In this document: positions 1 through 64,000 of the stretch, piece by piece
Layout: every line of letters starts with the position of its first letter
How positions within the stretch are numbered: the first letter of the stretch is position 1
Assembly: GCA_903926075.1 (NCBI GenBank)
Contig: CAIYHQ010000133.1
Coordinates: 1-64,000, forward strand
Source of the DNA: an uncultured Methanomicrobiales archaeon
GTDB taxonomy: Archaea; Halobacteriota; Methanomicrobia; Methanomicrobiales; Methanospirillaceae
DNA length: 64,000 nt
Reading direction: 5' to 3'
The notes under the pieces: model-generated
Told to the model about the DNA's origin: nothing
Database searches by the model: none
What the model saw: only the letters and a program-made list of their open reading frames with translations
Position numbers and translations under genes: made by a program

Positions 1-603
1 ACCTATTATCATCATCAATAACGGTAAATCAGAATAATGAGTAGCAATATAATCTACTATTCCTTTTAACCAGAGAGCAAAAGAAGGGATTTTACATATC
101 CCATTTAGATCATCTAATATTATAAAAATCCCTTTATTTGATTCCTTTATCTCGCTATAGACTGTTTTTATTGCTTCAGGAAAATTTCGGGTTATATCAT
201 TTAACTTATCAGGTGGGGGGTTAAATGATAAATTAATCCCCATAACACCTACTTCTTTGATATATTCCCCGAATAAAGATCGGATTTTATCTAATACTTT
301 ATTTTCACTTGTTTCTTTGAGGATTTCCTCAAAATTTAGCCTTGTTAATTCTTCAACTGAATTTGCAGAACTTGCAATAACATTAACGGGTAAAAAATCA
401 TAATTTTTATAAGCAATTTCACAAGCGAATCGAGCAAAAGATGTTTTTCCAATGCCTCTTTCACCTGTAGCAAAAAGATATCGTTGTGAGTTTGTGGAAG
501 CTTCAGCTATTGATTGATCAATACTATTTAAGTGATTAATCCTCCCTACAAAGAAATCAGGTGGAACGGGATAACCAAGAGTGAATGGATTCCCATCTTT
601 CAT
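1..603 (-). CDS. P-loop ATPase (AAA+/STAND-like), C-terminus outside window
   Basis: The first 201 residues of a minus-strand protein that runs off the left edge. The start ATG lies at 601-603 and no stop occurs before position 1. Residues near 50 carry a Walker A motif (GERGIGKTS). A Walker B-type segment (GIFIILDDLNG) is at about residue 165. The N-terminus (YPVPPDFFVGR) is the usual lead-in of archaeal ATPases of the AAA_16/STAND type: a short recognition stretch followed by the P-loop. It lies 74 bases downstream of trpA on the same strand. Its biological role cannot be told from this part; sensor, effector or DNA-associated ATPase are all possible. Confidence 0.8.
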   Translation of the reverse strand, partial: MKDGNPFTLGYPVPPDFFVGRINHLNSIDQSIAEASTNSQRYLFATGERGIGKTSFARFACEIAYKNYDFLPVNVIASSANSVEELTRLNFEEILKETSENKVLDKIRSLFGEYIKEVGVMGINLSFNPPPDKLNDITRNFPEAIKTVYSEIKESNKGIFIILDDLNGICKIPSFALWLKGIVDYIATHYSDLPLLMMIIG

Positions 604-677
604 AATAATTATATCATAATTTAATCATCACACTATATCTTCGTTCTGAATTACTATAGAAAATAATTCTTGTTTTT

Positions 678-1478
678 TTATTCATCTCTCCTACATTCAA
701 CTGCGAGAGACTGGATAAATTCCCTCAGTTTAGAATGTATAAGCAGATCCTGGCCAATGTTCTCCTTTACAATGTTCACTATGGGGGTTCCAACGATAAC
801 TGCATCAGCTCCGGAGTTGATATAATTCCTGACCTGTCCCGGGCTGTTAATTCCAAATCCAACTGCTATTGGCAATTTAGTCCTGCTCTTAACACGACTG
901 ATGAGTGATTCGATACTCTTTGGCTCTGACTGCTGCATTCCTGTCACTCCCTGGACACTTACAATATAACAATAGCCACTTGACACACTTAGTATATTGA
1001 TCAGTCTTTTTTCGTCAGTAGTCGGTGTTACAAGGAATATTTGCATAATATCGTTTTCTGCAGCAATCTTTACAACATCACCCGCCTCTTCGGGAGGTAG
1101 GTCAACGATAAGTACACCGTCAACACCGCTATTTTTTGCTTCCTCGTAAAAAGTATTGACCCCTCTTCTATAAACCGGGTTAAAGTAAGTCATGAGTACT
1201 ACCGGAATATCTGACCTGGACCGTAAGTCACAGACAAGCGAGAATAAACCGTCTAGGGTCATCCCGGAAGATAGTGCTCTCCCGTGGGCCTCTGTAATTA
1301 CCGGACCATCAGCTATCGGGTCTGAATGGGGTATACCAATCTCGAGGAGGTCAAGCCCGGACTCTATTGCGGTTTCTATCAGCCGAAGTGATTCTTCCTT
1401 ATCTGGGTCTCCCGCTACAAGGTATCCTATAAGTGCGGGTCTGTGAAGCTTTGAAAACAGTGAATTGATACGGTTCAT
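678..1478 (-). CDS. trpA: Tryptophan synthase alpha subunit
   Basis: A 266-residue TIM-barrel protein that splits indole-3-glycerol phosphate into indole and glyceraldehyde 3-phosphate and passes indole to TrpB. The two catalytic acids are visible in the stretch [14 protein letters not shown] (Glu46 and Asp57). The phosphate-binding end [11 protein letters not shown] ... [10 protein letters not shown] is also intact. Length is normal for the family. The start codon overlaps the trpB stop as TCAT on the plus strand (ATGA), so it is translationally coupled as the last gene of the trp operon. Family assignment is secure. Confidence 0.97.
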
Positions 1479-2647
1479 ATCTCACCCCTTGTTATCCTTG
1501 CAACTTCGTGAAGGTCTTTGTCCCCCCTTCCCGAAAGGTTCACAATTACAATCTCGTTACTTTCATAACTCCCCTTGTTTTTTACTGCAAGTGCAATTGC
1601 ATGACATGATTCCAGTGCAGGAATTATTCCTTCTTTTTTTGAGAGGAGAGAGAAGGCCAAAAGGGCCTCGTCATCAGTAACCGCTTCGTATGTCACCCGT
1701 CCCCTGTCTTTGAGCATGCTGTGTTCTGGTCCCACCGAAGGATAATCGAGACCTGCCGATACACTATGGGTTGGCAAGATCTGGCCATCTTTATCAGAAA
1801 GGAGATAAGAAAGGGCACCATGTAAAATTCCTTTTTCACCTGCACAGAGAGATGCCCCGTGTTCATTTGTATCAAGTCCTTTTCCTCCGGCCTCGGCCCC
1901 GTAAAGTTTGACAGGGTCATTAAGGAAAGGATGAAAGATCCCGATTGAATTAGACCCGCCACCGACACAAGCAATTATCCTGTCAGGAAGCCTCCCTTCT
2001 CTCTCCTGCACCTGTCTACGTGTTTCATGGCCAATTATGGTCTGAAAGTCCCTTACAATCGTGGGGAATGGGTGAGCACCCACTACAGAACCTATAAGAT
2101 AATGTGTGTCTGCAAGGTTTACCACCCAGTCACGCATGGCTTCGTTAATAGAGTCTTTCAGTGTTCTCTGGCCTGATTTTACCGGATGTACAGTTGCACC
2201 GAGAAGTTCCATCCTATATACATTAAGTTCCTGCCTCGCTATGTCAACTTCACCCATATAAACCTCAACTTCAAGTCCGAGTGCAGCGCCTGCGATAGCT
2301 GACGCCACACCGTGTTGACCGGCCCCGGTTTCAGCAATCAACCGTTTCTTTCCCATCTTTTTGGCAAGAAGGGCCTGACCCAGGGTATTGTTTATTTTGT
2401 GGGCCCCACTGTGTAGCAGGTCTTCACGCTTCAGGTACAGCCTGCATCCGAGTTCACCAGATAAACGTTCGCAATAAGTAAGTGGAGTAGGCCTCCCTGC
2501 AAATTGCGTTAAATAATAATTCAGTTCATCCTGGAATGATTTGTCATTTTTGTAATATTCATAGGCCTGGGATAATTCGTGTAAAGCTCCCATGAGTGTT
2601 TCAGGAACGAACATCCCTCCGAAACCGTCAAATTTCCCGTTATTCAT
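1475..2647 (-). CDS. trpB: Tryptophan synthase beta subunit
   Basis: A PLP enzyme joining indole and serine to make tryptophan. From the start chosen here it is 390 residues. The PLP lysine is Lys84 in [11 protein letters not shown] and the phosphate loop is [10 protein letters not shown]. The presence of trpA next door and the length mark it as the TrpB1 type. A longer frame begins at 2695, but the ATG at 2645-2647 has a GGGAG ribosome site 7-8 bases upstream and begins the conserved [18 protein letters not shown] stretch, so I prefer it. It overlaps the end of trpF by 8 bases. Confidence 0.96.
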
Positions 2648-3287
2648 TTTCTGTCTCCCTGCTGTTTTTGATAAATTCACGGACCAGATTTTCATTCTTT
2701 ATTCCAGGGCTGTCTTCAACTCCGGTTGCAACATCTACTGCATAAGGATGGATTTTTCGTATTGCATCCCTGACATTGTCAGGTCTGAGTCCACCTGCAA
2801 GGAGGACCGGGACATTAGATCTTCCTTTTATTTCGAGTGCAAAATCCTTATCAAAAAGGATACCCCGACCAAGGCTTGCGTCAATTAGGACTGCATCACA
2901 ATCGATAGGTAATGGATGACCAGGTCTTGCGACCCTGATCACTTTGCTATTTCCATTTACCGGAATATCACTTGATACCTGAACAGCATCCGGACTAATC
3001 CCGAGTATCTTATTGATCTCATCATTTTTTGTAGAGTGAGTGACTGCAACCGTTGTCGTAAACGGACCAAGTGAACTAAAGATCATAAGAGCCCTTTCTA
3101 TTGATACTGAACGCAGAGAATCGCTGAATACTACTACTCCAATTGCATCCGCACCAAGTTTTTCAGCTATTTTTGCATCTTTAACTGAGGTAATTCCACA
3201 AATTTTTACGCGGATACAAATCCCTCCAGGAGTTTTTGTGGTCTTTTTGATCTCATCAATGATGATCCAATGAGAAAAGCATTGCAT
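2640..3287 (-). CDS. trpF: Phosphoribosylanthranilate isomerase
   Basis: Amadori rearrangement of phosphoribosylanthranilate in tryptophan synthesis. The catalytic Cys is in VKICGIT and the acid in [10 protein letters not shown]; the C-terminal phosphate site [10 protein letters not shown] and [13 protein letters not shown] is intact. The coordinates use the only in-frame ATG, which adds about 25 non-conserved residues and overlaps trpC by 82 bases. The conserved protein begins at IRVKICGIT. There the sequence shows a perfect GGAGGG ribosome site followed after 6 bases by an in-frame ATC (3213-3215), with no ATG/GTG/TTG nearby. The real start may therefore be this ATC, or initiation may occur upstream at 3287. 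Confidence 0.93.
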
Positions 3288-3958
3288 TTCCCTTTAAGCC
3301 TTCTGATGTCAGACTCTGTATTTATCCCGCTCTCTGAAACTACAATAATTCCATTTTCAATAAGAAACAGGCCAATCTCCTCTGTCGTAGAGAGATCAGT
3401 TGTCATTGTATTAAGGTCGCGGTTATTGATACCGATAAGCTTAGCTCCTGCATTAAGTGCATTTTTTGCTTCTGCAAGAGAATGGACCTCTATTAAAAGC
3501 TCAATTCCAAGAGCATCCGCAGCTGTGATAAACTGCATAAGTCTTTCCCCTACAAGGGACACTATGACGAGAACTGCATCTGCTCCCATTGAAGCACTTT
3601 CCTCAAGTTGCCGAATATCAATAATAAAATCTTTTCTCAATACAGGACAATTTGAATAATTTTTTACCCTTTTTAAAAATTCATTACTTCCTTTGAAATA
3701 CTCTGGTTCAGTAAGAACTGATATTGCAGTGCACCCTCCCCTGGTATAGAAACCTGCAATCTCTTCTGGTGTATATATTGAGCCGAGAAATCCATTAGAG
3801 GGAGAGGAATATTTTATCTCGGCAATCACCGGATTTTTCTCCTGGCAGTTTCTGATAGCCTCTATAAGACTTGCCCTTTTTTTACCATATTCAGGATAGC
3901 TATCTCTTAATCCTGAAACTCTTTTCCGGGTCGAAGCAATAATCTCAGGCATTATCAT
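3206..3958 (-). CDS. trpC: Indole-3-glycerol phosphate synthase
   Basis: A 250-residue TIM barrel that closes the indole ring of CdRP. Diagnostic segments are VIAEIKYSSPSNG (catalytic Lys), LRKDFIID (catalytic Lys), LIEVHSLAEA, GINNRDLNTM and VSESGINTESDI. The start ATG overlaps the trpD stop as ATGA and is preceded by AGGTG about 6 bases upstream, which fixes the start. Its 3' end contains the presumed ribosome site of trpF. Middle gene of the trp operon, tightly coupled on both sides. Confidence 0.96.
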   Translation of the reverse strand: MIMPEIIASTRKRVSGLRDSYPEYGKKRASLIEAIRNCQEKNPVIAEIKYSSPSNGFLGSIYTPEEIAGFYTRGGCTAISVLTEPEYFKGSNEFLKRVKNYSNCPVLRKDFIIDIRQLEESASMGADAVLVIVSLVGERLMQFITAADALGIELLIEVHSLAEAKNALNAGAKLIGINNRDLNTMTTDLSTTEEIGLFLIENGIIVVSESGINTESDIRRLKGKCNAFLIGSSLMRSKRPQKLLEGFVSA

Positions 3959-4974
3959 GTACTACACCTGGTTGCACTGACAAGTTGAGATAATGTTCTC
4001 TGTGCAGCCCCGCAGGCAATTGATTCCCTTGCCATTTCAACACCTTCCGTAATATCAGAAGCTCCACCGGCAAGATATATGGCGGCTCCTGCATTCAGTA
4101 CAACGATTTCAGTCTTTGGACCTGCATGTCCTGAATTGACTTTTTTTATTATTTCGGCATTATATTGAGAATTACCGCCCCTTAAATCCTGTAATGAAGA
4201 GGGCCGGACACCGACGTCTTTGCACTGAAGGGTATACTGGAAGATCTCTCCTCCTTCAATTTCAGTTATCATTGTGATACCATGGGTGGTTATCTCGTCA
4301 AGCCCGGAACCATGTACAACCATTGCTCTCTCTATTCCCAGGATTTTTAATACCTGTGCCATTTTGTTGCTCTTTTCTGGGGTACTTAAACCCAGGAGCT
4401 GGACTTTTGTCATTGCTGGGTTCGTGAGAGGTCCAAGAATATTAAAAATTGTTCTTATACCTATCTCTTTTCTGGGTCCGGAGACGGCCTTCATTGCAGG
4501 GTGATAAAGCGGGGCAAAAAGAAATGCAAAACCTGTATGTTTCATTGCATTCATCATTGTTTCAGGAGTGGCATCAATTTTTACACCTAGTTCCTCAAGG
4601 ACATCAGCAGAACCACAGGAACTCGAAACACTCCTGTTTCCATGTTTCATAACTGGAATCCCTGCCCCTGCCGTAACAAACGCTGCTGCAGTGCTTATAT
4701 TAAATGTTCCTCCACCGTCTCCACCTGTTCCACATGTATCGACATATACAGGAATGCCATCCAACCTAAATCTTACTGCACATTCCCTCATGGCCTGGGC
4801 AAATCCTGCAATCTCATCAACTGTCTCGCCTTTCATTCGCAATGATGTGATGATGGCTCCAATCTGGGAGTGAGAAGTCTCTCCATTCATTATTGAGATC
4901 ATCAGATCATGGGCTTCGCTGTAAGTCAGGTTATAACCTTCAACAAGTCTTGCAATTGCGACTTTAATATTCAT
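3955..4974 (-). CDS. trpD: Anthranilate phosphoribosyltransferase
   Basis: A 339-residue transferase of the nucleoside phosphorylase class III fold that attaches phosphoribose from PRPP to anthranilate. The PRPP loop CGTGGDGGGTFNIST and the anthranilate/metal stretch KHGNRSVSSSCGSADVLEELG are complete, as is the GPRKEIGIRTIFNILGPL motif. It is a stand-alone enzyme, not fused to TrpG. Start and stop overlap the neighbours by ATGA (with trpG upstream and trpC downstream). Confidence 0.97.
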   Translation of the reverse strand: MNIKVAIARLVEGYNLTYSEAHDLMISIMNGETSHSQIGAIITSLRMKGETVDEIAGFAQAMRECAVRFRLDGIPVYVDTCGTGGDGGGTFNISTAAAFVTAGAGIPVMKHGNRSVSSSCGSADVLEELGVKIDATPETMMNAMKHTGFAFLFAPLYHPAMKAVSGPRKEIGIRTIFNILGPLTNPAMTKVQLLGLSTPEKSNKMAQVLKILGIERAMVVHGSGLDEITTHGITMITEIEGGEIFQYTLQCKDVGVRPSSLQDLRGGNSQYNAEIIKKVNSGHAGPKTEIVVLNAGAAIYLAGGASDITEGVEMARESIACGAAQRTLSQLVSATRCST

Positions 4975-5543
4975 TCCCTGCCCCTGACAAAGTTTTTAAT
5001 CATACTGTCTCCTGCAGAAGTTAGAAAACTTTCAGGGTGGAACTGCACACCGGTAACAGGATATGTTTTATGCCTGACAGACATGATATAACCGTCATCA
5101 AGGCTTGTAGCGCTGATAATCAGTTCTTTTGGGATTGTTTCAGGAACTGCAATAAGTGAATGATAACGGGTCGCTTTGAATGGTTCAGGCACATTTCTGA
5201 ATATCCCTTCTCCGTCATGCGTGATTTCAGATGTTTTCCCGTGCATGAGATGGGGAGCTCTTTGTACTTTTGCTCCGTAATAGTGGCAGATAGCCTGATG
5301 GCCGAGGCATACACCGAGTGTAGGTATCTCTCTTCCAAGTGTGTCAAGAGCTGTAAGTGCGAGACCTGAGTATTCAGGTCTTCCAGGGCCTGGAGAGAGA
5401 ATTATCCTCTCATATTCATCTACGCTGAGAGCTTCCTCCGGTGAATCATTCTTCAGAATAACCGGGTTCGCTCCAAGTTTTCCAACCTGTTGTGCAAGGT
5501 TATAGGTAAAACTATCATAGCAGTCTATTATTAGTACGTTCAT
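4971..5543 (-). CDS. trpG: Anthranilate synthase component II (glutamine amidotransferase)
   Basis: A class I glutamine amidotransferase of 190 residues supplying ammonia to TrpE. The nucleophile is the Cys of LGVCLGHQAI and the His-Glu pair is in VQFHPESFLT; the oxyanion region LSPGPGRP is present. The start is taken at ATG 5541-5543, which overlaps the trpE stop as ATGA and gives the typical N-terminus MNVLIIDCYDSFTYN; the frame is open 6 codons further upstream but those residues are not family-like. Assignment as trpG rather than pabA rests on the operon. Confidence 0.96.
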   Translation of the reverse strand: MNVLIIDCYDSFTYNLAQQVGKLGANPVILKNDSPEEALSVDEYERIILSPGPGRPEYSGLALTALDTLGREIPTLGVCLGHQAICHYYGAKVQRAPHLMHGKTSEITHDGEGIFRNVPEPFKATRYHSLIAVPETIPKELIISATSLDDGYIMSVRHKTYPVTGVQFHPESFLTSAGDSMIKNFVRGRE

Positions 5544-7057
5544 ATGGACTCTCCTGCACATTCAATTGCTACAAAAAGTCCCTTTGCCTTGTTCATTGCC
5601 TCTTCCCATTCACTTTCAGGAATTGAATCTGCAACAATACCTGCACCTGTCTGGACTTCGGCAAGACCATCTCGATGAATTATCGTCCGGATAGCTATTG
5701 CGAATTCAAGATTCCCGTCAAAACCAATGTATCCGACTGCTCCAGCATAAATTCCCCTGTGAGTTGGTTCAAGTTCCTCAATTATCTGCATCGCTCGTAC
5801 TTTTGGGGCACCCGAAACCGTCCCGGCAGGAAAACATGCCCTGAAAGCATCAAAAGCATCGAGGTTGTCCCTTAATTCTCCAGTTACAACCGAAGTAAGG
5901 TGCTGGACATGAGAAAATTTTTCAACATGCATGCAGTCTTTAACAGATACTGACCCGAATTTTGCAACCATTCCGATATCATTTCGAGCCAGGTCGACAA
6001 GCATTGTATGCTCAGCTCTTTCTTTCTCTGAACTGAGTAATTCAGTTCTGTATATCTCGTCCTCTTCCTTTGTTCTTCCTCGAGGACGAGTACCTGCGAT
6101 TGGAACGGTTGTTATTTCTCGCTTCTCAACCCGCACAAGCATTTCAGGACTTGCTCCTATCAGGGAATAACCCGGAAAACTGATTAGATACATATAAGGG
6201 GAGGGATTTTTAGCCCTTAATGCCTGATATATCTCAATTGGTGACTTTTCGGTTTTACAAAAAGATTTCTGGGATATTACAGCCTGGAATATTTCGCCTT
6301 CGTTTATGTATTCTTTCGTTATTTCAACAGCATTAAGAAAGTCGTCATGACTCATACTTTGAACATCGTTCTCTCTAGATTCTTCTTTTGAAGTTAATGT
6401 AGGCTTTTTCAGTTTTTTCAAATCCAGAAGTGAAATTTTCTTTATTATTGACTGTATTTTCTCACGACATTCATCATATTCATTTACCGGGTTACTCCCA
6501 TAGGAAAGAAAGGCACTAGCAAAAACTGTCATGGTTTTTCTGACATGGTCAAGGACAATACAATCCCTACTCATTGTGAAGGCCGCAAGAGGAAGTTTAC
6601 TTTCTTCTTTTTTTGCTCTCCTGACATGAGGATAGAGTAAATATACAATGTCATATGAGAAATGGCCTACAAAACCACCAAAGAACCTGGGTGCTTTCAG
6701 GTTTACATAGTGAAAACGTGACAATATGGACCGCATGACTGCAACCGGGTCTTTTCCTTCTGGTTCATTTATAATTGAAAAAAAAGCAGGGTCACCGTCA
6801 ATAGTAATAGCTGATCCAATAGTTATCGTTAGATCTGAACTGACCCCGATATATGAATAGCGTGCTATCTTTTCACTTCCCTCCATTGATTCCAGCAAAA
6901 ATCCTTTAGGATCAGCTATTTCCTGGAAAATCTGGACAGGACTTAAATCAGGGAGGAGTACTTCAACCGAAAGAGGAATTATCAATGGACGTCTCTGGTG
7001 TTCATTAAGGTCAAGGAATTCTCTGAGTGTGAGGTTTAAAGAGAGATTTTCTATCAT
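5540..7057 (-). CDS. trpE: Anthranilate synthase component I
   Basis: A 505-residue chorismate-utilising enzyme, first of the pathway and first gene of the operon. The C-terminal catalytic part shows ISFPGYSLIGASPEMLVR, TVPIAGTRPRG, DLARNDIG, GTVSGAPKVRAM and GAVGYIGFDG. The N-terminal part holds an LLES motif (GFLLES ... SYIG), which in this family forms the tryptophan feedback site, so feedback inhibition is likely. A GGGGAG ribosome site sits 5 bases before the ATG. The 214 bases upstream carry the promoter and operator-like palindrome. Confidence 0.97.
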   Translation of the reverse strand: MIENLSLNLTLREFLDLNEHQRRPLIIPLSVEVLLPDLSPVQIFQEIADPKGFLLESMEGSEKIARYSYIGVSSDLTITIGSAITIDGDPAFFSIINEPEGKDPVAVMRSILSRFHYVNLKAPRFFGGFVGHFSYDIVYLLYPHVRRAKKEESKLPLAAFTMSRDCIVLDHVRKTMTVFASAFLSYGSNPVNEYDECREKIQSIIKKISLLDLKKLKKPTLTSKEESRENDVQSMSHDDFLNAVEITKEYINEGEIFQAVISQKSFCKTEKSPIEIYQALRAKNPSPYMYLISFPGYSLIGASPEMLVRVEKREITTVPIAGTRPRGRTKEEDEIYRTELLSSEKERAEHTMLVDLARNDIGMVAKFGSVSVKDCMHVEKFSHVQHLTSVVTGELRDNLDAFDAFRACFPAGTVSGAPKVRAMQIIEELEPTHRGIYAGAVGYIGFDGNLEFAIAIRTIIHRDGLAEVQTGAGIVADSIPESEWEEAMNKAKGLFVAIECAGESI

Positions 7058-7130
7058 TGGTTCTCCCCGGAAAAACCAAAAACAAAAATTGGATTCATTT
7101 TAACAAGAGTCAGTATCAATTCTTTCAAAT

Positions 7131-7181
7131 GCATAAATATAGATCATCATTGAACATATTTATACATTTGTGTATATATGT
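7131..7181 (-). promoter_or_regulatory. trp operon promoter with operator-like palindrome
   Basis: Upstream of trpE on the minus strand. A TATA-like box (TATATTTATGC read on the minus strand, 7131-7141) lies about 75 bases before the start codon, and a second TATA-like stretch sits in 7154-7168. Overlapping the latter is a 28-base imperfect palindrome at 7154-7181: the core is ATACA-TTTG-TGTAT and the outer arms are ACATAT and ATATGT. A repressor site over a TATA box would fit tryptophan-responsive control, as TrpY does in Methanothermobacter; no trpY gene is seen here, so the regulator is unknown. Confidence 0.5.
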
Positions 7182-7271
7182 GATGAAAGTTGTGAGCTGT
7201 TTAAACCAACTCTAAATAATAATATTTGATAAAAAATAAAGAATTAATAAGGGATTTTACGAAATAATCAT

Positions 7272-8363
7272 TTAAACCGGCCTGATTAATTCATATAGTG
7301 TCGTCCTCTGCAAAAGTGGACGTCCGCAGTCATTAGCAACCCTTTTCATCTCTTTTGGGTCCAGGTAGTCAGTAGACTGTGCCCCTGCACTCTTTGATAT
7401 CCTTTCCTCGTACATCGTCCCGCCAATATCGTTAGCTCCAGCCATGAGTGCAAGGGAGGACATTTTTACACCAAGTTTGACCCAGGATGCCTGTAAGTTA
7501 GGGATATTATCAAGGAAAAGACGGGACACCGCGTACATCAGGATGTCTTCACGCCCGGTTGCACCTGCCCTTGCTTTACCGCTTTTATAGAGAGGACTTT
7601 CCGGATGAATGAAGGATAGAGGTACAAATTCGGTAAAACCCCTGGTTTCCTCCTGGATGTCCCTTATCAATGCAAGGTGATGCATACGGTCCAGGTCGTT
7701 CTCAACATGACCGTACATTATTGTAGCCGTAGACTTTATTCCAAGAGCGTGTGCCTCCCTGATTATTCTTGCCCATTCGTCAGTTTTTATTTTATCCGGA
7801 CAAATAATGCCACGCACTTTATCATCAAGAATTTCGGCTGCTGTCCCGCACAGGCTCCCAAGTCCTGCCTTTTTAAACTCCTTTAAAACTTCAGTCGTTT
7901 CGCATCCACTCTGTCTCGATGCATACGCAACTTCCATTGGGTTGCTTGCATGAATATGCAACTTTGGTGCTATCCGGTGTATAAGCCTGTAGATGTGGGT
8001 GTAAGAATCTAGTGAAAAATCAGGGTGAAGTCCGCTCACACTGCAGATTTCGGTAACATCATGGGCAACGGCATCCCGAACCTTTGCACTAAACTCTTCT
8101 TCTGACAGGTAATACGCGTCAGGGCTCTTTTTTTTCCGAGAATAACCACAAAAACCACAGGAATTGATACAGATATTTGTAATATTTATATTGCGGTTTT
8201 TGACGAAAGTTATTTTTTCACCTACTTTTAGGTACCTTTCTTCATCAGCAAGTTTTGTGACTTCCCATACCTCACTTCCCGAAACACCGAGGAGGGCAGC
8301 TCCTTGTTCAATGGTTAGCCTGTCACCTGCTCCTTTTAAAATCTCTTTGACTCTCTTTCCCAT
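7272..8363 (-). CDS. cofH: FO synthase subunit 2 (CofH), radical SAM
   Basis: A 363-residue radical SAM enzyme that joins tyrosine to the ribityl-uracil precursor (5-amino-6-ribitylamino-uracil) on the way to FO, the deazaflavin core of coenzyme F420. The iron-sulfur motif is CINSCGFC (Cx3Cx2C). The segments YYLSEEEFSAKVRDAV, ICSVSGLHPD, GTAAEILDD and SWVKLGVKMSSLALMAGANDIGGTMYEE are typical of CofH/MqnC-type proteins. The MqnC/MqnE alternatives are unlikely in a methanogen. Its partner cofG is not in this window. Monocistronic: 214 bases from trpE and 135 bases from mutL. Confidence 0.9.
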   Translation of the reverse strand: MGKRVKEILKGAGDRLTIEQGAALLGVSGSEVWEVTKLADEERYLKVGEKITFVKNRNINITNICINSCGFCGYSRKKKSPDAYYLSEEEFSAKVRDAVAHDVTEICSVSGLHPDFSLDSYTHIYRLIHRIAPKLHIHASNPMEVAYASRQSGCETTEVLKEFKKAGLGSLCGTAAEILDDKVRGIICPDKIKTDEWARIIREAHALGIKSTATIMYGHVENDLDRMHHLALIRDIQEETRGFTEFVPLSFIHPESPLYKSGKARAGATGREDILMYAVSRLFLDNIPNLQASWVKLGVKMSSLALMAGANDIGGTMYEERISKSAGAQSTDYLDPKEMKRVANDCGRPLLQRTTLYELIRPV

Positions 8364-8498
8364 GAATTTATCCTGTCCGTGCTAATTATTGTCACTGTAT
8401 GATAGATATACCTGAATTTAAAGATTGGCTTATTGAAACGCATAAACCGGACCTTATAAAAGAGATATAAGTGCAAGAATGAACCGGGTTTAAGACGG

Positions 8499-10244
8499 TT
8501 ATATCCGCTTGAATGCCTTTCTAATTAAATCAAGTGGATATGAGATCATTATCGGACGTCCATGAGGGCAGGTAAACCTGTTTTTACATTGCCCCAGTTG
8601 CTCAATTAGCCTCTCGCTATTAGCAGGTGAAAAAGGAAGACCTGACTTAATTGCTCCTCTGCAGGAGATAAGCCTTTGAATTTTCTCGCGAAAAGGCAAT
8701 GCCTCAGTCTCCTGAGAGTGAATTATATCTTCAATTATATTTCTGACCGAGTCGGAATCTGTGGACCGTCCCAGTACATCCGGGATTGAACGGACAACAA
8801 AAGAGTCTTTACCAAATTTTTCAATATTAAATCCATAGTTTTCCAGATCTTCAAAGACTGATTCAAGGCGTGTTGCGTCTCCAGGTGAAAGCTGTAGAGA
8901 TACAGGGGAAATAAGTTCCTGGCGCATATTTTTTCCACTCTGTTTAATATATTCGTAGAGTATCCTTTCATGAGCTGCATGCTGGTCAAAGATGATTAAT
9001 TCACCTTCACCAGATTCACATATAATATATTCCTCACAAAATTGTCCGATAATTTTTAGGTTTTGAATTTGATTCTCTTCTTTTTTTAGAGAAAGAGAGG
9101 TTTGTCTCAATTTCTCTCCGGTCTGTCTTAATTTACTAAGTGAGGGTTCATGAACCGCCAGAGTCAAAGGTGTTTCCACTCGGTATCGGATTTTTTCTTT
9201 CTCAGGTAGCGGAATTGTATAAGAGAGGGGTTCATTACCTTCTGTAAATAGTTCGTCAACCGCAGATCTGATTGATGATACTATGACTGATTCATCCTGA
9301 AACCGAATTGTCCTCTTTGTGGGATGAATATTAACATCAATGCATTTTCCAGGTATTGTTATTGAAAGAAAGCCTACCGGGAAACGGTGGGTCATAAGAA
9401 GTGTCCCATAACCATCCGTAATTGCTTTTATCAGGCTTTTTGAATACACAGTACGGTTATTTACAGAAATATAGATGTGATAGGGGCCATTTCTTGAAAG
9501 GCCTGGTTTTGAGAGATAACCTTTAATCTCAAACCCGGATCTTTCAATTAAAAGAGGTTTTAAATCCTTAACAATTTCTGATCCAAACAAGACTGATATA
9601 GTATCTATCAGATTTCCAGTAGGTGGGACTTCCAATATAGGTTTTCCATCACGTTTGAGAGTGAACCCGACATCAGGATGAGCTAGTGCAAAAGATGTCA
9701 GTAAAGTCTGAATAAGAGATAGTTCAGTCCTGAAACTTTTTTGAAATTTCTTCCGAGCCGGTGTTGTTGAAAAAAGGTCAGTAACCTCGATGAATGTCCC
9801 ATCAGAACTTGCAACCTCATTAAATGAGATAAACTCACCATCTTTGACTATTATTTTTGATCCAATGGATTCGCTATAACGGGCTTTAGTTGTGATTATC
9901 AATGTTGATACTGCAGCGATACTGGAAAGAGCCTCTCCACGAAAACCAAGAGTACTGAGTGCGTTCAGGTCTTCAATTGAGGCAATTTTACTTGTTGTAT
10001 GTGGAAGAGGGGCGATTTTTACATCATCATAACTCATACCAAGGCCATCATCAGTTACATGAAGTTTATACAATTCTTTATCCTTCAGGTAGACTTCGAT
10101 CCTTATCCGGTGTGAATCGGCATCAAGTGAATTTTCAACAAGTTCTTTAATAACTGACGCAGGACGCTCAACAACTTCTCCTGCCCTTATCTTGTCGACA
10201 GTGTCCTGAGAAAGTACCTTAATTTTTTGCATATTCTCGTTCAT
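8499..10244 (-). CDS. mutL: DNA mismatch repair protein MutL
   Basis: A 581-residue GHKL ATPase acting after MutS. N-terminal ATPase motifs: VVERPASVIKELVENSLDA (N box), VTDDGLGM, TLGFRGEAL and TTPARKKF. The C-terminal domain keeps the metal-dependent nicking motif DQHA(x)2E(x)4E (DQHAAHERILYE) plus the later SCRGAIKSG and CPHGRP motifs, so it should be an endonuclease-type MutL as in organisms without MutH. The start overlaps the mutS stop as ATGA. Bacterial-type MutS/MutL is patchy among archaea, so ancient transfer is likely. Confidence 0.96.
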   Translation of the reverse strand: MNENMQKIKVLSQDTVDKIRAGEVVERPASVIKELVENSLDADSHRIRIEVYLKDKELYKLHVTDDGLGMSYDDVKIAPLPHTTSKIASIEDLNALSTLGFRGEALSSIAAVSTLIITTKARYSESIGSKIIVKDGEFISFNEVASSDGTFIEVTDLFSTTPARKKFQKSFRTELSLIQTLLTSFALAHPDVGFTLKRDGKPILEVPPTGNLIDTISVLFGSEIVKDLKPLLIERSGFEIKGYLSKPGLSRNGPYHIYISVNNRTVYSKSLIKAITDGYGTLLMTHRFPVGFLSITIPGKCIDVNIHPTKRTIRFQDESVIVSSIRSAVDELFTEGNEPLSYTIPLPEKEKIRYRVETPLTLAVHEPSLSKLRQTGEKLRQTSLSLKKEENQIQNLKIIGQFCEEYIICESGEGELIIFDQHAAHERILYEYIKQSGKNMRQELISPVSLQLSPGDATRLESVFEDLENYGFNIEKFGKDSFVVRSIPDVLGRSTDSDSVRNIIEDIIHSQETEALPFREKIQRLISCRGAIKSGLPFSPANSERLIEQLGQCKNRFTCPHGRPIMISYPLDLIRKAFKRI

Positions 10245-12883
10245 TCCTCTCCTTCCTTCCAGAACACAGCTTTCTTTCTAAGGCTGTAAAGCAGAGTTAT
10301 TGCACCAAGGGGCGTCATCTCATCCGGGTTCAGGGATATAAGTTCTTCAATAAGAGGGTTGCTTCTTTTCTCTTTCTCATTACTATCAAAAAGCAGAAGT
10401 TGTATAGACTTTTTCCTGGTTTTTTTCGATTGATTAATTTGTAAAAGGACATTTTCGAGGTTTTCCTGGGCTAACAGCACAACTTCTTCAGGTATTCCTG
10501 CAAGAGCTGCAACATGAATGCCGTAACTCCTGTCGGTTGCACCTGATACCAGTTTTCTTTTGAATATTATCTCATTACCACTTTCTTTTACTGCAAAGTG
10601 GCAGTTTTTTATCCTTGGATAATCAGTTTCAATACCGATAAGTTCATGAAAATGCGTAGCAAATAACGTTCTGGGGGCTCCTTTGTCATTTTCATGAAGA
10701 TACGTCAGAACTGCTTTTGCAATGCTCAACCCGTCAGCAGTACTTGTCCCTCTGCCTATCTCATCAAGGATAATGAGGCTATTACCTGTGAAGTTCGAGA
10801 GGATATTTGCGAGTTCAAGCATCTCAACCATGAATGTTGACTGTCCCCGTGCAAGGTCATCAAAGGCTCCAACCCTGGAAAAGACCCGGTCAACCAATCC
10901 TAGTTCTGCATATGAAGCCGGGACAAAGCTTCCCATCTGGGCCATGACAGTAATCAGGGCAACCGCCCGCATATAGGTGGATTTTCCTGCCATGTTTGCA
11001 CCGGTAATTATAAGGATCTGGTCTTTATCAACGGCCAGATATGTATCATTGGGTATAAACCCTGATTTACTCCGGGTTTCAACAACCGGATGCCTCCCAT
11101 CACGAATCAATGTAACTGGTTCATCGACTATAACAGGACGTGTATAACAATTAAAAAGGGCCGCATCGCCAAGTGCCGTGAGAAAATCAAGGAGGGCAAT
11201 TCCCTGGGCCATTGCCTGAATTTCTGTTACATATTCTCCGAGTTTTTTTATTAATTCCCTGTAAAGTGATTCCTCGAGTGATAAGATCTTTTCATCCGCT
11301 GACTGGATTTGGGCTTCTTTCTCTTTTAACTCAGGCGTTATATATCGCTCGCCCGTTGAAGTAGTCTGTTTCCTCTCATAATCCTGGGGGATAAGGTGAA
11401 GATTTGAACGTGTCACTTCTAAATAATAACCAAAAACCGATGTATAGCCTACTTTGAGAGACTTTATCCCGGTTCTTTCACGTTCGCTCTGCTGGAGTTC
11501 CAGTACCCAGTCTCTTCCTTTCTTAGCAGAATTCCTTATTAAATCAAGATCAACTGAATATCCTTCCTTTATTACACCTCCCTGCCGTGTTGTTGGCGGT
11601 GGATCATCAACAATTGAGGACCTGATAACCCGGATTACTTCTCCTGCACCTTTCATTGAGAGGGCCTCATAACTTTTGGAAAAAAGGGTTGAGGCATCAG
11701 ATTCCTCAAGCAGTACTTTTATTGCAGGGAGAGTTTCAAGTGAACCAGCAAGTGAAACCAGGTCACGGGGGGTGGCATTTCCATATGATATTCGTGCTGC
11801 AGTCCTCTCAATATCGCCACACCTTTTTAAGAGTGCCTGAAGTTCATTTTTTATTCCTACATGTTCAGTAAGAAACTGTACTGCGCAATAGCGTTCTTCA
11901 ATTTTAACTTTTGAGATAAGAGGGCAAACAATAGCTGTTTTTAAAAAACGAGAACCCATAGGGGTCTTTGTACGGTTCAAAACAGAATATAATGTATTTT
12001 CACCTGACTCCCCCTTTATTTGGGAGATAAGTTCAAGATTTCTTAGTGTAATACTGTCAAGGACCATTGTTTCAGACCTTGAACGAAGGCTTAACTTCCT
12101 GATGTGCGGAAGACTCTGGAGCTGTGTCTCCTCTGCATACAAAAGGGCGATGGCTGCTGCAGGGATGGTTTCAGGAGACAGGAGGCAGCCGGACCTCTCT
12201 GTCTCACCCGGTGGGAGTTTTGAATCCAGAACTTCCAGTGCAATTTTACCAGCTGTACGGGTAGGATCATATTGTGTTACAGGGATAGACTGGAGTTTGA
12301 GTATCTCGGTAATTGCTTCAGAAAGTCCGTATGGGACTAAGCATTCCAGAGGATTATATTTAAAAATCTCAGTCAGGACTTCAGTATATGGCGGTTTAGC
12401 AATACACGAAATAACAAAAAATTCACCTGTTGAAAGTTCAAGAAAAGCTACACCGACATTATCATCTTTTCCGGGTGCTGAAATCACCATAAGATAGTGA
12501 GAATCGGTTGATGAAAGGTACGCATCGTCAATAACAGTTCCTGGTGTTATTACCCTGACAACATCGCGTTTCACTACCCCTTTAGCATATTTTGGGTCTT
12601 CTACCTGCTCACATATTGCAACTTTGAAGCCATTACTGACAAGCTTTGCAATATAATTCTCCCCGGCATGGTAAGGGACACCTGCAAGCGGAATACGTTT
12701 TCCTGATTTATCTTTTGAACGTGAAGTGAGTGCAATTCCAAGAACTGGTGCAATAGTTTCTGCATCTGTTTCAAAAGTTTCGTAAAAATCACCCATCCTG
12801 AAGAATAATATTGCATCCGGATATTTAGCTTTAAAGAAGCGGTATTGCTCCATTGCCGGGGTAAGTCTCTTCTCATCAGACAT
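10241..12883 (-). CDS. mutS: DNA mismatch repair protein MutS
   Basis: An 880-residue mismatch-recognition ATPase. The mismatch-binding domain begins within the first 50 residues with the FRMGDFYETF motif (the Phe-x-Glu wedge). The C-terminal ATPase has Walker A TGANMAGKST, Walker B LIILDEIGRGTS and the ATHFHELIG signature, followed by the helix-turn-helix dimer region GIHVAALAGIPEEVV. Length and domain order match bacterial MutS1. A TATA-like TTTATAAA at 12959-12968 (minus strand) lies about 75 bases upstream. Co-transcribed with mutL. Confidence 0.97.
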   Translation of the reverse strand: MSDEKRLTPAMEQYRFFKAKYPDAILFFRMGDFYETFETDAETIAPVLGIALTSRSKDKSGKRIPLAGVPYHAGENYIAKLVSNGFKVAICEQVEDPKYAKGVVKRDVVRVITPGTVIDDAYLSSTDSHYLMVISAPGKDDNVGVAFLELSTGEFFVISCIAKPPYTEVLTEIFKYNPLECLVPYGLSEAITEILKLQSIPVTQYDPTRTAGKIALEVLDSKLPPGETERSGCLLSPETIPAAAIALLYAEETQLQSLPHIRKLSLRSRSETMVLDSITLRNLELISQIKGESGENTLYSVLNRTKTPMGSRFLKTAIVCPLISKVKIEERYCAVQFLTEHVGIKNELQALLKRCGDIERTAARISYGNATPRDLVSLAGSLETLPAIKVLLEESDASTLFSKSYEALSMKGAGEVIRVIRSSIVDDPPPTTRQGGVIKEGYSVDLDLIRNSAKKGRDWVLELQQSERERTGIKSLKVGYTSVFGYYLEVTRSNLHLIPQDYERKQTTSTGERYITPELKEKEAQIQSADEKILSLEESLYRELIKKLGEYVTEIQAMAQGIALLDFLTALGDAALFNCYTRPVIVDEPVTLIRDGRHPVVETRSKSGFIPNDTYLAVDKDQILIITGANMAGKSTYMRAVALITVMAQMGSFVPASYAELGLVDRVFSRVGAFDDLARGQSTFMVEMLELANILSNFTGNSLIILDEIGRGTSTADGLSIAKAVLTYLHENDKGAPRTLFATHFHELIGIETDYPRIKNCHFAVKESGNEIIFKRKLVSGATDRSYGIHVAALAGIPEEVVLLAQENLENVLLQINQSKKTRKKSIQLLLFDSNEKEKRSNPLIEELISLNPDEMTPLGAITLLYSLRKKAVFWKEGEE

Positions 12884-12993
12884 GGCACTCTTTCACGGAT
12901 AGTTCCTTTAAGGATACAGTTCTAGAAAAAACAGGAGTTATTTCCTTTTGGGAAGGAATTTATAAAATTTTTACTCGGGTCCTGTTCGGATTA

Positions 12994-13470
12994 CTATAAA
13001 TTTTTCAGCGCTACGAGGTCTTTTACACCATTAAGTCGCCATACGAGAGATCTCTCTTCACGAGCAATATTCTCTGGCGGGTCCAAGGGTGAATGACCTA
13101 GTGCGGCAAGGATATTCATCGACAAATTACGGGATTTTATCAGGTTCACAAATGTTTCCCTTACAATTTTTTTGTCGATAGAATCTGTAACTTCAGAGAG
13201 AAGCCCCTGCATCGTTACGAACGTGTAACATGAGAGGTCTTTTGAATATTTTTCAACTTCAACCGAAACATAAGGACTCTTCTTGAAGTACTCGATCTTT
13301 TTTCCATATTTTGTTGACAGAAAATATAGAAAATTACCATCAAAAGTGTAGAGGAATGGCGCAATATATGGATATTTTTCTCCCTGAAACGCAATTCTTG
13401 ATATATAACCCTGTTCGATAAGTTTATCGTACTCGCGTTTCTCCATTCTTGGGATCTTTACGATCTCCAT
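12994..13470 (-). CDS. Pyridoxamine 5'-phosphate oxidase-like flavin-binding protein
   Basis: A 158-residue protein resembling the FMN-binding split-barrel family (NimA/PNPOx-like). The pattern seen is an N-terminal helix (MEKREYDKLIEQGYISRIAF), strands with YPYIAPFLYTFDGNFLYFLST, the Gly-Lys-Lys stretch KYGKKIEYFKKSPYVSVEVE and a Tyr/Phe strand CYTFVTMQGLLSEV. Proteins of this type bind FMN, heme or F420 and often act as small reductases; the substrate cannot be told. It lies between mutS and an MBL-rhodanese gene on the same strand, about 90-110 bases from each. Confidence 0.75.
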   Translation of the reverse strand: MEIVKIPRMEKREYDKLIEQGYISRIAFQGEKYPYIAPFLYTFDGNFLYFLSTKYGKKIEYFKKSPYVSVEVEKYSKDLSCYTFVTMQGLLSEVTDSIDKKIVRETFVNLIKSRNLSMNILAALGHSPLDPPENIAREERSLVWRLNGVKDLVALKNL

Positions 13471-13559
13471 AGGCTCACAACTAGAGATGAGAAGATTCAG
13501 GAATAAAAGTTTCTGTTTTGTTCTTACTTATCCAAGAGCTGGACTTGTAAAAAATACGC

Positions 13560-14933
13560 CTAAATCACCTTAATTACCGGATATTTACTATTGATCCAGG
13601 CATTAAAACCTCCAAGGATATTTATTACATCCCTGTACCCCTTGCTAAGAAGAAAACTTCCTGCTAATGAGCCTTTATACCCTGCATCACAGTAGATAAC
13701 AATTTTTTTATCTTTTGGTATAGCGTGGAATTTTTGAGAAAGATCTCCGACATATAAATGACGCGCTGAACTGATGCTTCCAAATTTTCGCAGGTTATCA
13801 ATATCCCGTACATCCAGTAGTATGAACTCTTCAGTCTCTTTTTTTTCGTGTAGTTCATGGACTGACCAGTTTTGGAGTCTCGATACTTCTCCCCCTTTAA
13901 TATACCAGAGTGAATAGCCCCCGCCAAGCACTCCGGCCAGGTTATCATAGCCAAGCCTTATCAGCTGCCGTATTACAGGCTCAATTTCAAGATTATAATC
14001 GTCAACAAGGACTACCGGGTCATTATAGTTTAAAAAATACCCAACGAACGCTGATAGCCCGTCTCTCCAAATGTTCAGGCTCCCTTTAATATGACCTCCT
14101 GAAAAACCAGGAGGTGACCGGATATCAAGGATCTGTGCTTTATTCTTGATTGCGGTTTTGAAATCATCCAAAGACAAAAGATTAGATTCAGAGTATTTTC
14201 CGAGGACTGGCGCTCCTGCTGTGTTAAGTTCTTCCATCTTCTGAAAATATGGAGGAAGGTAATGATGCTCTTCTGTTTTCTTTTGGATAAATGAATTTTT
14301 TTCTAGATTGAAAACCGGGTTTATCTTCTTTTCATATCCTATCGTTGTAAGAGGATGCGATGTGATCTCAGAACCGCAAACTGAACCTGCTCCATGTGCA
14401 GGATAAATTATGACACCGTCACCCAGTGCTAGGAGTTTTTTTGTAATGCTATTGTATAGCATCTCTGAAACCTGAATCCTGTTCTCTGTGCCATAAAAAT
14501 CGGTCCTGCCTGTATCTCCTGAAAACAGGGTGTCTCCTGAAAAAACCGCAAAAACATCTGAAGTTGTGGAATTATCAATAACCGCTATTGATATGCTCTC
14601 ATAAGTATGTCCTGGCGTCTCTATTATCTTTAGTTCCAGTTCATTCAGACGAAAAATATCTCCATCCCTAACAGGATTTCCATACTGGAAGTTGTAATTA
14701 TGCCCATGATAGATTTCAGCTCCAGTTACTGCCCTTAATTCATTTGAACCTGAGACGTAGTCCTCGTTCCTGTGAGTTTCAAATATATGGGTTAATTTGA
14801 ACTTGTTTCTTTTTGCAATAACGAGATATATGTCAATATCACGCCTGGGGTCAATTATTGCTGCCTTAGCCCCTGAACCTATTATATACGAGTTGTGAGC
14901 GATTCCTTCAGAAACTATCCTTTCAATAAACAT
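13560..14933 (-). CDS. MBL-fold hydrolase fused to two rhodanese domains
   Basis: 457 residues. Residues 1-220 are a metallo-beta-lactamase fold related to persulfide dioxygenases. The metal motif reads THRNEDY instead of THxHxDH, then ETPGHTYESI, SGDTLFSGDTGRTD and YPAHGAGS. Residues about 255-345 form a first rhodanese domain lacking the active cysteine (VVLVDDYN). Residues about 360-455 form a second one with a cysteine loop, CDAGYKG. A role in sulfane sulfur or persulfide handling is likely from the family. The altered metal motif is seen in a known subgroup, so activity is not excluded. Confidence 0.85.
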   Translation of the reverse strand: MFIERIVSEGIAHNSYIIGSGAKAAIIDPRRDIDIYLVIAKRNKFKLTHIFETHRNEDYVSGSNELRAVTGAEIYHGHNYNFQYGNPVRDGDIFRLNELELKIIETPGHTYESISIAVIDNSTTSDVFAVFSGDTLFSGDTGRTDFYGTENRIQVSEMLYNSITKKLLALGDGVIIYPAHGAGSVCGSEITSHPLTTIGYEKKINPVFNLEKNSFIQKKTEEHHYLPPYFQKMEELNTAGAPVLGKYSESNLLSLDDFKTAIKNKAQILDIRSPPGFSGGHIKGSLNIWRDGLSAFVGYFLNYNDPVVLVDDYNLEIEPVIRQLIRLGYDNLAGVLGGGYSLWYIKGGEVSRLQNWSVHELHEKKETEEFILLDVRDIDNLRKFGSISSARHLYVGDLSQKFHAIPKDKKIVIYCDAGYKGSLAGSFLLSKGYRDVINILGGFNAWINSKYPVIKVI

Positions 14934-15052
14934 ATATTTATTCCAGCTTTTCTATGAGGTGACCTGACCTTAATAATTTTTTTTATCTGGGTGTCTTTAG
15001 ACCAAAAGATGTTTAGTTGAGAGAAGCTAATGAAGGTATCAGGGTAAATCTC

Positions 15053-15856
15053 ATGATAAAAAGAATATGGTGTGCTATTCCATTAATTGTATTATTCATC
15101 GGCATTTTTCTTTCAGGGTGTGTAGGACCTCAGGGAGGGGACAATGTACTTCCTAATATAAGTGTGAAAGGAATGGTCTATTATGATGAAAGTGGGCAGT
15201 ACTGGGGTATAACAGATGAGAACAATAAAGGTTACAAACCAGATAGTCTCGATACTAATTTCCAAAAAAACGGGCTTAAAGTTCAAATAAATGCACAACT
15301 TTTAAGTAACCCCAAAATGTCAGGCAACAGGGGTATACCTATACGAATTATTGATATTACTGAAATTCCTGATGCCGTTGCGACAGTGCCAGGCCAGCTT
15401 GTAGGGAGGGGAACAATGAAGAGTCTGCCTTTTGAAGGTGGTTTTTATGGAATTGTCGGAGATAACGATCAGAAATATTATCCCTTACAACCGGTTCCTG
15501 ATATTTTTAATAAAGATGGTACACCGGTGATATACACAATTGAAATTAGAAATGATGTAACATCCACAGTAATGTGGGGAACTCCGGTAGATGTAATTGA
15601 GCTCGGGTCGTTACCAGAGCCAAGCGAATATATCTATGGAACTGGGACTATTGTTTTTCTTGATTATGAGAAGACAAAATATGGATTCCTTTCTGATGCT
15701 ATCAAAGTAAGTGGAAAACAGCAGATAGACCCAGGCAGCATACCAGATCAATTCAAAAAAGATGGGATGAAAGTTAAGTACCTTGTTAAAGTGAATCCTT
15801 CATCAGAAGATAGTCAGTTTATAAATGGCGAACTGGTTTCCCTTGAACCGGCATAA
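15053..15856 (+). CDS. Lipoprotein with three repeated OB-like domains
   Basis: 267 residues from the ATG at 15053; a longer frame starts at 15017 but the hydrophobic signal begins right after this ATG. The signal ends with the lipobox LSGC. Three similar segments of about 70 residues follow (starting GMVYYDESGQYWGI, GRGTMKSLPFEGGFYGI and GTGTIVFLDYEKTKYGF). Each has aromatic-Gly, a D/N-rich turn, a Tyr-x-Pro stretch and a F-x-KDG-x-x-V-x-Y block. This looks like an internally triplicated small beta domain exposed on the outer face of the membrane. No enzyme motif is seen. Confidence 0.75.
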   Translation: MIKRIWCAIPLIVLFIGIFLSGCVGPQGGDNVLPNISVKGMVYYDESGQYWGITDENNKGYKPDSLDTNFQKNGLKVQINAQLLSNPKMSGNRGIPIRIIDITEIPDAVATVPGQLVGRGTMKSLPFEGGFYGIVGDNDQKYYPLQPVPDIFNKDGTPVIYTIEIRNDVTSTVMWGTPVDVIELGSLPEPSEYIYGTGTIVFLDYEKTKYGFLSDAIKVSGKQQIDPGSIPDQFKKDGMKVKYLVKVNPSSEDSQFINGELVSLEPA

Positions 15857-15883
15857 AAAATTTACTGACTCTTTACTCTTTTT

Positions 15884-16735
15884 TTACTTTCTCGTTTGGA
15901 GGAATGCTTTTATCTTTTCTTGTACAGGTTTATCTCCGGGCTTCTTTTGCATGAACGAATTTTCAAAGCATGGTCTCGCTTTTTTATAAAAAATTCCGAC
16001 CGGAATACCAGATTCAGTCTCGTAGTCCCACTCACGGCTGGTGATGCAAGCTGATTCGAAGTTTTCCAGGTCATTGGATTCTTTTCTGTATATGCGCTTA
16101 TTGTAAAAATCTGTCAGGTTATAGTAACTTGCACAGATTTGAAGGATATCAACAAATGAAAAACCCTTGTGAAGAATTGCTTCTTTTAAGATTATATTCA
16201 TATCAGGAGGATGCTTTGTGTATGTCCGGGCAATAAATGAGGCTCCTGCACATAACATAAGCTCGACAGGATTAAAAGGCAGTTCTTTTGTGCCATGAGG
16301 CGTAGAACGACCTTTAAAACCCAATGGGGAGGTAGGAGTATATTGGCCGGTAGTAAGTCCGTATACACGGTTGTCATGAACAAAAACCGAGATATCGATA
16401 TTCCTTTTTGCTGCAAAAATGAGGTGCTCAAGCCCTTCGGCATATAGATCTCCATCTCCGGCACAACAGAATACTATCAGTCCAGGGTTTGCGAGCTTAA
16501 TTCCTGTGGCAACAGGGATTGTACGGCCGTGAAGTGAGTAAAAACTATTTATTTTCATGTAGTCAGCAATCTTTGCATGACAACCAATCCCGGTAACAAG
16601 GACACATCGTTCTCTTGAGATTCCTTCTGATTCAAGAACAGAGATAACTGATTTGAGGCTGTGTTGGATTGTAAAATTACCGCAGCCCGGACACCATGTG
16701 TTCTGGGCGCTTGTTATGAGGTTTTCATCGCTCAT
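15884..16735 (-). CDS. 2-oxoacid:ferredoxin oxidoreductase, beta (TPP) subunit
   Basis: A 283-residue thiamine diphosphate subunit. Visible motifs: WCPGCGNFTI at the N-terminus, GIGCHAKIADYM, SLHGRTIPVATGIKLANP and the TPP-magnesium motif CAGDGD, then DNRVYGLTTGQYTPTSPLG. With the upstream gene it would convert a 2-oxoacid plus CoA to acyl-CoA and CO2 with reduction of ferredoxin. The family includes 2-oxoglutarate (Kor) and pyruvate-like enzymes; the substrate cannot be fixed from the sequence. Start overlaps the upstream gene by ATGA. Confidence 0.9.
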   Translation of the reverse strand: MSDENLITSAQNTWCPGCGNFTIQHSLKSVISVLESEGISRERCVLVTGIGCHAKIADYMKINSFYSLHGRTIPVATGIKLANPGLIVFCCAGDGDLYAEGLEHLIFAAKRNIDISVFVHDNRVYGLTTGQYTPTSPLGFKGRSTPHGTKELPFNPVELMLCAGASFIARTYTKHPPDMNIILKEAILHKGFSFVDILQICASYYNLTDFYNKRIYRKESNDLENFESACITSREWDYETESGIPVGIFYKKARPCFENSFMQKKPGDKPVQEKIKAFLQTRK

Positions 16736-18381
16736 GAAATCACCTTAAGGATCTTTTCCTCCAGTTCAGGGATAGAATTAGGCCTTCCATCAAATTTTTG
16801 AATATTAATATCTACATTTATATGAGAAAGGGTGAGAAGGTCAAGAAGCTGACCCCTTTTACTATCCTCTACGAGAATAAGTTTCTTAACACCTTTTAGA
16901 GCATTTTTCAGGGACTTTTCCGGAAAAGGGTTTAAAACTACAGGTTGAACCGCACGTAGATTATGCCTGCGAGCTATCTCCCTGCATATCCATTTATTTG
17001 AACCCCATGACACGAGAGCTGTATCTGCATTTTTATCCCCTGATAAATTTACAGACGGAAGATTTTCAATCTCTTCGAGAAGCATTTTCTCCTTTATTTC
17101 CCTTTTTATTACCTGACGTTTTACAATTTCAGGGTCCTCGGTTGTTATACCCTCGTCTGTATGGGAATAGCTGTTCACTTTTATTATTTCCCCTTTGAAC
17201 GGAGGGTGTGCCATAGGAGATATTCCATCATTTTTTTCAGAATATCTATTATAAGGAATTTCAGGCTGCCGATCAGATGATAAAATATTAATTTCGCTCT
17301 GTACCGGATTATCGAATGAATATGTGCTCTCGCCAAGACTCTTATCTGAAAGGATAAATGACGGGACCTGGTATTTCCATGCGATATCCATCGCAGTTTT
17401 TGACCAGGTATAAGCTTCAACCGGGTCACCGGGTGCAACTATGAAACGTGGAAACTCACCTTGTCCGGCATTTAGTATAAACTTAAGATCTGTCTGACCT
17501 GAATAGGTGGGAAGACCTGTACTTGGACCTGGCCTCTGGGCCATAAAAATTACAACTGGTATTTCTGCCTGTCCTGATAATGATAATCCCTCGGTCATAA
17601 GGCAGAAACCTCCCCCTGATGTCCCTACTGCAACTTTATTTCCTGCATACGATGCTCCTAATGCAGTCAGGATGACCGCAATTTCACTTTCTGGATGAAA
17701 CACTTTTAAGCCAAAATTATCTTCATTCTCTGCAAGAAAGTGAAGAACAGAGGAGGAGGGGGTCATTGGGTACGAGATATACATATCCAGACCTCCATTG
17801 ACAAGACCAAGGCTCACTGCCTCATTACCCGTTAGGAGTGGTCTCGGTTCATCATTTCTCCTTTGAATGGGGAAGCTTATTATTGACGCTTCATACCCTT
17901 TTTCTGCAACTAAAAGGTTCTCGGCTGTTAGCTTTTTTTCATGCAGAATAAAAACTTCTTTCACTACTTCCCATGGAATTTCTGCAGCTTTCGCAAAAGC
18001 ACCTACAATTGCTGAATTTTTCATCACATCAGGGAAATTATTCGATTTTAGGATAGTCGAAACTGGCACTGATATGCCTTCTGATTTTACAAGGTCTCCA
18101 TTGAATATTTTAACAGTGTCGTTTTTCATCCGGTTTTTATGAATTTGAAGCGTTTCTGCGTTCAGAGCCAGGATAAAGTCGACATTTTCACGATGTGTTC
18201 CAATTCTTTCATCTGCTGCCCTGATTATCGTAAAATTATGACCGCCTTTGATGAGAGACGGGTAATCATAATACATGAATACATAGTAGCCCATGTGATT
18301 GAGAAGCTGGGCAATAACGTAACCGGTAGTGTTAATCCCATCTCCGGCTTTTCCTCCGACGAGGACTGAAAACTCCTGCAT
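16732..18381 (-). CDS. 2-oxoacid:ferredoxin oxidoreductase, fused gamma-alpha subunit
   Basis: 549 residues. Residues 1-180 are the gamma domain (VLVGGKAGDGINTTGYVIAQLL, YPSLIKGGHNF). Residues about 185-549 are the alpha domain (TGNEAVSLGLVNGGLDMYISYPMTPSS, GTSGGGFCLMTEGLSLSG, MAQRPGPSTGLPT). The fusion with a separate beta subunit and no delta ferredoxin subunit is typical of the KorAB-like two-subunit class. It forms an ATGA-overlapped operon with the beta gene. Substrate unknown: 2-oxoglutarate is a common guess for this class, but other oxoacids are possible. Confidence 0.9.
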   Translation of the reverse strand: MQEFSVLVGGKAGDGINTTGYVIAQLLNHMGYYVFMYYDYPSLIKGGHNFTIIRAADERIGTHRENVDFILALNAETLQIHKNRMKNDTVKIFNGDLVKSEGISVPVSTILKSNNFPDVMKNSAIVGAFAKAAEIPWEVVKEVFILHEKKLTAENLLVAEKGYEASIISFPIQRRNDEPRPLLTGNEAVSLGLVNGGLDMYISYPMTPSSSVLHFLAENEDNFGLKVFHPESEIAVILTALGASYAGNKVAVGTSGGGFCLMTEGLSLSGQAEIPVVIFMAQRPGPSTGLPTYSGQTDLKFILNAGQGEFPRFIVAPGDPVEAYTWSKTAMDIAWKYQVPSFILSDKSLGESTYSFDNPVQSEINILSSDRQPEIPYNRYSEKNDGISPMAHPPFKGEIIKVNSYSHTDEGITTEDPEIVKRQVIKREIKEKMLLEEIENLPSVNLSGDKNADTALVSWGSNKWICREIARRHNLRAVQPVVLNPFPEKSLKNALKGVKKLILVEDSKRGQLLDLLTLSHINVDINIQKFDGRPNSIPELEEKILKVIS

Positions 18382-18573
18382 AATCTACCTTTGAACCTGA
18401 TTGGGATTCAAACAATATAATACAGATGATAGTGTTAATTTTGTGTCCTTTGAATTTTTTTACGATCATTTTTTCTATTACTGCTTTATAATTAATAAAA
18501 GAGTTTTACCAGGATTTTATAAATTCTGGTAGAAAATATGGGATTAGTAGTATTATCATTAAATCCCATTTAT

Positions 18574-18645
18574 GCCCCGGTAGGGTAGTGGACATCCTAG
18601 AAGCCTCCGGAGCTTTTGACCCGGGTTCAAATCCCGGCCGGGGCG
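18574..18645 (+). tRNA. tRNA-Arg (anticodon CCG)
   Basis: 72 bases that fold as a cloverleaf. Acceptor GCCCCGG pairs with CCGGGGC, discriminator G. The T arm is CCGGG-TTCAAAT-CCCGG. The anticodon stem is GAAGC/GCTTT with loop CTCCGGA, giving anticodon CCG (reads CGG, Arg). A TATA-like TATAAATT at 18518-18525 lies upstream and a T-run (18646-18651) follows as a likely terminator. No intron. It is nearly identical to the tRNA-Arg at 60744-60815 outside the anticodon and acceptor. Confidence 0.93.
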
Positions 18646-18708
18646 TTTTTTGTTTTAGATATTAATCCCCTCCTAAATGGCGGGAACGTATGGTAAGAGA
18701 ATATTATT

Positions 18709-19575
18709 ATGAACAATACACAGATTATAATCTTGGCAATCGCTGTCATAGTCAGCCTCCTTATGACAGCAGGGTGTACAAGTACACCAGGTAACCCAGT
18801 CGCCAGCTTATCCACCGGGCAGGCAATTGGGGGGCAACCTCAACCTGTATCGTTCAACGCAACACCCGTTCAGTATGCACAGGTTAATGGAGTCAAGTTG
18901 GGATACCGCGAATTCGGGTCTGGTGAACCATTATTGATGCTCGAGGGGTTCGGGAACACCATTGATAACTGGAATGAGACATTCATTGGTATCCTTGCCT
19001 CGAAATACCACGTATATACCTATGATCATCGGGGAATGGGATATAGCAGCGACAATAATGCGACACCCACCATTGATCTCTATGCAAATGATGCCGTAGC
19101 ACTGATGCCTGTGCTTGGCTACGACAGTATGAATGTTTATGGAGTCTCGATGGGGTCTTCGGTCTCCCAGCAGCTCGTCATTAATAACCCAGAACGAGTA
19201 CGAAAACTTGTCCTTGATTCCGTTACGTACAACATACGTCTGCCAGAGACCAGATTACTATTTAAAATCATTGAATATGAGGCTATCAATGCTTCCACAC
19301 CCGAAGGCATCCGGAAAGAGGCACAGGCAAACCTCGCCTGGAACGGGTCCTATAATGGCCTTTCCGGGATACAAAAAGATGTCATGCTTGTTGTGGGAAC
19401 TGAAGATGTCCTGACCCCGCAGGCTGTTGCGGTCCAGATAGCAGGGCAAATTAATGGGTCGTGGCTCGTACGGTTCAAGGGACTCCCACATGATGGGTCC
19501 CTTTATGCACCAGTCGAGTATGGGGAGAATGCACTCAATTTCATTAGCATGGATGAGTCCCCACTGACTAAATAA
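18709..19575 (+). CDS. Alpha/beta hydrolase lipoprotein
   Basis: A 288-residue secreted, probably lipid-anchored hydrolase. N-terminal signal with lipobox TAGC, then a Ser/Pro/Gln-rich linker to about residue 55. The alpha/beta fold shows the oxyanion region MLEGFGNTIDNW, the nucleophile elbow GVSMGSS, the acid in GTEDVLTP and the His in GLPHDGS. The cap between strands is short. Substrate unknown. Base composition is clearly GC-richer than nearby genes (one 60-base line counted at 55 percent), and it begins 63 bases after tRNA-Arg, which suggests acquisition at a tRNA site. Confidence 0.88.
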   Translation: MNNTQIIILAIAVIVSLLMTAGCTSTPGNPVASLSTGQAIGGQPQPVSFNATPVQYAQVNGVKLGYREFGSGEPLLMLEGFGNTIDNWNETFIGILASKYHVYTYDHRGMGYSSDNNATPTIDLYANDAVALMPVLGYDSMNVYGVSMGSSVSQQLVINNPERVRKLVLDSVTYNIRLPETRLLFKIIEYEAINASTPEGIRKEAQANLAWNGSYNGLSGIQKDVMLVVGTEDVLTPQAVAVQIAGQINGSWLVRFKGLPHDGSLYAPVEYGENALNFISMDESPLTK

Positions 19576-19732
19576 TTTTTTTTTATAACTGTCCTAGAAA
19601 AAGGACATTTTGTTTAACACCCCAAGTTTGACAATTTGGTTATATAATCTATCAATAATGTAACCTGAACAACGCGATGTGATCACTACAAAATAGCGAT
19701 TTTAATAGTTATTTCTTTAATAGTTGAAAGCG

Positions 19733-20351
19733 ATGTCCCCAAAACCAAAAACCAAACGCGTTCATCCCGAACAAATTTATCCTAAGAGATCATTTCGTGC
19801 GGGAGATGTTGCCCTATTCTGACACATTTCCGAACATTCCAATATGATAAACATCATAGATCGGATTTGTATAGGTCAGGAGAACATTGAAGGACCTACT
19901 CCAGGGAAATTTCTCACAGTGTGAGCAACAAATCATGCATTAGACCCTCAAAGCGCTACCCAGATTGAATACTGGATTCAGTCAACTATACCTCCACAAT
20001 TAGCAGGAATCAAAACGGAAAAGTTCACAAAAGACGCATTTTTTCCTGCTTTAGATGCGATTTGCATATCATCAAAGACAACCTGAAGAGTTCAATCGAT
20101 GAAATTGTGGGTTAATGGGGAAAATTCTTTGAAATATCGGTAAAATCGAGTGAACAAGGAACAAAATTGATATGGGAACCTTACGAGAATGAACGTGAAC
20201 TATCGGAAAAATTGTTCGAAAAAGTAAAGTCTTCGAAGAGATTCAACCATTAAGGCATCGGCTGGAATTTCGGATTTTAGGTATTATTTTTGTATCTACT
20301 TTGGCCCTTCGCCTTATTTTTCTATTCGAGATTCAATATACGGGAAAGTAG
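19733..20351 (+). pseudogene. Decayed IS1634-like transposase
   Basis: Conceptual translation from ATG 19733 gives an N-terminus like IS1634-family transposases (RAGDVALF-stop-HISEHSNMINIIDRICIGQ, EGPTPGKFLTV-stop-A, NHALDPQS, EYWIQSTIPPQLAG, FTKDAFFPALDAI). TGA stops occur where Trp would be expected twice, followed by another stop and frame changes. Near 20240-20351 a different frame gives the typical C-terminal stretch PLRHRLEFRILGIIFVSTLALRL. The central catalytic domain has been deleted. No terminal inverted repeats were found. Confidence 0.75.
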
Positions 20352-20433
20352 TTATTAAAATGAAATTTGAGAGTATCCGTATTGGAATCTTTTTATATCT
20401 TTGCTCCTTTATGAGTAGTAAGGAAATCTGACC

Positions 20434-20724
20434 ATGAGTGTATATGAGATGCTTAAGTTGCGTAGGGATGATATCTATCGACTGGCATCACGATATGGAG
20501 TGACCCGTATCAGGATTTTTGGGTCAGTTTCATATGAAAGGGAGTCTCCTTCATCAGATATTGATCTGTTGGTAGATGTAGATGAAGACCGGAGTCTCCT
20601 CGACCTTGCTCTTCTTTCCAATGTTCTTGAAGACGAATTCGGGAGAAAGATCGATATCGTGACAGAACCCGCATTACATCCACGGCTTCGCCAACAGATC
20701 CTGAAAGAAGCGATTTTACTATGA
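20434..20724 (+). CDS. mntA: MNT-type minimal nucleotidyltransferase (antitoxin of HEPN/MNT pair)
   Basis: 96 residues with the polymerase-beta nucleotidyltransferase core: RIRIFGSVSYERESPSSDIDLLVD (GSx10DxD, the two metal-binding Asp) and a third acid in RKIDIVTE. MntA proteins neutralise HepT toxins by adding AMP to a tyrosine. The stop overlaps the next start as ATGA, the standard arrangement. The catalytic residues look intact although the partner gene is interrupted by a stop. Lies immediately downstream of a transposase relic. Confidence 0.9.
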   Translation: MSVYEMLKLRRDDIYRLASRYGVTRIRIFGSVSYERESPSSDIDLLVDVDEDRSLLDLALLSNVLEDEFGRKIDIVTEPALHPRLRQQILKEAILL

Positions 20725-21047
20725 GCGACTTTCAGGTTTATTTTTCTGATATTCTTGAGGCGATAAAGAAGATTTTCAAGTATACGATTGATGGATAAGA
20801 GCATTTTATAAATAATTCACAAGTCCAGGATGCGATTATCAGAAATCTTGAAATAATAGGGGAATCGTCAGCCCAGGTACCTGAATTAATAAAATCTCAG
20901 TATCCCAATATCCCCTGGAGAGGGATGGCAACACTCAGAAACATGCTGATACATCAATATCACAGGGTTGACATGGAGAGGATATGGGTCTTAATTGTGA
21001 AAGATTTACCTGAATTACGAGAGCAGATTGAGAAAAAAAGTAACTGA
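20721..21047 (+). pseudogene. hepT: HepT-like HEPN toxin gene with one in-frame stop
   Basis: Reading from ATG 20721 gives 25 codons, then TAA at 20796-20798, then the same frame stays open to TGA at 21045-21047. The two parts together make a full-length HEPN protein (about 108 residues) with the typical stretches DAIIRNLEIIGE, YPNIPWRGMATLRNMLIHQY and VLIVKDLPELREQIE. The RNase motif R(x4)H is present in RNMLIH. Only one substitution separates it from an intact gene, so the loss is recent, a sequencing error, or a tolerated inactivation of the toxin. Confidence 0.85.
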
Positions 21048-21155
21048 TGACCAGTTGTCAGAGCGATAATGAGATTGACACAAACTGTTCCTCTGTTAAT
21101 ATAAGAACACGAAGTTTTCGCCAGTATATATGGAACTTGACTCTTGAATAAAAGG

Positions 21156-21380
21156 TCAATTTACATGCATTAAGAATTCTTCCTTCTCTATATTAGCCTG
21201 CTTAAGAATTGAGAGCAATGTACCTCTGGCAATCTCAGGATGATTGGGAACCGTGACGAGTCGGCGAGTCTCTGGATTGAGGAGATGAATATGACTACCA
21301 GTCTGTCGAATTGGTTGGAAACCAAGAATGGTAAGAATTTTTATTATTTCAAGAGCTGACAGCAGAGGAATTTTTGACAA
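21156..21380 (-). CDS. hicA: HicA-family mRNA interferase toxin
   Basis: A 74-residue double-stranded-RNA-binding-fold toxin. Diagnostic pattern: SALEIIKILTILGFQPIRQTGSH with the catalytic His in TGSHIHLL, then TVPNHPEIARGTLLSILKQANI. Such toxins cut mRNA unless bound by HicB. The gene lies after and overlaps by 32 bases a HicB-like gene on the same strand, so antitoxin is translated first. It appears intact. Confidence 0.88.
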   Translation of the reverse strand: MSKIPLLSALEIIKILTILGFQPIRQTGSHIHLLNPETRRLVTVPNHPEIARGTLLSILKQANIEKEEFLMHVN

Positions 21381-21588
21381 GATTATCGACTTCTATGTCC
21401 AGATAGGTCAGTTTGTGGTCTCGAGGGGTCAATTCAATCAGGAGCTCGTAATGTTCCTCAAGTCCTTTCTTAAGGTTCTGCATAGCCTCCTCTTCTGATA
21501 AGCCCTGGTCGGCAACATTTGTGAGGAGATCGACGGCAACGAAATATCTCCCCTCCCTGTGGACTTTAATAATGGTTTTCATATTCAT
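21349..21588 (-). CDS. hicB: HicB-like antitoxin
   Basis: About 79 residues from the ATG at 21586-21588 (MNMKTIIKVHREGRYFVAVDLL). Upstream codons are open to 21648 but are not family-like. The partly degraded RNase H-like fold of HicB is visible in the strand pattern plus LSEEEAMQNLKKGLEEHYELL. The segment after that (LTYLDIEVD) is the C-terminal strand. It precedes hicA in the same transcript and should bind and block it; no DNA-binding domain is evident in this short form. Confidence 0.82.
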   Translation of the reverse strand: MNMKTIIKVHREGRYFVAVDLLTNVADQGLSEEEAMQNLKKGLEEHYELLIELTPRDHKLTYLDIEVDNLVKNSSAVSS

Positions 21589-21648
21589 GTACGTTCTTTC
21601 GAACTTTATGCTGATAATGGTTTGCGAAAACAGATATTGAGATGCCAA

Positions 21649-22095
21649 AAAAGTCCTATCCCTGCGAGATTATGTAGGTACACCGAACGACTGATCCATA
21701 TAAGCATACCCAAATAATCTCTAATTAGTGCATCTGACGAAATTTAACGAAATTCCATTAATGCTGAAAGATTTATGCAGGATATAAGAATTGGAGAAAT
21801 AAACAGTTTAATCTGTCTTTATTGGTTTCAAAGTATGATTACCAACCGCTAGCACACATAATTCATCCCGGAAATATGAGTTTTAGTTCAAGGAGTCTCA
21901 CGAGTATCAGAACTAAGAGTGAACCTCGGTTAGATGAACTCGATTTTTAAGGACCCCATGACCAATAGCCGATTTTAAATCCATGAGGAATTGTAGTGCT
22001 CCTCGATCTCAAAGATAATATCCGGAATACAGTTTCATGCCGGGTTTTCACACTATGGGCGTTATCCTTATTCCAATGGAAATCAATAATACACT
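21649..22095. other. Gene-free stretch between two HicAB pairs
   Basis: 447 bases between two divergent toxin-antitoxin pairs. It must hold both promoters. At about 21735-21808 (plus) there is a weak match to the last codons of the PAS-kinases of this window (reading SDEI-stop-RNSINAERF...DIRI), similar to the tail of the relic at 24829-25157. I see no other coding content. Confidence 0.4.
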
Positions 22096-22311
22096 ATGAT
22101 ATTCGATATAATTCTTGAAGAAGAGGATGACGGTACTTACTCAGTGCATTGTCCTGCTTTGAAAGGATGTCATTCGCAAGGGACCACACGGGATGATGCT
22201 ATAACAAATATACGAGAAGCAATTGAACTTTATATTGAGGTTACTCACGAAAAAGCCATCCATATTGAACGCGATCAGTCAAGGTGTTCTGTCGTTGAGA
22301 TTGTGGTATGA
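22096..22311 (+). CDS. hicB: HicB-family antitoxin
   Basis: 71 residues with the classic short HicB pattern: IILEEEDDGTYSVHCPALKGCHSQGTTRDDAITNIREAIELYIE. The C-terminus is a beta strand (CSVVEIVV) and there is no helix-turn-helix. Stop and next start overlap as ATGA, so it is translated just ahead of its toxin gene. This is the second HicAB pair within 1 kb and is only distantly similar to the first. Confidence 0.92.
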   Translation: MIFDIILEEEDDGTYSVHCPALKGCHSQGTTRDDAITNIREAIELYIEVTHEKAIHIERDQSRCSVVEIVV

Positions 22312-22523
22312 CTCTCCGACTGCTACCAGTATCCGGTGCAGATATGGTAAGTGTCTTTAAAAAGGTTGGATTTTCTGTTATAAGACAGAAAGGAAGTCAT
22401 ATCGTTATGTCAAGGGGAGAAGATATCCTAATTATCCCAAATCACGATACCGTTTCAAAGGGAACTGAACGTGAAATGATTCAAGATTTTGATTATTCCA
22501 AATTATTCAAGTTATCTTATTGA
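22308..22523 (+). CDS. hicA: HicA-family mRNA interferase toxin
   Basis: 71 residues: RLLPVSGADMVSVFKKVGFSVIRQKGSHIVMSRGEDILIIPNHD, with the catalytic His in KGSHIVM. The C-terminal part after SKGTEREMIQ departs from the usual family ending (commonly RxILRxAGxSxEEF), so its tail may have been altered. Coupled by ATGA to hicB upstream. Confidence 0.9.
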   Translation: MTLRLLPVSGADMVSVFKKVGFSVIRQKGSHIVMSRGEDILIIPNHDTVSKGTEREMIQDFDYSKLFKLSY

Positions 22524-22592
22524 ATATAACAAAAATATTTCAAAAAATCTTTATTCTAGAATAGTTAATAAGATATTTTAGTTGATCTATAT

Positions 22593-23543
22593 ATGACTTT
22601 TAGAACACTTTTCGTTATTCTTTTTTTTGTAGGTTTTCTCATTTTATTTGCTTCAGCATCGAATGCGAGTCTCGAATCCTCGAATGATGATATAATTCGA
22701 AGTGTCATGATTCAATATAAAAATGAGGTTGTTCCACTTATTGATGCTATTACTAATGATGAAACAAATCTTAACTGGGGTGCTGCAATAAAAAAATGTG
22801 ACTCAATATTAACTCTTACAACTAATACTCTGGAACGTATCAATGGTATTGCAGTGAGTCCAGACATGTCACCCTTAAAAAGTGCATCAATAACTTTTCT
22901 CAATGATGTATCACAGATAACTTCTAATTGGAGATCGGTTTTTGCCGATGCCGATATAGGAAATTACAATATAGGATTACAAAAGTTGAATACTGGTTCA
23001 GGTTCATCTCAACTTTCTAAACTTGAATCTGATGAGAATTTAATTGATTCATTATTGCGAACAACACCATCACCAACATATTACTACTCAACTTCTACAT
23101 CACCTATTAAAACGAAAACACCTACAAAAACAAAAACGCCTATAAAATCTTATATAAAAACCTCTTTACTAAAACCATTACCCACCCTCTTAACAAAGGA
23201 TACTACTAATGTAGTGGTTGTATCAACACATAAACAAAGTGAAGGCCCATTCACGGGCACCCTCTATTTTCCAGGAGATGCGGGATATGTGACAACCAGA
23301 TTAAGCGATCCAGCAACATCAGAATATTCATTAGCTTTGATTACACCCGCTGACTCTTATTTCAAAATTTATGTGAAATTCAACGAACCTGTTTCGAATG
23401 TTAACTATGATTTTTCATCGACAAGAATAGGAAACTATGAAATGATTAATATTCCTTACCCCAAACGTGGGATATATAACATAATGATATACGATGTCTA
23501 TGGATCTGGTTCATATTCACTTGGTATCGGATATACGTATTAA
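22593..23543 (+). CDS. Secreted protein with Thr/Lys/Pro linker, function unknown
   Basis: 316 residues. A signal peptide (residues 1-26, LFVILFFVGFLILFASASNAS) leads to an alpha-helical domain (about 30-150) that resembles helical-bundle secreted proteins of methanogens. A low-complexity linker (TSTSPIKTKTPTKTKTPIK, about 165-190) and a C-terminal beta-rich domain (about 205-316; SEGPFTGTLYFPGDAGYVTT ... YSLGIGYTY) follow. The C-terminal domain has the look of an extracellular beta-sandwich. No catalytic motif is seen. AT-rich compared with the hydrolase at 18.7 kb. Confidence 0.7.
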   Translation: MTFRTLFVILFFVGFLILFASASNASLESSNDDIIRSVMIQYKNEVVPLIDAITNDETNLNWGAAIKKCDSILTLTTNTLERINGIAVSPDMSPLKSASITFLNDVSQITSNWRSVFADADIGNYNIGLQKLNTGSGSSQLSKLESDENLIDSLLRTTPSPTYYYSTSTSPIKTKTPTKTKTPIKSYIKTSLLKPLPTLLTKDTTNVVVVSTHKQSEGPFTGTLYFPGDAGYVTTRLSDPATSEYSLALITPADSYFKIYVKFNEPVSNVNYDFSSTRIGNYEMINIPYPKRGIYNIMIYDVYGSGSYSLGIGYTY

Positions 23544-24007
23544 AATAACTTTTAATATTTATATTTTGGAAAATATCATTGAAATTCAAAAAATGACTTA
23601 AGTATTAGTATTTTTTTTTTTTTTTGATTATTTGTATTTAAGCCCTCATTCCGCATTCCTTTTCGAGCCTATCAAATCAGATAAGGAAGTAGCAAAAGTC
23701 CCTGTCAAACTGAGATATTCGGTCAGAGCAACCAGAAATGAAGTTATATCCATTTATGGTATCCGGTTAGACGCCCGCTAACATTCCAAATCTACCGGAT
23801 TTTGCCCGTGGGACATTACGCTTCATCATCAGGGATGCCGATTTGACGGTGGAAAAATTTTTGGAGTTGTTATAACTTCAGAATACCCGAGTATCTAGAA
23901 ATTCAATCCCTGTTACCCTGGGCTTTCATGAGAAAATGCTGTAAATCCCAACATGTCATAATGATATAGAAAAAGATCCAACGTATGAATACAAGAGTAG
24001 TGAAAAA
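23544..24007. other. Gene-free stretch with long T-run
   Basis: 464 bases. A run of about 16 T at 23611-23626 probably serves as transcription terminator for the preceding secreted-protein gene. Short stretches in all frames are broken by stops and resemble no family I recognise; the region may be eroded coding DNA. It also holds the promoter of the methyltransferase gene. Confidence 0.4.
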
Positions 24008-24829
24008 ATGGATTCTTTAGCTTCAGGGTTTGCACATGTTGACAAGACCGATAACCCTCACTCATTTATACAATGTCTTAACCTGATTCATTCACTACCG
24101 TTTTTTCAAGAGTGCAAATCCCATAGTTTCCATTTGCTTAACCTCTCACCCGGTGATTCTGTCCTTGAGATTGGATGCGGAAATGGAATAGATATCCAGA
24201 AACTTGCCGAAATCGTTGGAAAATCTGGTATAAGTGTTGGCATTGATATCAGCATGTTCATGCTCAAGTCAGCACGAAATTCCAACAGAAAAAATAATAC
24301 AATTCCGGAATTTATACTCTGTGATGGAAATAACCTTGCATTCCCAGATTCAACCTTCCATGCTCTCCGCTCGGAACGGGTTCTTCAACATACACTTGAT
24401 CCATTCTCTGTAGTTAAAGAGATGGCACGTGTGACGAGACCCTCCGGGACTGTTGTGGCCTTTGAACCGGACTGGGAGACGTTAACCATCTGGCCCGGTG
24501 ATCGTCAAACCTGCAGGAGTGTTCTGAACTTCTGGTGTGATAATCTTCCTTCCGGCCATGTTGGTCGCTCATTATACGCGGCATTTTCTGATGCCGGACT
24601 GAAGAACATCGAAGCTCAACCAATGACCTTGACAATCACAGATCTGGCACTTGTCAAACAGATGTATGATCTTGAGATAACCTTTTCCCTTGCAAAGAAG
24701 CAAGGAATTGTAAGTCCTGTTGAAATACAAAATTGGGAGAATCAACTATCAGACGCAGATAAAATCGGACAAATATTTAGTTCTTTGACTTTTTTCCTCG
24801 TTAGAGGAGAAAAACATATGATCTTCTAG
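24008..24829 (+). CDS. Class I SAM-dependent methyltransferase
   Basis: 273 residues. Motif I is VLEIGCGNGIDIQKLAE, followed by the acidic strand GISVGIDIS, motif II around FILCDGNNLAFPDSTFHALRSERVLQHTLDP and motif III ARVTRPSGTVVAFEPDW. The pattern fits small-molecule methyltransferases of the UbiE/Methyltransf_11 group. The substrate cannot be predicted. The stop is followed at once by the remains of a sensor kinase, so no operon partner is preserved. Confidence 0.88.
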   Translation: MDSLASGFAHVDKTDNPHSFIQCLNLIHSLPFFQECKSHSFHLLNLSPGDSVLEIGCGNGIDIQKLAEIVGKSGISVGIDISMFMLKSARNSNRKNNTIPEFILCDGNNLAFPDSTFHALRSERVLQHTLDPFSVVKEMARVTRPSGTVVAFEPDWETLTIWPGDRQTCRSVLNFWCDNLPSGHVGRSLYAAFSDAGLKNIEAQPMTLTITDLALVKQMYDLEITFSLAKKQGIVSPVEIQNWENQLSDADKIGQIFSSLTFFLVRGEKHMIF

Positions 24830-25157
24830 CCGAATCGGAAAAGAATCTTCGTTTACAACTTGAAAAAATTCAAATTCAGGCCCAACAAATTCGAAAAAAA
24901 TGTCTAATGTCTGACTTAAAGGAATATTTTCTTAAATTTAAAAATGCTGCACAAACAATTCGAACGATGACGAATTGAAAATAATATGGGAAGATAATGG
25001 GGTTGGGGTAAATAACGAGGAGAAAGAGATTATTTTCAAGCGAGGTTTTGGAAAAAACAGTGGTTATGGACCCTACCATCACTACACTAATTCATCTGAC
25101 GAGATATAACAGGATCCTCCAAATGCTAAACGGTTTCGCTGGATATTAGAATTGAAA
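24829..25157 (+). pseudogene. C-terminal relic of a PAS-type histidine kinase
   Basis: Conceptual translation shows a linker/dimerisation piece (AESEKNLRLQLEK, SDLKEYFLKFKNAAQTIRTM), stops, then in another frame the ATPase part WEDNGVGVNNEEKEIIFKRGFGKNSGYG, another jump and the tail QDPPNAKRFRWIL. These align with the intact kinase at 33.2-36.5 kb (DPKLNQYFQKSVRAAQRI, EDDGDGVPAEDKERIFERGFGKNTG, TGEPGNGARFE). The H box and N box are deleted. Clearly non-functional. Confidence 0.75.
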
Positions 25158-25158
25158 A

Positions 25159-27207
25159 TTGTCACTTCCCTGGCACCCACACCAGGTGAAACTATGGGTA
25201 AACCAGACCGAGCCCAGCATGGATAACAATCAGGACAAGACATTCTCCTTTTTGGTAGAAAATATTATACTTTCCGGTACTCCAGAAGCGGCATGCAAAC
25301 CTCGCAAAATGAATAGGACCGGCAAAGGAAGGGAAAATGTTGTTATTCAGGCAATCAATAGCGGGGTAGATTTCTATCTCCAGAAAGGCGGTGAACCAGA
25401 ATCACTGTTTGCTGAACTGATGTTGAAAATCAGGCAGGCAGTAAAGCGTCACAAAGCCGAGGCAGACCTGATCAAGAGCGAGGCTAATCTCCAGTCAATC
25501 ATTACAAATACTAATGATATTCTCGCGGTGTATGACCCAGAGGTCCGCCTGCTGGTCTACAACCAGGCAGCCAGTGAAATTTACGGCAGCGTTTTGGGGG
25601 TAGAGCTGTATCCCGGCCTTTGTGCAATTGACCTCTTCCCTGAATCGATGCTGGACTTCTGGAATACCAACAATAAACGGGCTCTTGCAGAAGAATCATT
25701 CCCTATCGAGTTCAAACTTCCAATGCCCAACGGCCAGGAGAGATTTTTCGAATCTTCCTATAACCCGATCCGCAAGGATGGAGTGGTGGTTGGTTTTTCG
25801 ACGTTTACCCGCGACATCACCGAGCGTAGGGTTGCAGAACAAATGCTGCAAAAGGCGCACGACAATCTAGAGGTAACGGTAAAAGAGCGGACTGCCGACT
25901 TATATTCTGCAAACATGAAGTTGCAGAAAGAGATTAAGCACAGCAATGTAATCGCCGAATCTTTAAAAGAATACGCAAAGATGACATCCATTCTCAATGA
26001 GGTCATTATCACTGCGAACAAGGCCGAGATGCTCCACTATCTGTTCAGAGACTCACTTGACAAGGCGCTCGAGTTGCTGGATTTTGAAGCAGGGGAAATT
26101 TACCTCTTAAACCCGGTAGAGAGAACCGCAGAGACCGTTTATACCGAAAATCTTCCTGATGATTTCATCGAAATAACCCGCAAAATACCCATTGATGCTT
26201 CCCCCTATGATACCCTGTTTATTAGGGAACAACCAATAATCACTGAACATTTTGAAGAATTGTCGCCTGAACTTGCAGAAAATTACCATTTTTGCTCACT
26301 TGCAAGCATCCCACTCATCTCAAAACATATGGTGATAGGTGCACTTAACGTTATAAGTGCAAAACGGTATACGATTTCGATTGATGAAATACGGGTACTT
26401 ACAGCAATAGGGCGCGAACTGGGCACCTCCATTGCGCGGATGATAGATGAAGATGAGGCAAAGAAGGTATCAGTAAACCTCCAGACACTTTTTGCGTCAA
26501 TTAACGAGATGATCTTTGTGCTGGACATACAAGGACAGATCCTTTCGGTAAACGATGCCGTTTTGAAACGTCTCCAGTATACACCAGGTGAACTGGAAGG
26601 TACTGATGTTGTGCGGTTACATGTACCGGAACGTAGGGACGAGGCACTCCATATTGCTCAGGGAATGATTGCCGGAACTATTGATTCTTGTCCTGTACCG
26701 CTTCTTTCAAAGGATGGCACACGCATCGAGGTCGAGACTAAAGTTACCAGTGGATGGTGGAATGGCAGCAAGGTGCTTATTGGCGTGAGCCGTGATGTCA
26801 CCGAGCGTAAACGGGCGGAAGAGGCGCTTCGCGAGCTTACTGATCGTTTGACACTCGCAACTCGGGTCGGTGGAGTAGGTATCTGGGATTATGATGTCGT
26901 TAATAACATATTGACCTGGGATGACCAGATGTTTGCCCTTTATGGGATAACAAGGGAACAGTTCGGAGGTGCATATGAAGCATGGCAGACTGGAGTTAAC
27001 CCGGATGACCAGCAACGGGGTGACGAAGAGATCCAGATGGCGATACGCGGAGAGAAGGAGTTCGACACCGAGTTTCGCGTTCTCTGGCCGGACGGCAGCA
27101 CGAGAAACATCCGGGCTATCGCTCATGTGCAACGCGATGCCGGGGGTAATACACTGCGAATGATCGGGACCAACTGGGACATCACCCAACAAAGACAAAC
27201 TTGTTAA
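25159..27207 (+). CDS. PAS/GAF sensor protein, truncated at both ends (degenerate kinase)
   Basis: A 682-residue open frame. The N-terminus is atypical and then reads TGKGRENVVIQAINSGVDFYLQKGG, the last third of a receiver domain whose phosphorylation site is missing. Then come a PAS domain (about 105-220), a coiled coil, a GAF domain (about 285-430; AEMLHYLFRDSLDKALELLDF ... IPLISKHMVIGALNVIS), a second PAS (about 435-555) and a third of PAS_3 type (RVGGVGIWDYDVVNNILTWDDQM). The frame stops right after the last PAS; the kinase start continues in the next frame (separate entry). GC-richer than neighbours. Possibly a sensor without output, more likely decaying. Confidence 0.75.
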   Translation: MSLPWHPHQVKLWVNQTEPSMDNNQDKTFSFLVENIILSGTPEAACKPRKMNRTGKGRENVVIQAINSGVDFYLQKGGEPESLFAELMLKIRQAVKRHKAEADLIKSEANLQSIITNTNDILAVYDPEVRLLVYNQAASEIYGSVLGVELYPGLCAIDLFPESMLDFWNTNNKRALAEESFPIEFKLPMPNGQERFFESSYNPIRKDGVVVGFSTFTRDITERRVAEQMLQKAHDNLEVTVKERTADLYSANMKLQKEIKHSNVIAESLKEYAKMTSILNEVIITANKAEMLHYLFRDSLDKALELLDFEAGEIYLLNPVERTAETVYTENLPDDFIEITRKIPIDASPYDTLFIREQPIITEHFEELSPELAENYHFCSLASIPLISKHMVIGALNVISAKRYTISIDEIRVLTAIGRELGTSIARMIDEDEAKKVSVNLQTLFASINEMIFVLDIQGQILSVNDAVLKRLQYTPGELEGTDVVRLHVPERRDEALHIAQGMIAGTIDSCPVPLLSKDGTRIEVETKVTSGWWNGSKVLIGVSRDVTERKRAEEALRELTDRLTLATRVGGVGIWDYDVVNNILTWDDQMFALYGITREQFGGAYEAWQTGVNPDDQQRGDEEIQMAIRGEKEFDTEFRVLWPDGSTRNIRAIAHVQRDAGGNTLRMIGTNWDITQQRQTC

Positions 27208-27337
27208 TGCTAACCAGAAACTTAACATGCTCTTCGGAATCAGCAAGCATGACATAGAGAATATAATTCTGATTATCCAGGGTTCTTTGCAATTTACATC
27301 GAAAATGAGGTTATTGAAGATTAAAATGCGCTATTAA
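27195..27337 (+). pseudogene. Frameshifted dimerisation-domain remnant of the preceding kinase
   Basis: In the +1 frame relative to the PAS/GAF gene the sequence reads KLVNANQKLNMLFGISKHDIENI and continues LIIQGSLQF, matching the H-box region of the intact kinase (LAIANKKLSLLSSITRHDINNQL). The frame ends with TAA at 27335-27337, long before the ATPase domain. One frameshift and a 3' deletion therefore removed the transmitter of this sensor. Confidence 0.75.
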
Positions 27338-27426
27338 AATGGATTTACAACTCTGTAAAAAAAAAATAAATTTTTTAAGTCCGTTAAACTTGTAGATTCT
27401 AACTTTTTATATGCCAGATCCTCTTT

Positions 27427-28563
27427 TTAATTAAATGATCTTTTTGCCATGGGTCGATCAGTCTTTGTTTCAGAGAACAGGGAATTGATAACATCTAACA
27501 TCCGCAGGTTCTCATTAAGCCACAAGTAATCCTCTCTCATCGACATGTTTTTAAGAACGCTATATGCCAGATTTACTTTAGGAGTCCTCTCAAACTTCCG
27601 GTACTTATCACGGAGGATCTTTTCCAGATCTTTTTTATCAGCCTTGATTGAACCTTCATCCACGCCAAGAATTGAAAAAAATGTCTCGTCTGCGGGAGGA
27701 AGATACTGCTTCCAGTCCTGATTGATATTTAGTATCTTACTACACCTTGAATAAAATTTATTAATTGCATCGGGTTCAGTAAGAGCAAGCAGCATAATTT
27801 TATCTGATATTTCCTTGTCAATATGTTTCCAATACTCCTTTTTCTTTTCCAGGTTGTTAAGAGCCTCCCGCTCCAGGTGCTTGTAAACAAAATTTATCAT
27901 AGTATCATAATTTTCACGGGATGCAGGGTCAGTGAGAACTGAATAAATTTTCTTAAGCAACTCTGAATCTTTTGGGCTCTCTCCTTTTAGTGTCTCAATA
28001 TCCAGGTCTTTTTCGAGTCCTGCAAATTCGTAAATGTCAGGCATCCCTTCCAGGAAAAGATGGAAATAATCGTTATAAGTTTTTCTTATCTCTTCAACTT
28101 TTCCGACTAATTTTCCTTCGGCAATATGTTTACTATGTAACTCAATTAGTTCTTTTTTTTCAGAAGGGGGGAGGATTTTGGAAAACTGTTCGAAAACGAA
28201 AAGGAACTCATCATACTCTTTCCGGAGACCTGGGTTCTGAAGAACCCTGAATGCTTCAATAATAACTTCATCAGGGTAACATGAAAATTCAATTCTTCTT
28301 TCAAACGCCTGGATAACTTCTAGGATTGTTGCCCCCCTGCTAACACCCATAATGCAATAATAGGTTGGAAAACCATTCATAATGTCATTTACCCATTGAT
28401 ATTGGCGTTTTTCAAACTGTATAAACCGATTGACGTACCTGCCCAGTCGTTCCTCATTAACAAATAGTGAGGAGATCTTCCAGTAGGGGTCATCCTCAAT
28501 TGAGATATCATGACTTAAAGCCTGAACTTTCCGGGCTTTTTGAGCTCTATTTTTAATCCCCAT
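27427..28563 (-). CDS. Protein with three degenerate J-domain-like segments, partner of Hsp70 gene
   Basis: 378 residues, third gene of the chaperone-like cassette, overlapping the Hsp70 gene by 11 bases. Three segments follow the J-domain pattern of an ILGV-like start, two helices, and a final helix with VLxDPxxRxxYD. They are about 67-120 (YYCIMGVSRGATILEVIQ ... VLQNPGLRKEYDEF), 175-225 (IYSVLTDPASRENYD) and 293-348 (TFFSILGVDEGS ... NLAYSVLKNMSMREDY). None keeps the HPD tripeptide needed to stimulate Hsp70 ATPase in canonical DnaJ. It may still dock on Hsp70 as a J-like regulator or scaffold. No membrane segment. Function unproven. Confidence 0.72.
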   Translation of the reverse strand: MGIKNRAQKARKVQALSHDISIEDDPYWKISSLFVNEERLGRYVNRFIQFEKRQYQWVNDIMNGFPTYYCIMGVSRGATILEVIQAFERRIEFSCYPDEVIIEAFRVLQNPGLRKEYDEFLFVFEQFSKILPPSEKKELIELHSKHIAEGKLVGKVEEIRKTYNDYFHLFLEGMPDIYEFAGLEKDLDIETLKGESPKDSELLKKIYSVLTDPASRENYDTMINFVYKHLEREALNNLEKKKEYWKHIDKEISDKIMLLALTEPDAINKFYSRCSKILNINQDWKQYLPPADETFFSILGVDEGSIKADKKDLEKILRDKYRKFERTPKVNLAYSVLKNMSMREDYLWLNENLRMLDVINSLFSETKTDRPMAKRSFN

Positions 28564-30271
28564 CCTTATCCCTGATCAAAATCACGCTGTCATCGTCCAG
28601 GTTTAGACCGGAGATCCTTTGAGAATCATTGGGTTCAATATCATTACAAACAATTGTATCATTATCTCCGATAATGCCTTTCTCCTTTAACTCACGCTTG
28701 AGATCAGATATTGTTCCCGAAGGGTTGAGAAACATGTCAAGAGTCACTTTTCCTGACGTATTTTTTATATCGACATGGACGCTCCCAATACCAAGCAGTT
28801 TCTTCATCAATTTGCTTTTCTCTTTCTTTGAAAGTCTGCTCCGTGATTCCAGTTTTACGCTACGAAGATTACCTGAATCATCATCGTTAGCCGTGACATT
28901 TAGTATACCAAATTCTTCACCAATTTCAAAAGTCACTTTGATTCTATTTTGCCCAAAAGGTAAAGGTTCGATGTTTATCCAGAACTCACCGAGAAATTCG
29001 TTATCCTCTGCCATTTCTTCATCGCCCTGGTATACCGGAATGATGACTTCATCAACAAAATCACCGGCATTTGTGTAACCACGCGTTCTTGAAATCGGGA
29101 TCTTGGTGTTTCGCTCAATAACTTTTGAAAGTGTGCCATCAGCAATCTTCACTCCGAGAGAGCATGATACAACGTCACTGATCTCAATATTTTTTGCATT
29201 CCGTGTTTTTTCTTTCCCGTATTCAATTCCTGCAATGGCAGCGCCAAGGGCGACGGCTGTATATGGGTCTCCACTGAGAGGTTCTTTTCCGAAATAATCC
29301 CTGACAAATTCCCTGACTGCTGGAATAAGCGTTGTACCTCCGACAAGCAGAATATCATCAATCTCGTTTTTTTCAATTGACGCGTCCTGCAGTGCCTGTT
29401 CCATTGGAATTTTTGTATTCTCTATAAGGTCTTTAATAAGGGAGTCAAGTGTCTCCCGTGTCAGAACCATACTGAAGGGGGGTTTGCCTGAAGCAACAAA
29501 GGGGATGGTAATTGTCGTTTTCATGGCCGTGGATAATGCAATCTTTGCCTCTTCAGCAGTTTCTTTTAATGTCGCGAGAAGTGCCAGGTCTTTTTTTGTA
29601 TCGACGCCTAACTGACGATGTAACTTTTTAGTCACATGTTCAACTATGCGGGCATCAATATCATCTCCACCAAGCCTGTGCTCGCCGGTGCTTGCATCAA
29701 CATCAAAAAATCCCGATGCAACTGTTAACACAGACACATCAAAAGTCCCTCCTCCAAAATCATATACAAGCACTTTTCGGTCTAGGTCTTCCCGTATCCC
29801 ATATGCTAGTGCAGCAGCTGTTGGTTCGTTGATAAGTCTCACGACATTGATTCCTGCAATCTCTGCTGCGTCCCGGATGGATTGCCTCTGACTGTCAGAA
29901 TAATTCGCAGGTACTGATACTACTGCATCAAAAAACTTCTTTCCAATCCTGATTTCCGCATCATCGATAAGTTTTTTAAAAATCAGTGCACCGATGTATT
30001 CAGGAGGGAATTTGTAGCGACCGACTTTCTTATAATAGTCAGTTCCCATTTCCCGTTTGATTGAACTTACAACCTGATCTGGATTTGCAATCTGATTACG
30101 CTTAGCAAGTTCTCCGACAGTATAACTTTTTTCGCCTTTAAAATGGACGATGGAAGGTGTTATTGTCTTTCCTTCACTGTTCTCAATAACTTCCGGATTA
30201 TCGAGCAGCATATAAGCCATCTTAGAGTTTGTTGTCCCAAAGTCTATACCCAGGATATCCCTTTCTATCAT
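28553..30271 (-). CDS. Hsp70-family chaperone with C-terminal ubiquitin-like domain
   Basis: 572 residues from the ATG at 30269-30271, which has GGAG 6 bases upstream; the frame is open to 30283. The ATPase domain is complete: ILGIDFGTTNSKMAY, SVPANYSDSQRQSIRDAAEIAG, NEPTAAALAYG, VYDFGGGTFDVSVL, LLVGGTTLIPAVREF. The beta-type substrate domain follows (about 370-480). The usual alpha-helical lid is replaced from about residue 494 by a beta-grasp, ubiquitin-like segment (VHVDIKNTSGKVTLDMFL, NPSGTISDLKRELKEKGI, SGLNLDDDSVILI) ending in DKDGD, without a Gly-Gly tail. This is not the housekeeping DnaK. It sits between a GrpE-like and a J-like gene. Confidence 0.88.
   Translation of the reverse strand: MIERDILGIDFGTTNSKMAYMLLDNPEVIENSEGKTITPSIVHFKGEKSYTVGELAKRNQIANPDQVVSSIKREMGTDYYKKVGRYKFPPEYIGALIFKKLIDDAEIRIGKKFFDAVVSVPANYSDSQRQSIRDAAEIAGINVVRLINEPTAAALAYGIREDLDRKVLVYDFGGGTFDVSVLTVASGFFDVDASTGEHRLGGDDIDARIVEHVTKKLHRQLGVDTKKDLALLATLKETAEEAKIALSTAMKTTITIPFVASGKPPFSMVLTRETLDSLIKDLIENTKIPMEQALQDASIEKNEIDDILLVGGTTLIPAVREFVRDYFGKEPLSGDPYTAVALGAAIAGIEYGKEKTRNAKNIEISDVVSCSLGVKIADGTLSKVIERNTKIPISRTRGYTNAGDFVDEVIIPVYQGDEEMAEDNEFLGEFWINIEPLPFGQNRIKVTFEIGEEFGILNVTANDDDSGNLRSVKLESRSRLSKKEKSKLMKKLLGIGSVHVDIKNTSGKVTLDMFLNPSGTISDLKRELKEKGIIGDNDTIVCNDIEPNDSQRISGLNLDDDSVILIRDKDGD
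28556..28792 (-). other. Ubiquitin-like beta-grasp domain at the end of the Hsp70 protein
   Basis: The last 79 residues of the Hsp70 gene. The order strand-turn-strand (VHVDIKN, GKVTLDMFL), a Ser-Gly-Thr-Ile turn (PSGTISDLK) starting a helix (SDLKRELKEKGI), a middle strand (DTIVCND) and a final strand after an SGLNL turn (DDSVILI) is the ubiquitin topology. Side-by-side reading with ubiquitin gives matches at the TxxTIxxxK helix start and the xSxLxLxxR end. It lacks a C-terminal GG, so conjugation is unlikely; it may be a binding module. By-eye call only. Confidence 0.65.
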
Positions 30272-30290
30272 GTATCGCTCCAAGTCACAG

Positions 30291-31310
30291 TTAACTATCT
30301 CTTTTTATATCAATCTGCATATCTGTCAATTCGATGCCATCAGTATCCTGATCAGGTTTGTATTCCTCAGTGTTATAATCATCCTTTTCTTCTAGTTTTA
30401 CCGAATTTTCTACAGATGGGATTTCAGTATCCTGGCATTCTACGGATAATTGGGAAAAGACCTCCTTTAAATATTCCATCTCATCTTCATGTCTTTCAAT
30501 CGTTTCAGCCTGGACCTGCAATTGATACTCGACATCCTGTTTCTCTACGAGAGATTGGGAAACGGTTTCCTTTAAACCATTTATCTCCTTTCTGAGCCTT
30601 TCAATAGTATCAGCCTGCTCGCGCATGAGGCCTTCAATTTCCTGTTTTTCTGCAAGAGATTGAGAAACGAAATCCTTTAGCTGGTTGATATCCTCTTCGA
30701 ATCTGAGTGTTGTTTCACTCCGGGCGTGTTCAAGTTGAGAAATCTCTTCGTCAAAGTGGGCAAACCTGCCCCGGCCAGGGAACACCCAGTCCGTAAATCG
30801 ACCCCATATTTCGTTTTTTTTATTTTTGTTTTTTACACGGGGGAATTTTGAGATGATTACTTCTGCGGGTCTTATCAGAATATTCTCTCGCATGTAACCT
30901 TTTCTTATTACCGAAAAGACGCTACCTTCAGGATAACGGCTGCCATACTCGAGCCCGACTGCCATATGTAATGTATCATCGAATTTATCACCCGGTCCCG
31001 GATCAACAGGAGTAAGACCTGACGAAAAAAGGAGTTGACTGTATAATGCGTCTATATTTTTTTGAAAGTTCTCGTTCGCATCTTTGACAATATCACAGGA
31101 ATTATTATTAACCCCGCAAGATATACGACACAAAGAATCTGCAAAGACAAGCATTTTTTTTGCAAAATCAGATTGGAGTTCCTTTTTTTTAAGGGCATCA
31201 TTTTTCCGGTTGGTCTCAATATAGTCCCTGAACTCTTTTTTTAATGTATTGTATTGTGATTCTAAAAGTTCAGCTTTTTTTTGTATTTCTGTATTGGCGA
31301 AATCATCCAT
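30291..31310 (-). CDS. GrpE-like nucleotide exchange factor with coiled-coil repeat tail
   Basis: 339 residues from the ATG at 31308-31310. Residues 1-156 look like GrpE: a long N-terminal helix (KAELLESQYNTLKKEFRDYIE), a four-helix part, then the beta domain pattern FDDTLHMAVGLE, GSVFSVIRKGYMRENILIRPAEVIIS. After a basic linker (about 157-185) the tail is a coiled coil with two near-identical 35-residue repeats (LKDFVSQSLAEKQEIE... and LKETVSQSLVEKQDVE...) and a partial third, then an acidic end. First gene of the cassette; a TATA-like GATTATATG at 31338-31346 suggests a nearly leaderless transcript. Confidence 0.8.
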   Translation of the reverse strand: MDDFANTEIQKKAELLESQYNTLKKEFRDYIETNRKNDALKKKELQSDFAKKMLVFADSLCRISCGVNNNSCDIVKDANENFQKNIDALYSQLLFSSGLTPVDPGPGDKFDDTLHMAVGLEYGSRYPEGSVFSVIRKGYMRENILIRPAEVIISKFPRVKNKNKKNEIWGRFTDWVFPGRGRFAHFDEEISQLEHARSETTLRFEEDINQLKDFVSQSLAEKQEIEGLMREQADTIERLRKEINGLKETVSQSLVEKQDVEYQLQVQAETIERHEDEMEYLKEVFSQLSVECQDTEIPSVENSVKLEEKDDYNTEEYKPDQDTDGIELTDMQIDIKRDS

Positions 31311-31484
31311 TGCAACAAATAATGAGAACTGAATCACATATAATCTCTTACTTCTTCAAATTTCTCTTAACGCTAATATTTGGATTTTATTCAAAAGAGT
31401 GAGTCTCGATTAGCAAATTAAACAGACTCTATAATTCGCTGGATCATAAGGAAAATTGGGTATTTAAGGACATTTCATGATGTC

Positions 31485-32243
31485 CTTACTAAGGACAAAA
31501 CTATAGTCCGGGTCCATTCCTATCTTGCTGATAAATATCCTGTAACAAGAGCACGAAGAATAGCAGCAGGAATAAAAGTCTCTTTATTATTGAGTTTTGT
31601 GTGCAATGGGCCGAAAACTGTAGAATTTTTTCCGGAAAAACCAATGATTCAAAAACTCTGACCATTGGTCCATGAGTGAAAGATATTTTATTGCTTATGG
31701 ATAGGGGATTTTTCAAATTTGATTCGTTTGCTAAAATAAATCCATATGGAGGGTTTTTTGTGACTCGATTAAAATCAAACACAAAAGCTCTAGTGTTTCG
31801 GTAAGCCAGGACGTCCCAGAAAAAATCAGAATAAAAATGATTGAACAAGAGATTCATAAAGCCATTGAATTGATTAGATCCTACAAACTTACTATTGATG
31901 CACGAGTGGTTTAAAGTATTTCAATGATAGTAAAAAGAAAACAAATTAAGCTTAAATATGCGATTTATAGCAAGGTTTAACGGAAAAACTGACGGTTATC
32001 ATACCTACTTCACAAATATTCCTGAAAATGACCTCTTAGGAAAAGATATAGCGTCGTTGTATTCTGCACGATGGTGGTCAATAGTTTTTGCAGAAAATGC
32101 TCGATAGATTTTTCGAAATTTGATGAGAAGAAAAATGGGTCTTCGATTAACTTTTCCGATGCATGAAATTTGGGAAATCATAGTCGTGGGGTCTATCTCC
32201 ACTTACGTAAATAGAAAGACATACACCAATAAACTCTATCTTT
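31485..32243 (+). pseudogene. Decayed IS4-type transposase
   Basis: Successive frames give transposase pieces in order. These are KDKTIVRVHSYLADKYPVTR and AAGIKVSLLLSFVCNGPKTVEF (from 31490), LLLMDRGFFKFDSFAKI and GGFFVTRLKSNTKALVF (from about 31690), and RFIARFNGKTDGYHTYFTN with LLGKDIASLYSARWW (from about 31958). The Asp of LLMDRGFF and the YxxRW motif are the IS4-family DDE landmarks. At least three frameshifts and several stops are present. No inverted repeats were recognised. It sits just upstream of the chaperone-like cassette, in the opposite orientation. Confidence 0.72.
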
Positions 32244-32465
32244 AAGAGTTAAGTCAAAAAGGGAACTGATTTGGCGGTAAGAACTAGCTTTGGCTATTGA
32301 ATATATGCGGTTTTTCTGATTTTTGAACTGTATTACTGAGCGTGTCTCGTGGACTAAAGGTTAAAGTGTACAGCAAGAAAAATTTTTTCCTATATTTTGT
32401 TACTACTTGAGTAAATTTTAATTAAAATTTTAAGGATTAATCAGTGTTACACCTTACATTAACCG

Positions 32466-33217
32466 ATGACATATGGAAGTAAATTCAGGTCGCGGATGTC
32501 TCATGATGACATGCAAAATATTGCCCAGTTGATTGAATCTCTAACCCCTGATAACCCATATGTGACTATTGAGCAGCGAATTTTTAAGCCAGATGGCAGT
32601 ATTCGATGGCAAAGATCGGTTGACCGAGCTATCTTTCATAATGAGGGTAAATTAAAGGAATATCAATCAGTTGGCAGGGATATTACTGAACTTAAGGAGC
32701 GCGAGTTAGATTTAAGCGAGAAAAATTATCAACTGCAGATCTGACGAAAAGTCTGCATTCCTTAAAAAATCTGAAATTGAAGGGTATGTAAAAGAATTTC
32801 CATTGTAACTCAGGAAAATTGATGTCGAAATTTTTGATACTTTTATTAATATTGTCCCTCTTCGAGAAAAGAACGGTTCGATAAAGGCATTTATTGGTAC
32901 ATTTCGGGGTGTGACAGAGCGCAAACGAGCTGATGAAGCATTACGGGAAAGTGAGGAGAAGTACCGTGCACTCTTTGCAGCCGAATCGGATGGTATTGTT
33001 GTAGTTGAGAGAGGAACCGGAATAATCCATGGATTGTAATGATGCATACCCTCAAATGTATGGTTATCGAAAGGAAGAGATAATTGGAAAACTTAAACTT
33101 CTCTCAAGCATAACCTGGCACGGCATAAACAATCAACTTACAATACAGGAGACAGGTGAGCCGGGGGAGGGAGCACGGTTTGAGATTACAATTCCAAATT
33201 GGAAATGGCGATTTTAA
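32466..33217 (+). pseudogene. Collapsed PAS-histidine kinase
   Basis: Pieces of a kinase closely related to the next gene: a PAS end (SLTPDNPYVTIEQRIFKPDG, VGRDITELKEREL) to a stop at 32742-32744, a second PAS piece in another frame (IVPLREKNGSIKAFIGTF, VTERKRADEALRESEEKYRALF), then from 33029 a frame in which PAS (YPQMYGYRKEEIIG), the H-box region (LKLLSSITWHGINNQL, with His changed in context to WHGI) and the last ATPase residues (TGEPGEGARFEITIPN) are joined directly. Internal deletions removed the N and G boxes. It ends inside the ribosome-binding region of the intact kinase. Confidence 0.8.
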
Positions 33218-33222
33218 GAGAA

Positions 33223-36200
33223 ATGAACATGGATCAAGAGCCAATCCGGGTACTTTATGTTGATGATGAAATTGAACTTTTAAACGTAGGGAAACTCTTC
33301 CTTGAGAAGGATAGAACGTTTAATGTCGATACAGTCTTATCTGTCAGAGATGCACTGGAATATCTGAACTCTACTCATTATGACGCCATTGTATCAGATT
33401 ATGAAATGCCTGATATGGATGGAATTCAGTTTCTTAAGCAACTAAAGAAAAAAGGAAATAAAATCCCATTTATTGTCTTTACAGGTAGAGGACGTGAAGA
33501 AGTTGTAATTGAAGCTCTGAACTGTGGAGCAGATTTTTATATTCAGAAAGGTGGTAATCCAAAGGCACAATTTACAGAGCTTTCTAACAAGATTCGTTAT
33601 GCAGTATCTCGAAAAAGAACAGAGGATTTATTAAAAGAGAGCGAGGAACGATATCGAAATGTAGTAGAAGACCAGACTGAGTTCATCTGCCGCTTTCTTC
33701 CGGACGGAAGACATATCTTTGTGAACGAAGCATATTGTCGTTATTTTGGATTGGATCGTAAAGATATTATTGGAAGTAAATTCAAACCAAAAATGCCACT
33801 GGAAGACAATCAGAATGTTAATCAACTAATTTCTTCCCTCACACAGGATAATCCTTATGTTACGATTGAGCAACAAATTTTTCTGCCAGACGGCAGTACC
33901 CGGTGGCAACGATGGGTCGATCGCGCTATTTTTCATCCAAATGGTAACTTAAAGGAATATCAGTCAGTTGGCCGTGACATCACCGAGCTAAAAGAACGTG
34001 AAATATCATTGAATGAGAAAAACTATGAACTTCAGGCAGCATATGAGCAAATCGCCTCTGCTGAAGAAGAATTAAGACAACAATTTGAAGAGAATAAAGT
34101 CGCGGCACAAGCACTCAGTGAGAGTGAAAGGAAATTACAGGGGATAGTTCATGGCTCACCGATTCCCCAGTTTGTTATAGATAAAGATCATCATATCATA
34201 AGCTGGAACGAGGCACTTGCGAAATATAGTAGGATTAAAGCTGAAGAAGTTCTTGGAACAAAATCTGCTTGGAGAGCGTTTTATGAGAAAGAACGCCCGG
34301 TATTGGCAAATCTAATATTAGATGGATCTATTGAAAAAATTCCTGAATGGTATACTGGAAAATATCACAAGTCTAAATATGTTGAGGATGCCTACGAAGC
34401 AATTGATTTTTTTCCACATATGGGGACTAAAGGAGTCTGGTTGTTTTTTACTGCATCGACTATTAGAGATTCAGACGGTACTGTTATCGGGGCAGTAGAG
34501 ACGCTTGAAGATATTACTGACAGAAAAATAAAGGAAGATGCCCTTAAGGAAAGCGAAGAAAAGTTCAGAAACGTTGTTTTATCAGTAAATGAGGCTATTA
34601 TCCTTCAAGAAAAGACGGGAGAGGTAATAACATGGAACACCGCAGCAGAAAAGCTATTTGGTGTTACTGCTATGGAAATGATTGGGCATAAAGCAACAAA
34701 TCATAAATGGAAGACAATTCACGAAGATGGAACTTATTTTCCAGAGATAGAACATCCATCCATGCGTACTTTAGCGAATGGTGAACCATGCAAGGATGTT
34801 ATCATGGGTATCACAAGTGCGGATGGAAGATTTTCATGGGTCAGTATCAACACGAGCCCTCTTATCAGGCAGGGGGATTCAAAACCGGGAGCAGTTACCA
34901 TCTCATTGCTGGACATCACCGATCGCAAGCGGACAGAGGAGGAACTTCGCGCTAATTTAGAGAAATTGACCCGGCAACAACTGGCATTGCAACAATCAAA
35001 GCGGGAGCTTGCTGAAATTATTGAATTTCTCCCGGATCCAACGATTGTCATCGACCGACAAGGAATAGTGATCGCGTGGAACCGTGCGATAGAGGAGATG
35101 ACGGGAACCAGTAAGGATGAGATGATTGGTCAGGGAGATCATGCATACACAATCCCTTTTTACGGTAAGCGACAGAAACATCTTCTGGACCTCATTGATC
35201 TGAATGATAATGATATAAAAATGAAATATCAGCATGTCCGGCGAAAAGGCAATACCTATTATGCAGAAATTTTCGCTCCGGCATTATATGGTGGAAAAGG
35301 GGCATACTTGTGGGTTACTGGATCACCTCTGTTTGATATTCAGGGTATCCGCATCGGTGCGATAGAATCCATTCGTGATATTACCGAACGTAAGCTCGCT
35401 GAAGAAGCACTTCATGACGCAGTACTCAAATGGCAATATACTTTTGATTCAAATCAGGATGGAATATGCCTTTTAGACACAAACCAGCGAATAATGATGT
35501 GCAACCGAACGATGAAGGAGATAGTTTGTGCAACGAACCAGGATGACCTTACTGGGTTACACTGTTGGGAGGTATTACATGGTACGATTGGACAGATTCC
35601 AGATTGCCCATTTATCCGGATGCAGACTTCGCTTAAAAGGGAAACGATTGAACTTGGGATTGGTAACCGGCTTTTTATGGTTGTTACAGATCCAATTCTG
35701 GATGAGACACAAACGCTTATTGGTACAGTTCACAGTATTCGTGATATTTCTGAACGAAAAGAACTGGAACTGGAAATGGAGTACCATGAACAGGAACTCA
35801 GGAAATATTCAAGTTCACTCGCAATAGCGAATAAGAAACTTTCCCTTCTCTCTAGCATTACACGGCATGATATTAACAATCAACTTACGGTATTAATGGG
35901 CTACCTCTCGATTCTGGAAGATAATCAGCCAGATCCCAAACTTAATCAATATTTCCAGAAATCTGTAAGAGCTGCACAACGGATCTTATCCATGATCCAG
36001 TTTACGAAAGAATACGAACAAATTGGAGTCCATTCTCCTTCATGGCAGAATGCAAGCACAATTGTCGACAATGCAGCCACACAAGCTCCGCTTGGACATG
36101 TTATAGTAAAAAACGATCTCCCTATTAATGCAGAAGTGTTTGCAGATCCACTGTTTATGAAAGTATGCTACAACCTGATGGATAATGCAGTGCGTTACGG

Positions 36201-36471
36201 CGGAAAGATTACCACTATCAGGTTTTATCTTGAAGATAGCAATCAGGATAAGTTAATAATATGCGAGGATGATGGAGATGGAGTGCCGGCTGAAGATAAA
36301 GAGCGAATCTTTGAACGGGGTTTTGGGAAAAATACCGGTCTTGGTTTAGCCATTTCAAGAGAAATTCTTGATATTACTAACATTACCATTCACGAAACGG
36401 GAGAGCCTGGAAATGGAGCAAGGTTTGAGATGAGGGTTCCAGATAGAAAATGTCACTTTGGGAATAATTAA
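33223..36471 (+). CDS. Hybrid sensor: receiver, five PAS domains, histidine kinase
   Basis: 1082 residues from ATG 33223 (another in-frame Met follows 2 codons on; the frame is open from 33199). Receiver at 1-125 (VLYVDDE, VSDYEMPDMDG with the phospho-Asp, FTGRGREE). Five PAS domains follow, starting near ESEERYRNVVED, LSESERKLQGIV, KESEEKFRNVVL, SKRELAEIIEFL and LKWQYTFDSNQD. Then the H box LSSITRHDINNQL, N box NLMDNAVRYG, G1 EDDGDGVP, F FERGFG and G2 GLGLAI. Soluble: no membrane segment. Typical of the large cytosolic redox/ligand sensors of methanogens. Its relatives lie broken at 24.8, 25.2, 32.5 and 43.7 kb. Confidence 0.92.
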   Translation: MNMDQEPIRVLYVDDEIELLNVGKLFLEKDRTFNVDTVLSVRDALEYLNSTHYDAIVSDYEMPDMDGIQFLKQLKKKGNKIPFIVFTGRGREEVVIEALNCGADFYIQKGGNPKAQFTELSNKIRYAVSRKRTEDLLKESEERYRNVVEDQTEFICRFLPDGRHIFVNEAYCRYFGLDRKDIIGSKFKPKMPLEDNQNVNQLISSLTQDNPYVTIEQQIFLPDGSTRWQRWVDRAIFHPNGNLKEYQSVGRDITELKEREISLNEKNYELQAAYEQIASAEEELRQQFEENKVAAQALSESERKLQGIVHGSPIPQFVIDKDHHIISWNEALAKYSRIKAEEVLGTKSAWRAFYEKERPVLANLILDGSIEKIPEWYTGKYHKSKYVEDAYEAIDFFPHMGTKGVWLFFTASTIRDSDGTVIGAVETLEDITDRKIKEDALKESEEKFRNVVLSVNEAIILQEKTGEVITWNTAAEKLFGVTAMEMIGHKATNHKWKTIHEDGTYFPEIEHPSMRTLANGEPCKDVIMGITSADGRFSWVSINTSPLIRQGDSKPGAVTISLLDITDRKRTEEELRANLEKLTRQQLALQQSKRELAEIIEFLPDPTIVIDRQGIVIAWNRAIEEMTGTSKDEMIGQGDHAYTIPFYGKRQKHLLDLIDLNDNDIKMKYQHVRRKGNTYYAEIFAPALYGGKGAYLWVTGSPLFDIQGIRIGAIESIRDITERKLAEEALHDAVLKWQYTFDSNQDGICLLDTNQRIMMCNRTMKEIVCATNQDDLTGLHCWEVLHGTIGQIPDCPFIRMQTSLKRETIELGIGNRLFMVVTDPILDETQTLIGTVHSIRDISERKELELEMEYHEQELRKYSSSLAIANKKLSLLSSITRHDINNQLTVLMGYLSILEDNQPDPKLNQYFQKSVRAAQRILSMIQFTKEYEQIGVHSPSWQNASTIVDNAATQAPLGHVIVKNDLPINAEVFADPLFMKVCYNLMDNAVRYGGKITTIRFYLEDSNQDKLIICEDDGDGVPAEDKERIFERGFGKNTGLGLAISREILDITNITIHETGEPGNGARFEMRVPDRKCHFGNN

Positions 36472-36528
36472 AATTAGAAGGAAGGGACTCAAGATAACAT
36501 CCCATGTGATTTTTTCTCGCCTGAATAT

Positions 36529-38985
36529 TCAGGCAACCTTAAATTTCAGCATCACCTGTGATACACTATCCACAATTCCTACTACATTATAAACAACGTT
36601 GCTAATTTCTTCGATTTCTGCGGCTGTTTCTTGCGTAGCTGCTGCGGTATTATCTGCTTCATGAGATGTATTCTGAACAGGTTCTGATACTTCATGAATA
36701 CTTGCTGTAACTTCTTCAACTGATGCTGCCTGCTCTTCAGAAGCAGAAGCTACTTCAACATTATTTTGAGTTATATTCTCAATAGATTCAGCGATTTGAT
36801 TAAATGCGGTCAGAGTTTGTTCAAGAGCTATGTTCCCTTCCTGAACGAAAGTTGTTGATTTACTCATTGCTTCAGTAGCATTTTTTGATTTGCTTTGCAA
36901 AGATGAGATCATTTCAGCTATATTTTCTGCAGATTTTCTGAAATCCTGTGCAAGTGATTTAACTTCAGCGGCAACTACTGCAAATCCTCTTCCTGCATCT
37001 CCGGCACGGGCAGCTTCAATTGCTGCATTAAGAGCAAGAAGGTTGGTTTGATTGGCAATATCAGAAATTAGCTTAACAATTTTTCCTATCTCATTCATTT
37101 GTTCATTAATATCATTCACGATTGAATCAACATCTTTTGCAGATTTTGCGATTTCTTTCATAGCCTTCTCAGTCTGCCTGGCAAGATCAATCCAATTTTT
37201 CGCAAAATTATTTGCTTCACTGGAAGAAGCAGAAACAAATTCTGCTTTTTTTGAGACTGATGCAACTGTTTCGTTTAAATCTTCCATGGCCCTTAGAACC
37301 TGAGATATACCTCTTCCTCCTTGTTCTGCGTTCTCACTAACCTTATTAGAATTTGTTGCTATCTGATGAGCCCCCTTCGAAATATTCTGAATGTTTGCCT
37401 TTGCTTTTTCTGCACCTGACGCCAGTTCCGTTACTTTCTTATTGATTAGGGAAACAGCCTCTGATATCTTGATACCTATATTATTCAAAGCATCATTAAA
37501 CTGAATCCAGTCACCCTGTAAATTCAGCGATGTTGAAATCCGATTTGTAAAATCATATTCTGCATAACTTTTAGAGACACGAAGTGCTTCGTTCACAGGT
37601 ATAATAACACTGTCAAGGGTGTGATTTACCCCTTCAACAATCTTCCTAAAGTCACCCTGATGTTTGGTTGCATCTGCCCTTGTTGATAATTTTCCACTTA
37701 CTGCCGCATTTACAAGCATATGGGCTTCATCAACAAGCAGGTTTATAGCTTCGATACACTGATTAAGATTATTTTTAAGGACATTGAAGTCACCATTATA
37801 CGATTCTGTAATTTTTGTGGGTATGTTTCCCTTGCTCATATTATCAATATATTCCGCAGCAACATTCAAAGGTCCGATAACTGCATCCAGAGTTGCATTC
37901 ATACCCTCAACGATCTTTTTATAACTCCCGTGATGTTTTTCAGAATTGATTCGGGTATCAAGTTTACCTTCAATAGCTGATTTTGAGAGTGTATTTGCAT
38001 CAAAAATCAAAAGATCGATTGAATCTCTAACTTTGGTAAGGTTTTTATTGATATCAATGAACCATTGCCTAGCTTCTTCAGTTGTTTTGGTAGAATTGGC
38101 AATCTCTAAATTGAAGTTTAGGTTTCCATTGGCGAGTTCAACCAGATTATCTGTCATAGTGGAGAGGTACGCCGTGATGTAATTAGCTAAATCCTCACGT
38201 TTTTCTTCTTTGATTAGTTTTTCGGTGAGATCATTATATACAGCCATTATACTTACTATCTCACCGTCTTTATCGAGCAGTGGGATAGTGATCTGTTCAA
38301 GTGTATGGGTGGCTTTTGGGAACTCAACAGTGATTCGCCCTGTAACCCCTTTCTTTGTCTCCAAAGCTTCCCTGATATTATGCCCGCTCTTTTTTAAGAT
38401 TTTGAATTCACTGATATTCATCTTCTGCAATTGCTCTTCAGAATATCCGCTTATGGTGAGGAAAGCCTCGTTTGCAAGTTTGATATTGAATGTAGTGTCG
38501 ATGATGAGTTGCGGCTGAGGATTCTGCATAACCATCGTGAGGGCAAGCTGACGCTGCTTTTTTGCCTCAGCTTTCTGTTTCTTTGCTTCTGCCTCCCGTG
38601 CTTTAAGTTGTATATATTCCTCAATCTCTCTCTTGACTGCAGGGATGAGACGAGCATAATTACCCTTGATGATGAAGTCGTATGCTCCTGCCTTCATTGC
38701 ATCTACTGCAACATCTTCACCAATTACACCTGATATGACGATAACTGGAAAATCGCAGTTCATTTCATTTAAAAGTTTCAAAGCAGGAATTGCTCCAAAA
38801 TTTGGAATTGAATAATCACAGAGAATTATGTCCCAGGTTTCATTTGTTATGGCATCTTTCATATCAGTGTAATTCTCAACTCTTCGCTGATATATTTTAA
38901 AACCATCATTTTCGAGCTCATTTATTAAAAGAATAGCATCATCCGGCGAGTCTTCTACCAATAATACTCTGATCTCATCTTTCAT
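36529..38985 (-). CDS. Soluble chemoreceptor-like protein: receiver, PAS, HAMP-like repeats, MCP signalling domain
   Basis: 818 residues from the ATG at 38983-38985, preceded by GGAG. Receiver 1-120 ([27 protein letters not shown]), charged linker, PAS about 150-265, then a stretch of HAMP/poly-HAMP-like helices (about 280-540, with repeated [18 protein letters not shown] and [18 protein letters not shown] units). The MCP domain follows, with hairpin tip [37 protein letters not shown]. No transmembrane segment. It probably feeds a CheA or a dedicated kinase elsewhere. It is convergent with the hybrid kinase, 57 bases apart. Confidence 0.9.
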
Positions 38986-39247
38986 TTTTTCTCCATTCGT
39001 CTTCATTTCTAATTTATTATAATCCTTTTATTTTGTTCATAGTAAGATAACACATAGCATTGAAATGGAAAGGATTTGTTTTTTTTATTTTGAAGTATTT
39101 TAACAGAATCCGAAAGTAAAAAAAATAGGTATAGGTGAGGGTGGGTTAGATCACAATTTCTCCTAATACCGTCATTGATCTTGAAAGAACATATCCGCTC
39201 CTATAGACCCTTCAATCATTTTTTCACGGTCAGGTTTGTTAACACAA

Positions 39248-39445
39248 TCAATAAAAATGCAAGAATCTAAAAAAAGAGAATCTGACTTCAAGGTCTCGAT
39301 GTCTTTTCATTTGTTCTTCAAATTCTTCTTTACTTACTGCATCTACAATAAATCCTCGAATATTGACCACCCAGCCATACGCTAAAAGACCCCTGTGATA
39401 TTTTTTTTCAATTATTTCATTAGGGTTGTATTCTTCTATATCCAT
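39248..39445 (-). CDS. Small protein of unknown function
   Basis: 65 residues from the ATG at 39443-39445, 8 bases after GAGGTG; the ATG two codons earlier is only 2 bases from that site. The sequence begins MDIEEYNPNEIIEKKYHRGLLAYGWVVNIRGFIVDAVSKEEFEEQ and ends with aromatic and basic residues. The mix of charged helices and a central hydrophobic strand looks like a real small protein, but I do not recognise a family. The clear ribosome site raises confidence that it is translated. Confidence 0.5.
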   Translation of the reverse strand: MDIEEYNPNEIIEKKYHRGLLAYGWVVNIRGFIVDAVSKEEFEEQMKRHRDLEVRFSFFRFLHFY

Positions 39446-39540
39446 GGTCATTTCACCTCACATCGTTCTGGATTTCTTTATCATTCAACCTATATTTGAC
39501 GTTGGCTATTCTCCTAATATTACAAGTGAAATTGAACATG

Positions 39541-40809
39541 TTATATGAATTTCAGGGGTACAAGATTAGTTGAATTTAAAATTCTGGACAACGGTAGACT
39601 AACAAACTGTGGATTTATAGTTTGAACTGGCAGAGTTCCGGAAATCAGGAATGTCTGCCTATTTATAGTTAGAACTGGCTGAATGCTAGAAATCTGGGTC
39701 TGTATAGGATTGGAGTTCTGGTTCACTCCTGAACTTGTATAGCGATTTACTACAACTACGTATTGAATTCCAGTTACAAGATTTGGGGTAATTGCCTGAA
39801 CAGCGTTATCCGACCAAGAAAGATAGGTATTCGCCGTACTAGACATAGAGCTCGCCGGAATAAAATTAACAGTGCTAGGACTAGAACCTTGGTACTGAAC
39901 ATCATCAAGGTTAGCGTCATCACCACCCAATTGTGTTACAATTTGTGTATTGACATTTTCGAGCAGTTCCATCTGTATTGGAAATACAAGATTATTATTA
40001 TTCACTTGTGACAGCTGCAGTCTATTCAGATCAATTTTTGTACTCTGGTTTGTGAGAAATCCATACCATTCCGATGCCTGCATTCCAACAATTGGGGAGT
40101 CCTTCAGCACTTTTAATAGAGTCACTGAACTTTTAAGCGATTTCTCTGCCTTTGTCTTGTCTCCACTTTTTTGTGCTATCAATGCATCGCACAGGTAACT
40201 CATCGCTTGGGAGAAATTCAACCAGTCTTTATCCGATGCTGCGAGATCGGTTTTAATATATGTCAGTTTCTCATGATTTGGAATAACTGTGTCCCAGACA
40301 GACTGGTTGTTCTTTATTGCCTTCTTTTCCATTTCTGCCCGATTCTTTTCTAATTCTAAAAATAACGATTGTGAAACAGTATAATTCTTCTTTGCAGCGG
40401 CATAATCACCTTTTTGTATCGCAATCAGGCCATCAGTTATGTAAGAGATCCCTAGGTTGTTTCCGAATATGAAATCCATTTTTGGGATATAATACTCTGG
40501 CAACAGGATTAACTCCTGAATTTCCTGTTTTTCAGCAGCATCTTCAGTTTTTATTGATTCAAAAGTTGTTTTTGCTTTTTCAAAATCCTTTTTTGCTGCG
40601 GATAATAGAGAGATTGTATCAGATAACGATTTATTAGATGTTAATGCTGAAATCTCTTTCAGGTGGCCACTTGAGATGAATTCTAAACCTTGCGTTACAT
40701 TTACACTACCCGAAGTAGTATTAGCTGTTGACCCGGTTCCCATTACAGATGACCCAAAAAGAAGAGAGATCAATAAAATTGAAGTGATACAACACAGGTA
40801 TAATCTCAT
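39541..40809 (-). CDS. Secreted helical-repeat protein, function unknown
   Basis: 422 residues from the ATG at 40807-40809, which begins the signal peptide MRLYLCCITSILLISLLF. The frame is open to 40836. Residues about 30-240 are helical with TPR-like features (AIQKGDYAAAKKNYTVSQSLF, ALIAQKSGDKTKAEKSLKSSV). The C-terminal third is Asn/Ser/Thr/Gln-rich beta-type sequence (NPIQTQISSIQPVLTI). No catalytic motif or anchor is seen. It is divergent from the protease gene, sharing a 160-base upstream region. Confidence 0.65.
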   Translation of the reverse strand: MRLYLCCITSILLISLLFGSSVMGTGSTANTTSGSVNVTQGLEFISSGHLKEISALTSNKSLSDTISLLSAAKKDFEKAKTTFESIKTEDAAEKQEIQELILLPEYYIPKMDFIFGNNLGISYITDGLIAIQKGDYAAAKKNYTVSQSLFLELEKNRAEMEKKAIKNNQSVWDTVIPNHEKLTYIKTDLAASDKDWLNFSQAMSYLCDALIAQKSGDKTKAEKSLKSSVTLLKVLKDSPIVGMQASEWYGFLTNQSTKIDLNRLQLSQVNNNNLVFPIQMELLENVNTQIVTQLGGDDANLDDVQYQGSSPSTVNFIPASSMSSTANTYLSWSDNAVQAITPNLVTGIQYVVVVNRYTSSGVNQNSNPIQTQISSIQPVLTINRQTFLISGTLPVQTINPQFVSLPLSRILNSTNLVPLKFI

Positions 40810-40970
40810 GGTTTTATTACCATCTGATATTGTCACATTATAACATGATAAAAATTTTCTTTTTCCTCATGAACAATTTTGCGTTATTTGACTTTTTCTT
40901 TATTGACAATGCGACATTGTAGTGTTAAAGAAGGGACTATATTTATGTTCCTCCAAATTCTAATATTTTT

Positions 40971-43508
40971 ATGGAAAAGGCAATATATCTAAAAATTTTT
41001 AGTATCGCCTTTATTATTCTGTTAATAATCCCTGGCGCTATTGCAATAGTTATTAGCAAAGGAGATTCAGTCGTAAAGGCTGATCAGGTCCGTTCAATTT
41101 ATGGAGTTGACGGATATGGTGTCAAGGTCGGAGTCATATCTGATGGTGTTGACTCACTCCCACTTATTCAGCAGATGGGCGAACTTCCCTCTGATGTAAC
41201 AGTCCTATCAAACCAGAATGACGGCGATGAAGGCACAATGATGCTCCAGATAATTCATGATATTGCCCCTGGTGCCCAACTCTACTTTCATGACTCAGGG
41301 ACGAGCCCGAAAGACTTCAATCTTGCTATCGATGCACTCCTCGCTGCCGGATGCCAGATTATCTGTGATGATATCAGCTTTACAAATGACCCGGTATATG
41401 AAGATGGCGTTTCGGCCGCCCATATTCAAAAACTCATACACGGCAACAGGCCATTTATCGAGGTCTCGGCAGCAGGAAATTATGCCCTCCAACATTACAG
41501 GGCACAATATTACAAGGGTGAAGATAATTACCATGATTTCTCGCTTGGAAAAAGCAATCTAACCGATATTTACCTTGATATCCCTTACCTTCAAAAGATC
41601 ACGGCTATTTTAAAATGGGACGAAAAGGCTGACACTTCAAAAGATGACTATGACCTCTTTCTTGTGAGGGCATCAAATGGTGAAATACTTAAGTCCAGCC
41701 AAATTCGCCAGAACGGAACAGGAATGCCATTTGAATATCTTCGCTGGATTAACATGGGCCAGAATACCGAGCGGGTTGCAGTTAGAATTCAAAACCACGA
41801 GGGAAAAGCCGCCCAACGCGATCTTGATCTCCTGCTTGTTGTTCCAACCGACGTAACAATCCTTCCCTATAACCTTATCACTGACCATTCGGTATTCGGC
41901 CACACCGGTGCCCCTGGAGTCATATCTGTTGCAGCGGTTTCTGCTGATAACACAAATACAATCGAGCCTTATTCATCAGCAGGAACAGTCGATATCCTCT
42001 TTCCTAAAAAAGATAAACGAAAAAAGCCTGATATCACCGGCCCTGACAATGTCGAAGTTATTGGCAGTTCAGGTAAGGTGGTTTCGTTCTCCGGCACAAG
42101 TGCGGCTGCTCCGCACATCGCAGGGGTCCTAGCATTACTCTGGAGTGCATTTCCCGGGACGGATGCCGCTGACATTCGTGAGAGCATTATCCGGACCGCA
42201 ACTGATCTCGGGTCTCCGGGCTGGGATGAACGCTATGGCTATGGGCTTGTAGATGCAATGAAGGCGATTAAGTCACTCGGTACTATCGAAACATCGAAAT
42301 CGCATGCAGAGAGAGTAGGTTGGACTCCTGAAACAATCGTGATGAAAAACGGAACAATTAAAGGGGAATATTACCCTGATGGTAACTTCAAGGTTACAGG
42401 ACCTGGCCTCATCGATAGGCCGGGAAATTATCGCCTTGCGAGGGACATCCTGCAGAGCGGGAGGAGATTTACAATTTCAATCAACTGTTCTGATGTAACA
42501 CTTGATGGTGACGGACATACTATCAGCGGAGTAATTTTTGGTGAAGCACGTCCAAAAACGCAGGCAGGGCTCAATATTAATGGGATGTACCGTGTAATAC
42601 GGAATATAACAATAAAGAATCTCCAGTTGAAAGACTTTGACTGGGGTATATTCCTCGGCCTCTCTAAAGAGGTCTGGTTAGAAAACTGTTCTCTCACGTC
42701 TAATTTTGGAGGGTTATTTAGCATCAAGGGCGAGAACCTGACCATAAGAAAGAGCACTATAACAGGAAATGAATACGGGATATATGAATTTGGAGGGAAA
42801 AATCCAGTTCTCATTTCAAACACCTTCAAAGACAATACTGAAGGCCTTACCATGTATAACCCCCAAACAGGGGAAGTAATTAACAATAATTTTATTACAA
42901 ATACAAAGCACGGATTATTTATTTTCGATTCCGGTCCAATTGACTTTACGAACAACTCATTTCTTGGAAATTATCTTTTTGGACTTTCCCTGGTAAATGT
43001 GTCAGGGATGAACGTGGCAGACAATATTTTTGTTGACAATTTTAATGCAGTATCAATTGTTAATTCCAATAAACCGGTAATCAGAGGGAATCTTATTAAA
43101 GAAAATACAGGGATTGGTGTAGGAATCATCGACTCAGAGAACATTCTCCTGAAAAACAATACTTTGGGGGATAACAATTATGGAGTTTCAATTTATGGAG
43201 GGAAAAATATTTCCGTTCTTATGGGCAGCATAATTGGAAATAAGCGTGCAGGTATTGTTGCAAATGTATCAGAGAATATAACAGTCAAGGAAAACACAAT
43301 AAGTAGCAGTAAGACCGGAATTATCTTCGCAAATTCAAGCTGGAATTCGGTCATATCAAATGAGATCATGAAAAACAGTATTGGAGTATTACTCCAGAAT
43401 TCAAGTGAAAACAGGCTTGACAATAATATTCTGGTAAACGAGAAGGATATTATGATGATCCCGGAGAACTCGATAAATTACCTGAACGGAACAAGGTACA
43501 GAACATAA
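40971..43508 (+). CDS. Secreted subtilase-like protease with beta-helix repeats and Glu in place of His
   Basis: 845 residues with an N-terminal signal/anchor (8-26). The protease part (about 35-440) has VGVISDGVDS (Asp58), the oxyanion stretch EVSAAGN and the nucleophile GTSAAAPHIAGVLALLWS (Ser near 376). Where subtilisins carry HGTxVA, this reads DEGTMMLQIIHDIAPGA with Glu87, as in a subgroup related to sedolisin-like chemistry. Residues about 460-840 are right-handed beta-helix (NosD/PbH1-like) repeats rich in Asn ladders (ITGNEYGIYEF, NNFITNTKHGLFI). It probably acts at the cell surface, with the helix binding sugar or protein. Confidence 0.85.
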   Translation: MEKAIYLKIFSIAFIILLIIPGAIAIVISKGDSVVKADQVRSIYGVDGYGVKVGVISDGVDSLPLIQQMGELPSDVTVLSNQNDGDEGTMMLQIIHDIAPGAQLYFHDSGTSPKDFNLAIDALLAAGCQIICDDISFTNDPVYEDGVSAAHIQKLIHGNRPFIEVSAAGNYALQHYRAQYYKGEDNYHDFSLGKSNLTDIYLDIPYLQKITAILKWDEKADTSKDDYDLFLVRASNGEILKSSQIRQNGTGMPFEYLRWINMGQNTERVAVRIQNHEGKAAQRDLDLLLVVPTDVTILPYNLITDHSVFGHTGAPGVISVAAVSADNTNTIEPYSSAGTVDILFPKKDKRKKPDITGPDNVEVIGSSGKVVSFSGTSAAAPHIAGVLALLWSAFPGTDAADIRESIIRTATDLGSPGWDERYGYGLVDAMKAIKSLGTIETSKSHAERVGWTPETIVMKNGTIKGEYYPDGNFKVTGPGLIDRPGNYRLARDILQSGRRFTISINCSDVTLDGDGHTISGVIFGEARPKTQAGLNINGMYRVIRNITIKNLQLKDFDWGIFLGLSKEVWLENCSLTSNFGGLFSIKGENLTIRKSTITGNEYGIYEFGGKNPVLISNTFKDNTEGLTMYNPQTGEVINNNFITNTKHGLFIFDSGPIDFTNNSFLGNYLFGLSLVNVSGMNVADNIFVDNFNAVSIVNSNKPVIRGNLIKENTGIGVGIIDSENILLKNNTLGDNNYGVSIYGGKNISVLMGSIIGNKRAGIVANVSENITVKENTISSSKTGIIFANSSWNSVISNEIMKNSIGVLLQNSSENRLDNNILVNEKDIMMIPENSINYLNGTRYRT

Positions 43509-43708
43509 TAAAAAATATTAGGTTGTCTAAGTTTGAGAAAAACAATTAAATTTTCCTCTGTTCATTGTGTTTTATCTCAGTTCATTCATGGAACGGTTCA
43601 TTTTGAATTTTTTTGGGCTAACTTAAATAAACCAAGAACACCATTATTCTTTAGTTGCAATCTTATATTGCAATTGCAAAATTTAGTTAAATTTTGGAAT
43701 GATCGAAT

Positions 43709-44041
43709 GTACCATATAGCGTATGTTGATGATGAACCTGATCTCCTTGTACTTGCTAAACTTTTTCTTGAAGATTCCGATGAATTTTTTTTTAGATACC
43801 TTTGAATCTGCTGAAGAGATGTTATGTTCAGTAAATAAATCTTCCTACGATATAGTGATCTCTGACTATCAGATGCCTGAAATGAATGGCATCGATTTTT
43901 TAAAAAAGTCCGGGCTCAAATTAGTGATATCACATTTATTATTTTTACAGGAAGAGGAAGGGAAGAAGTTGTAATTGAAGCAATTAACAATGGTGCAGAT
44001 TTTTATCGGCAGAAAGCATGCCCTACCAGCATTATTTATTG
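43709..44041 (+). pseudogene. Frameshifted response-regulator receiver
   Basis: Three frames in sequence rebuild one receiver domain: MYHIAYVDDEPDLLVLAKLF, then LDTFESAEEMLCSVNKSSYD with IVISDYQMPEMNG (phospho-Asp) and IDFLKK, then ITFIIFTGRGREEVVIEAIN and ADFYRQK. A first frameshift lies near 43787 in a T-run and another near 43910. It matches the receiver of the hybrid kinase at 33.2 kb. Non-functional. Confidence 0.8.
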
Positions 44042-44783
44042 AGCAATAGTAAACGGAGGCAGAATACCCCCATGTAGACGTCACATCGACGACATTATAG
44101 TCATTGAGAAGCAAAGGGCAAAAGTGAGGCAGAGAACCAGAACCGATAGATGAAAAAGTATTGAGATGAATAAAGGATAAATAATGAATGGACAAGAACA
44201 AACTATTTCATCTCTGAAAAATTGGATAACCCCATGTTTAACTATCCTTATACGTCAAGGAGAACAAGAGAATGTATTAACCTCGTGTAAGATGTCATCC
44301 ACAAAGGGAGCCGGACTCGACGATAATGGTTGTACTGACCTTAATAATATTTGTTATAATAAAAGTGACAGTTAATCAAAAAACTTGGAACTATAGCCTG
44401 ACAATCAATTAAGCCATACAATCACAAGGCCCCTCTTTCCATCCTGAGATTATAGCCCGTTAAATGTCACGTAAAATGGTTTTTTTATTTATACCACTAA
44501 TCGGTAAGTGAAAACAAGTAGACTTGATTATACTTCCTGTGATGTGATGTCACGACAGAGGCCCAGATGGTGTAGTGTACAAAAATAGGAAATAATGTAC
44601 ACTATTCAACCTGTGATTGTGCTAATCAATATCCGTTATCACTGTGAGCAACACCCTTCCAGCGGGTCTGGGACTTCGTGAATTGACTAAGTTAAGAAGT
44701 GGTAAAGGATGTTTTCTGCGCTGAAAAATTCAGAGTTCAAATTGAACCCCGCTATAGATTGGGATATGGTATTACTACCAATA
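44042..44783. other. Gene-poor stretch before tRNA-Thr
   Basis: 742 bases between the receiver pseudogene and tRNA-Thr. The longest frame, 44184-44375 (63 codons), resembles nothing known and has no clear ribosome site, so I do not call it. The stretch includes a 9-base perfect inverted repeat at 44573-44604 (separate entry). Confidence 0.4.
44573..44604. repeat. Inverted repeat TAGTGTACA / TGTACACTA
   Basis: Two perfect 9-base arms (44573-44581 and 44596-44604) separated by 14 A-rich bases. The arm contains TGTACA, itself a palindrome. Arm length and spacing fit a dimeric regulator site better than an RNA terminator, as no T-run follows. No gene starts close to it. Confidence 0.6.
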
Positions 44784-44873
44784 AGCCTTCGGCGGGAATC
44801 GGACCCGCGACCTCGTCCTGTTTGGTCACAATTGATTACCAAGGACGCGCTCTACCGACTGAGCCACGAAGGC
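44784..44873 (-). tRNA. tRNA-Thr (anticodon GGT) with 17-base intron
   Basis: 90 bases on the minus strand. Acceptor GCCTTCG pairs with CGAAGGC, discriminator T. D arm GCTCAGTCGGTAGAGC, anticodon stem CGTCC/GGACG, T arm GCGGG-TCCGATT-CCCGC. The mature loop is TTGGTAA with anticodon GGT (reads ACC). A 17-base intron at 44820-44836 interrupts after position 37. The precursor TTGGT can pair with ACCAA of the intron, as expected for a bulge-helix-bulge splicing motif. Confidence 0.93.
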
Positions 44874-44993
44874 AGAATGCACCACTTAAATTAGCGCTAA
44901 TTGTTATAAAACGTTACGGGACCTTTAAAAAAATTCAGGTGTTTCGAAATCTTGAATTGATAAAAAAGCCTTCCTATTAATGGTGAAAAAATT

Positions 44994-45695
44994 ATGAGAA
45001 AAGTCTACAGGTATCCAATTATCTTATTAATAATCGCTTTTATTCTGGTTATACCCACAATTGTCTTTGCAACAGGTATAGAGAACTATTCAGTTATTAG
45101 TTCTGCAAATGAAATGAAAGGTACCGGATATTACCTCCAGGGCGCAAATGGCGGGACAGTAACCCAGGGTAGTAGTGGACTCTGGCTTCTTACATTTAAT
45201 GATATTATTCCATATCTTCTTCAATTCCAGGAAAATTCAACAAAGAATACAAAGTTTATTCCAGTTTCTGATTTCATTAAAAATTGGCAGGTAAAGAAAA
45301 ATGAAACAGCTGTTCTCGTACTACAGGATAAAAATGAGGGGCAGAATTCCATTTTATTGTCTTTAAGCAATCCAATATATAATGAAAAAAAGAAAACCCT
45401 GCAATATTCCGCTCAACAACTATACACTTACGATGATGGTCCCCTGGCGCAGTTTATTCCCTCAATCAGGGCAATTCAGGAAGGGAAATTTGGGCAGAAC
45501 CTTCTGTTCATTGAATATGGAGTGAACAGCCCTGTTCATTCTCCCTGTATTTTATCATGTCTCAATAACTTTACAGCATGTAATATGAGCGGAAATACCT
45601 GTATATGCTCGAATGAGGCCAATGCATGCAAGGCAAAGTGCAGGGGACAAAATCCTCCTCCTCCTCTACCCTGCCCCATCAAACCGCCTGTATGA
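44994..45695 (+). CDS. Secreted protein with Cys-rich tail, function unknown
   Basis: 233 residues. Signal peptide 6-27 (YPIILLIIAFILVIPTIVFA). A beta-rich middle (EMKGTGYYLQGANGGTVTQGSSG ... LWLLTFNDIIPYLLQF) precedes a C-terminal region with eight cysteines (about 183-228; CILSCLNNFTACNMSG, CICSNEANACKAKCRG) and a proline-rich end. The cysteines suggest disulfide bonding or metal binding outside the cell. No family recognised. Confidence 0.65.
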   Translation: MRKVYRYPIILLIIAFILVIPTIVFATGIENYSVISSANEMKGTGYYLQGANGGTVTQGSSGLWLLTFNDIIPYLLQFQENSTKNTKFIPVSDFIKNWQVKKNETAVLVLQDKNEGQNSILLSLSNPIYNEKKKTLQYSAQQLYTYDDGPLAQFIPSIRAIQEGKFGQNLLFIEYGVNSPVHSPCILSCLNNFTACNMSGNTCICSNEANACKAKCRGQNPPPPLPCPIKPPV

Positions 45696-45721
45696 AAAAA
45701 TTTTCGGAAAAGTAGCTGAAA

Positions 45722-46444
45722 TCAGAAAAATTGAAATCTCTCTTTGAGAATATCAAGACTTTTCAGCACTTTTTCAAATGTCCTTGATTCAATAATTGAA
45801 TTTGCATTATTCCTCCGGATTGAATCTATAACCTCTGGAAAGTTTATTGTTCCTTCATTTATCGCAAGATGCTCGTCCATCTTTCCATTATTATCATGGA
45901 GGTGAAAATGATTTATAGGAACAGAGAGAAAATCCGTGAGGCACCCGTTTTCATGTGCGTGACCAACATCAAGTGCAAAGCCGGCTCCAGCAATCATTTC
46001 AAGTTCATCAGGCCTTTTCAAAAAGAAATAATCCCAGTTTCCCATATTTTCAAAGTATAACGGGACACTCGTTTCCACTGAAGCAGATAATAGCTCCTCC
46101 TTTGATATTATAAACTGTTTTCGCGAATTTTGTCTCTCTTCAGGCCAGGCAAAATAGCCTGGGTGCACAATTACCTGACCGCCCACATCTGAAGCAATAT
46201 CCATACATTCCCTGGTAACTTCAACACTCGCACGACGTATGGGTTCAAGCTGGCTTGCAAGGTTTACACCGCGTGACGGTGCATGAATAGAAAAAGAATT
46301 CGAATATGACTGTAACGGCATTGAGCTATCGAGGTAATGCATCCCTTCATCCATTACTTCAATTAAACGTGTGAGTGGTGAAAGTTTATCAAGAGCAGTT
46401 AACAAAGGTTCTGAATGGAGACAGAATGTAGAGATACCAAGCAT
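45722..46444 (-). CDS. Sugar phosphate isomerase/epimerase (AP endonuclease 2-like TIM barrel)
   Basis: 240 residues from the ATG at 46442-46444. The xylose isomerase-like TIM barrel shows MLGISTFCLHSEPLLTALDKL, SIHAPSRGVNL, QVIVHPGYF, PLYFENMGN, GFALDVGHAHENG, INHFHLHDNNGKMDEHLAIN and SIIESRTFE. The metal ligands His, Glu, Asp, His of this family appear conserved (VHPG, FENM, LDVGHA, HLHDN). The substrate is unknown. On the same strand and 34 bases after the TrkA-RyR gene, possibly the last gene of that operon. Confidence 0.82.
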   Translation of the reverse strand: MLGISTFCLHSEPLLTALDKLSPLTRLIEVMDEGMHYLDSSMPLQSYSNSFSIHAPSRGVNLASQLEPIRRASVEVTRECMDIASDVGGQVIVHPGYFAWPEERQNSRKQFIISKEELLSASVETSVPLYFENMGNWDYFFLKRPDELEMIAGAGFALDVGHAHENGCLTDFLSVPINHFHLHDNNGKMDEHLAINEGTINFPEVIDSIRRNNANSIIESRTFEKVLKSLDILKERFQFF

Positions 46445-46478
46445 ATACACAATCTGGTATCCTTGTATTTGATACTGT

Positions 46479-48299
46479 TCACCTGGCTATTGTAAGTCCA
46501 GCTTCCTGTAATATATCCGGAATGTTTTTGACAGCATGAAAATCCTTATCTCTTTCTTCCTGTGACAACTCCTCCCACGACACAATGCAGGGATGTAATT
46601 TTTTCTGATTATCGCGTATGCTACCATATTTCCAACCTTTCTCAATTTTTTCCTGCATCCAGCGGGTATGTTCAAAATTTGCTAGGATTGAAAGTTCTTC
46701 TTCTGTGAAAGTAAAAAGCGGGGCGTCCCAATCATTTTCAGGTATAATTGTACATCCTACCTTATTAATTTTGGAAGCTATTCCTTCTGCCTGCTGAAGA
46801 TTTGAATCCTGTATCTCTTTACTGAGTTTCTCCCAGGGGACAAAATTTTCAATTCCGCCCCCAAATCCATTTTCATCATCCATCATCTTTAGATAATTTT
46901 TATGAACCGCTCTTGCTATCTGTTCATAAAGCCCGTTTTCTATCTCCCTGCACCTGCATGTTTCATCTATCAGGGCAAAAGATTTTAAATTTTTGAGGTC
47001 GTTGGAATCAGGGGCCAAATTGCTTAAATACCTATTAATTCCTGTCGTATCTCTTGTCCTAATTATTATAGGAATTGAAGGTATCGGTGACTTAATAGTC
47101 CGAAAGTAGGTATTTATCTTTTCATTCAGTTCAAGCGCCGTGTAAAGGTTCAGATTCTCGTCCTCAAAACAGATTAACATGGAAGCAATGTCGCATTTAC
47201 CTCCCCTGAATAGAAATCCGGCTTCTAAAAATTCCTTTGAATGTATTTCATATGACAGTGCTTCAATATCTGCATATTTATCAAGTGAAGGATACTTCAT
47301 AAGAAATAATCCACGTTTTTCAGATGCTTTCCTATCAATTATGGTGACTGACAACTTCTCTTTTTTTCCTCTATTTAGAGACCTCCATCTCTTTGCTGCT
47401 TTAATAAGGACAGATTCACCCATCCGTCCAACTCCGATGACTAAAAACCTGTTTTTAGGATAATTCAATGCAATTGTATCAATTATCTTATTATTTCGAA
47501 GAACAATGTCACCTGCTCGATCAAATATGTTAAAAAATTCAATTTTAAAATGGTTTTCAATTGCAATTCCGGTCTGTTTTGCACGTAGGAGTGGAGCTAA
47601 CTTTGTATCAACAACATGGACTATACAAGTGAAAGATGTATTTGTTCTTTCATGGACCTCTCGGGCTTTCATTGCAATTTCTGCATTTTCACCGTCATTA
47701 TTGGTAGCAGCTAATAAGAGACTTGAATGGGTAAGTCCCGCTCTGACTAGCGTTCTCTCTTCTTTTGCTTCTCCCTTTATTACGATTGCTCCTTCATCTT
47801 CCCATCTCTCAATTTCTTCATCAGTAGGATTTTTACCTATTACTACGACGTTTTTTCCTTCCCTGCTAAAATTCTCTGCTAGTATTGGCCCTAAAAGATT
47901 CATGCCACATACGATAACATGTTTTCTAAAGAGATATTTAATCATGAAAACTTTGATGTTTTCATGAAAATTCTTGATAAGAAGAAGAATTACCGCTGAA
48001 AACATCAAACATGGAGCGAGAAACCTTGCAACCTGAAGAGAAAAAACGGGAGGTGAAACAGTTAGTTTATAATTAATTAAAAATAACTGCATAGTCGTAT
48101 AGATAATATCAATTATTTGCTTATTCTCTCCAATTTTTGCATATGACTCGCGGTATCCAATAAATCCCAGTAAAAATGCAATAACCCACATTGAAGCAAA
48201 AAGAATTGTAGAATGGTCCTTGATGAAAGGACGTATCTTCTTACGATAATATTGAATCCAGGTTACAGTCTTATAATTGTTTTCTTCGTTTTTCTTCAT
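46479..48299 (-). CDS. Membrane TrkA-N protein with C-terminal RyR domains (putative gated ion channel)
   Basis: 606 residues. Hydrophobic segments at about 31-50 and 91-110, with a semi-hydrophobic pore-loop-like stretch between (62-82), so channel-like topology; the K+ filter GYG is absent. TrkA-N/Rossmann domains begin at 126 (HVIVCGMNLLGPILAE) and 284 (RFLVIGVGRMGESV). The C-terminus has a two-part RyR region: about 455-518 (LYEQIARAVHKNYL ... NLQQAEGIASKINKVG) and 532-602 (ILANFEHTRWMQEKIEKGW, KLHPCIVSWEEL). RyR domains in prokaryotes are proposed nucleotide-ligand sensors. Its neighbour encodes the same RyR pair plus a nucleotide synthetase. Confidence 0.82.
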   Translation of the reverse strand: MKKNEENNYKTVTWIQYYRKKIRPFIKDHSTILFASMWVIAFLLGFIGYRESYAKIGENKQIIDIIYTTMQLFLINYKLTVSPPVFSLQVARFLAPCLMFSAVILLLIKNFHENIKVFMIKYLFRKHVIVCGMNLLGPILAENFSREGKNVVVIGKNPTDEEIERWEDEGAIVIKGEAKEERTLVRAGLTHSSLLLAATNNDGENAEIAMKAREVHERTNTSFTCIVHVVDTKLAPLLRAKQTGIAIENHFKIEFFNIFDRAGDIVLRNNKIIDTIALNYPKNRFLVIGVGRMGESVLIKAAKRWRSLNRGKKEKLSVTIIDRKASEKRGLFLMKYPSLDKYADIEALSYEIHSKEFLEAGFLFRGGKCDIASMLICFEDENLNLYTALELNEKINTYFRTIKSPIPSIPIIIRTRDTTGINRYLSNLAPDSNDLKNLKSFALIDETCRCREIENGLYEQIARAVHKNYLKMMDDENGFGGGIENFVPWEKLSKEIQDSNLQQAEGIASKINKVGCTIIPENDWDAPLFTFTEEELSILANFEHTRWMQEKIEKGWKYGSIRDNQKKLHPCIVSWEELSQEERDKDFHAVKNIPDILQEAGLTIAR

Positions 48300-48329
48300 A
48301 TTAAAGTAACCACTTTTAATAAGGATTTT

Positions 48330-49862
48330 CTAAATTTGAATTTCTATCTCTTCATATAATTCAAACCCGACTGAAGCAAGGATCTCAGGAATACGCCTCA
48401 CAGCATTTCGGTCATATTCACGCATCGTATCCGGTAAATCCTTCCATGGAATTATATTTGGGTTCTCCTTCTTAACAATATCCTTTTTTTCACCATATCT
48501 CCAGCCATTAAGAAGTCTTTCTGCATTCCACCTTCCATGTTCCATCTTTGCGAGAATTTCAACTTCGTCATTCGTAAACTCGATAATTTTTATCCTTTCT
48601 TTTGGTGTTTGCCGTACTTTATATCCGATATGAGAAATTTTTTCCCAGATATGCTGGGCTTGTGCCCGGTTAGACGATTTCAGACTTTCAGGTAGAATGT
48701 CCCAGTCCAGAAATGATGATTCCGTCGAGTGCCTGGTAAGCCTCGTCCATTCATCTGTCTGATAGTTTTGATGGATTGTCTTTGCAATTTCCTCTCTCTC
48801 TTCAAACGGGACTTCACTTATGCCACTTCCGATATATGCCCGCAACGTTTCTGTATCATTTGGAATAAAGCTTAAATTCTCATCTTGAGACCAGTCTTTA
48901 TTCCTGAAGAGAGGTGCAAACCCTCTTGAAGTAAAAGCAATAATACCTACTTTTGCACCAAATGCAAGGCTTATGCAGTATTCAATCTCAATCTCCTCTC
49001 CCCCTGAAAACCCGATTAACTTAACCTCCCCAGGATTTATCCCTGATGCTATTAAGTCTGCCCAGTAACTGATAACGATTTCAGGTTCAAAAGATTTGGT
49101 TTCTTTAATTAAAGAAAGTGAAATAGAACCATCAGATATGGAAAAATTGCTGGAATTTAAAGAAGAATACTTATATAAAACAAGATTCTCTTTGTAATTC
49201 TTTAGTAATATTTTTGCTATTTCAGAAATATCATTGATAGGGCCATGAAGGATGACAGATCCCCGATAATCTGAAAATGACGTGATAATAAAACTTTCAA
49301 GTTCTTTTGTTTCAATTTGTGACTTAAAAATGTTATTGCAGGTGATAATAATAACCGGCCCCTTTATTACCGGATTCAAGGGTGAAATTTCAGGAATCTC
49401 ACTGACCGGGTAATTCACACTATCTATTATTGACCTCCCGATGAGGAGGAGTTTTAATATTGATTCATATCCAGGTATGATTGATTTTAAAGGACCATAG
49501 CGTCTTAGTGAAAAGATAACTCGTGTTACCTGCCATACGCTATGTGTGGTAGAAAGGGCTTTTGCATAATAATTGAGAGAAAGGAATTCTTCTTTAAATA
49601 GCATTGAAAATTTTCCCATGTTGTAATAGGACCATGGGAGTTCGAGTGATGCATCAGCGAGTTCCCTTGATTTTTGGTAAGCCTGCATGATAACCGGTCG
49701 TAGCAGATCAATAACTGACAAATCACTGCTTTCGGGTACCGCATAATCAAGGTGACAGCTAACGGCGTATGGGTCATCCGGGGAAACCAGGAAAGCTTTT
49801 TTGTAGTATTTTGCTGCCAGTAATTCGTCCGAATTCTTGTAAGTTGAACCCATTGCACACAA
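48330..49862 (-). CDS. TPR / SLOG-like / RyR protein, probably the 3' part of a frameshifted synthetase gene
   Basis: 510 residues from a TTG at 49860-49862, but the same frame is open up to 49940 and its upstream reading (FFLEGQNLIKNVIELDPKNS) continues the TPR of the preceding gene, so the true product is probably a fusion. Residues 1-140 are TPR helices. About 168-320 has alternating strands with VILHGPINDISEIAK and GFSGGEEIEIEYCISLAFGAKVGIIAF, resembling SLOG/LSDAT nucleotide-binding folds (tentative). About 358-500 is a two-part RyR region (IAKTIHQNYQ, ILAKMEHGRWNAERLLNGWRYG, NIIPWKDL). 30 bases before the TrkA-RyR gene. Confidence 0.75.
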   Translation of the reverse strand: MCAMGSTYKNSDELLAAKYYKKAFLVSPDDPYAVSCHLDYAVPESSDLSVIDLLRPVIMQAYQKSRELADASLELPWSYYNMGKFSMLFKEEFLSLNYYAKALSTTHSVWQVTRVIFSLRRYGPLKSIIPGYESILKLLLIGRSIIDSVNYPVSEIPEISPLNPVIKGPVIIITCNNIFKSQIETKELESFIITSFSDYRGSVILHGPINDISEIAKILLKNYKENLVLYKYSSLNSSNFSISDGSISLSLIKETKSFEPEIVISYWADLIASGINPGEVKLIGFSGGEEIEIEYCISLAFGAKVGIIAFTSRGFAPLFRNKDWSQDENLSFIPNDTETLRAYIGSGISEVPFEEREEIAKTIHQNYQTDEWTRLTRHSTESSFLDWDILPESLKSSNRAQAQHIWEKISHIGYKVRQTPKERIKIIEFTNDEVEILAKMEHGRWNAERLLNGWRYGEKKDIVKKENPNIIPWKDLPDTMREYDRNAVRRIPEILASVGFELYEEIEIQI

Positions 49863-49903
49863 TGCATATGAATTTTTTGGGTCCAGTTCAATAACATTTT
49901 TTA

Positions 49904-50833
49904 TTAGATTCTGTCCTTCAAGAAAAAAACGGATTTTTTGTCAGATTCATACTTGTTGCATAAAGTGATACCAAGCAAAAGAACTGCAGGTATTGAATTA
50001 CTACTCTTAAAAGGCGATAAAATTCTTATCGTCTCATCCCAGTCTCCCAGTTCAAATGCAAGTCGGGCTGCTTCATGTGCAAGTGTGGCATTTTCAGGGT
50101 CATGAAGGAGGACATTATAAAGGATTTTCAATTCTCTTTTTATCTCATCCTCTTTCATATAGGCAGAATAAGAACTGAGATAATGAAGGAGCCCCTTTTG
50201 AACTCTCAATAACTGGCAATCCGCTTCCTCAAGAAAAGCTGCTAGCTTTCCAATCTCTCTCTGCCAAAGTTCAGGCATTATGTAATGCCGTTTATATGCT
50301 ACCCTGTGACTAAAATCAGCAAACGAGTGTTCAAGAAAAGTCCGTACCTGTATTTCTGCTTTTTTCCCAAAAAGTTCTAAAGGAATTTCTATAGGAACAA
50401 GAGGATTAGGAAAAATACCCGGCTTAAACATAACAATAAAGTGTACTGACCTATAACCGAATTCAGTGGGTTTTAACCTCTCTCTTATATCAACGCTGTT
50501 TTCCCAGTCTACAAGAAAATGATTCAAGATATAGTCAGATACAGCCTTTACTTCCAGGAGATCGTTTGTTATAACCCTTGCTCCACATAGATCGGTAAAA
50601 TTAATAAGAGGATTTAATGATTCGTCCTTTTTTCTCCAGATTTTCGATGCAAAGCTTGCGATGGATTTAGCTCTTGACTGGACAATTCCCAGTGGAGCTA
50701 ACGTGCGAATTGCATTGTTAAGGATTTCTAAAAGTATTCCAGCATAGATTTCATATAAAGGATAGACTTCTTTGTATGCCCTGACCTGGTTTTCTGCCCA
50801 TATTACATCTACATCAGTTACTCTGTCTCCCAA
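49904..50833 (-). CDS. RelA/SpoT-type nucleotide pyrophosphotransferase domain plus TPR start
   Basis: 309 residues from a TTG at 50831-50833 with GGTGG 9 bases upstream. Synthetase motifs: RAKSIASFASK (54-64), FTDLCGARVI (79-88), FGYRSVHFIV (125-134) and AEIQVRT...H...H (159-176). There is no HD hydrolase domain. Residues 210-300 are the first TPR helices. The frame then ends KKSVFFLKDRI after a run of seven T (minus strand; plus 49923-49929); adding one T would join it to the TPR/RyR frame. Predicted to make a (p)ppGpp-like or other nucleotide signal. NUDIX gene lies 14 bases upstream. Confidence 0.85.
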   Translation of the reverse strand: MGDRVTDVDVIWAENQVRAYKEVYPLYEIYAGILLEILNNAIRTLAPLGIVQSRAKSIASFASKIWRKKDESLNPLINFTDLCGARVITNDLLEVKAVSDYILNHFLVDWENSVDIRERLKPTEFGYRSVHFIVMFKPGIFPNPLVPIEIPLELFGKKAEIQVRTFLEHSFADFSHRVAYKRHYIMPELWQREIGKLAAFLEEADCQLLRVQKGLLHYLSSYSAYMKEDEIKRELKILYNVLLHDPENATLAHEAARLAFELGDWDETIRILSPFKSSNSIPAVLLLGITLCNKYESDKKSVFFLKDRI

Positions 50834-50847
50834 AGTCGGATACCACC

Positions 50848-51264
50848 TTATTTATCACCGGCACCGGCTAGATACATTCCAAAATACAAAGAAAACCAGT
50901 CGGCGAGAGGGAGATTTTTTATTTCTGGGATAGGCGTCCAACGGTATTCCTGGTGTTCACTGCTTATAGAGAGTCCGCCGGAACGGATGCTTCCAACCAT
51001 TATAAGGTGAATCACATGCACATCTTCAATTTGTTGTTCAGCTGTCCCTGCAGAATGATGAAGTATAATATTAAAACCTGTTTCTTCCTTGGCTTCGCGG
51101 TAAAGAGCATCATTAAACGATTCTCCAGGGTCAATTTTCCCTCCAGGGAGTTCCCATTTTCCTGGATTTGTTTTTGAGTTGTTTGATCTTTGAAGCAGGA
51201 GGATTCCTCCTTTTTCATCAAAAAGAAGGACCCGGACTGATAGAGCAAATTTTTTTTCTGTCAT
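50848..51264 (-). CDS. NUDIX hydrolase
   Basis: 138 residues from the ATG at 51262-51264 (MTEKKFALSVRVLLFD); the frame is open to 51321 but the extra residues are not family-like. The Nudix box is complete at 42-64: GKIDPGESFNDALYREAKEE followed by TG. The fold and the substrate strand ILLLQRSNNSKTNPGKWELPGG resemble MutT-type or nucleoside-diphosphate-X hydrolases. It is the first gene of the RelA/RyR operon, so it may hydrolyse the nucleotide signal or its precursors rather than clean 8-oxo-dGTP; that is inference from position only. Confidence 0.88.
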   Translation of the reverse strand: MTEKKFALSVRVLLFDEKGGILLLQRSNNSKTNPGKWELPGGKIDPGESFNDALYREAKEETGFNIILHHSAGTAEQQIEDVHVIHLIMVGSIRSGGLSISSEHQEYRWTPIPEIKNLPLADWFSLYFGMYLAGAGDK

Positions 51265-51321
51265 CTTATACAGTTGTGAAGATTTCTTAAAGGAAATTAA
51301 TAAAGAATTCCTTTGAAACAT

Positions 51322-51754
51322 GTAATTCTATTCATTATTCAAATCGTTTTAACGGGTTATTCTCTATTTGTCTAAAGGATTAGATTATCTAACAATTTGT
51401 TTTTTATTCGAGTATTATCAGTTAGAACCAGAAAATAAACTAAAATTCCAGTGCGCTCCACTGGAAACAAAGGGGTATATGAACAATGCGATTTCAATTT
51501 TGCAAAGTCAAATTATAACTGCTTAAAGTGAAGAATTTAGAAACTTTGAAATTCACATTAAATTAAATAATTTCCCCTCCAATTTTGAAAATAAAAGCGA
51601 TTGGTCTATAATTTTTACAAAACTAATAAATCTTTTTTCAAAAAAGTGCGCAGAAAAGAGAAAACCGTTTCTTTTTTATTAGAACAAAGTTTTCAGGTAG
51701 AAATCTTTTTTCCAGTGGAAGGACTATAAAAATTAAAAGAATATATAAGCGATT
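51322..51754. other. AT-rich gene-free stretch
   Basis: 433 bases upstream of the NUDIX gene and downstream of the phosphoesterase gene, both on the minus strand. It must contain the operon promoter; several TATA-like stretches occur but none is distinctive. No coding frame, tRNA or repeat is seen. Confidence 0.4.
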
Positions 51755-52405
51755 TTAGTAATTCTGACGCTCGGATTGCCAAAATTCCAATGTATCAACA
51801 TTTATGATACTTAAAAAACCATCCCTTCCTGCACCAGTGTCACACATCGTTAGATTATGGAGTTGAACAGGAACATCACTTTTTAACATCTGGGTTCTCG
51901 TATGTCCAATGAAAACCTGTGAATAAATTGGGATTGTCTCATAAGCTGCTATCTGAACAATAGTGCGGTCCCATAAAAGAGAGTATGGGTCCTGGTTTTC
52001 TATTGGAATTGTTGTGTTATATCCCCCATGTAAAAATAATCGGTTTTTTTCATCAAGATAGAAAAATAAGGCCTCTCTGATAAGTTTAATATGTTCCACA
52101 GGGACACAGTGAATATCATTATTATATGATTTCAGTGTAGCTTCTCCTCCCTGATAACGCCAGTCATACAAAATATTACCGGTTAATACCCAATTTAGGA
52201 ACCAGTAATCGTGATTCCCCATAATTACAATTTTCTTTGGAAGAGAGAGAACATAGTCGATACATTCTCTGACACCCATTCCAAAATCAACAATGTCCCC
52301 AAGAACTATCAATAAATCCTTCTCTTTCTGGAATCCAGACTTGAGAATAACCTCATTTAAAGCATCGATTCTACCATGAATATCAGCGATAACATATTTA
52401 CTCAT
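51755..52405 (-). CDS. Metallophosphoesterase (protein phosphatase-like)
   Basis: 216 residues of the calcineurin-like superfamily. Metal ligands: VIADIHGRIDALNEV (DxH), VLGDIVDFGMG (GDxxD; Arg/Gly differences from bacterial PrpE), IMGNHDYWF (GNHD), LHGGYN and FIGHTRTQ (GHT). The pattern is that of serine/threonine phosphatase or Ap4A hydrolase-like enzymes. It overlaps the secreted-protein gene upstream by ATGA, so both are co-translated although their products should be in different compartments. Confidence 0.9.
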   Translation of the reverse strand: MSKYVIADIHGRIDALNEVILKSGFQKEKDLLIVLGDIVDFGMGVRECIDYVLSLPKKIVIMGNHDYWFLNWVLTGNILYDWRYQGGEATLKSYNNDIHCVPVEHIKLIREALFFYLDEKNRLFLHGGYNTTIPIENQDPYSLLWDRTIVQIAAYETIPIYSQVFIGHTRTQMLKSDVPVQLHNLTMCDTGAGRDGFLSIINVDTLEFWQSERQNY

Positions 52406-53214
52406 TTTTTTACGACTGTTGGCTTTAGGGGGATAGTCTTTTGTAAAGCAGGAGTTTTAGTAGGTTTCAAAGTTGGAGAAGGTTTTGTATTGATTGTTTT
52501 ATCCGTAATCCAACGGTTATAGTAATAATTAAGGAGAGGTACAAACTCTGCGGTTGCTTTTTCGTTTCCGACCTGAGACGGATGATCATCTTCTGAAGGA
52601 TAATGTGCTGTATCAGGGTTCTTAACATTATTATCGATAATATATTGAACTAAACCATTCCATATCCGATGGTGGTTTCCATTTACAGAGTTTAAATCGT
52701 TTATATCGCTACTACCACCATTTGATGTAAGGACATTATAGAAGTCAAAAACAGCCACATTTTTAAGGGGGTATCCTTTGAGCCAGTCATTGACGAGCCA
52801 ATTGTTTAAAGCACGTGCGAGAGAAGGGTTATCTGGTGCAATCAGAGGCGGAGCAGTTATTACAATAAAGAGTTTGTCAGGTCTTGTCCTGAAATATTCA
52901 AGTAAGTCAATATAGATACCTTTTGCATTGGGAACAGCCATATACTCACTAGAAGCGTCCTGCGCCTTAAGAGGATTGGTGGTTATATTCGGGATCGGAT
53001 CGTTTAAATTTCCTTTTAGGTTGGAGTTTGGGAAACATGATTTAAAGAGAATAACTGAATTTTCTCCAGTTGAATGATGGATAAAAACAAGTCTTAAAAT
53101 CATACCGGGCGGTGCTGTGATATTTACAGGTAATGCATATGTTTGACAGAAAATAAGAAAAAATCCTACTATGGCACATGCCAAACAAAAAGCTTTGATT
53201 TTTCGTTGGCTCAT
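52402..53214 (-). CDS. Secreted SGNH-like protein with Pro/Thr/Lys tail
   Basis: 270 residues. Signal peptide 8-28 (FCLACAIVGFFLIFCQTYA). The main domain reads LRLVFIHHSTGENSV at its start, then YIDLLEYFRTRPDKLFIVITAPPL, NWLVNDWLKGYPLKNVAVFDFYNVLTSNGG and HYPSEDDHPSQVGNEKAT. The last has the Asp-x-x-His spacing of SGNH hydrolases, while the front motif is HHSTG rather than GDSL. The C-terminus is a low-complexity TPTLKPT-type linker. Probably acts on surface polysaccharide, by family likeness only. Confidence 0.7.
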   Translation of the reverse strand: MSQRKIKAFCLACAIVGFFLIFCQTYALPVNITAPPGMILRLVFIHHSTGENSVILFKSCFPNSNLKGNLNDPIPNITTNPLKAQDASSEYMAVPNAKGIYIDLLEYFRTRPDKLFIVITAPPLIAPDNPSLARALNNWLVNDWLKGYPLKNVAVFDFYNVLTSNGGSSDINDLNSVNGNHHRIWNGLVQYIIDNNVKNPDTAHYPSEDDHPSQVGNEKATAEFVPLLNYYYNRWITDKTINTKPSPTLKPTKTPALQKTIPLKPTVVKK

Positions 53215-53296
53215 AAATTTCTAATACCGTTTTCACTATATAATCTTACTTATTAGTACAATAAAAAACGAAAATCTGCAAAAAAGTTAATTAGAT

Positions 53297-53896
53297 TTAA
53301 CTTCCGGCAGATTTTAGAAGAGATTCAGCAAGTGCTTTCATATTTGCCTCATATCCGGGTGTAGCCTCCTGAATCTTTGCATATGCTGCATCTGCATCAG
53401 CTTGCTGACCATTCATTGCTGCACTTATTGCTTTTTGTGAGTTATCAATTATTACCTGGAGTGAATCAATTGCTTTTCCATAATTTTGTTGTACAGGTTG
53501 AAGAGCTGGAGATACCTGCATTGCCATTACAACAGACTTTTGTGAGATTACATCGGTCTGAAGTTGTGTAAGGGCGTCTTGGGCTCCTGACATATCTTTG
53601 GCTGACATTTTGGCAGAAAACTGGTCAAATATTGTTCTTATGTTTTCTATCTGTGATTTAAGTGTTTCAATAAATTTTGCATCATCCTTCCCTGTTCCAA
53701 ATGATGATGCGTTGCTCGTAACTGGCGGAACTGATAGATTTTCAGTAGGCTGGCTCGCAGGGATTGTTGCCTGGACTAATGTGCTCGTTGCCTGGTTTGT
53801 GGGGAGAGTTTTAACCTGATTTACGTTACTTGTACACCCTGCAAGAAATAGCGTTGCTATAAGGCAGAGTGAAATGAGAACCAGTATTTTTTTCAT
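53297..53896 (-). CDS. Lipoprotein with helical domain, function unknown
   Basis: 199 residues. Signal with lipobox LAGC (Cys21). A Thr/Gln/Pro/Ser-rich linker to about residue 60, then a helical domain (about 70-199) of repeated hairpins (FIETLKSQIENIRTIFDQFSA, AAMNGQQADADAAYAKIQEAT). The pattern resembles four-helix secreted sensor or binding domains. No enzyme motifs. Confidence 0.75.
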   Translation of the reverse strand: MKKILVLISLCLIATLFLAGCTSNVNQVKTLPTNQATSTLVQATIPASQPTENLSVPPVTSNASSFGTGKDDAKFIETLKSQIENIRTIFDQFSAKMSAKDMSGAQDALTQLQTDVISQKSVVMAMQVSPALQPVQQNYGKAIDSLQVIIDNSQKAISAAMNGQQADADAAYAKIQEATPGYEANMKALAESLLKSAGS

Positions 53897-54099
53897 AATA
53901 TATCAATAATAATCAAATAGAAAAGATATTAAGATTACTGTTGACAATTTTGGAAAATATAGAGAAAACTGTAAATATGCAGATAAATAAATCAAGACAA
54001 TTTTTTTTTAGACTAAATCTTCGGATATAGAAATTTCAAAACCGTCCGGATAAATTAGATAAGATTATTTTTGTCAGTCACTAAAGTAATGTTAAGCAA

Positions 54100-55290
54100 A
54101 TGATCAAGGAATCAGATTATTCCAGGATAAATATTTTAGTTGTTGATGACGACCCGGCAATCTATGATTTTGCAAAATTTTTTTTCGGAAAAGCTGGAAT
54201 AAAGAATATACAGTTTGCCACTTCAGGAAAAGAGGCATTTCTTTTATTCCAAAAAAAAGGTTTCAATTTGATAATTTCTGATTTTGACATGAATGGGATG
54301 AATGGTCTCGAACTTCTACATTTTGTTCGTGAATCAGATAAAGAATTTCCCTTTCTGCTCCTCTCAGGAAAACGTTCTGAAGAGATAGCAATTCAGGCAA
54401 TTCATGAAGGTGTAACAGCTTATTTTAATAAAGATATGGATACTGCATCATTATATGCTCAGATAATACATTCCGCAATTGAGTCGATAGGATATTACGA
54501 AGCAAAACAAAAACTGAAAAACAAGGAGAAAATGTACAGGGCACTTGTAGAATCAGCGAAAGATGTGATTGTTGTTCATAATAACGAAGGTGTCCTGACA
54601 TTTATAAATGAATATGGAGCTACAGTTTATGGTAAAAAATCGGAAGAACTGATAGGTAAAAAATTAGAAGATCTCTTCCCCACAAATCTTGCCGCTCAAT
54701 TCAAAGCAAGCGTTAATGATGTAATAGAATCAGGGAAAACTCTTTTTAAGAGCAGAAAATACACGTTCCCAGATAGAGAGATCTGGATGGAAACAATGTT
54801 GCTTCCATTAAAAGATGACGATGGAAATACTAATGAAGTGATGGGTATTTCAAGGGATATTACAAAACGCATGGAAATTGAATGTGCTTTAAGAAAGAAT
54901 GATAAAGTATACAAGGCATTATTTCAGGCTTCATCAGACCCGATTATAATTGGAGAACCTGATGGAAAAATTCTTGACTGCAATATTTCTGCCTGCAATT
55001 TATTCGGATATACCAAAGAAGAGATGCTGGGACTTACCTCATTTGATATTGCAGAGGAAAAATTCAGGGAAAATCATGGAACCCTGGTAAAGACATTAAT
55101 AAAAAAGAATACACTTTCAGTAATTATGGATGGTATTCGACGGGACGGCACCCGTTTTTCCATGCAAGTTACAACAGATCTGATGCAAAATGAAGGAAGA
55201 AGTGAAATTGTAGCGTTTATCAGGGACCTACCATGTGGCAGATTAACAAAAAGTTTTTTTGAACCCGCACTCAATCTTGCAGGATTGTGA
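54100..55290 (+). CDS. Response regulator with two PAS domains
   Basis: 396 residues. Receiver 1-125: ILVVDDDPAIYD, LIISDFDMNGMNG (phospho-Asp), LLSGKRSEE and the Lys in FNKDMD. PAS1 at about 140-260 (YRALVESAKDVIVVHNNEG ... GISRDITKRM) and PAS2 at about 265-385 (YKALFQASSDPIIIGEPDG ... IVAFIRDL). No kinase or DNA-binding output follows; the frame ends soon after PAS2. It lies 60 bases upstream of the MBL/kinase-like gene, which may be its partner. Confidence 0.88.
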   Translation: MIKESDYSRINILVVDDDPAIYDFAKFFFGKAGIKNIQFATSGKEAFLLFQKKGFNLIISDFDMNGMNGLELLHFVRESDKEFPFLLLSGKRSEEIAIQAIHEGVTAYFNKDMDTASLYAQIIHSAIESIGYYEAKQKLKNKEKMYRALVESAKDVIVVHNNEGVLTFINEYGATVYGKKSEELIGKKLEDLFPTNLAAQFKASVNDVIESGKTLFKSRKYTFPDREIWMETMLLPLKDDDGNTNEVMGISRDITKRMEIECALRKNDKVYKALFQASSDPIIIGEPDGKILDCNISACNLFGYTKEEMLGLTSFDIAEEKFRENHGTLVKTLIKKNTLSVIMDGIRRDGTRFSMQVTTDLMQNEGRSEIVAFIRDLPCGRLTKSFFEPALNLAGL

Positions 55291-55350
55291 TCTCACACAG
55301 GACAACAAATATCAATGAACTTTTAATTTTAAAAAAGGAGTGAAAAATTT

Positions 55351-57066
55351 ATGGAGAAAGACGGATGGGTCAGGATAACTGATACTGAATATATTATGTT
55401 ACCTTTAATCACTAAACCTGATGTAGAATCCTCAAATGCTTTTGTTATCTTTACTGGAAAAGAATTTGTAATAATAGACTCAGCCGCTGACGGGAACCGT
55501 CTTAACTCAATCAAATCTGCAGTTCAGGATTTAGACAATAAAAATGAGCTTCCTAAACTCTTAATTACCACACATATCCACATGGACCATTGTTACTCTG
55601 CTCTTAATGGCGAACTTTTTAAGGAAGTCCCCTCCCTGATATGGGCGACACATTCAGCGGGAGCTGTTGCAATTGAAGCGGGTGATACAAAACCAACTAT
55701 AGGGGATCTCTTTAAAAGGACATATGAAGCCCGATTAATTGATATCCATTTATTTTCACAAACCAATCAGGTTAAGAAACCAGGAAATTCATATTACTCT
55801 CTTTCAAATAATAATGGAAAGATTATCTTAAGTCCTACCGAAAATGAAGCTGACCACCTCTCAAAACAGATTCTTTCTCTTCCTTCAGGTTGTGAAATAA
55901 CTCTTTATCATACACCCGGCCATTCTCCTGACAGCATTATCATTCAGGCAGGTAAGGATCTCTTTACAGGAGACATCCTGTTTTCAACGGCTCCTGGTGT
56001 TGCTGGCCTTCATGGTTTTCAAAAAGAAGATCTTACAAGATCCATAATTTCTATTATTCACCTGATCGAGAGCGATCTGGAAGGGATGTGCTACAATGGC
56101 CATGGATTTGCAATAAGTAAATCTGATTTTCTAAAAGGCATGAAGCATATCCTCAAAGAAGTCAAGGTCATGGGAGAAGTTTCTGCTTTCGATTGTGAAC
56201 GGCTTGGGAAATCCAAGGATCACGCTCTTGATGTGATAAGTGAAGCAGACAGGTTATTTGCTATAATAGGAGGCAGACTTTTAGCCATTGAATTTGACTT
56301 AGAAAAACTCGATCTTACAAAAGAAGCCCTGGAATTATCACAGATAATTGAAGATGAAAAGATTGATATTGTCCTCGCCGAGTTTCATACATTTGCTGTT
56401 GCATTCAGCAGAGGAGAAAATTCAGATATACGACTTGTGCTAAAAGTGGTGCAAATTCTTCAGAAGCTTGAAAAAATTTTTAGTGCTGATTCCTGCAGTT
56501 CATATCTTGATCAATCTCTTATAACCCGTTCAAAAAGACTTCTATCAGATTTCATCGGGACAATAAGGGGCTTTGAAGACCCCACTATAGAAAGCTGCAG
56601 TTCGCTTAATGCATTTATTGATTCATTTATTCACTCTTTAAACGAGACAAAAGTAAGTGATGAATCTCTTCTTCTTGCTTCAGATAATGAAGAAGAATTT
56701 AATTCGCTCCTGCTCGCCAGAATAGCACAAACTCCCCTCTTTAATGATATTCAGATCATCAATGAATTACCTGAAAATGATGTTATCGTTTCAGCGGACT
56801 GGTCGCGTTTATTCGACACGTTAAGGGCAACTTTTGAAGAGTGCAAAGCTGCTGGCGCACAGAAAGTCAGAATTTATTCTTTGAAAGAAGAAAATCTGTT
56901 TCATTTGTACTTTGAGTTCGAACTTGCAAGTAGTAAAACAATCTTTAGTGAAAATAAAATAAAATCATTTGAGAGATCATTTACTAGATCCGGATGCAAA
57001 ATGCAATCAAATCTAAAAAATAGTAAACTTGAAATATTACTATCTTTTGTAATTTGTAAGATTTGA
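55351..57066 (+). CDS. MBL-fold (ODP-like) protein with degenerate kinase-like C-terminus
   Basis: 571 residues. Residues about 15-260 are a full metallo-beta-lactamase domain: THIHMDHCYS (HxHxDH), HTPGHSPDSI, FTGDILFS and NGHGF. Residues about 270-480 are helical, possibly two dimerisation-type bundles (SKDHALDVISEADRLF; a later LITRSKRLLSDF). Residues about 480-571 look like the front of a GHKL ATPase (DWSRLFDTLRATFEECKAAGAQKVRIYSL), but the glycine boxes are absent. This may be a metal- or oxygen-sensing MBL domain coupled to a non-catalytic histidine-kinase-like module. Between a receiver-PAS gene and kup. Confidence 0.72.
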   Translation: MEKDGWVRITDTEYIMLPLITKPDVESSNAFVIFTGKEFVIIDSAADGNRLNSIKSAVQDLDNKNELPKLLITTHIHMDHCYSALNGELFKEVPSLIWATHSAGAVAIEAGDTKPTIGDLFKRTYEARLIDIHLFSQTNQVKKPGNSYYSLSNNNGKIILSPTENEADHLSKQILSLPSGCEITLYHTPGHSPDSIIIQAGKDLFTGDILFSTAPGVAGLHGFQKEDLTRSIISIIHLIESDLEGMCYNGHGFAISKSDFLKGMKHILKEVKVMGEVSAFDCERLGKSKDHALDVISEADRLFAIIGGRLLAIEFDLEKLDLTKEALELSQIIEDEKIDIVLAEFHTFAVAFSRGENSDIRLVLKVVQILQKLEKIFSADSCSSYLDQSLITRSKRLLSDFIGTIRGFEDPTIESCSSLNAFIDSFIHSLNETKVSDESLLLASDNEEEFNSLLLARIAQTPLFNDIQIINELPENDVIVSADWSRLFDTLRATFEECKAAGAQKVRIYSLKEENLFHLYFEFELASSKTIFSENKIKSFERSFTRSGCKMQSNLKNSKLEILLSFVICKI

Positions 57067-57113
57067 CAACATTAACAAAAAAGAGATAAGCCTTTGTTTA
57101 TCAAATAGATAGG

Positions 57114-58925
57114 ATGTTATCGGGTTTCTCTTCATCCCGCATTATAAAAGCTCTGGGACTTGTCTTTGGAGATATCGGAACAAGCCCGATTTATACCCTG
57201 GGTGTAATCTTTCTTTTCTTATTGCCCTCAATGGAAAATATTCTCGGTTTATTATCATTGATCTTCTGGAGCCTTTTTATTATCATAACTGTCCAGTATG
57301 TCTGGCTCGCTATGAGCCTTGGAACTAAAGGAGAGGGCGGAATAATTGTCTTAAAAGGAATTCTTCTTTCAATATTAAAAGAAGGTCCTCTGGTCCCTGT
57401 TATTGGATTTCTTGCAATTATTGGGATCTCGTTATTCATAGGGGATGGAGTAATTACTCCCGCAATAAGTATTCTCTCTGCAGTTGAAGGTATTCGTCTG
57501 GTACCTGGTTTTGCATCTATCAGTGGCGGATCTCTTCTCATTATTGCTGCCATTATTGCAATTGTTTTATTCTTCTTCCAGAAAAGAGGGACAGAAAATA
57601 TTGCATGGGCTTTTGGTCCAGTGATGTTCGTCTGGTTCCTTTGCCTTGCCGTCACAGGGATAATTTCTATTTCGCATGCACCTCAGGTCCTTTTATCATT
57701 AAATCCATATTATGCAATAACATTTCTTTTAGAAAATGGTTTTCAGGCGTTATTTGTGCTTTCGGCAGTTATTCTCTGTTTTACTGGTGGTGAAGCGTTA
57801 TATGCAGATATGGGACAGCTTGGGCGCGATCCAATCGTTAAAGGCTGGTATTTTGTTTTCCCTTCATTAATGCTCAGTTATCTCGGCCAAGGGGCTTATG
57901 TCCTCAACCATGGCCCGATGGGGACCGTCCTGTTTCACATGGTAGCATCAATGACAGGGCCACTTTACATTCCTTTTCTTATCCTTAGTATAGGTGCGAC
58001 CATAATCGCGTCGCAGGCAATGATTAGCGGAATGTTTGCAGTTGTTTACCAGGCTGTGACTACACGAATCCTTCCAAAAATGAAGATACAGTTTACATCG
58101 TCCGACCTAATGTCCCAGATTTATATTGATGGTGTTAACTGGCTGTTACTTGCTGCGGTTTTGATCATTATGGTGGCATTTAAAACATCAGAAAATCTCG
58201 CCGCTGCGTATGGAGTTGCTGTTGCCGGAAATATAACAATCTCTGCAATAATGCTCATGGTAATATTTTTGTTGAAAAAAGAATCCTTGAAATTCCTCAT
58301 ATCAGTAGGTCTGATTATATTTGATGCCACATTCTTTATTGCATCCCTTACCAAATTGCCTCATGGTGCGTATTGGTCCTTTCTGCTTGCATCGGTCCCA
58401 TTTTTTATAATAATAATTTTCACACGCGGGCAGGAAAAACTCCGGTCAAGCCTTTCACCAATACCACTGGATCAGTTTTTACCTCAATATCGGGAGGGTT
58501 ACTCAAAACTTAATAAAATATCAGGAGCAGCACTTTATTTTATTTCAGATCCAAAATATGTCTCACCCTATGTAACACAGATCTTCTTTGAGAACGAAAT
58601 AATATATGAACAAAATATTTTTGTCTCAATACGGATACGGGACTATCCTTTTGGGTTAAAGACGCAGTATAAGGAAGAATGTGCAGAAGGTCTTTATCTA
58701 CTTATTATTGATATTGGTTATATGGAGATTATCGATATTGAATCACTAATAAGAGAGAGAGGGATTAATGAGAAGACCATCTTTTATGGTATGGAAAATA
58801 TTGTTAGTGACAGGATAATCTGGAAGATTTATGGCGTCATGAAAAGACTATCTCCACCTTTCGTACAGTTTTACTCACTCCCATCAGAAAAGATACATGG
58901 AGTAATAACCAGAATTATTTTATAA
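57114..58925 (+). CDS. kup: Kup-family potassium uptake transporter
   Basis: 603 residues with about 12 membrane segments in the first 440. Family signatures: ALGLVFGDIGTSPIYTLGV, GTKGEGGIIVLKGIL, FIGDGVITPAISILSAVEG, FCFTGGEALYADMGQLGR-like region (ILCFTGGEALYADMG) and SYLGQGAYVL. The C-terminal part (about 445-603) is the cytosolic tail. It imports K+ with protons. It starts 47 bases after the MBL gene and may be co-transcribed with it, which would link the sensor pair to ion balance or pH. Confidence 0.95.
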   Translation: MLSGFSSSRIIKALGLVFGDIGTSPIYTLGVIFLFLLPSMENILGLLSLIFWSLFIIITVQYVWLAMSLGTKGEGGIIVLKGILLSILKEGPLVPVIGFLAIIGISLFIGDGVITPAISILSAVEGIRLVPGFASISGGSLLIIAAIIAIVLFFFQKRGTENIAWAFGPVMFVWFLCLAVTGIISISHAPQVLLSLNPYYAITFLLENGFQALFVLSAVILCFTGGEALYADMGQLGRDPIVKGWYFVFPSLMLSYLGQGAYVLNHGPMGTVLFHMVASMTGPLYIPFLILSIGATIIASQAMISGMFAVVYQAVTTRILPKMKIQFTSSDLMSQIYIDGVNWLLLAAVLIIMVAFKTSENLAAAYGVAVAGNITISAIMLMVIFLLKKESLKFLISVGLIIFDATFFIASLTKLPHGAYWSFLLASVPFFIIIIFTRGQEKLRSSLSPIPLDQFLPQYREGYSKLNKISGAALYFISDPKYVSPYVTQIFFENEIIYEQNIFVSIRIRDYPFGLKTQYKEECAEGLYLLIIDIGYMEIIDIESLIRERGINEKTIFYGMENIVSDRIIWKIYGVMKRLSPPFVQFYSLPSEKIHGVITRIIL

Positions 58926-58986
58926 CAAGGTATCTTTATAAATAATTGTTAGATCGAGTTGATTAATTCCAAAAAAAAGAGAAAAG

Positions 58987-60501
58987 TCAGGATATAATAC
59001 GAACAAATGTCCCGTTCCTTCCAGGTAGGTCGAGATGGGAGAATCTGACGCTCTTTGCGGTTCCATCGCTGCCGATTATGAAATTTACACCAGTTTTCGT
59101 CCCCGTATCAAGGAATGTATCCCCTTCATAAGGGACTAGGATCATGGGATTCATGCTGTGACCAAGGTACACCTGCAGTCCTGTACTATTTGTTGTAACC
59201 TGAACAATTCCATAGTAATCCTGCGTGTATGTTCCGGTATAAGCTGTAAGGGGCCGGGACGGCTTTGCTGCTTCTGACGCAGGTGGGAGCGGTTTAATGG
59301 GACCTGATACCGAACTCCCTGGTTTTAATGCAGCATTAATTTCGTCCTCCAGTTGGCTGTACCAGTCCTTTCGGACGGCTCCGGAAAAATACAGATCATT
59401 CCATCCATTCGTAATAGCCCTTTTAAGGATGTGCCCTGCCGGAAACCCGTTTGTTAGGACTACAATAGCCATCTTTTCATCAGGATAGAGTAAGATATAC
59501 GTGGACACGCCACTTGTCAGGTCTCCACCGTGTCCAACACGGACCATTCCGTTCTCTGCGGTAATTTCCCACCCGAGGCCGTAAGTAACAATACTTGAAT
59601 TTGTAGATTTCTCAATAACATGAGGTTTATGTGTCTCTTTCAAAGCATCGGCTGCGATTACCTGGCTTCCATCTATCATTCCCTCATTCACCTGGAATCG
59701 GGCATACCTGGCCATGTCGTTAATCGTTGAGCTCACCCCCCCTGCAGGGCTGTTTACATCATCATTTATGAACGGCTCGGTCACTGCTGTCCCATTTGTT
59801 ACGGAGTAGGTATCAGCATGGTCTTTAGCTAAAGCAAATTCAGCGAATCGGGCGCTCGTGTTTTTCATTCCGACCGGTATAAAGATCCGTTCTTTAACTA
59901 GATCCTCCCAAGGTTTTCCAGCGCGCCTGGCGGCTGCCTCTGCTGCCGATGTGACATCGATGTTTGCGTATGCATATGATGAGCGGAAGTCTCCAGTCAG
60001 ATTCACATAGCGGAGGCGGCTTATAATCTCCGAACGGTTGTACTCAAGATCCTGGAGTTCATCACCGGTGTATTCCGGAAGCCCGGTCCGGTGGGAAAGG
60101 AGGTCACGAAATGTGCTATGTTCTGTTATCCATGAGTCTGATAGCCGGAAGCCGGGGTAAATGGATGCAACCCGGTCATCCCATGAGAGTTCGCCGTTCC
60201 CTACCATGGATGCGATTGTCGCAGTTGTGAAGGATTTCGAGATAGACGCGAGCTGGAACCTGGTATCTGGCGTAACTGGCTCCTGTGTAGTGATATTCTT
60301 CACCCCAAAGCAACGTAGATAAATGACCGTATCGTTCTTTACTATGACAATGGCCATCCCCGGGACGCTACTTCTATTAAAAGTCTGCTCTGCATAGGCA
60401 TCGAATTGAGGGATAATTGTGGATAGTTTGTTTAGCCCGGTTCCCGATGTTGTTATATTCATATTCTGGACTGCAATCGGTTGGTTTCCAGTAGAGGTCA
60501 A
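58987..60501 (-). CDS. Serine beta-lactamase-like hydrolase, lipoprotein
   Basis: 504 residues as read from a TTG at 60501. Class C-type motifs: SISK (SxxK), SYAYAN (YxN) and HGGDLTSG; a C-terminal beta domain (about 400-504) follows. Upstream in the same frame lies an intact signal with lipobox FSGC, but no ATG/GTG/TTG begins it. An ATG with GGAG (60576-60578) sits in the next frame, so one base may have been lost in the signal peptide. GC-richer than neighbours. Family members are peptidases or esterases on cell-wall-like substrates. Confidence 0.85.
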   Translation of the reverse strand: MTSTGNQPIAVQNMNITTSGTGLNKLSTIIPQFDAYAEQTFNRSSVPGMAIVIVKNDTVIYLRCFGVKNITTQEPVTPDTRFQLASISKSFTTATIASMVGNGELSWDDRVASIYPGFRLSDSWITEHSTFRDLLSHRTGLPEYTGDELQDLEYNRSEIISRLRYVNLTGDFRSSYAYANIDVTSAAEAAARRAGKPWEDLVKERIFIPVGMKNTSARFAEFALAKDHADTYSVTNGTAVTEPFINDDVNSPAGGVSSTINDMARYARFQVNEGMIDGSQVIAADALKETHKPHVIEKSTNSSIVTYGLGWEITAENGMVRVGHGGDLTSGVSTYILLYPDEKMAIVVLTNGFPAGHILKRAITNGWNDLYFSGAVRKDWYSQLEDEINAALKPGSSVSGPIKPLPPASEAAKPSRPLTAYTGTYTQDYYGIVQVTTNSTGLQVYLGHSMNPMILVPYEGDTFLDTGTKTGVNFIIGSDGTAKSVRFSHLDLPGRNGTFVRIIS

Positions 60502-60611
60502 GCAACCGGAAAAGAGAACTAAAATAAAAAGTCCTGAGATTATTAGAGTCGTTGTGAGTTTTATGGAAATAAAATCATCTCCCTGTCTCCTGATAATGGA
60601 TTTTTCAGGGC

Positions 60612-60665
60612 GTTTTAATATTAATTATTAGTAGTTTTAATATTAATTATTAGTAGTTTTAATAT
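60612..60665. repeat. 22-base tandem repeat
   Basis: Two perfect copies of a 22-base AT-rich unit starting GTTTTAATATTAATTATTAG (60612-60633 and 60634-60655) plus the first 10 bases of a third (60656-60665). It lies between the beta-lactamase-like gene and tRNA-Arg, and may be slippage product or a regulatory repeat. Confidence 0.85.
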
Positions 60666-60743
60666 AGGGATTTACTGATTGTTTATTTAAATTTTTTATT
60701 TGAAATAAACTAGAAAAGGATATTTTTAAATTTAAATAAATAG

Positions 60744-60815
60744 CGTCCCGGCCGGGACTTGAACCCGGGTCAAAAGCTCCGCAGGCTTCTAGGATGTCCA
60801 CTACCCTACCGGGAC
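60744..60815 (-). tRNA. tRNA-Arg (anticodon GCG)
   Basis: 72 bases on the minus strand. Acceptor GTCCCGG pairs with CCGGGAC, discriminator G. T arm CCGGG-TTCAAGT-CCCGG. Anticodon stem GAAGC/GCTTT with loop CTGCGGA, giving anticodon GCG (reads CGC/CGU, Arg). D arm and anticodon stem are identical to tRNA-Arg(CCG) at 18.6 kb. No intron. Confidence 0.93.
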
Positions 60816-60970
60816 TATTTTGACAGCTTTTATATCTGACCATTCCAATTGTTGTATTATAATGATAAGATATTAGCTCTCACTTAGTTTGACAGTATAT
60901 CATAAATATATTGTGACTAAAATGAGATATCTTTTTAACTATGCATTCTCCTTGGACTGACTCCTTCTAA

Positions 60971-61201
60971 TTATCCCACTTTACTGATTTTATCAGCAAA
61001 TTCTTCTGCTCTTTCTTTCCCTATCAAAAGGTTTGCAGATATGCGTATCCACTTTACAAGTTCAGGAATGTTCCCACTTTTTAGATCTTCAAATTTCAGT
61101 CCGTTCATATGAGCGTTTGTCTGACGTTCAAGGAATACTTTCGATGCCGGACCTAGATAATCAGTTGAAATGGTAAGAACCTTCTCTGATAAAGTACTCA
61201 T
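60971..61201 (-). CDS. Small soluble partner protein of the Cache-HAMP sensor
   Basis: 76 residues from the ATG at 61199-61201, 7 bases after GAGGG. The sequence (STLSEKVLTISTDYLGPASK, FLERQTNAHMNG, LPELVKWIRISANLLIG-like, RAEEFADKI) is helical and looks like a small conserved domain common in methanogens beside membrane sensors. It follows the sensor gene by 21 bases on the same strand. I do not know its function; a signalling adaptor is plausible. Confidence 0.7.
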   Translation of the reverse strand: MSTLSEKVLTISTDYLGPASKVFLERQTNAHMNGLKFEDLKSGNIPELVKWIRISANLLIGKERAEEFADKISKVG

Positions 61202-61222
61202 AATCAATCCCTCAAAAAAAAA

Positions 61223-62047
61223 TTATTTCTTCTCTTCTCCTATTCCCATCATGATTTTCAGGCTTGCAACCATTCTGGAGAAAGAGTCTGCAAGTTCACC
61301 TATTTCGTCACTGCGTTTTACGTCTATTATAACGTCAGTGTCACCATGGCTTATCTTGTCTGCTCCGGCATTGAGTTTCTTAATATCACGAATTATAGTC
61401 CGTGAAAAGATAAGAACTACAACGCCCGCAATAATTATTGAAAGAAGGATTAGGAGAAATACCGTATATCCAATGTAATTTTGTCTTTGAATTACAGCAT
61501 CGGCATTCATATCAACACCAAGAATTGCAACGGTTTTATTATTTGAATCCCTGATTGGTGCATATCCAGACATGAATGTACCCCATTTGTCTGTGTAAAA
61601 TTCATTCGATGCTGTCGGTTCTTTTAGTGCTGCAATTATCTGAGTTTCATCACTAGAATTATAAACGTCACCAATAAAGCCTATATCAGTAGGGGTCTCT
61701 AAATATGCATCGTCAACAAGAAAACGCATGGTAGAGTTTGAATCAAGAGCTATCACATATGTGTTAATTATGTGCGTATTCATCGAACGCATCTTCACTA
61801 GTGAATTAACAATAGACAGGTATTCAGGATTCCCCTCGTCACCGGGTTTCAATGTCTGAAGACTTGTAATGTTAACCTGTGTAGCAATAACCCCGGATAC
61901 TGACATCAGGTCTTCGCGTATAGATTGTTTAAGTGCATCTTTTGTACTTCCATATGTAAAAAAAACGGAAAGACCTGAAATAACCAAAATCAGTATTATA
62001 AAACTGGCAGTAAGTTTTGTACTCAGGCTATTTGTCCAGTGTGGCAT
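61223..62047 (-). CDS. Cache-HAMP membrane sensor without output domain
   Basis: 274 residues from the ATG at 62045-62047, preceded by GAGG; the frame is open to 62080. TM1 at about 9-31 (KLTASFIILILVISGLSVFF), an extracellular single-Cache/PAS-like domain (about 35-185; MRFLVDDAYLETPTDIG, GTFMSGYAPIRDSNNKTVAILGVD), TM2 at about 193-213, and a HAMP domain to the end (RDIKKLNAGADKISHGDTDV, RSDEIGELADSFSRM). It stops right after HAMP: no kinase, cyclase or MCP part. The signal may pass to the small protein encoded next. Confidence 0.87.
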   Translation of the reverse strand: MPHWTNSLSTKLTASFIILILVISGLSVFFTYGSTKDALKQSIREDLMSVSGVIATQVNITSLQTLKPGDEGNPEYLSIVNSLVKMRSMNTHIINTYVIALDSNSTMRFLVDDAYLETPTDIGFIGDVYNSSDETQIIAALKEPTASNEFYTDKWGTFMSGYAPIRDSNNKTVAILGVDMNADAVIQRQNYIGYTVFLLILLSIIIAGVVVLIFSRTIIRDIKKLNAGADKISHGDTDVIIDVKRSDEIGELADSFSRMVASLKIMMGIGEEKK

Positions 62048-62093
62048 ACAATAATTTCCTCTAGTATTTTTTATACTCAAAGTGAAATAAAAT

Positions 62094-63176
62094 ATGATGT
62101 CTGGAGAACGTGCAGAAGAATATTACAATATGGGTAACAGGTTTGCAGAAGAGAAGGAGTTTCTCGACGCAATAGCGTCGTTTGAAAGAGCTATTGAGAT
62201 AGATCCTTTATATTCCAAAGCCTGGACGGCTAAAGGAAGACTTCTTTTGCTTCTTCTGTCTGACAGAGAAGCCCTTGATTGCTTTAGAAAAGCTGTTGAA
62301 ATAGATCCGGATTCAACAGAGGCCTGGTTGAATATAGGTTCAGTTCTCGTTTATCAGGGCGAATTTGACGATGCGCTCTCAGCATATAATGATATTATAA
62401 TAAATCATCCAGAAAATTCCCAGGGATATTTAGGAAAGGGGTGGGCTCTTTTACGGATGGGAAGGCCGGGCGAGTCAATGGAATGTTTTGACAGTGCTAT
62501 TGCGCTCTCTCCTGATGACGACACGATGTGGTTTAGTAAATGTTGCGCGCTTGAGGAACTCGGAAAATATTCAGAAGCCCTGGATGCAGTAAAACGGTCT
62601 ATTCAAATCTCTCCAGATAAATCTGATGCCTGGTCTTCACGTGTAAGACTTGAAATAAAACTAGGTTACATTGAGGATGCAATTCATACATATGATGAAA
62701 TAATCGGATTCCGGCCGGATGATGCCGAGTTACAATATGAAAAGGCAAATTTACTGTTTTCAACGGGTTTAAAAGAAGAATCACTTTTTTCATGCAACGA
62801 GGCCCTGAAAATAACACCTGATTATCATGAGGCATGGATATTAAAAGGAAAGATCCTTGAAAGCCAGTGTAATGAAACTCAGGCTCTCGAAGCATTTGAA
62901 AAGGCCACTTCATTATACATATCTTCAGTTGAAGGCTGGGATGGAAGAAGGAGGTTATACGAATCCGGAGGAGAAATTGAAAACGCCTTGCGTTCAGCGG
63001 AAATGCTTACAAAGATAGAACCAGATGATCCTTTTTTCTGGTTATATAAGGCAAAATATCTTCATTACCTTGACAGGAATGACGAATCTCTTTTAGCAAT
63101 AAAAAAATTAAAACGGTTAACAGAAAACAATTCAGAAATTAATGAGGAAATTAAAAAATATTGGCCTCTTTTGTAG
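62094..63176 (+). CDS. Tetratricopeptide repeat protein
   Basis: 360 residues made almost wholly of about ten TPR units. Clear examples: AEEYYNMGNRFAEEKEFLDAI, AFERAIEIDPLYSKAW, CFRKAVEIDPDSTEAWLNIG, AYNDIIINHPENSQGYLGKG. No signal, membrane segment or catalytic domain. It should be a soluble scaffold for protein complexes. It is divergent from the Cache-HAMP gene, with only 46 bases between the starts, so both promoters share a very short region. Confidence 0.9.
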   Translation: MMSGERAEEYYNMGNRFAEEKEFLDAIASFERAIEIDPLYSKAWTAKGRLLLLLLSDREALDCFRKAVEIDPDSTEAWLNIGSVLVYQGEFDDALSAYNDIIINHPENSQGYLGKGWALLRMGRPGESMECFDSAIALSPDDDTMWFSKCCALEELGKYSEALDAVKRSIQISPDKSDAWSSRVRLEIKLGYIEDAIHTYDEIIGFRPDDAELQYEKANLLFSTGLKEESLFSCNEALKITPDYHEAWILKGKILESQCNETQALEAFEKATSLYISSVEGWDGRRRLYESGGEIENALRSAEMLTKIEPDDPFFWLYKAKYLHYLDRNDESLLAIKKLKRLTENNSEINEEIKKYWPLL

Positions 63177-63189
63177 TAAAAACGAATAA

Positions 63190-64000
63190 TCAGATACTCC
63201 TTTTCTTCCAATACCGGTATACAATATAGCCAAGAATTCCAAGAATAATTAAGGGCAGGAGAGTAAAGAACGCAATAATTATCATCTGGACCATCTGGAT
63301 AAACCCCTGAACCGCTGTATTAAGGACTTCAGAAAATCCAGGACCCCCGGTTGTTCCAATCGGCAATGGCTCTTCAAAATTTACATTGAGCGTCGCAAAA
63401 GAGATCCTGTTTTTCAGATAATTCATTTTGCCGGTTTCCCTGTCCAGTTCCATCTGAACTCTGTCGAGTTCGTTTTGGACTTTAAGCACGTCCTCAACTG
63501 CACTTGCATTAAGCATTATCCTGTTATATGTAGAAATCTGGTTTTTTAAGGAATTAATTGAGGCATCCAAATCAACATATTCCAGGGTTACATCATCTGC
63601 TTTTTCATTTTCTGATAATACCCTGCCTGTCCCAAATAGAGAGGCCCTGGCTGTACTATATTCGTGAGAAGGAATTCGCACTACTGCTGAACCCGTTCTC
63701 CGGTTTGCATCTGACATAGAAATAGCAGATGTGGAGAGGTAACCATTATGCTCATTTGCAATATTGCGGATTTTTTCCAGTGCCTCTGTTGCATTACTTA
63801 CCTCAATATGCATGTCATCTGTAATCACTACCTTCTGATCCGGACTTACAGATGGACCATGAGTACTGGATTCATCGTTAGTGGACCCAGAAGTTCCCAC
63901 ACCGGATAGTTCTTTCGTTGTCGGAGAGAAACTATTGTAATCAGCAGACCCGGATGATTGGGAAGGAGAGACTGATTGTTTGGTACCAACACACCCGGAA
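63190..64000 (-). CDS. DUF4349-type membrane lipoprotein, N-terminus outside window
   Basis: About 270 residues are visible; the reading frame is open to the right edge and the first residues are SGCVGTKQ, a lipobox, so only the signal peptide is missing. A Ser/Thr-rich linker is followed by the DUF4349-like domain (HIEVSNATEALEKIRNIANE, GYLSTSAISMSD, GSAVVRIPSHEY). Next come a coiled coil with NELDRVQMELDRETGKMNYL and a C-terminal membrane segment (about 25 residues, IIIAFFTLLPLIILGILGYIV) with basic end. Family function is unknown. Convergent with the TPR gene. Confidence 0.85.
   Translation of the reverse strand, partial: SGCVGTKQSVSPSQSSGSADYNSFSPTTKELSGVGTSGSTNDESSTHGPSVSPDQKVVITDDMHIEVSNATEALEKIRNIANEHNGYLSTSAISMSDANRRTGSAVVRIPSHEYSTARASLFGTGRVLSENEKADDVTLEYVDLDASINSLKNQISTYNRIMLNASAVEDVLKVQNELDRVQMELDRETGKMNYLKNRISFATLNVNFEEPLPIGTTGGPGFSEVLNTAVQGFIQMVQMIIIAFFTLLPLIILGILGYIVYRYWKKRSI

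Follow-up and report, generated by a model that had tools for sequence, protein, structure and literature searches.

Hydrolysis of ATP that is triggered by the HPD motif of a J-domain protein and transmitted through the interdomain linker is regarded as the mechanism common to Hsp70 machines, and in eukaryotes BAG-1 connects Hsp70 with the proteasome through a ubiquitin-like domain (UBL). In DnaK, modelling puts D35 of the HPD motif close to R167, with the J-domain contacting residues 391-393 of the linker (PMC5519331); the VLLL linker is the conserved hydrophobic element (PMC5448104). Not every J-like domain carries the motif: that of Pam16 is devoid of HPD, cannot stimulate mtHsp70 and blocks stimulation by Pam18 (PMC12953747). 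Among published dedicated sets, the closest is the Hsp70/GrpE/FNIII-DnaJ theme of the GAP1-N2 systems, in some of which the Hsp70 is without a peptide-binding domain (PMC7159879). A description of the trio of genes reported here was not found in the literature searched, which comprised open-licence papers only.

The window (the whole stretch of DNA analysed, 64,000 nucleotides) carries a single tight cluster of GrpE-like, Hsp70 and J-like genes on the minus strand (27427-31310):

30291..31310, minus strand: grpE-like gene, 339 aa; core of GrpE helix and beta-wing at aa 7-155, then a C-terminal coiled-coil tail of 35-residue repeats
28553..30271, minus strand: hsp70 gene; nucleotide-binding domain and SBD-beta both complete, with a polar linker (I-E-I-S-D); helical lid absent; ubiquitin-like C-terminal domain
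28556..28837, minus strand: C-terminal short helix and ubiquitin-like (beta-grasp) domain of the Hsp70, in place of the lid; without terminal Gly-Gly
27427..28563, minus strand: J-like gene, 378 aa; DDPYW motif at the N-terminus; three J-like segments, 0/3 with HPD

The grpE-like and hsp70 genes are separated by a gap of 19 nt, and hsp70 and the J-like gene overlap by 11 nt; hsp70 starts at an ATG at 30271 and stops at 28553, with an alternative upstream TTG at 30283 also possible. An earlier note, made from the sequence alone, had taken these three coupled genes to encode all three partners of an Hsp70 machine; Pfam names GrpE, HSP70 and DnaJ in the three minus-strand open reading frames, and the trio as first reported is confirmed as real. 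The note had also placed it between mobile-element and kinase debris. This is imprecise: the trio is flanked by PAS/histidine-kinase genes, its nearest neighbours yield only PAS, kinase and methyltransferase matches by Pfam, and no mobile element was seen adjoining the window copy. An association with mobile elements is not supported. Further along the window, broken PAS/histidine-kinase fragments (32466-33217, plus strand) lie directly ahead of a similar intact 1088-aa receiver-PAS-kinase gene, a protein with a subtilase domain and NosD/right-handed beta-helix repeats is encoded at 40971-43505 (plus strand), and a 90-nt tRNA at 44784-44873 (minus strand), perhaps with an intron or a long variable arm, was matched by Rfam and missed by ARAGORN.

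The earlier reading would have failed had these proteins been the only Hsp70 set of the organism, with ordinary domain structures, or had their gene order been found nowhere else. Neither is the case. The same genome contains a separate canonical grpE-dnaK-dnaJ operon (L007), with a normal DnaJ bearing LARKYHPDVC, and the possibility that the trio is the housekeeping set was rejected for this reason. Complete trios were identified at 42 loci in about 41 genomes, always in the order GrpE-Hsp70-J and on one strand, and seven further contigs start inside hsp70 and thus hold cut cassettes. The hosts belong to the Methanomicrobiales, relatives of Methanoperedens, a probable ANME-1 family and other families of one order, and named records with the cassette include Methanospirillum hungatei and Candidatus Methanoperedens. 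Profile searches recovered strong J-like homologues in 9/108 genomes of the host's own family, 20/51 of family f10 and 24/186 of another order, as well as in a single alkane-oxidiser-like genome. Family f10 probably represents ANME-1, an assignment resting on one McrA (genome G136), all 579 residues of which align with PDB 3sqg, the ANME-1 enzyme. A two-motif scan of 84,980 species returned archaea only, although it is a weak test of bacteria, having missed most cassettes later found by genome search.

A second, diverged trio is present on another contig of the window's own genome (L006 8816-12742, G000 contig C76), with identities to the window copy of 68% for GrpE, 86% for Hsp70 and 60% for the J-like protein. 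The dN/dS between the two copies is 0.08 for Hsp70, 0.25 for the J-like protein and 0.29 for GrpE, indicating that all three are under protein-level constraint, Hsp70 changing slowest. Given these values and the open frames, the window trio as a product of chance or a pseudogene was rejected. Broken single copies do exist elsewhere (G176, G252). Next to the second trio are a fragment of an IS66 transposase (L006 7693-8190) and a gene for a class-II glutamine amidotransferase.

Within each family the distribution of the cassette is patchy, as might be expected of a biological-conflict (anti-virus) system resembling the Hsp70-GrpE-DnaJ theme of the GAP1-N2 GTPase systems, in which Hsp70, GrpE and DnaJ-fused proteins occur together (PMC7159879). 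We consider this highly improbable: PADLOC gives only one weak coiled-coil match, no effector, GTPase or tubulin neighbour was seen at the loci compared, several ANME-1-family loci have neighbours that look housekeeping as judged from sequence, and no relatives of the trio were found in viral contigs or plasmids. A defence system was therefore rejected for want of PADLOC support and of effector neighbours, and a viral or plasmid origin for want of such relatives. Among the first 32 loci compared, no other neighbour family is conserved, save between close relatives.

The three proteins show correlated pairwise distances (Spearman 0.71-0.87), and in the tree the cassette Hsp70s are a clade of their own, distinct from the canonical DnaKs encoded by their host genomes (the monophyly flag reads 'False' due to one mislabelled cassette copy, L093). 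Most cassette genomes have a separate full-length DnaK match; ANME-1-family genomes encode, in addition to the cassette Hsp70, two or three DnaKs of canonical type and full length (G136 C19/C34, G242 C78/C29, G225 C220/C80/C258). The cassette proteins could be imagined to regulate the housekeeping chaperone, acting on canonical DnaK/DnaJ in the manner of Hsp110 or of Pam16, whose block on Pam18 stimulation provides a precedent for an HPD-less J-like protein (PMC12953747). However, the cassette has an Hsp70 and a GrpE of its own and its three proteins co-diverge, and such a role appears very unlikely. In three genomes a J-like gene occurs without a neighbouring Hsp70 gene: G411 and G413, which belong to one genus, retain a remnant of GrpE, and G326 has the J-like gene alone (loci L119 1850-3343, L122 and L068 1988-3085). 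The J-like protein may therefore have an independent function.

Each of the three proteins departs from its housekeeping counterpart. The GrpE-like protein matches Pfam GrpE (PF01025, 1.7e-26) over aa 7-155, with both the helix and the beta-wing of the GrpE core. Its tail, which the earlier note had described as a repeat coiled coil, is indeed built on a 35-residue (five-heptad) repeat, self-identity being 44% at offset 35 as opposed to at most 16% at the other offsets tested (20 to 49); among homologues the 35-residue period occurs in several, while the tail is longer in some and absent or of period 32 in others.

The Hsp70 (Pfam HSP70, 2.6e-142) retains the ATPase positions T11, K70, E171, D194 and D201 of an actin-type ATPase domain, as well as the peptide-binding beta-domain, assigned from the Pfam match up to profile position 513 and from the alignment through SBD-beta, peptide binding itself being inferred. 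The match ends at position 513 of the 599 in the profile, the point where the lid would begin, so that the alpha-helical lid of an Hsp70 is missing and the C-terminus is instead ubiquitin-like, as first proposed. Searched with a profile of eight homologues, the PDB yields single ubiquitin chains at an E-value of about 4e-7, with profile positions 16-88 aligned to Ub 1-73, and Pfam ubiquitin matches 6/8 homologues; Pfam does not detect the domain with the window sequence alone, and the homologue profile is needed. The AF2 model of this end (pLDDT 79) shows a beta-beta-alpha-beta fold with a final strand and matches ubiquitin structures at TM 0.7-0.86 (Foldseek). The ubiquitin (beta-grasp) fold is therefore real and established, and the cassette adds a ubiquitin-fold/Hsp70 fusion in archaea. 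None of the cassette Hsp70 C-termini inspected ends in the Gly-Gly required for conjugation, which indicates a built-in domain and not a conjugated modifier. With the fold established and BAG-1 as precedent for a link between Hsp70 and the proteasome through a UBL, the domain might bring Hsp70-bound clients to the archaeal proteasome or an unfoldase. We regard this as quite unlikely, since to our knowledge archaeal proteasomes are without the receptors Rpn1, Rpn10 and Rpn13, and proteasome genes are not among the conserved neighbours in the loci compared.

The J-like protein matches Pfam DnaJ (2.8e-10), and its AF2 model (pLDDT 83) has helices arranged in a J-like pattern at about 66-130, 177-229 and 293-350 (J1, J2 and J3). 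The J fold of J1 is supported by the Pfam match, by a PDB J-domain profile (5e-7) and by Foldseek with a probability of 0.99, but an E-value of about 1; a Foldseek search with the full model gave nothing at E below 0.001, J1 standing out by probability only. J1 is thus the sole segment backed by sequence and Foldseek, and J2 and J3 rest on an aligned pattern and on a predicted model built from 7 sequences, the third segment having a conserved VNLAYSVLKN core. No HPD was found in the II-III loop of any J segment in 52 homologues (0/52); an 'HPD' string in one homologue was rejected as a true motif, being located in a spacer outside the J loop. The earlier description of three degenerate J segments without HPD consequently stands as regards the motif and J1, and only provisionally for the other two. 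In J1 the HPD-equivalent loop reads CYPDE in the window copy and [S/T]xYPxE in most members, and helix II is basic (mean net charge of +1.8 across 13 residues).

The surface that receives the trigger has changed as well. Linker positions 390-392 read V-L-L in 18/18 canonical DnaKs, all taken from cassette-bearing genomes, versus E/D-I-S in 44/44 cassette Hsp70s (the members with that region), which accordingly do not have the conserved hydrophobic interdomain linker. R167, present in 18/18 canonical DnaKs, is changed in 17/43 cassette Hsp70s (R 26, G 14, A 2, K 1), its loss covering one whole clade of the family; as the sequences share descent, neither count represents independent events. Taken together with the absence of HPD from the partner, these changes mean that the target on which an HPD would press has altered along with the loss of the motif itself. 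A possible, though tentative, interpretation is that the HPD-linker trigger has been given up on both sides in favour of other control, exerted via a triple J-like scaffold devoid of HPD together with the ubiquitin-fold domain that replaces the lid, and that this arrangement is widespread among archaea that oxidise methane anaerobically or produce it in syntrophy. Alternatively, the Hsp70 cycle may be an ordinary one with a borrowed trigger, the canonical DnaJ present in the same genome supplying the HPD and the J-like protein only selecting clients. D393, N170 and T173, like every ATPase position tested, are unchanged in the cassette Hsp70s and R167 is kept in 26/43, so that many of them might still respond to an ordinary HPD protein; on the other hand, the linker change in all 44 members and the loss of R167 throughout one clade would weaken HPD action, and Y145 is replaced by N in 27/43. 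We judge a borrowed trigger unlikely, although it retains some plausibility.

The canonical operon, the 42 loci, the fixed linker changes and the partial loss of R167 all support the initial view of a dedicated, re-wired Hsp70 system and not the housekeeping set. What the sequences themselves establish is a lidless Hsp70 with intact ATPase motifs and a ubiquitin fold, a GrpE with a tail, a J-like protein without HPD, and the fixed linker changes. That these constitute a second, dedicated Hsp70 machine of three co-inherited proteins, with the HPD-less J-like partner as docking scaffold, is the explanation we favour over the others, though only at about even odds; a working machine has not been shown and there is neither biochemistry nor complex prediction. 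In such a machine the Hsp70 would still cycle between ATP and ADP and be reset by its own GrpE, nucleotide exchange being itself inferred, and hydrolysis would presumably not be triggered by HPD. The J-like protein may dock on the nucleotide-binding domain via the basic helix II of J1, without triggering, and would provide a scaffold and select clients. We infer that the ubiquitin-like domain is a protein-docking module with a lid-like or tethering role, its most likely partner, at a guess, being the J-like protein or GrpE. One or a few specific clients, so far not identified, would be served.

The trio is a conserved triad, ATPase-competent by its motifs, that coexists with a normal DnaK in the cell and shows changes to trigger and receiver alike in all members found. 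It would allow the indispensable parts of the Hsp70 cycle to be tested, as well as whether an Hsp70 can use a different trigger, and is a candidate quality-control factor for methane-oxidising archaea.

Compared with the housekeeping DnaK-DnaJ-GrpE set, the cassette comprises the same three families in the order grpE-dnaK-dnaJ, with an Hsp70 that is 40% identical over its full length and a conserved GrpE beta-wing. In contrast, its Hsp70 is lidless, has a ubiquitin-like end and a polar linker and belongs to a separate clade, its J-like protein is without HPD and without the zinc, G-F and C-terminal client domains of DnaJ, and its GrpE adds a coiled-coil tail. As in BAG-1, a ubiquitin-like domain is tethered to an Hsp70 machine, although in BAG-1 it is part of the exchange factor and in the trio of Hsp70 itself, where it replaces the lid. 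With Pam16/Tim16 and other HPD-less J-like proteins the trio shares a J fold without HPD beside an Hsp70; however, Pam16/Tim16 is mitochondrial, with one J-like domain and an HPD partner, and the known proteins of this kind (Pam16, PMC12953747) regulate that partner, whereas in the trio a single protein combines three J-like segments and the operon encodes no HPD partner. GAP1-N2 systems likewise join an accessory Hsp70 to its own GrpE and a DnaJ-bearing protein (PMC7159879). Their GTPase and FNIII components are absent from the Pfam matches of the nearest window neighbours and from any conserved neighbour family at the loci compared, and while these systems combine a GTPase with FNIII repeats and are reported mainly in Actinobacteria and Firmicutes (PMC7159879), the trio has no GTPase, keeps the beta-domain of its Hsp70 and resides in archaeal hosts.

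Follow-up and report, generated by a model that had tools for sequence, protein, structure and literature searches.

An archaeal Hsp70 with a ubiquitin-like domain in place of most of its helical lid, encoded with GrpE-like and J-like proteins

The helical lid of Hsp70 chaperones normally traps the client, and degenerate J-domains of the Pam16/Tim16 type, which have a J-like fold without the HPD tripeptide, are active in an Hsp70 system. The HPD of J-domains is described as critical for stimulation of the Hsp70 ATPase, and R167 and D393 of DnaK as J-domain-related positions (PMC7289447). Hsp70s without part or all of the lid, e.g. Stch/HSPA13 and plant Hsp70T, are discussed in an account that cites a proposed holdase role for lidless forms (PMC10687569). 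In eukaryotes, the ubiquitin-like domain (Ubl) of BAG-1 may connect Hsp70 with the proteasome. BAG-1 is reported as absent from bacteria and archaea (PMC7766421). Specialised chaperone gene sets are also on record, e.g. the neighbourhoods of GAP1-N2 GTPases, which are described as including HSP70, GrpE and DnaJ-FNIII genes (PMC7159879).

The locus analyzed here lies in a 64,000-nt stretch (the window) of contig CAIYHQ010000133.1, from an uncultured Methanomicrobiales archaeon, and encodes an Hsp70 that ends in a ubiquitin-type domain (Hsp70-Ubl; Table 1). It shares with DnaK (Hsp70, PF00012) the nucleotide-site signatures of the nucleotide-binding domain (NBD), the β-domain for substrate binding (SBD-β) and the grpE-hsp70-J gene order, but differs in that only the start of lid helix A is present, a Ubl is added, the linker reads EISD for VLLD and, on the rooting discussed below, the protein belongs to a separate clade. 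Stch/HSPA13 and Hsp70T, by contrast, are truncations that have no Ubl in the place of the lid. A Ubl on the Hsp70 machinery is shared with BAG-1 as described (PMC7766421); however, eukaryotes place it on co-chaperones, in the BAG-1 case on a separate exchange factor, whereas in these archaea it is within Hsp70 itself, has no Gly-Gly end, and the exchange factor is GrpE-like. Specialised HSP70-GrpE-J gene sets are shared with the GAP1-N2 conflict systems, but the archaeal triad has no GTPase or effectors, and the account of GAP1-N2 reports no Ubl in the passages bearing on these genes (PMC7159879).

In the passages retrieved from open-access full texts, Hsp70-Ubl fusions are not reported for any prokaryote, and the fusion is unmentioned in the relevant parts of surveys of archaeal Ubls (PMC2948915), prokaryotic β-grasp proteins (PMC1779556) and archaeal DnaK (PMC3564930); the chaperone machine is apparently previously unreported. 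The lid and the HPD are treated as core elements of the Hsp70 cycle. An ancient archaeal Hsp70 lineage under selection that has changed both, plus the hydrophobic linker, offers a natural test of which elements of that cycle are dispensable, and of what lid and ubiquitin folds do.

Table 1. Hsp70-Ubl, its segments and the adjoining genes in the window. The 572 aa of Hsp70-Ubl are counted from the first ATG of the ORF at 28553-30271 (-).
Feature	Position	Strand	Evidence
J-like protein, three J-like regions, 378 aa	27427..28563	-	PF00226 E 2.8e-10, two stretches
Hsp70 (NBD + SBD-β) with C-terminal ubiquitin-like domain, 572 aa	28553..30271	-	PF00012 E 2.6e-142
Ubiquitin-like β-grasp domain, residues ~496-572	28556..28786	-	profile, hhalign, AlphaFold2, Foldseek, VIA-align
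Lid helix A stub, residues 480-493, LSKKEKSKLMKKLL; family LSKKEKNKWMKKLL	28793..28834	-	model helix 482-493
Altered interdomain linker NIEISDV, residues 361-367, replacing (D)I/V-V-L-L-D-V of DnaK	29171..29191	-	family alignment
GrpE-like protein, long C-terminal extension	30291..31337	-	PF01025 E 2e-26, residues 15-164

A ubiquitin-type fold at the lid position

The initial annotation had proposed a ubiquitin-like β-grasp order for the last 79 residues of the protein (28556-28792, i.e. residues 494-572), with a TxSDLK-type helix start and an SGLNL turn; both motifs are present, as TISDLK (520-525) and SGLNL (554-558). Taken by itself the window tail is only weakly ubiquitin-like: its match to PF00240 (E 0.14) falls below the Pfam cut-off, and its phmmer match to single-ubiquitin PDB chains has an E-value of ~0.002, the much lower values that phmmer also returns being sums over polyubiquitin repeats. 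This weakness is what favors an ordinary explanation, in which the tail is a normal lid cut short, the outcome of a frameshift or a sequence that resembles ubiquitin by chance. The family as a whole speaks otherwise. A profile of 25 homologous Hsp70-Ubl tails finds monomeric ubiquitin in the PDB with E ~1e-5 and di-ubiquitin with 1e-12, and in hhalign it aligns with human ubiquitin across 60 columns (P 3e-6). Scanned one by one, 24 of the 25 tails give a match to PF00240, the best at 4.2e-7. Homology to the ubiquitin family is thus found by the family profile and by scans of the family members.

Structure prediction leads to the same fold. Modeled alone with 24 relatives in AlphaFold2, the tail adopts a confident β-β-α-β-short helix-β arrangement (pLDDT 82), and is neither a helical lid nor disordered; the same elements recur in the full-length model (pLDDT ~70-83 in the tail). 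In Foldseek searches of the PDB the best 50 matches are all ubiquitin or ubiquitin-like proteins, led by the Bacteroides fragilis ubiquitin-like protein 8hm2 (E 5.9e-7, TM 0.75), and VIA-align gives Z-scores up to 12.6 with ISG15 ranked top, a rank that, like any difference within Z 1, carries no meaning. The tail is also under purifying selection: pairwise comparisons with three relatives give pN of 0.13-0.18 against pS of 0.67-0.73, and dN is far below dS, of which, with dS near saturation, just the direction is reliable. A tail that is conserved, selected, confidently folded and ubiquitin-like in ~40 relatives leaves next to no credence for the ordinary explanation, chance likeness and a shortened lid being ruled out by the family profile, the fold and the selection tests. 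That the C-terminal ~75 residues have a ubiquitin-type β-grasp fold, as first proposed, is confirmed.

This β-grasp and the profile similarity are what the tail shares with ubiquitin, NEDD8 and 8hm2. The archaeal Ubl differs from that family in being fused to a chaperone, in having no Gly-Gly end and in its changed Ile44-patch positions. All 40 tails lack the C-terminal Gly-Gly through which E1 activation would proceed, as had been noted for the window protein, and end in RDKDGD or similar; a conjugated, SAMP-like modifier was rejected on this ground.

Profile, predicted structure and fold search agree in placing the Ubl at the position of the lid, an arrangement kept in ~40 relatives. The PF00012 match, in two stretches, ends at residue 491 and takes in SBD-β, the strands of which are present in the model, and the NCBIfam DnaK models match only up to residue 490; in the canonical DnaK of the same genome, the helical lid runs from the position that aligns with the start of the Hsp70-Ubl tail. 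The α-helical lid (SBD-α, helices A-E) is therefore missing apart from the start of helix A, which in the family reads LSKKEKxxWMKK and at residues 482-493 is helical in the full-length AlphaFold2 model. Thus it is midway along helix A that the Ubl takes over from the lid; the proposal that the lid is replaced stands for what would follow, but not for the first turns of helix A (~480-493), which persist.

The stub bears on the possibility that the Ubl folds over the SBD-β cleft of its own chaperone, as a compact lid or an autoinhibitor moving with the stub. The Ubl sits at the lid position and is joined to SBD-β by a short and highly conserved stretch of helix that leaves hardly any flexible linker, which would suit such a surrogate gate, as would the conservation of the helix A stub itself (K482, K485, M489 and K491 are invariant in 40 tails and W488 is present in 38/40), which exceeds that of most Ubl positions. 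However, at ~75 aa the Ubl is far shorter than a helical lid, and the full-length model, built from a 21-row alignment, is of low confidence (mean pLDDT 67, with a poor NBD in which residues 13-87 fall below 50) and so is uninformative on relative domain placement. We regard a gating role as unlikely, albeit worth bearing in mind.

The Hsp70 core, its distribution and descent

The core of Hsp70-Ubl is 40-43% identical to canonical DnaK. The actin-like NBD (PF00012 E 2.6e-142) has the phosphate, connect and adenosine motifs, the ATP-site motifs GIDFGTTN, SIKR, NEPTAA and DFGGGTFD being near-invariant in 34 members. The interdomain linker, by contrast, is not of the hydrophobic VLLLD type, reading IEISDV as opposed to the IVLLDV of DnaK; EISDV is invariant in 34/34 members, so that the Asp equivalent to D393 is still present in all 34, and the Arg equivalent to R167 is kept in 26/34.

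A phylum sample of 392 Halobacteriota genomes was searched with the tail and with a J-like profile. The tail search was positive in 26 genomes, including two (L035 and L036; E 0.003-0.007) in which the matches are TrkA-like proteins, not relatives, so that 24 of the 392 are true carriers of Hsp70-Ubl. The J-like protein is present in 24/24 of these; its profile finds 25 genomes, i.e. the same 24 and G325, which is 64% complete. In the latter the J-like gene (L130, G325:C127, 1988-3085) is an orphan with no Hsp70 adjacent, the sole Hsp70 detected in that genome being full-length; it may represent a decayed or rearranged triad.

Among the matches listed from 84,980 species genomes, members occur in Methanomicrobiales, Methanospirillum, Methanoregula, Methanophagales (ANME-1), ANME-2 and Methanoperedens, and the family comprises ~40 Hsp70-Ubl relatives across Methanomicrobiales, ANME-1, ANME-2 and Methanoperedens, a set of methane-producing and methane-consuming archaea. 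A record labelled Candidatus Nitrosotalea (L043) was not counted as evidence of membership in Nitrososphaerota, its protein matching a Halobacteriota genome (G224), and no viral copy was found among 284 pattern matches in viral contigs.

A maximum-likelihood tree of Hsp70 cores splits 34 Hsp70-Ubl proteins from 15 canonical DnaKs with support of 100/100; the tree is midpoint-rooted, so that the term clade presumes a root outside the Hsp70-Ubl group. A canonical Hsp70 is also present in all 10 carrier genomes tested. The genome of the window has a canonical grpE-dnaK-dnaJ cluster (L001). The window genome further contains a second, paralogous triad of GrpE-like, Hsp70-Ubl and J-like genes (L002, G000:C76), the Hsp70-Ubl of which is 87% identical to the window protein in the Hsp70 core and 76% in the tail.

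Candidate partners of Hsp70-Ubl and the docking proposal

The GrpE-like gene lies upstream of hsp70-ubl and the J-like gene downstream, with an 11-nt overlap between the latter and the end of hsp70-ubl. A J-like gene is next to Hsp70-Ubl in 48/48 loci, a number that includes some duplicates and corresponds to ~40 distinct loci; wherever the flank is long enough (21 loci), a GrpE-like gene precedes Hsp70-Ubl. No other recurrent neighbour of the triad was found among the loci listed. The GrpE-like protein has a GrpE domain (PF01025 E 2e-26) that aligns with canonical GrpE, and a C-terminal extension that its matches predict to be coiled-coil-like; its ORF as listed has a GTG start, with an in-frame ATG at its residue 10.

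The J-like protein has J-domain similarity (PF00226 E 2.8e-10), and the family alignment, judged by eye, gives three J-like regions per protein. The HPD tripeptide is absent from the first of these in 38/38 sequences: the His column holds Tyr in 36, Phe in 2 and His in none, while the Pro is mostly retained and the Asp is variable, with YPD in the window protein. A J-like family with three such regions and Tyr for the HPD histidine is itself apparently undescribed. Pam16/Tim16 differ from the archaeal protein, which has three J-like regions and is soluble-looking, and the likeness does not imply a mitochondrial origin.

Gene sets of this composition raise the question of whether the triad serves in immunity as a chaperone-based module, in the manner of the GAP1-N2 GTPase gene clusters. 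Its distribution is patchy, and gene clusters that combine HSP70 and GrpE with a DnaJ fusion are described from bacteria (PMC7159879); yet no GTPase, FNIII or effector gene is beside the triad in the loci listed, PADLOC assigns none of the three triad proteins to a significant family, and descent is within a single clade across several orders. A conflict or defence role therefore appears very improbable.

The surface of the Ubl is relevant to what it may bind. Ubiquitin position 44 is mostly Phe in the tails (Val in the window protein), position 68 is mostly Glu and position 70 is Arg in 36/40. Because these Ile44-patch positions are altered, classic ubiquitin receptors probably do not read the Ubl. 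The best-kept Ubl residues in the 40 tails are [YF]LNP (514-517) and L528; to judge from the alignment, they would form a patch off the Ile44 surface, as might be expected if the Ubl had a partner of its own and not one that binds ubiquitin in general, although [YF]LNP may be conserved in part for structural reasons.

An adaptor for degradation, passing Hsp70 clients to the archaeal proteasome (20S core plus PAN or Cdc48), is one function that might be considered for such a domain. The genome encodes 20S α and β subunits, two PAN-type ATPases and two Cdc48-type proteins. To our knowledge, proteasomes are near-universal in archaea, so the 20S and PAN genes are no evidence for this role. In its favor is the example of BAG-1, in which a Ubl and a domain that binds Hsp70 occur together and which is described as associating with the proteasome (PMC7766421). 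The changed residues at 44, 68 and 70 argue against a degradative role, as does the lack of a proteasome gene inside the triad. A degradative function is, on balance, distinctly unlikely. If the Ubl does recruit another protein, a product of its own operon is a better candidate than a protease, given the co-occurrence of the J-like protein in 24/24 genomes and the altered Ile44-patch positions.

We tentatively propose, as a reading that falls somewhat short of an even chance, that the triad constitutes a dedicated second Hsp70 machine, in which the Ubl provides a non-covalent docking site for the co-encoded J-like protein. The three-gene unit comprises a GrpE-like putative exchange factor, the lid-replaced Hsp70 and a degenerate J-like protein. 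The NBD likely still binds and hydrolyses ATP, since its signature residues are kept, and SBD-β may hold clients just briefly, with fast exchange, since the helical lid is absent. The Ubl, being fixed to the chaperone, would dock a partner non-covalently, the J-like protein being the likeliest ligand because it and Hsp70-Ubl always co-occur; a J-like protein without the HPD histidine would, moreover, need another tether to Hsp70. Such a Ubl tether could then stand in for the lid and the HPD handshake as the link between client binding and ATP turnover. Against docking of the J-like protein, synteny and co-occurrence link GrpE, the client and the NBD to the Ubl equally, and there is an orphan J-like gene in one incomplete genome. 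The stronger form of the proposal, i.e. that the machine is self-contained and that docking of the J-like co-chaperone by the Ubl, not a lid with an HPD J-domain, couples clients to the ATP cycle, is more doubtful, and we hold it to be rather less likely than its converse. If true, a Ubl-coupled machine would be a different way to run Hsp70.

Large PAS/GAF signalling proteins flank the triad in the window, at 25159-27207 (+) and 33199-36471 (+), the second of which also has response-regulator receiver and histidine-kinase domains. At 20434-20724 (+) lies a gene for a small nucleotidyltransferase (PF01909) of a type that occurs in MNT/HEPN toxin-antitoxin pairs.

Follow-up and report, generated by a model that had tools for sequence, protein, structure and literature searches.

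Which enzyme makes the nucleotide signal, and which protein reads it, in a small archaeal operon that encodes a RelA-type synthetase, a NUDIX hydrolase and two proteins ending in an RyR region? The operon lies on the minus strand of the window, by which we mean the whole 64,000-nucleotide stretch analyzed (contig CAIYHQ010000133.1, from an uncultured methanogen-type archaeon of the Methanomicrobiales), and consists of three genes, NUDIX, RelA-TPR-SLOG-RyR (frameshifted) and TrkA-RyR, separated by 14 and 30 nt. A preliminary description had proposed that the RelA enzyme makes the signal, that RyR senses it and gates a channel, and that the NUDIX enzyme clears it. All the domains that it named, RelA and RyR included, scored above Pfam cut-offs where it had placed them, with the exception of SLOG. 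The NUDIX reading frame opens at 51321, and by match to relatives we placed the start at the ATG at 51264. A xylose-isomerase-like gene follows 28 nt downstream of the TrkA-RyR gene on the same strand and is possibly co-transcribed with the operon; as it is absent from the related loci, it is probably outside the system.

Table 1. Features of the operon and the adjoining gene, in window coordinates.
Feature	Position	Strand	Basis
NUDIX hydrolase, MutT/NudG-like, intact Nudix box	50848..51264	(-)	Pfam NUDIX 1.9e-22
RelA/SpoT synthetase domain and first TPRs, 5' part of the frameshifted gene, TTG start	49904..50833	(-)	Pfam RelA_SpoT 1.8e-14
Seven-T run, U UUU UUC context, -1 frame shift point	49923..49929	(-)	Comparison with relatives
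TPR-SLOG-RyR, 3' part of the RelA-TPR-SLOG-RyR gene	48330..49925	(-)	Pfam RyR 3.3e-15
2-TM / tandem-RCK (TrkA-N) / RyR membrane protein	46479..48299	(-)	TrkA_N 9.5e-18, RyR 2.6e-14
Xylose-isomerase-like TIM-barrel protein	45722..46450	(-)	Pfam AP_endonuc_2 8.2e-24

The RelA/SpoT and TPR/SLOG-like/RyR reading frames had been described as separate genes, a reading ruled out by six relatives, one archaeon and five Planctomycetota (L039, L018, L083, L084, L085 and L086), in which RelA-TPR-SLOG-RyR is a single ORF collinear with the window. Comparison with these loci indicates that the two frames, the second of which (the TPR/SLOG/RyR ORF) spans 48330-49862, belong to one gene in which a -1 frameshift at the T7 run separates them. 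Read through, the gene was collinear with the single 858-aa protein of L018 (33% over 841 aa, E = 5e-154) and 36% identical to L039 along its whole length, and on a profile of the intact relatives its two halves matched abutting positions (14-314 and 311-832). The break could come from a sequencing error in the homopolymer or, with lower probability, from -1 frameshifting at U UUU UUC; programmed frameshifting is not favored because we found no stable structure downstream of the run (z -0.69) and the relatives need no shift. Another gene in the window is also frameshifted.

These features could also mean that the window copy is decaying or dead, the frameshift having inactivated the RelA fusion so that only the NUDIX and TrkA-RyR proteins still act. 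We consider this unlikely; it is compatible with any of the mechanisms weighed below, and its probability is not to be read against theirs. The shift at the T7 run, the second frameshifted gene, the degenerate SLOG loop and the replacement of an RyR histidine by N (see below) are consistent with decay, and against them stand 2.5 kb of coding sequence with no further stop or shift, intact RelA catalytic motifs, the full-length identity to L039, and a sequencing error or, less likely, frameshifting, either of which would account for the break equally well.

The RelA part matched the RelA/SpoT synthetase profile, aligned with the YwaC, YjbM and RelP structures, and carries SRAKS, DLCGAR, GYRSVH and EIQVRT, which we take to be the canonical catalytic motifs. 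Features of long RSH proteins (the N-terminal HD hydrolase and the C-terminal TGS/ACT) gave no profile matches, in agreement with the earlier claim of a pyrophosphotransferase without a hydrolase domain. This one is of added interest because archaea seldom have RelA/SpoT domains.

The NCBIfam models closest to the NUDIX protein were PRK08999, NudG and MutT, and because its closest families are MutT/NudG/NudI, an ADPR-pyrophosphatase is the less likely identity. In four other loci (L039, L083, L084 and L086; one archaeon and three Planctomycetota) a NUDIX gene lies immediately upstream of the RelA fusion, and the window protein is 32-47% identical to these; this adjacency supports the proposal of a nucleotide-signaling operon of conserved gene order. 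The complete arrangement of NUDIX, RelA fusion and second RyR protein recurs in L084, from Planctomycetota, where the second protein is AAA-RyR in the place of TrkA-RyR. L085 has no NUDIX gene and has an HD_4 hydrolase gene nearby; the gene downstream in L018, NUDIX-like in appearance, had no Pfam match and was left out of the count. MutT and NudG break (p)ppGpp down to pGp (PMC5845004), and the family of the NUDIX protein, together with its position directly upstream in relatives, supports its predicted role as an off-switch.

The SLOG-like assignment fared differently for the family and for the window. The profile LSDAT_prok ("SLOG in TRPM, prokaryote"; cut-off, 25.4 bits) matched L040 above its cut-off (29.2 bits, 6.8e-7) and L018 just under it (25.0 bits, 1.3e-5). 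The window TPR/SLOG/RyR ORF did not reach LSDAT_prok and has lost the first glycine loop (SGGTxxG), which its relatives keep; its SLOG part is a putative one, assigned by homology to the matching relatives.

Both window proteins exceeded the curated RyR cut-off (PF02026; 56.5 and 53.6 bits versus 27.4), and comparison bore out a two-part RyR region common to both. RyR domains bind 2'/3'cADPR, and cADPR-type and adenine-containing ligands in general; those of phages bind or cleave 2'/3'cADPR through H/W/H/D residues (PMC13232231). RyR is probably a sensor here, as had been proposed. Equivalents of RyDEP H75, W78 and D117 are present in both window RyRs, and the H, W and D ligand residues are kept in nearly all RyRs compared. 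The equivalent of H100 is found in TrkA-RyR only, which has all the H/W/H/D residues at the same spacing; the RelA-fused RyR has N instead. Most RelA fusions lack this phosphate-binding histidine in their RyR, so they may bind another ligand than TrkA-RyR does. RyR stands at the C-terminus of various output domains (TrkA, AAA, PAS-HisKA and RelA). In a poorly resolved RyR-only tree, the window SLOG-RyR grouped with L083 and L039 (90/88) and the RelA fusions did not form one clade.

The membrane protein has two hydrophobic (TM) segments and RCK domains, as expected from the earlier label of TrkA channel/RyR. Between the two segments the TxGYG potassium selectivity filter is absent, whereas a relative, L037, keeps TVGYG; the domain assignments stand, and from its architecture the protein is likely, but only likely, to be a channel.

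We also looked at what surrounds RyR genes elsewhere. Of 32 archaeal RyR loci, 15 had a TIR gene within 5 kb (expected, 0.2), an enrichment not made of independent events because several of the loci come from close relatives. For a restriction-modification gene, a control in the same genomes, the count was 0 of 51, and defense-island clustering was rejected as the cause of the adjacency. Most RyR proteins occurred without a RelA partner, and many with a TIR partner. Among RelA-fusion loci, one adjoins a TIR gene (L085, directly upstream of the fusion) and one more a DUF4062-like gene (L083, directly downstream), DUF4062 being a TIR-like NADase (PMC13174449). In L040 a SLATT-like gene separates TPR-SLOG-RyR from TIR, and in L021 one lies close to TrkA-RyR, both scoring below the Pfam cut-off. 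There is no TIR gene in or near the window operon; a scan of the genome's contigs found a single one, on another contig. That many related genes in other genomes neighbor NAD-consuming immune enzymes points to an antiviral or stress switch of a new kind, and gene context makes a defense role plausible. A known defense system was rejected with PADLOC, in which RelA matched only the candidate PDC-S33, NUDIX matched only PDC-S07 and no model matched either of the two window RyR proteins. A phage or plasmid origin was likewise rejected, viral contigs, phages and plasmids having no full-length relative.

Could the operon do without an NAD signal altogether? As a stress or toxin-antitoxin-like module, a toxSAS-like RelA would be restrained by its TPR-SLOG-RyR tail, with NUDIX as antitoxin, the TPRs sensing a phage or stress protein, and SLOG and RyR structural. 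The tight linkage of synthetase and hydrolase partner, the HD_4 gene near L085 and the degenerate window SLOG loop would fit, and toxSAS toxin-antitoxin modules are known (PMC11782079). We nevertheless think it quite improbable, as the RyR ligand residues are so widely kept and both the TIR association and the second RyR protein are left without explanation.

The mechanism first proposed, in which RelA makes a signal such as (p)ppApp or (p)ppGpp that RyR reads, gating TrkA-RyR and feeding back on RelA until NUDIX clears it, seems to us doubtful, if less so than a toxin-antitoxin role. In the window, RelA, NUDIX and a second RyR protein are encoded together with no TIR, and in L084 no TIR was identified beside them; the adenine-containing ligands of RyR (PMC13232231) could include an adenine alarmone, and MutT/NudG-type enzymes cleave (p)ppGpp (PMC5845004). 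However, RyR proteins mostly lack a RelA partner and many have TIR instead, and RelA shares one polypeptide with the sensor, as is usual for effectors. We know of no RyR or SLOG domain that binds an alarmone.

A signal derived from NAD is favored over a RelA-made ligand because RyR binds cADPR-type and adenine ligands (PMC13232231) and archaeal RyR genes neighbor TIR far beyond chance; RelA is joined to the sensor that the channel-like protein also carries, an arrangement that fits an alternative output better than a signal source. We propose, with about an even chance of being right, that a TIR-type enzyme encoded elsewhere in the genome produces a signal from NAD, with a cADPR isomer or ADPR as the most likely candidates. 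The SLOG part, the RyR part or both in RelA-TPR-SLOG-RyR would bind it, as would the RyR part of TrkA-RyR. Binding would lead the RelA domain to make an alarmone-type nucleotide, or to pyrophosphorylate another target, stopping growth, and would change ion flow through the TrkA-RyR membrane protein; the MutT/NudG-like NUDIX would break down the RelA product, limiting damage or resetting the system. Against this model count the operon's lack of TIR, the missing histidine of most RelA-fused RyRs and the lost SLOG loop of the window.

More tentatively, archaea and bacteria alike may use RyR domains as general receptors for NAD-derived signals made by TIR, and in this family one such signal may control an alarmone synthetase together with an RCK-type membrane protein. 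If so, prokaryotes would have a counterpart of cADPR/RyR signaling, and NAD-based immune signals would have a first link to RelA-type alarmones, joining two fields so far apart, with NUDIX (or HD) serving to switch the system off. Whether non-animal RyR domains act as receptors of TIR-made cADPR isomers becomes testable. The link between cADPR and the animal RyR repeat is disputed, and that repeat would gain a parallel in a prokaryotic membrane protein.

Among known systems, the phage RyDEP proteins (PMC13232231) share the Pfam RyR and, with TrkA-RyR, the H/W/H/D residues, but they are stand-alone sponges or glycosidases, whereas the operon has RyR as a module at the C-terminus of host output proteins. 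toxSAS and small alarmone synthetases (YjbM, YwaC, FaRel, CapRel) have the same RelA/SpoT fold without HD hydrolase and an adjacent hydrolase gene; in our operon TPR-SLOG-RyR is fused, the partner gene encodes a NUDIX enzyme and no known antitoxin, and there is no CapRel-type antitoxin tail. 2-TM/RCK potassium channels likewise have a TM pair and then tandem RCK/TrkA-N, without the added C-terminal RyR and with the filter that the window protein lacks. Animal RyR calcium channels also carry the RyR repeat (PDB RyR matches) on a membrane protein, and the suggested likeness to TRPM2 holds in logic (SLOG, NUDIX, membrane protein) and not in family: the genes are separate, the membrane protein is 2-TM/RCK and not an RyR or TRP channel, and there is no NUDT9 homology domain. 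Burroughs and colleagues have reportedly described nucleotide-centered conflict systems that combine an operonic nucleotide generator, a sensor and a SLATT/TM effector, and RyR effectors may already be listed in a 2025 preprint by Yirmiya on TIR-based systems, which PMC13232231 cites. Similar logic is seen in Thoeris (ThsB TIR with ThsA and other effectors), with its NAD-derived cADPR signals, TIR makers and SLOG receptors; unlike Thoeris, the window operon would use RyR (with SLOG) as receptor and RelA synthetase and 2-TM/RCK outputs, not SIR2 or Macro-TM, and the TIR that Thoeris encodes with its effector, absent from this operon, is present in some related RyR loci.

The NUDIX, RelA/SpoT, RyR and TrkA-N assignments that the preliminary description had placed in one operon are, on the minus strand, each backed by Pfam: NUDIX at 1.9e-22, RelA_SpoT at 1.8e-14, RyR in the TPR-RyR open reading frame (ORF) at 3.3e-15, and TrkA_N (9.5e-18) with RyR (2.6e-14) in the last ORF. 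Gaps of 14 nt between NUDIX and RelA and 30 nt before the TrkA-RyR gene separate the genes, and base composition is nearly equal in the operon region (37.4% G+C) and the window (39.4%). The genome is a 3.14-Mb draft of 134 contigs, and its genes and relatives suggest an archaeon of methanogen type. A Kup-type potassium transporter gene lies ~6 kb from the operon.

Coordinates of the operon and of other features discussed (no prefix, window)
Feature	Coordinates	Strand	Basis
NUDIX, RelA/SpoT ORF, TPR-RyR ORF, TrkA-N/RyR ORF, in order	51264-46479	minus	Pfam
T7 run	49923-49929		
Decayed response regulator	43710-43990		
Kup-type transporter	57114-58925		
2-TM/RCK-RyR protein	L037:6645-8378		
TPR-SLOG-RyR/SLATT-like/TIR-PsbP genes	L040:5137-9210		
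TIR protein, window genome (contig C107)	L081:7360-8505		
TIR/TrkA-RyR cluster, genome G272	L033:5251-20000 and on; G272:C1:198940-216265		

RelA/SpoT and TPR/SLOG/RyR had been taken for two genes, a division that does not hold, as relatives encode them in a single ORF with which the window halves are collinear. A scan of genome contigs returned one relative, the Planctomycetota locus L018, whose 858-aa protein carries RelA, TPRs, SLOG and RyR on one chain; when the frame is shifted by -1 within the T7 run, the window yields an 834-aa protein that aligns to it without a break (33% identity over 841 aa, E 5e-154). Profile searches added the archaeal locus L039 and the Planctomycetota loci L083, L084, L085 and L086, all single-ORF fusions, and on the profile of intact relatives the window ORFs cover positions 14-314 and 311-832. 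Sampling was chiefly of the window's own phylum (392 genomes) and Planctomycetota (294); the fusion occurs in 5 of the 294 (L018 counted). Of the 392, only two carry it, the window's own genome and G070, and G079 holds a fragment with a RyR that shares 75% identity with that of L039. The window RelA motifs align with those of YwaC and YjbM. RelA/SpoT proteins lacking RyR, in frames of 187-366 aa, occur in a minority of archaeal genomes (G269, G152, G121, G192, G365, G371, G022 and G401).

The T7 run has the context U UUU UUC, which is capable of slippage. Because no special RNA structure was found downstream of it (z -0.69) and all relatives read the fusion without a shift, sequencing error or recent mutation is a simpler explanation of the break than programmed slippage. 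The decayed response regulator nearby is disrupted by two or more frameshifts; one of them falls in a T9 run, and that break is compatible with both error and mutation.

Gene order proved to be conserved: a same-strand NUDIX gene lies immediately upstream of the fusion in the window and at four other fusion loci (L039, L083, L084 and L086). These NUDIX proteins share 32-50% pairwise identity, and the unrelated NUDIX of L046 matches them weakly. At L084 the order is NUDIX, RelA fusion and, ~30 nt later, an AAA-RyR protein, which is the window layout with a different output in the third slot. L085 has no NUDIX gene; genes encoding an HD_4 hydrolase and a TIR-TIR protein lie in its vicinity, a TIR gene overlaps the start of the fusion and a TIR-NACHT-TPR gene lies downstream. 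A DUF4062-like gene, slightly below the cut-off (3.3e-5, 24.4 bits), follows the L083 fusion.

In archaea, RyR is C-terminal, after TrkA/RCK, AAA, PAS-HisKA or TPR-SLOG domains. A TIR domain lies within 5 kb of 15 of 32 RyR loci from 25 archaeal genomes, these 15 being spread over 13 genomes that mostly carry one to three TIRs, against 0.2 expected from random placement. Several loci belong to close relatives, so these numbers overstate independence. For type I restriction methylase genes of one family, taken from those genomes as a control, the count is 0 of 51 loci. Burroughs 2015, or a preprint of 2025 that deals with TIR-based systems (cited as reference 8 in PMC13232231), may already describe RyR proteins as effectors of TIR systems. 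At L040, a TPR-SLOG-RyR gene is followed by one for a SLATT-like membrane protein and then by one for a TIR (TIR-PsbP) protein, a compact candidate system lacking RelA. The one TIR protein found in the window genome is on a different contig, beside genes resembling those of purine and folate metabolism. In the genomes of four members of the family (L023, L024, L025 and L028), a ~365-aa RyR protein adjoins a TIR gene in a similar chromosomal setting, at L023 as PAS-HisKA-RyR beside TIR-zinc-ribbon. Within ~18 kb, the archaeal genome G272 has a TrkA-RyR gene together with five TIR genes and a gene for a stand-alone RyR protein of 97 aa (3.8e-33), which adjoins one for a membrane protein.

The SLOG domains of ThsA and TRPM2 are receptors for cADPR- or ADPR-type ligands, and we know of no case of alarmone binding by SLOG or RyR. 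RyR domains bind cADPR- or ADPR-type ligands as well (PMC13232231). Because RelA is fused to both domains and TrkA shares the RyR, we infer from domains and gene context that an NAD-derived signal would drive two outputs, the RelA domain and TrkA-RyR. The reverse order, in which RelA itself produces the RyR ligand, is possible, especially if its product is an adenine alarmone. With RelA as an output, its product would be cleared by the NUDIX protein, whose closest families are MutT and NudG, enzymes that convert (p)ppGpp to pGp (PMC5845004).

The SLOG assignment, based on sequence profiles, is a predicted one. The glycine loop SGGTxxG, with minor variants, is present in six of six relatives, and the window has LHGPINDI instead. 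The likening of the TrkA protein to a channel stands in its two hydrophobic segments and fails in its selectivity filter, as TxGYG is absent from the window protein. The relative L037, a 2-TM/RCK protein fused to RyR, has an intact potassium filter, TVGYG.

In the phage protein RyDEP, 3'cADPR is held by RyR residues H75, W78, H100 and D117, and most phage RyR domains tested bind 2'/3'cADPR (PMC13232231). At the phosphate-binding position, the other RelA fusions (including the L044 fragment) carry S in three cases and N, R and H in one each. The window TrkA-RyR shares equivalents of all four RyDEP residues at identical spacing, whereas the RelA-fused RyR of the window keeps H, W and D and differs from RyDEP in having N in place of the phosphate-binding histidine.
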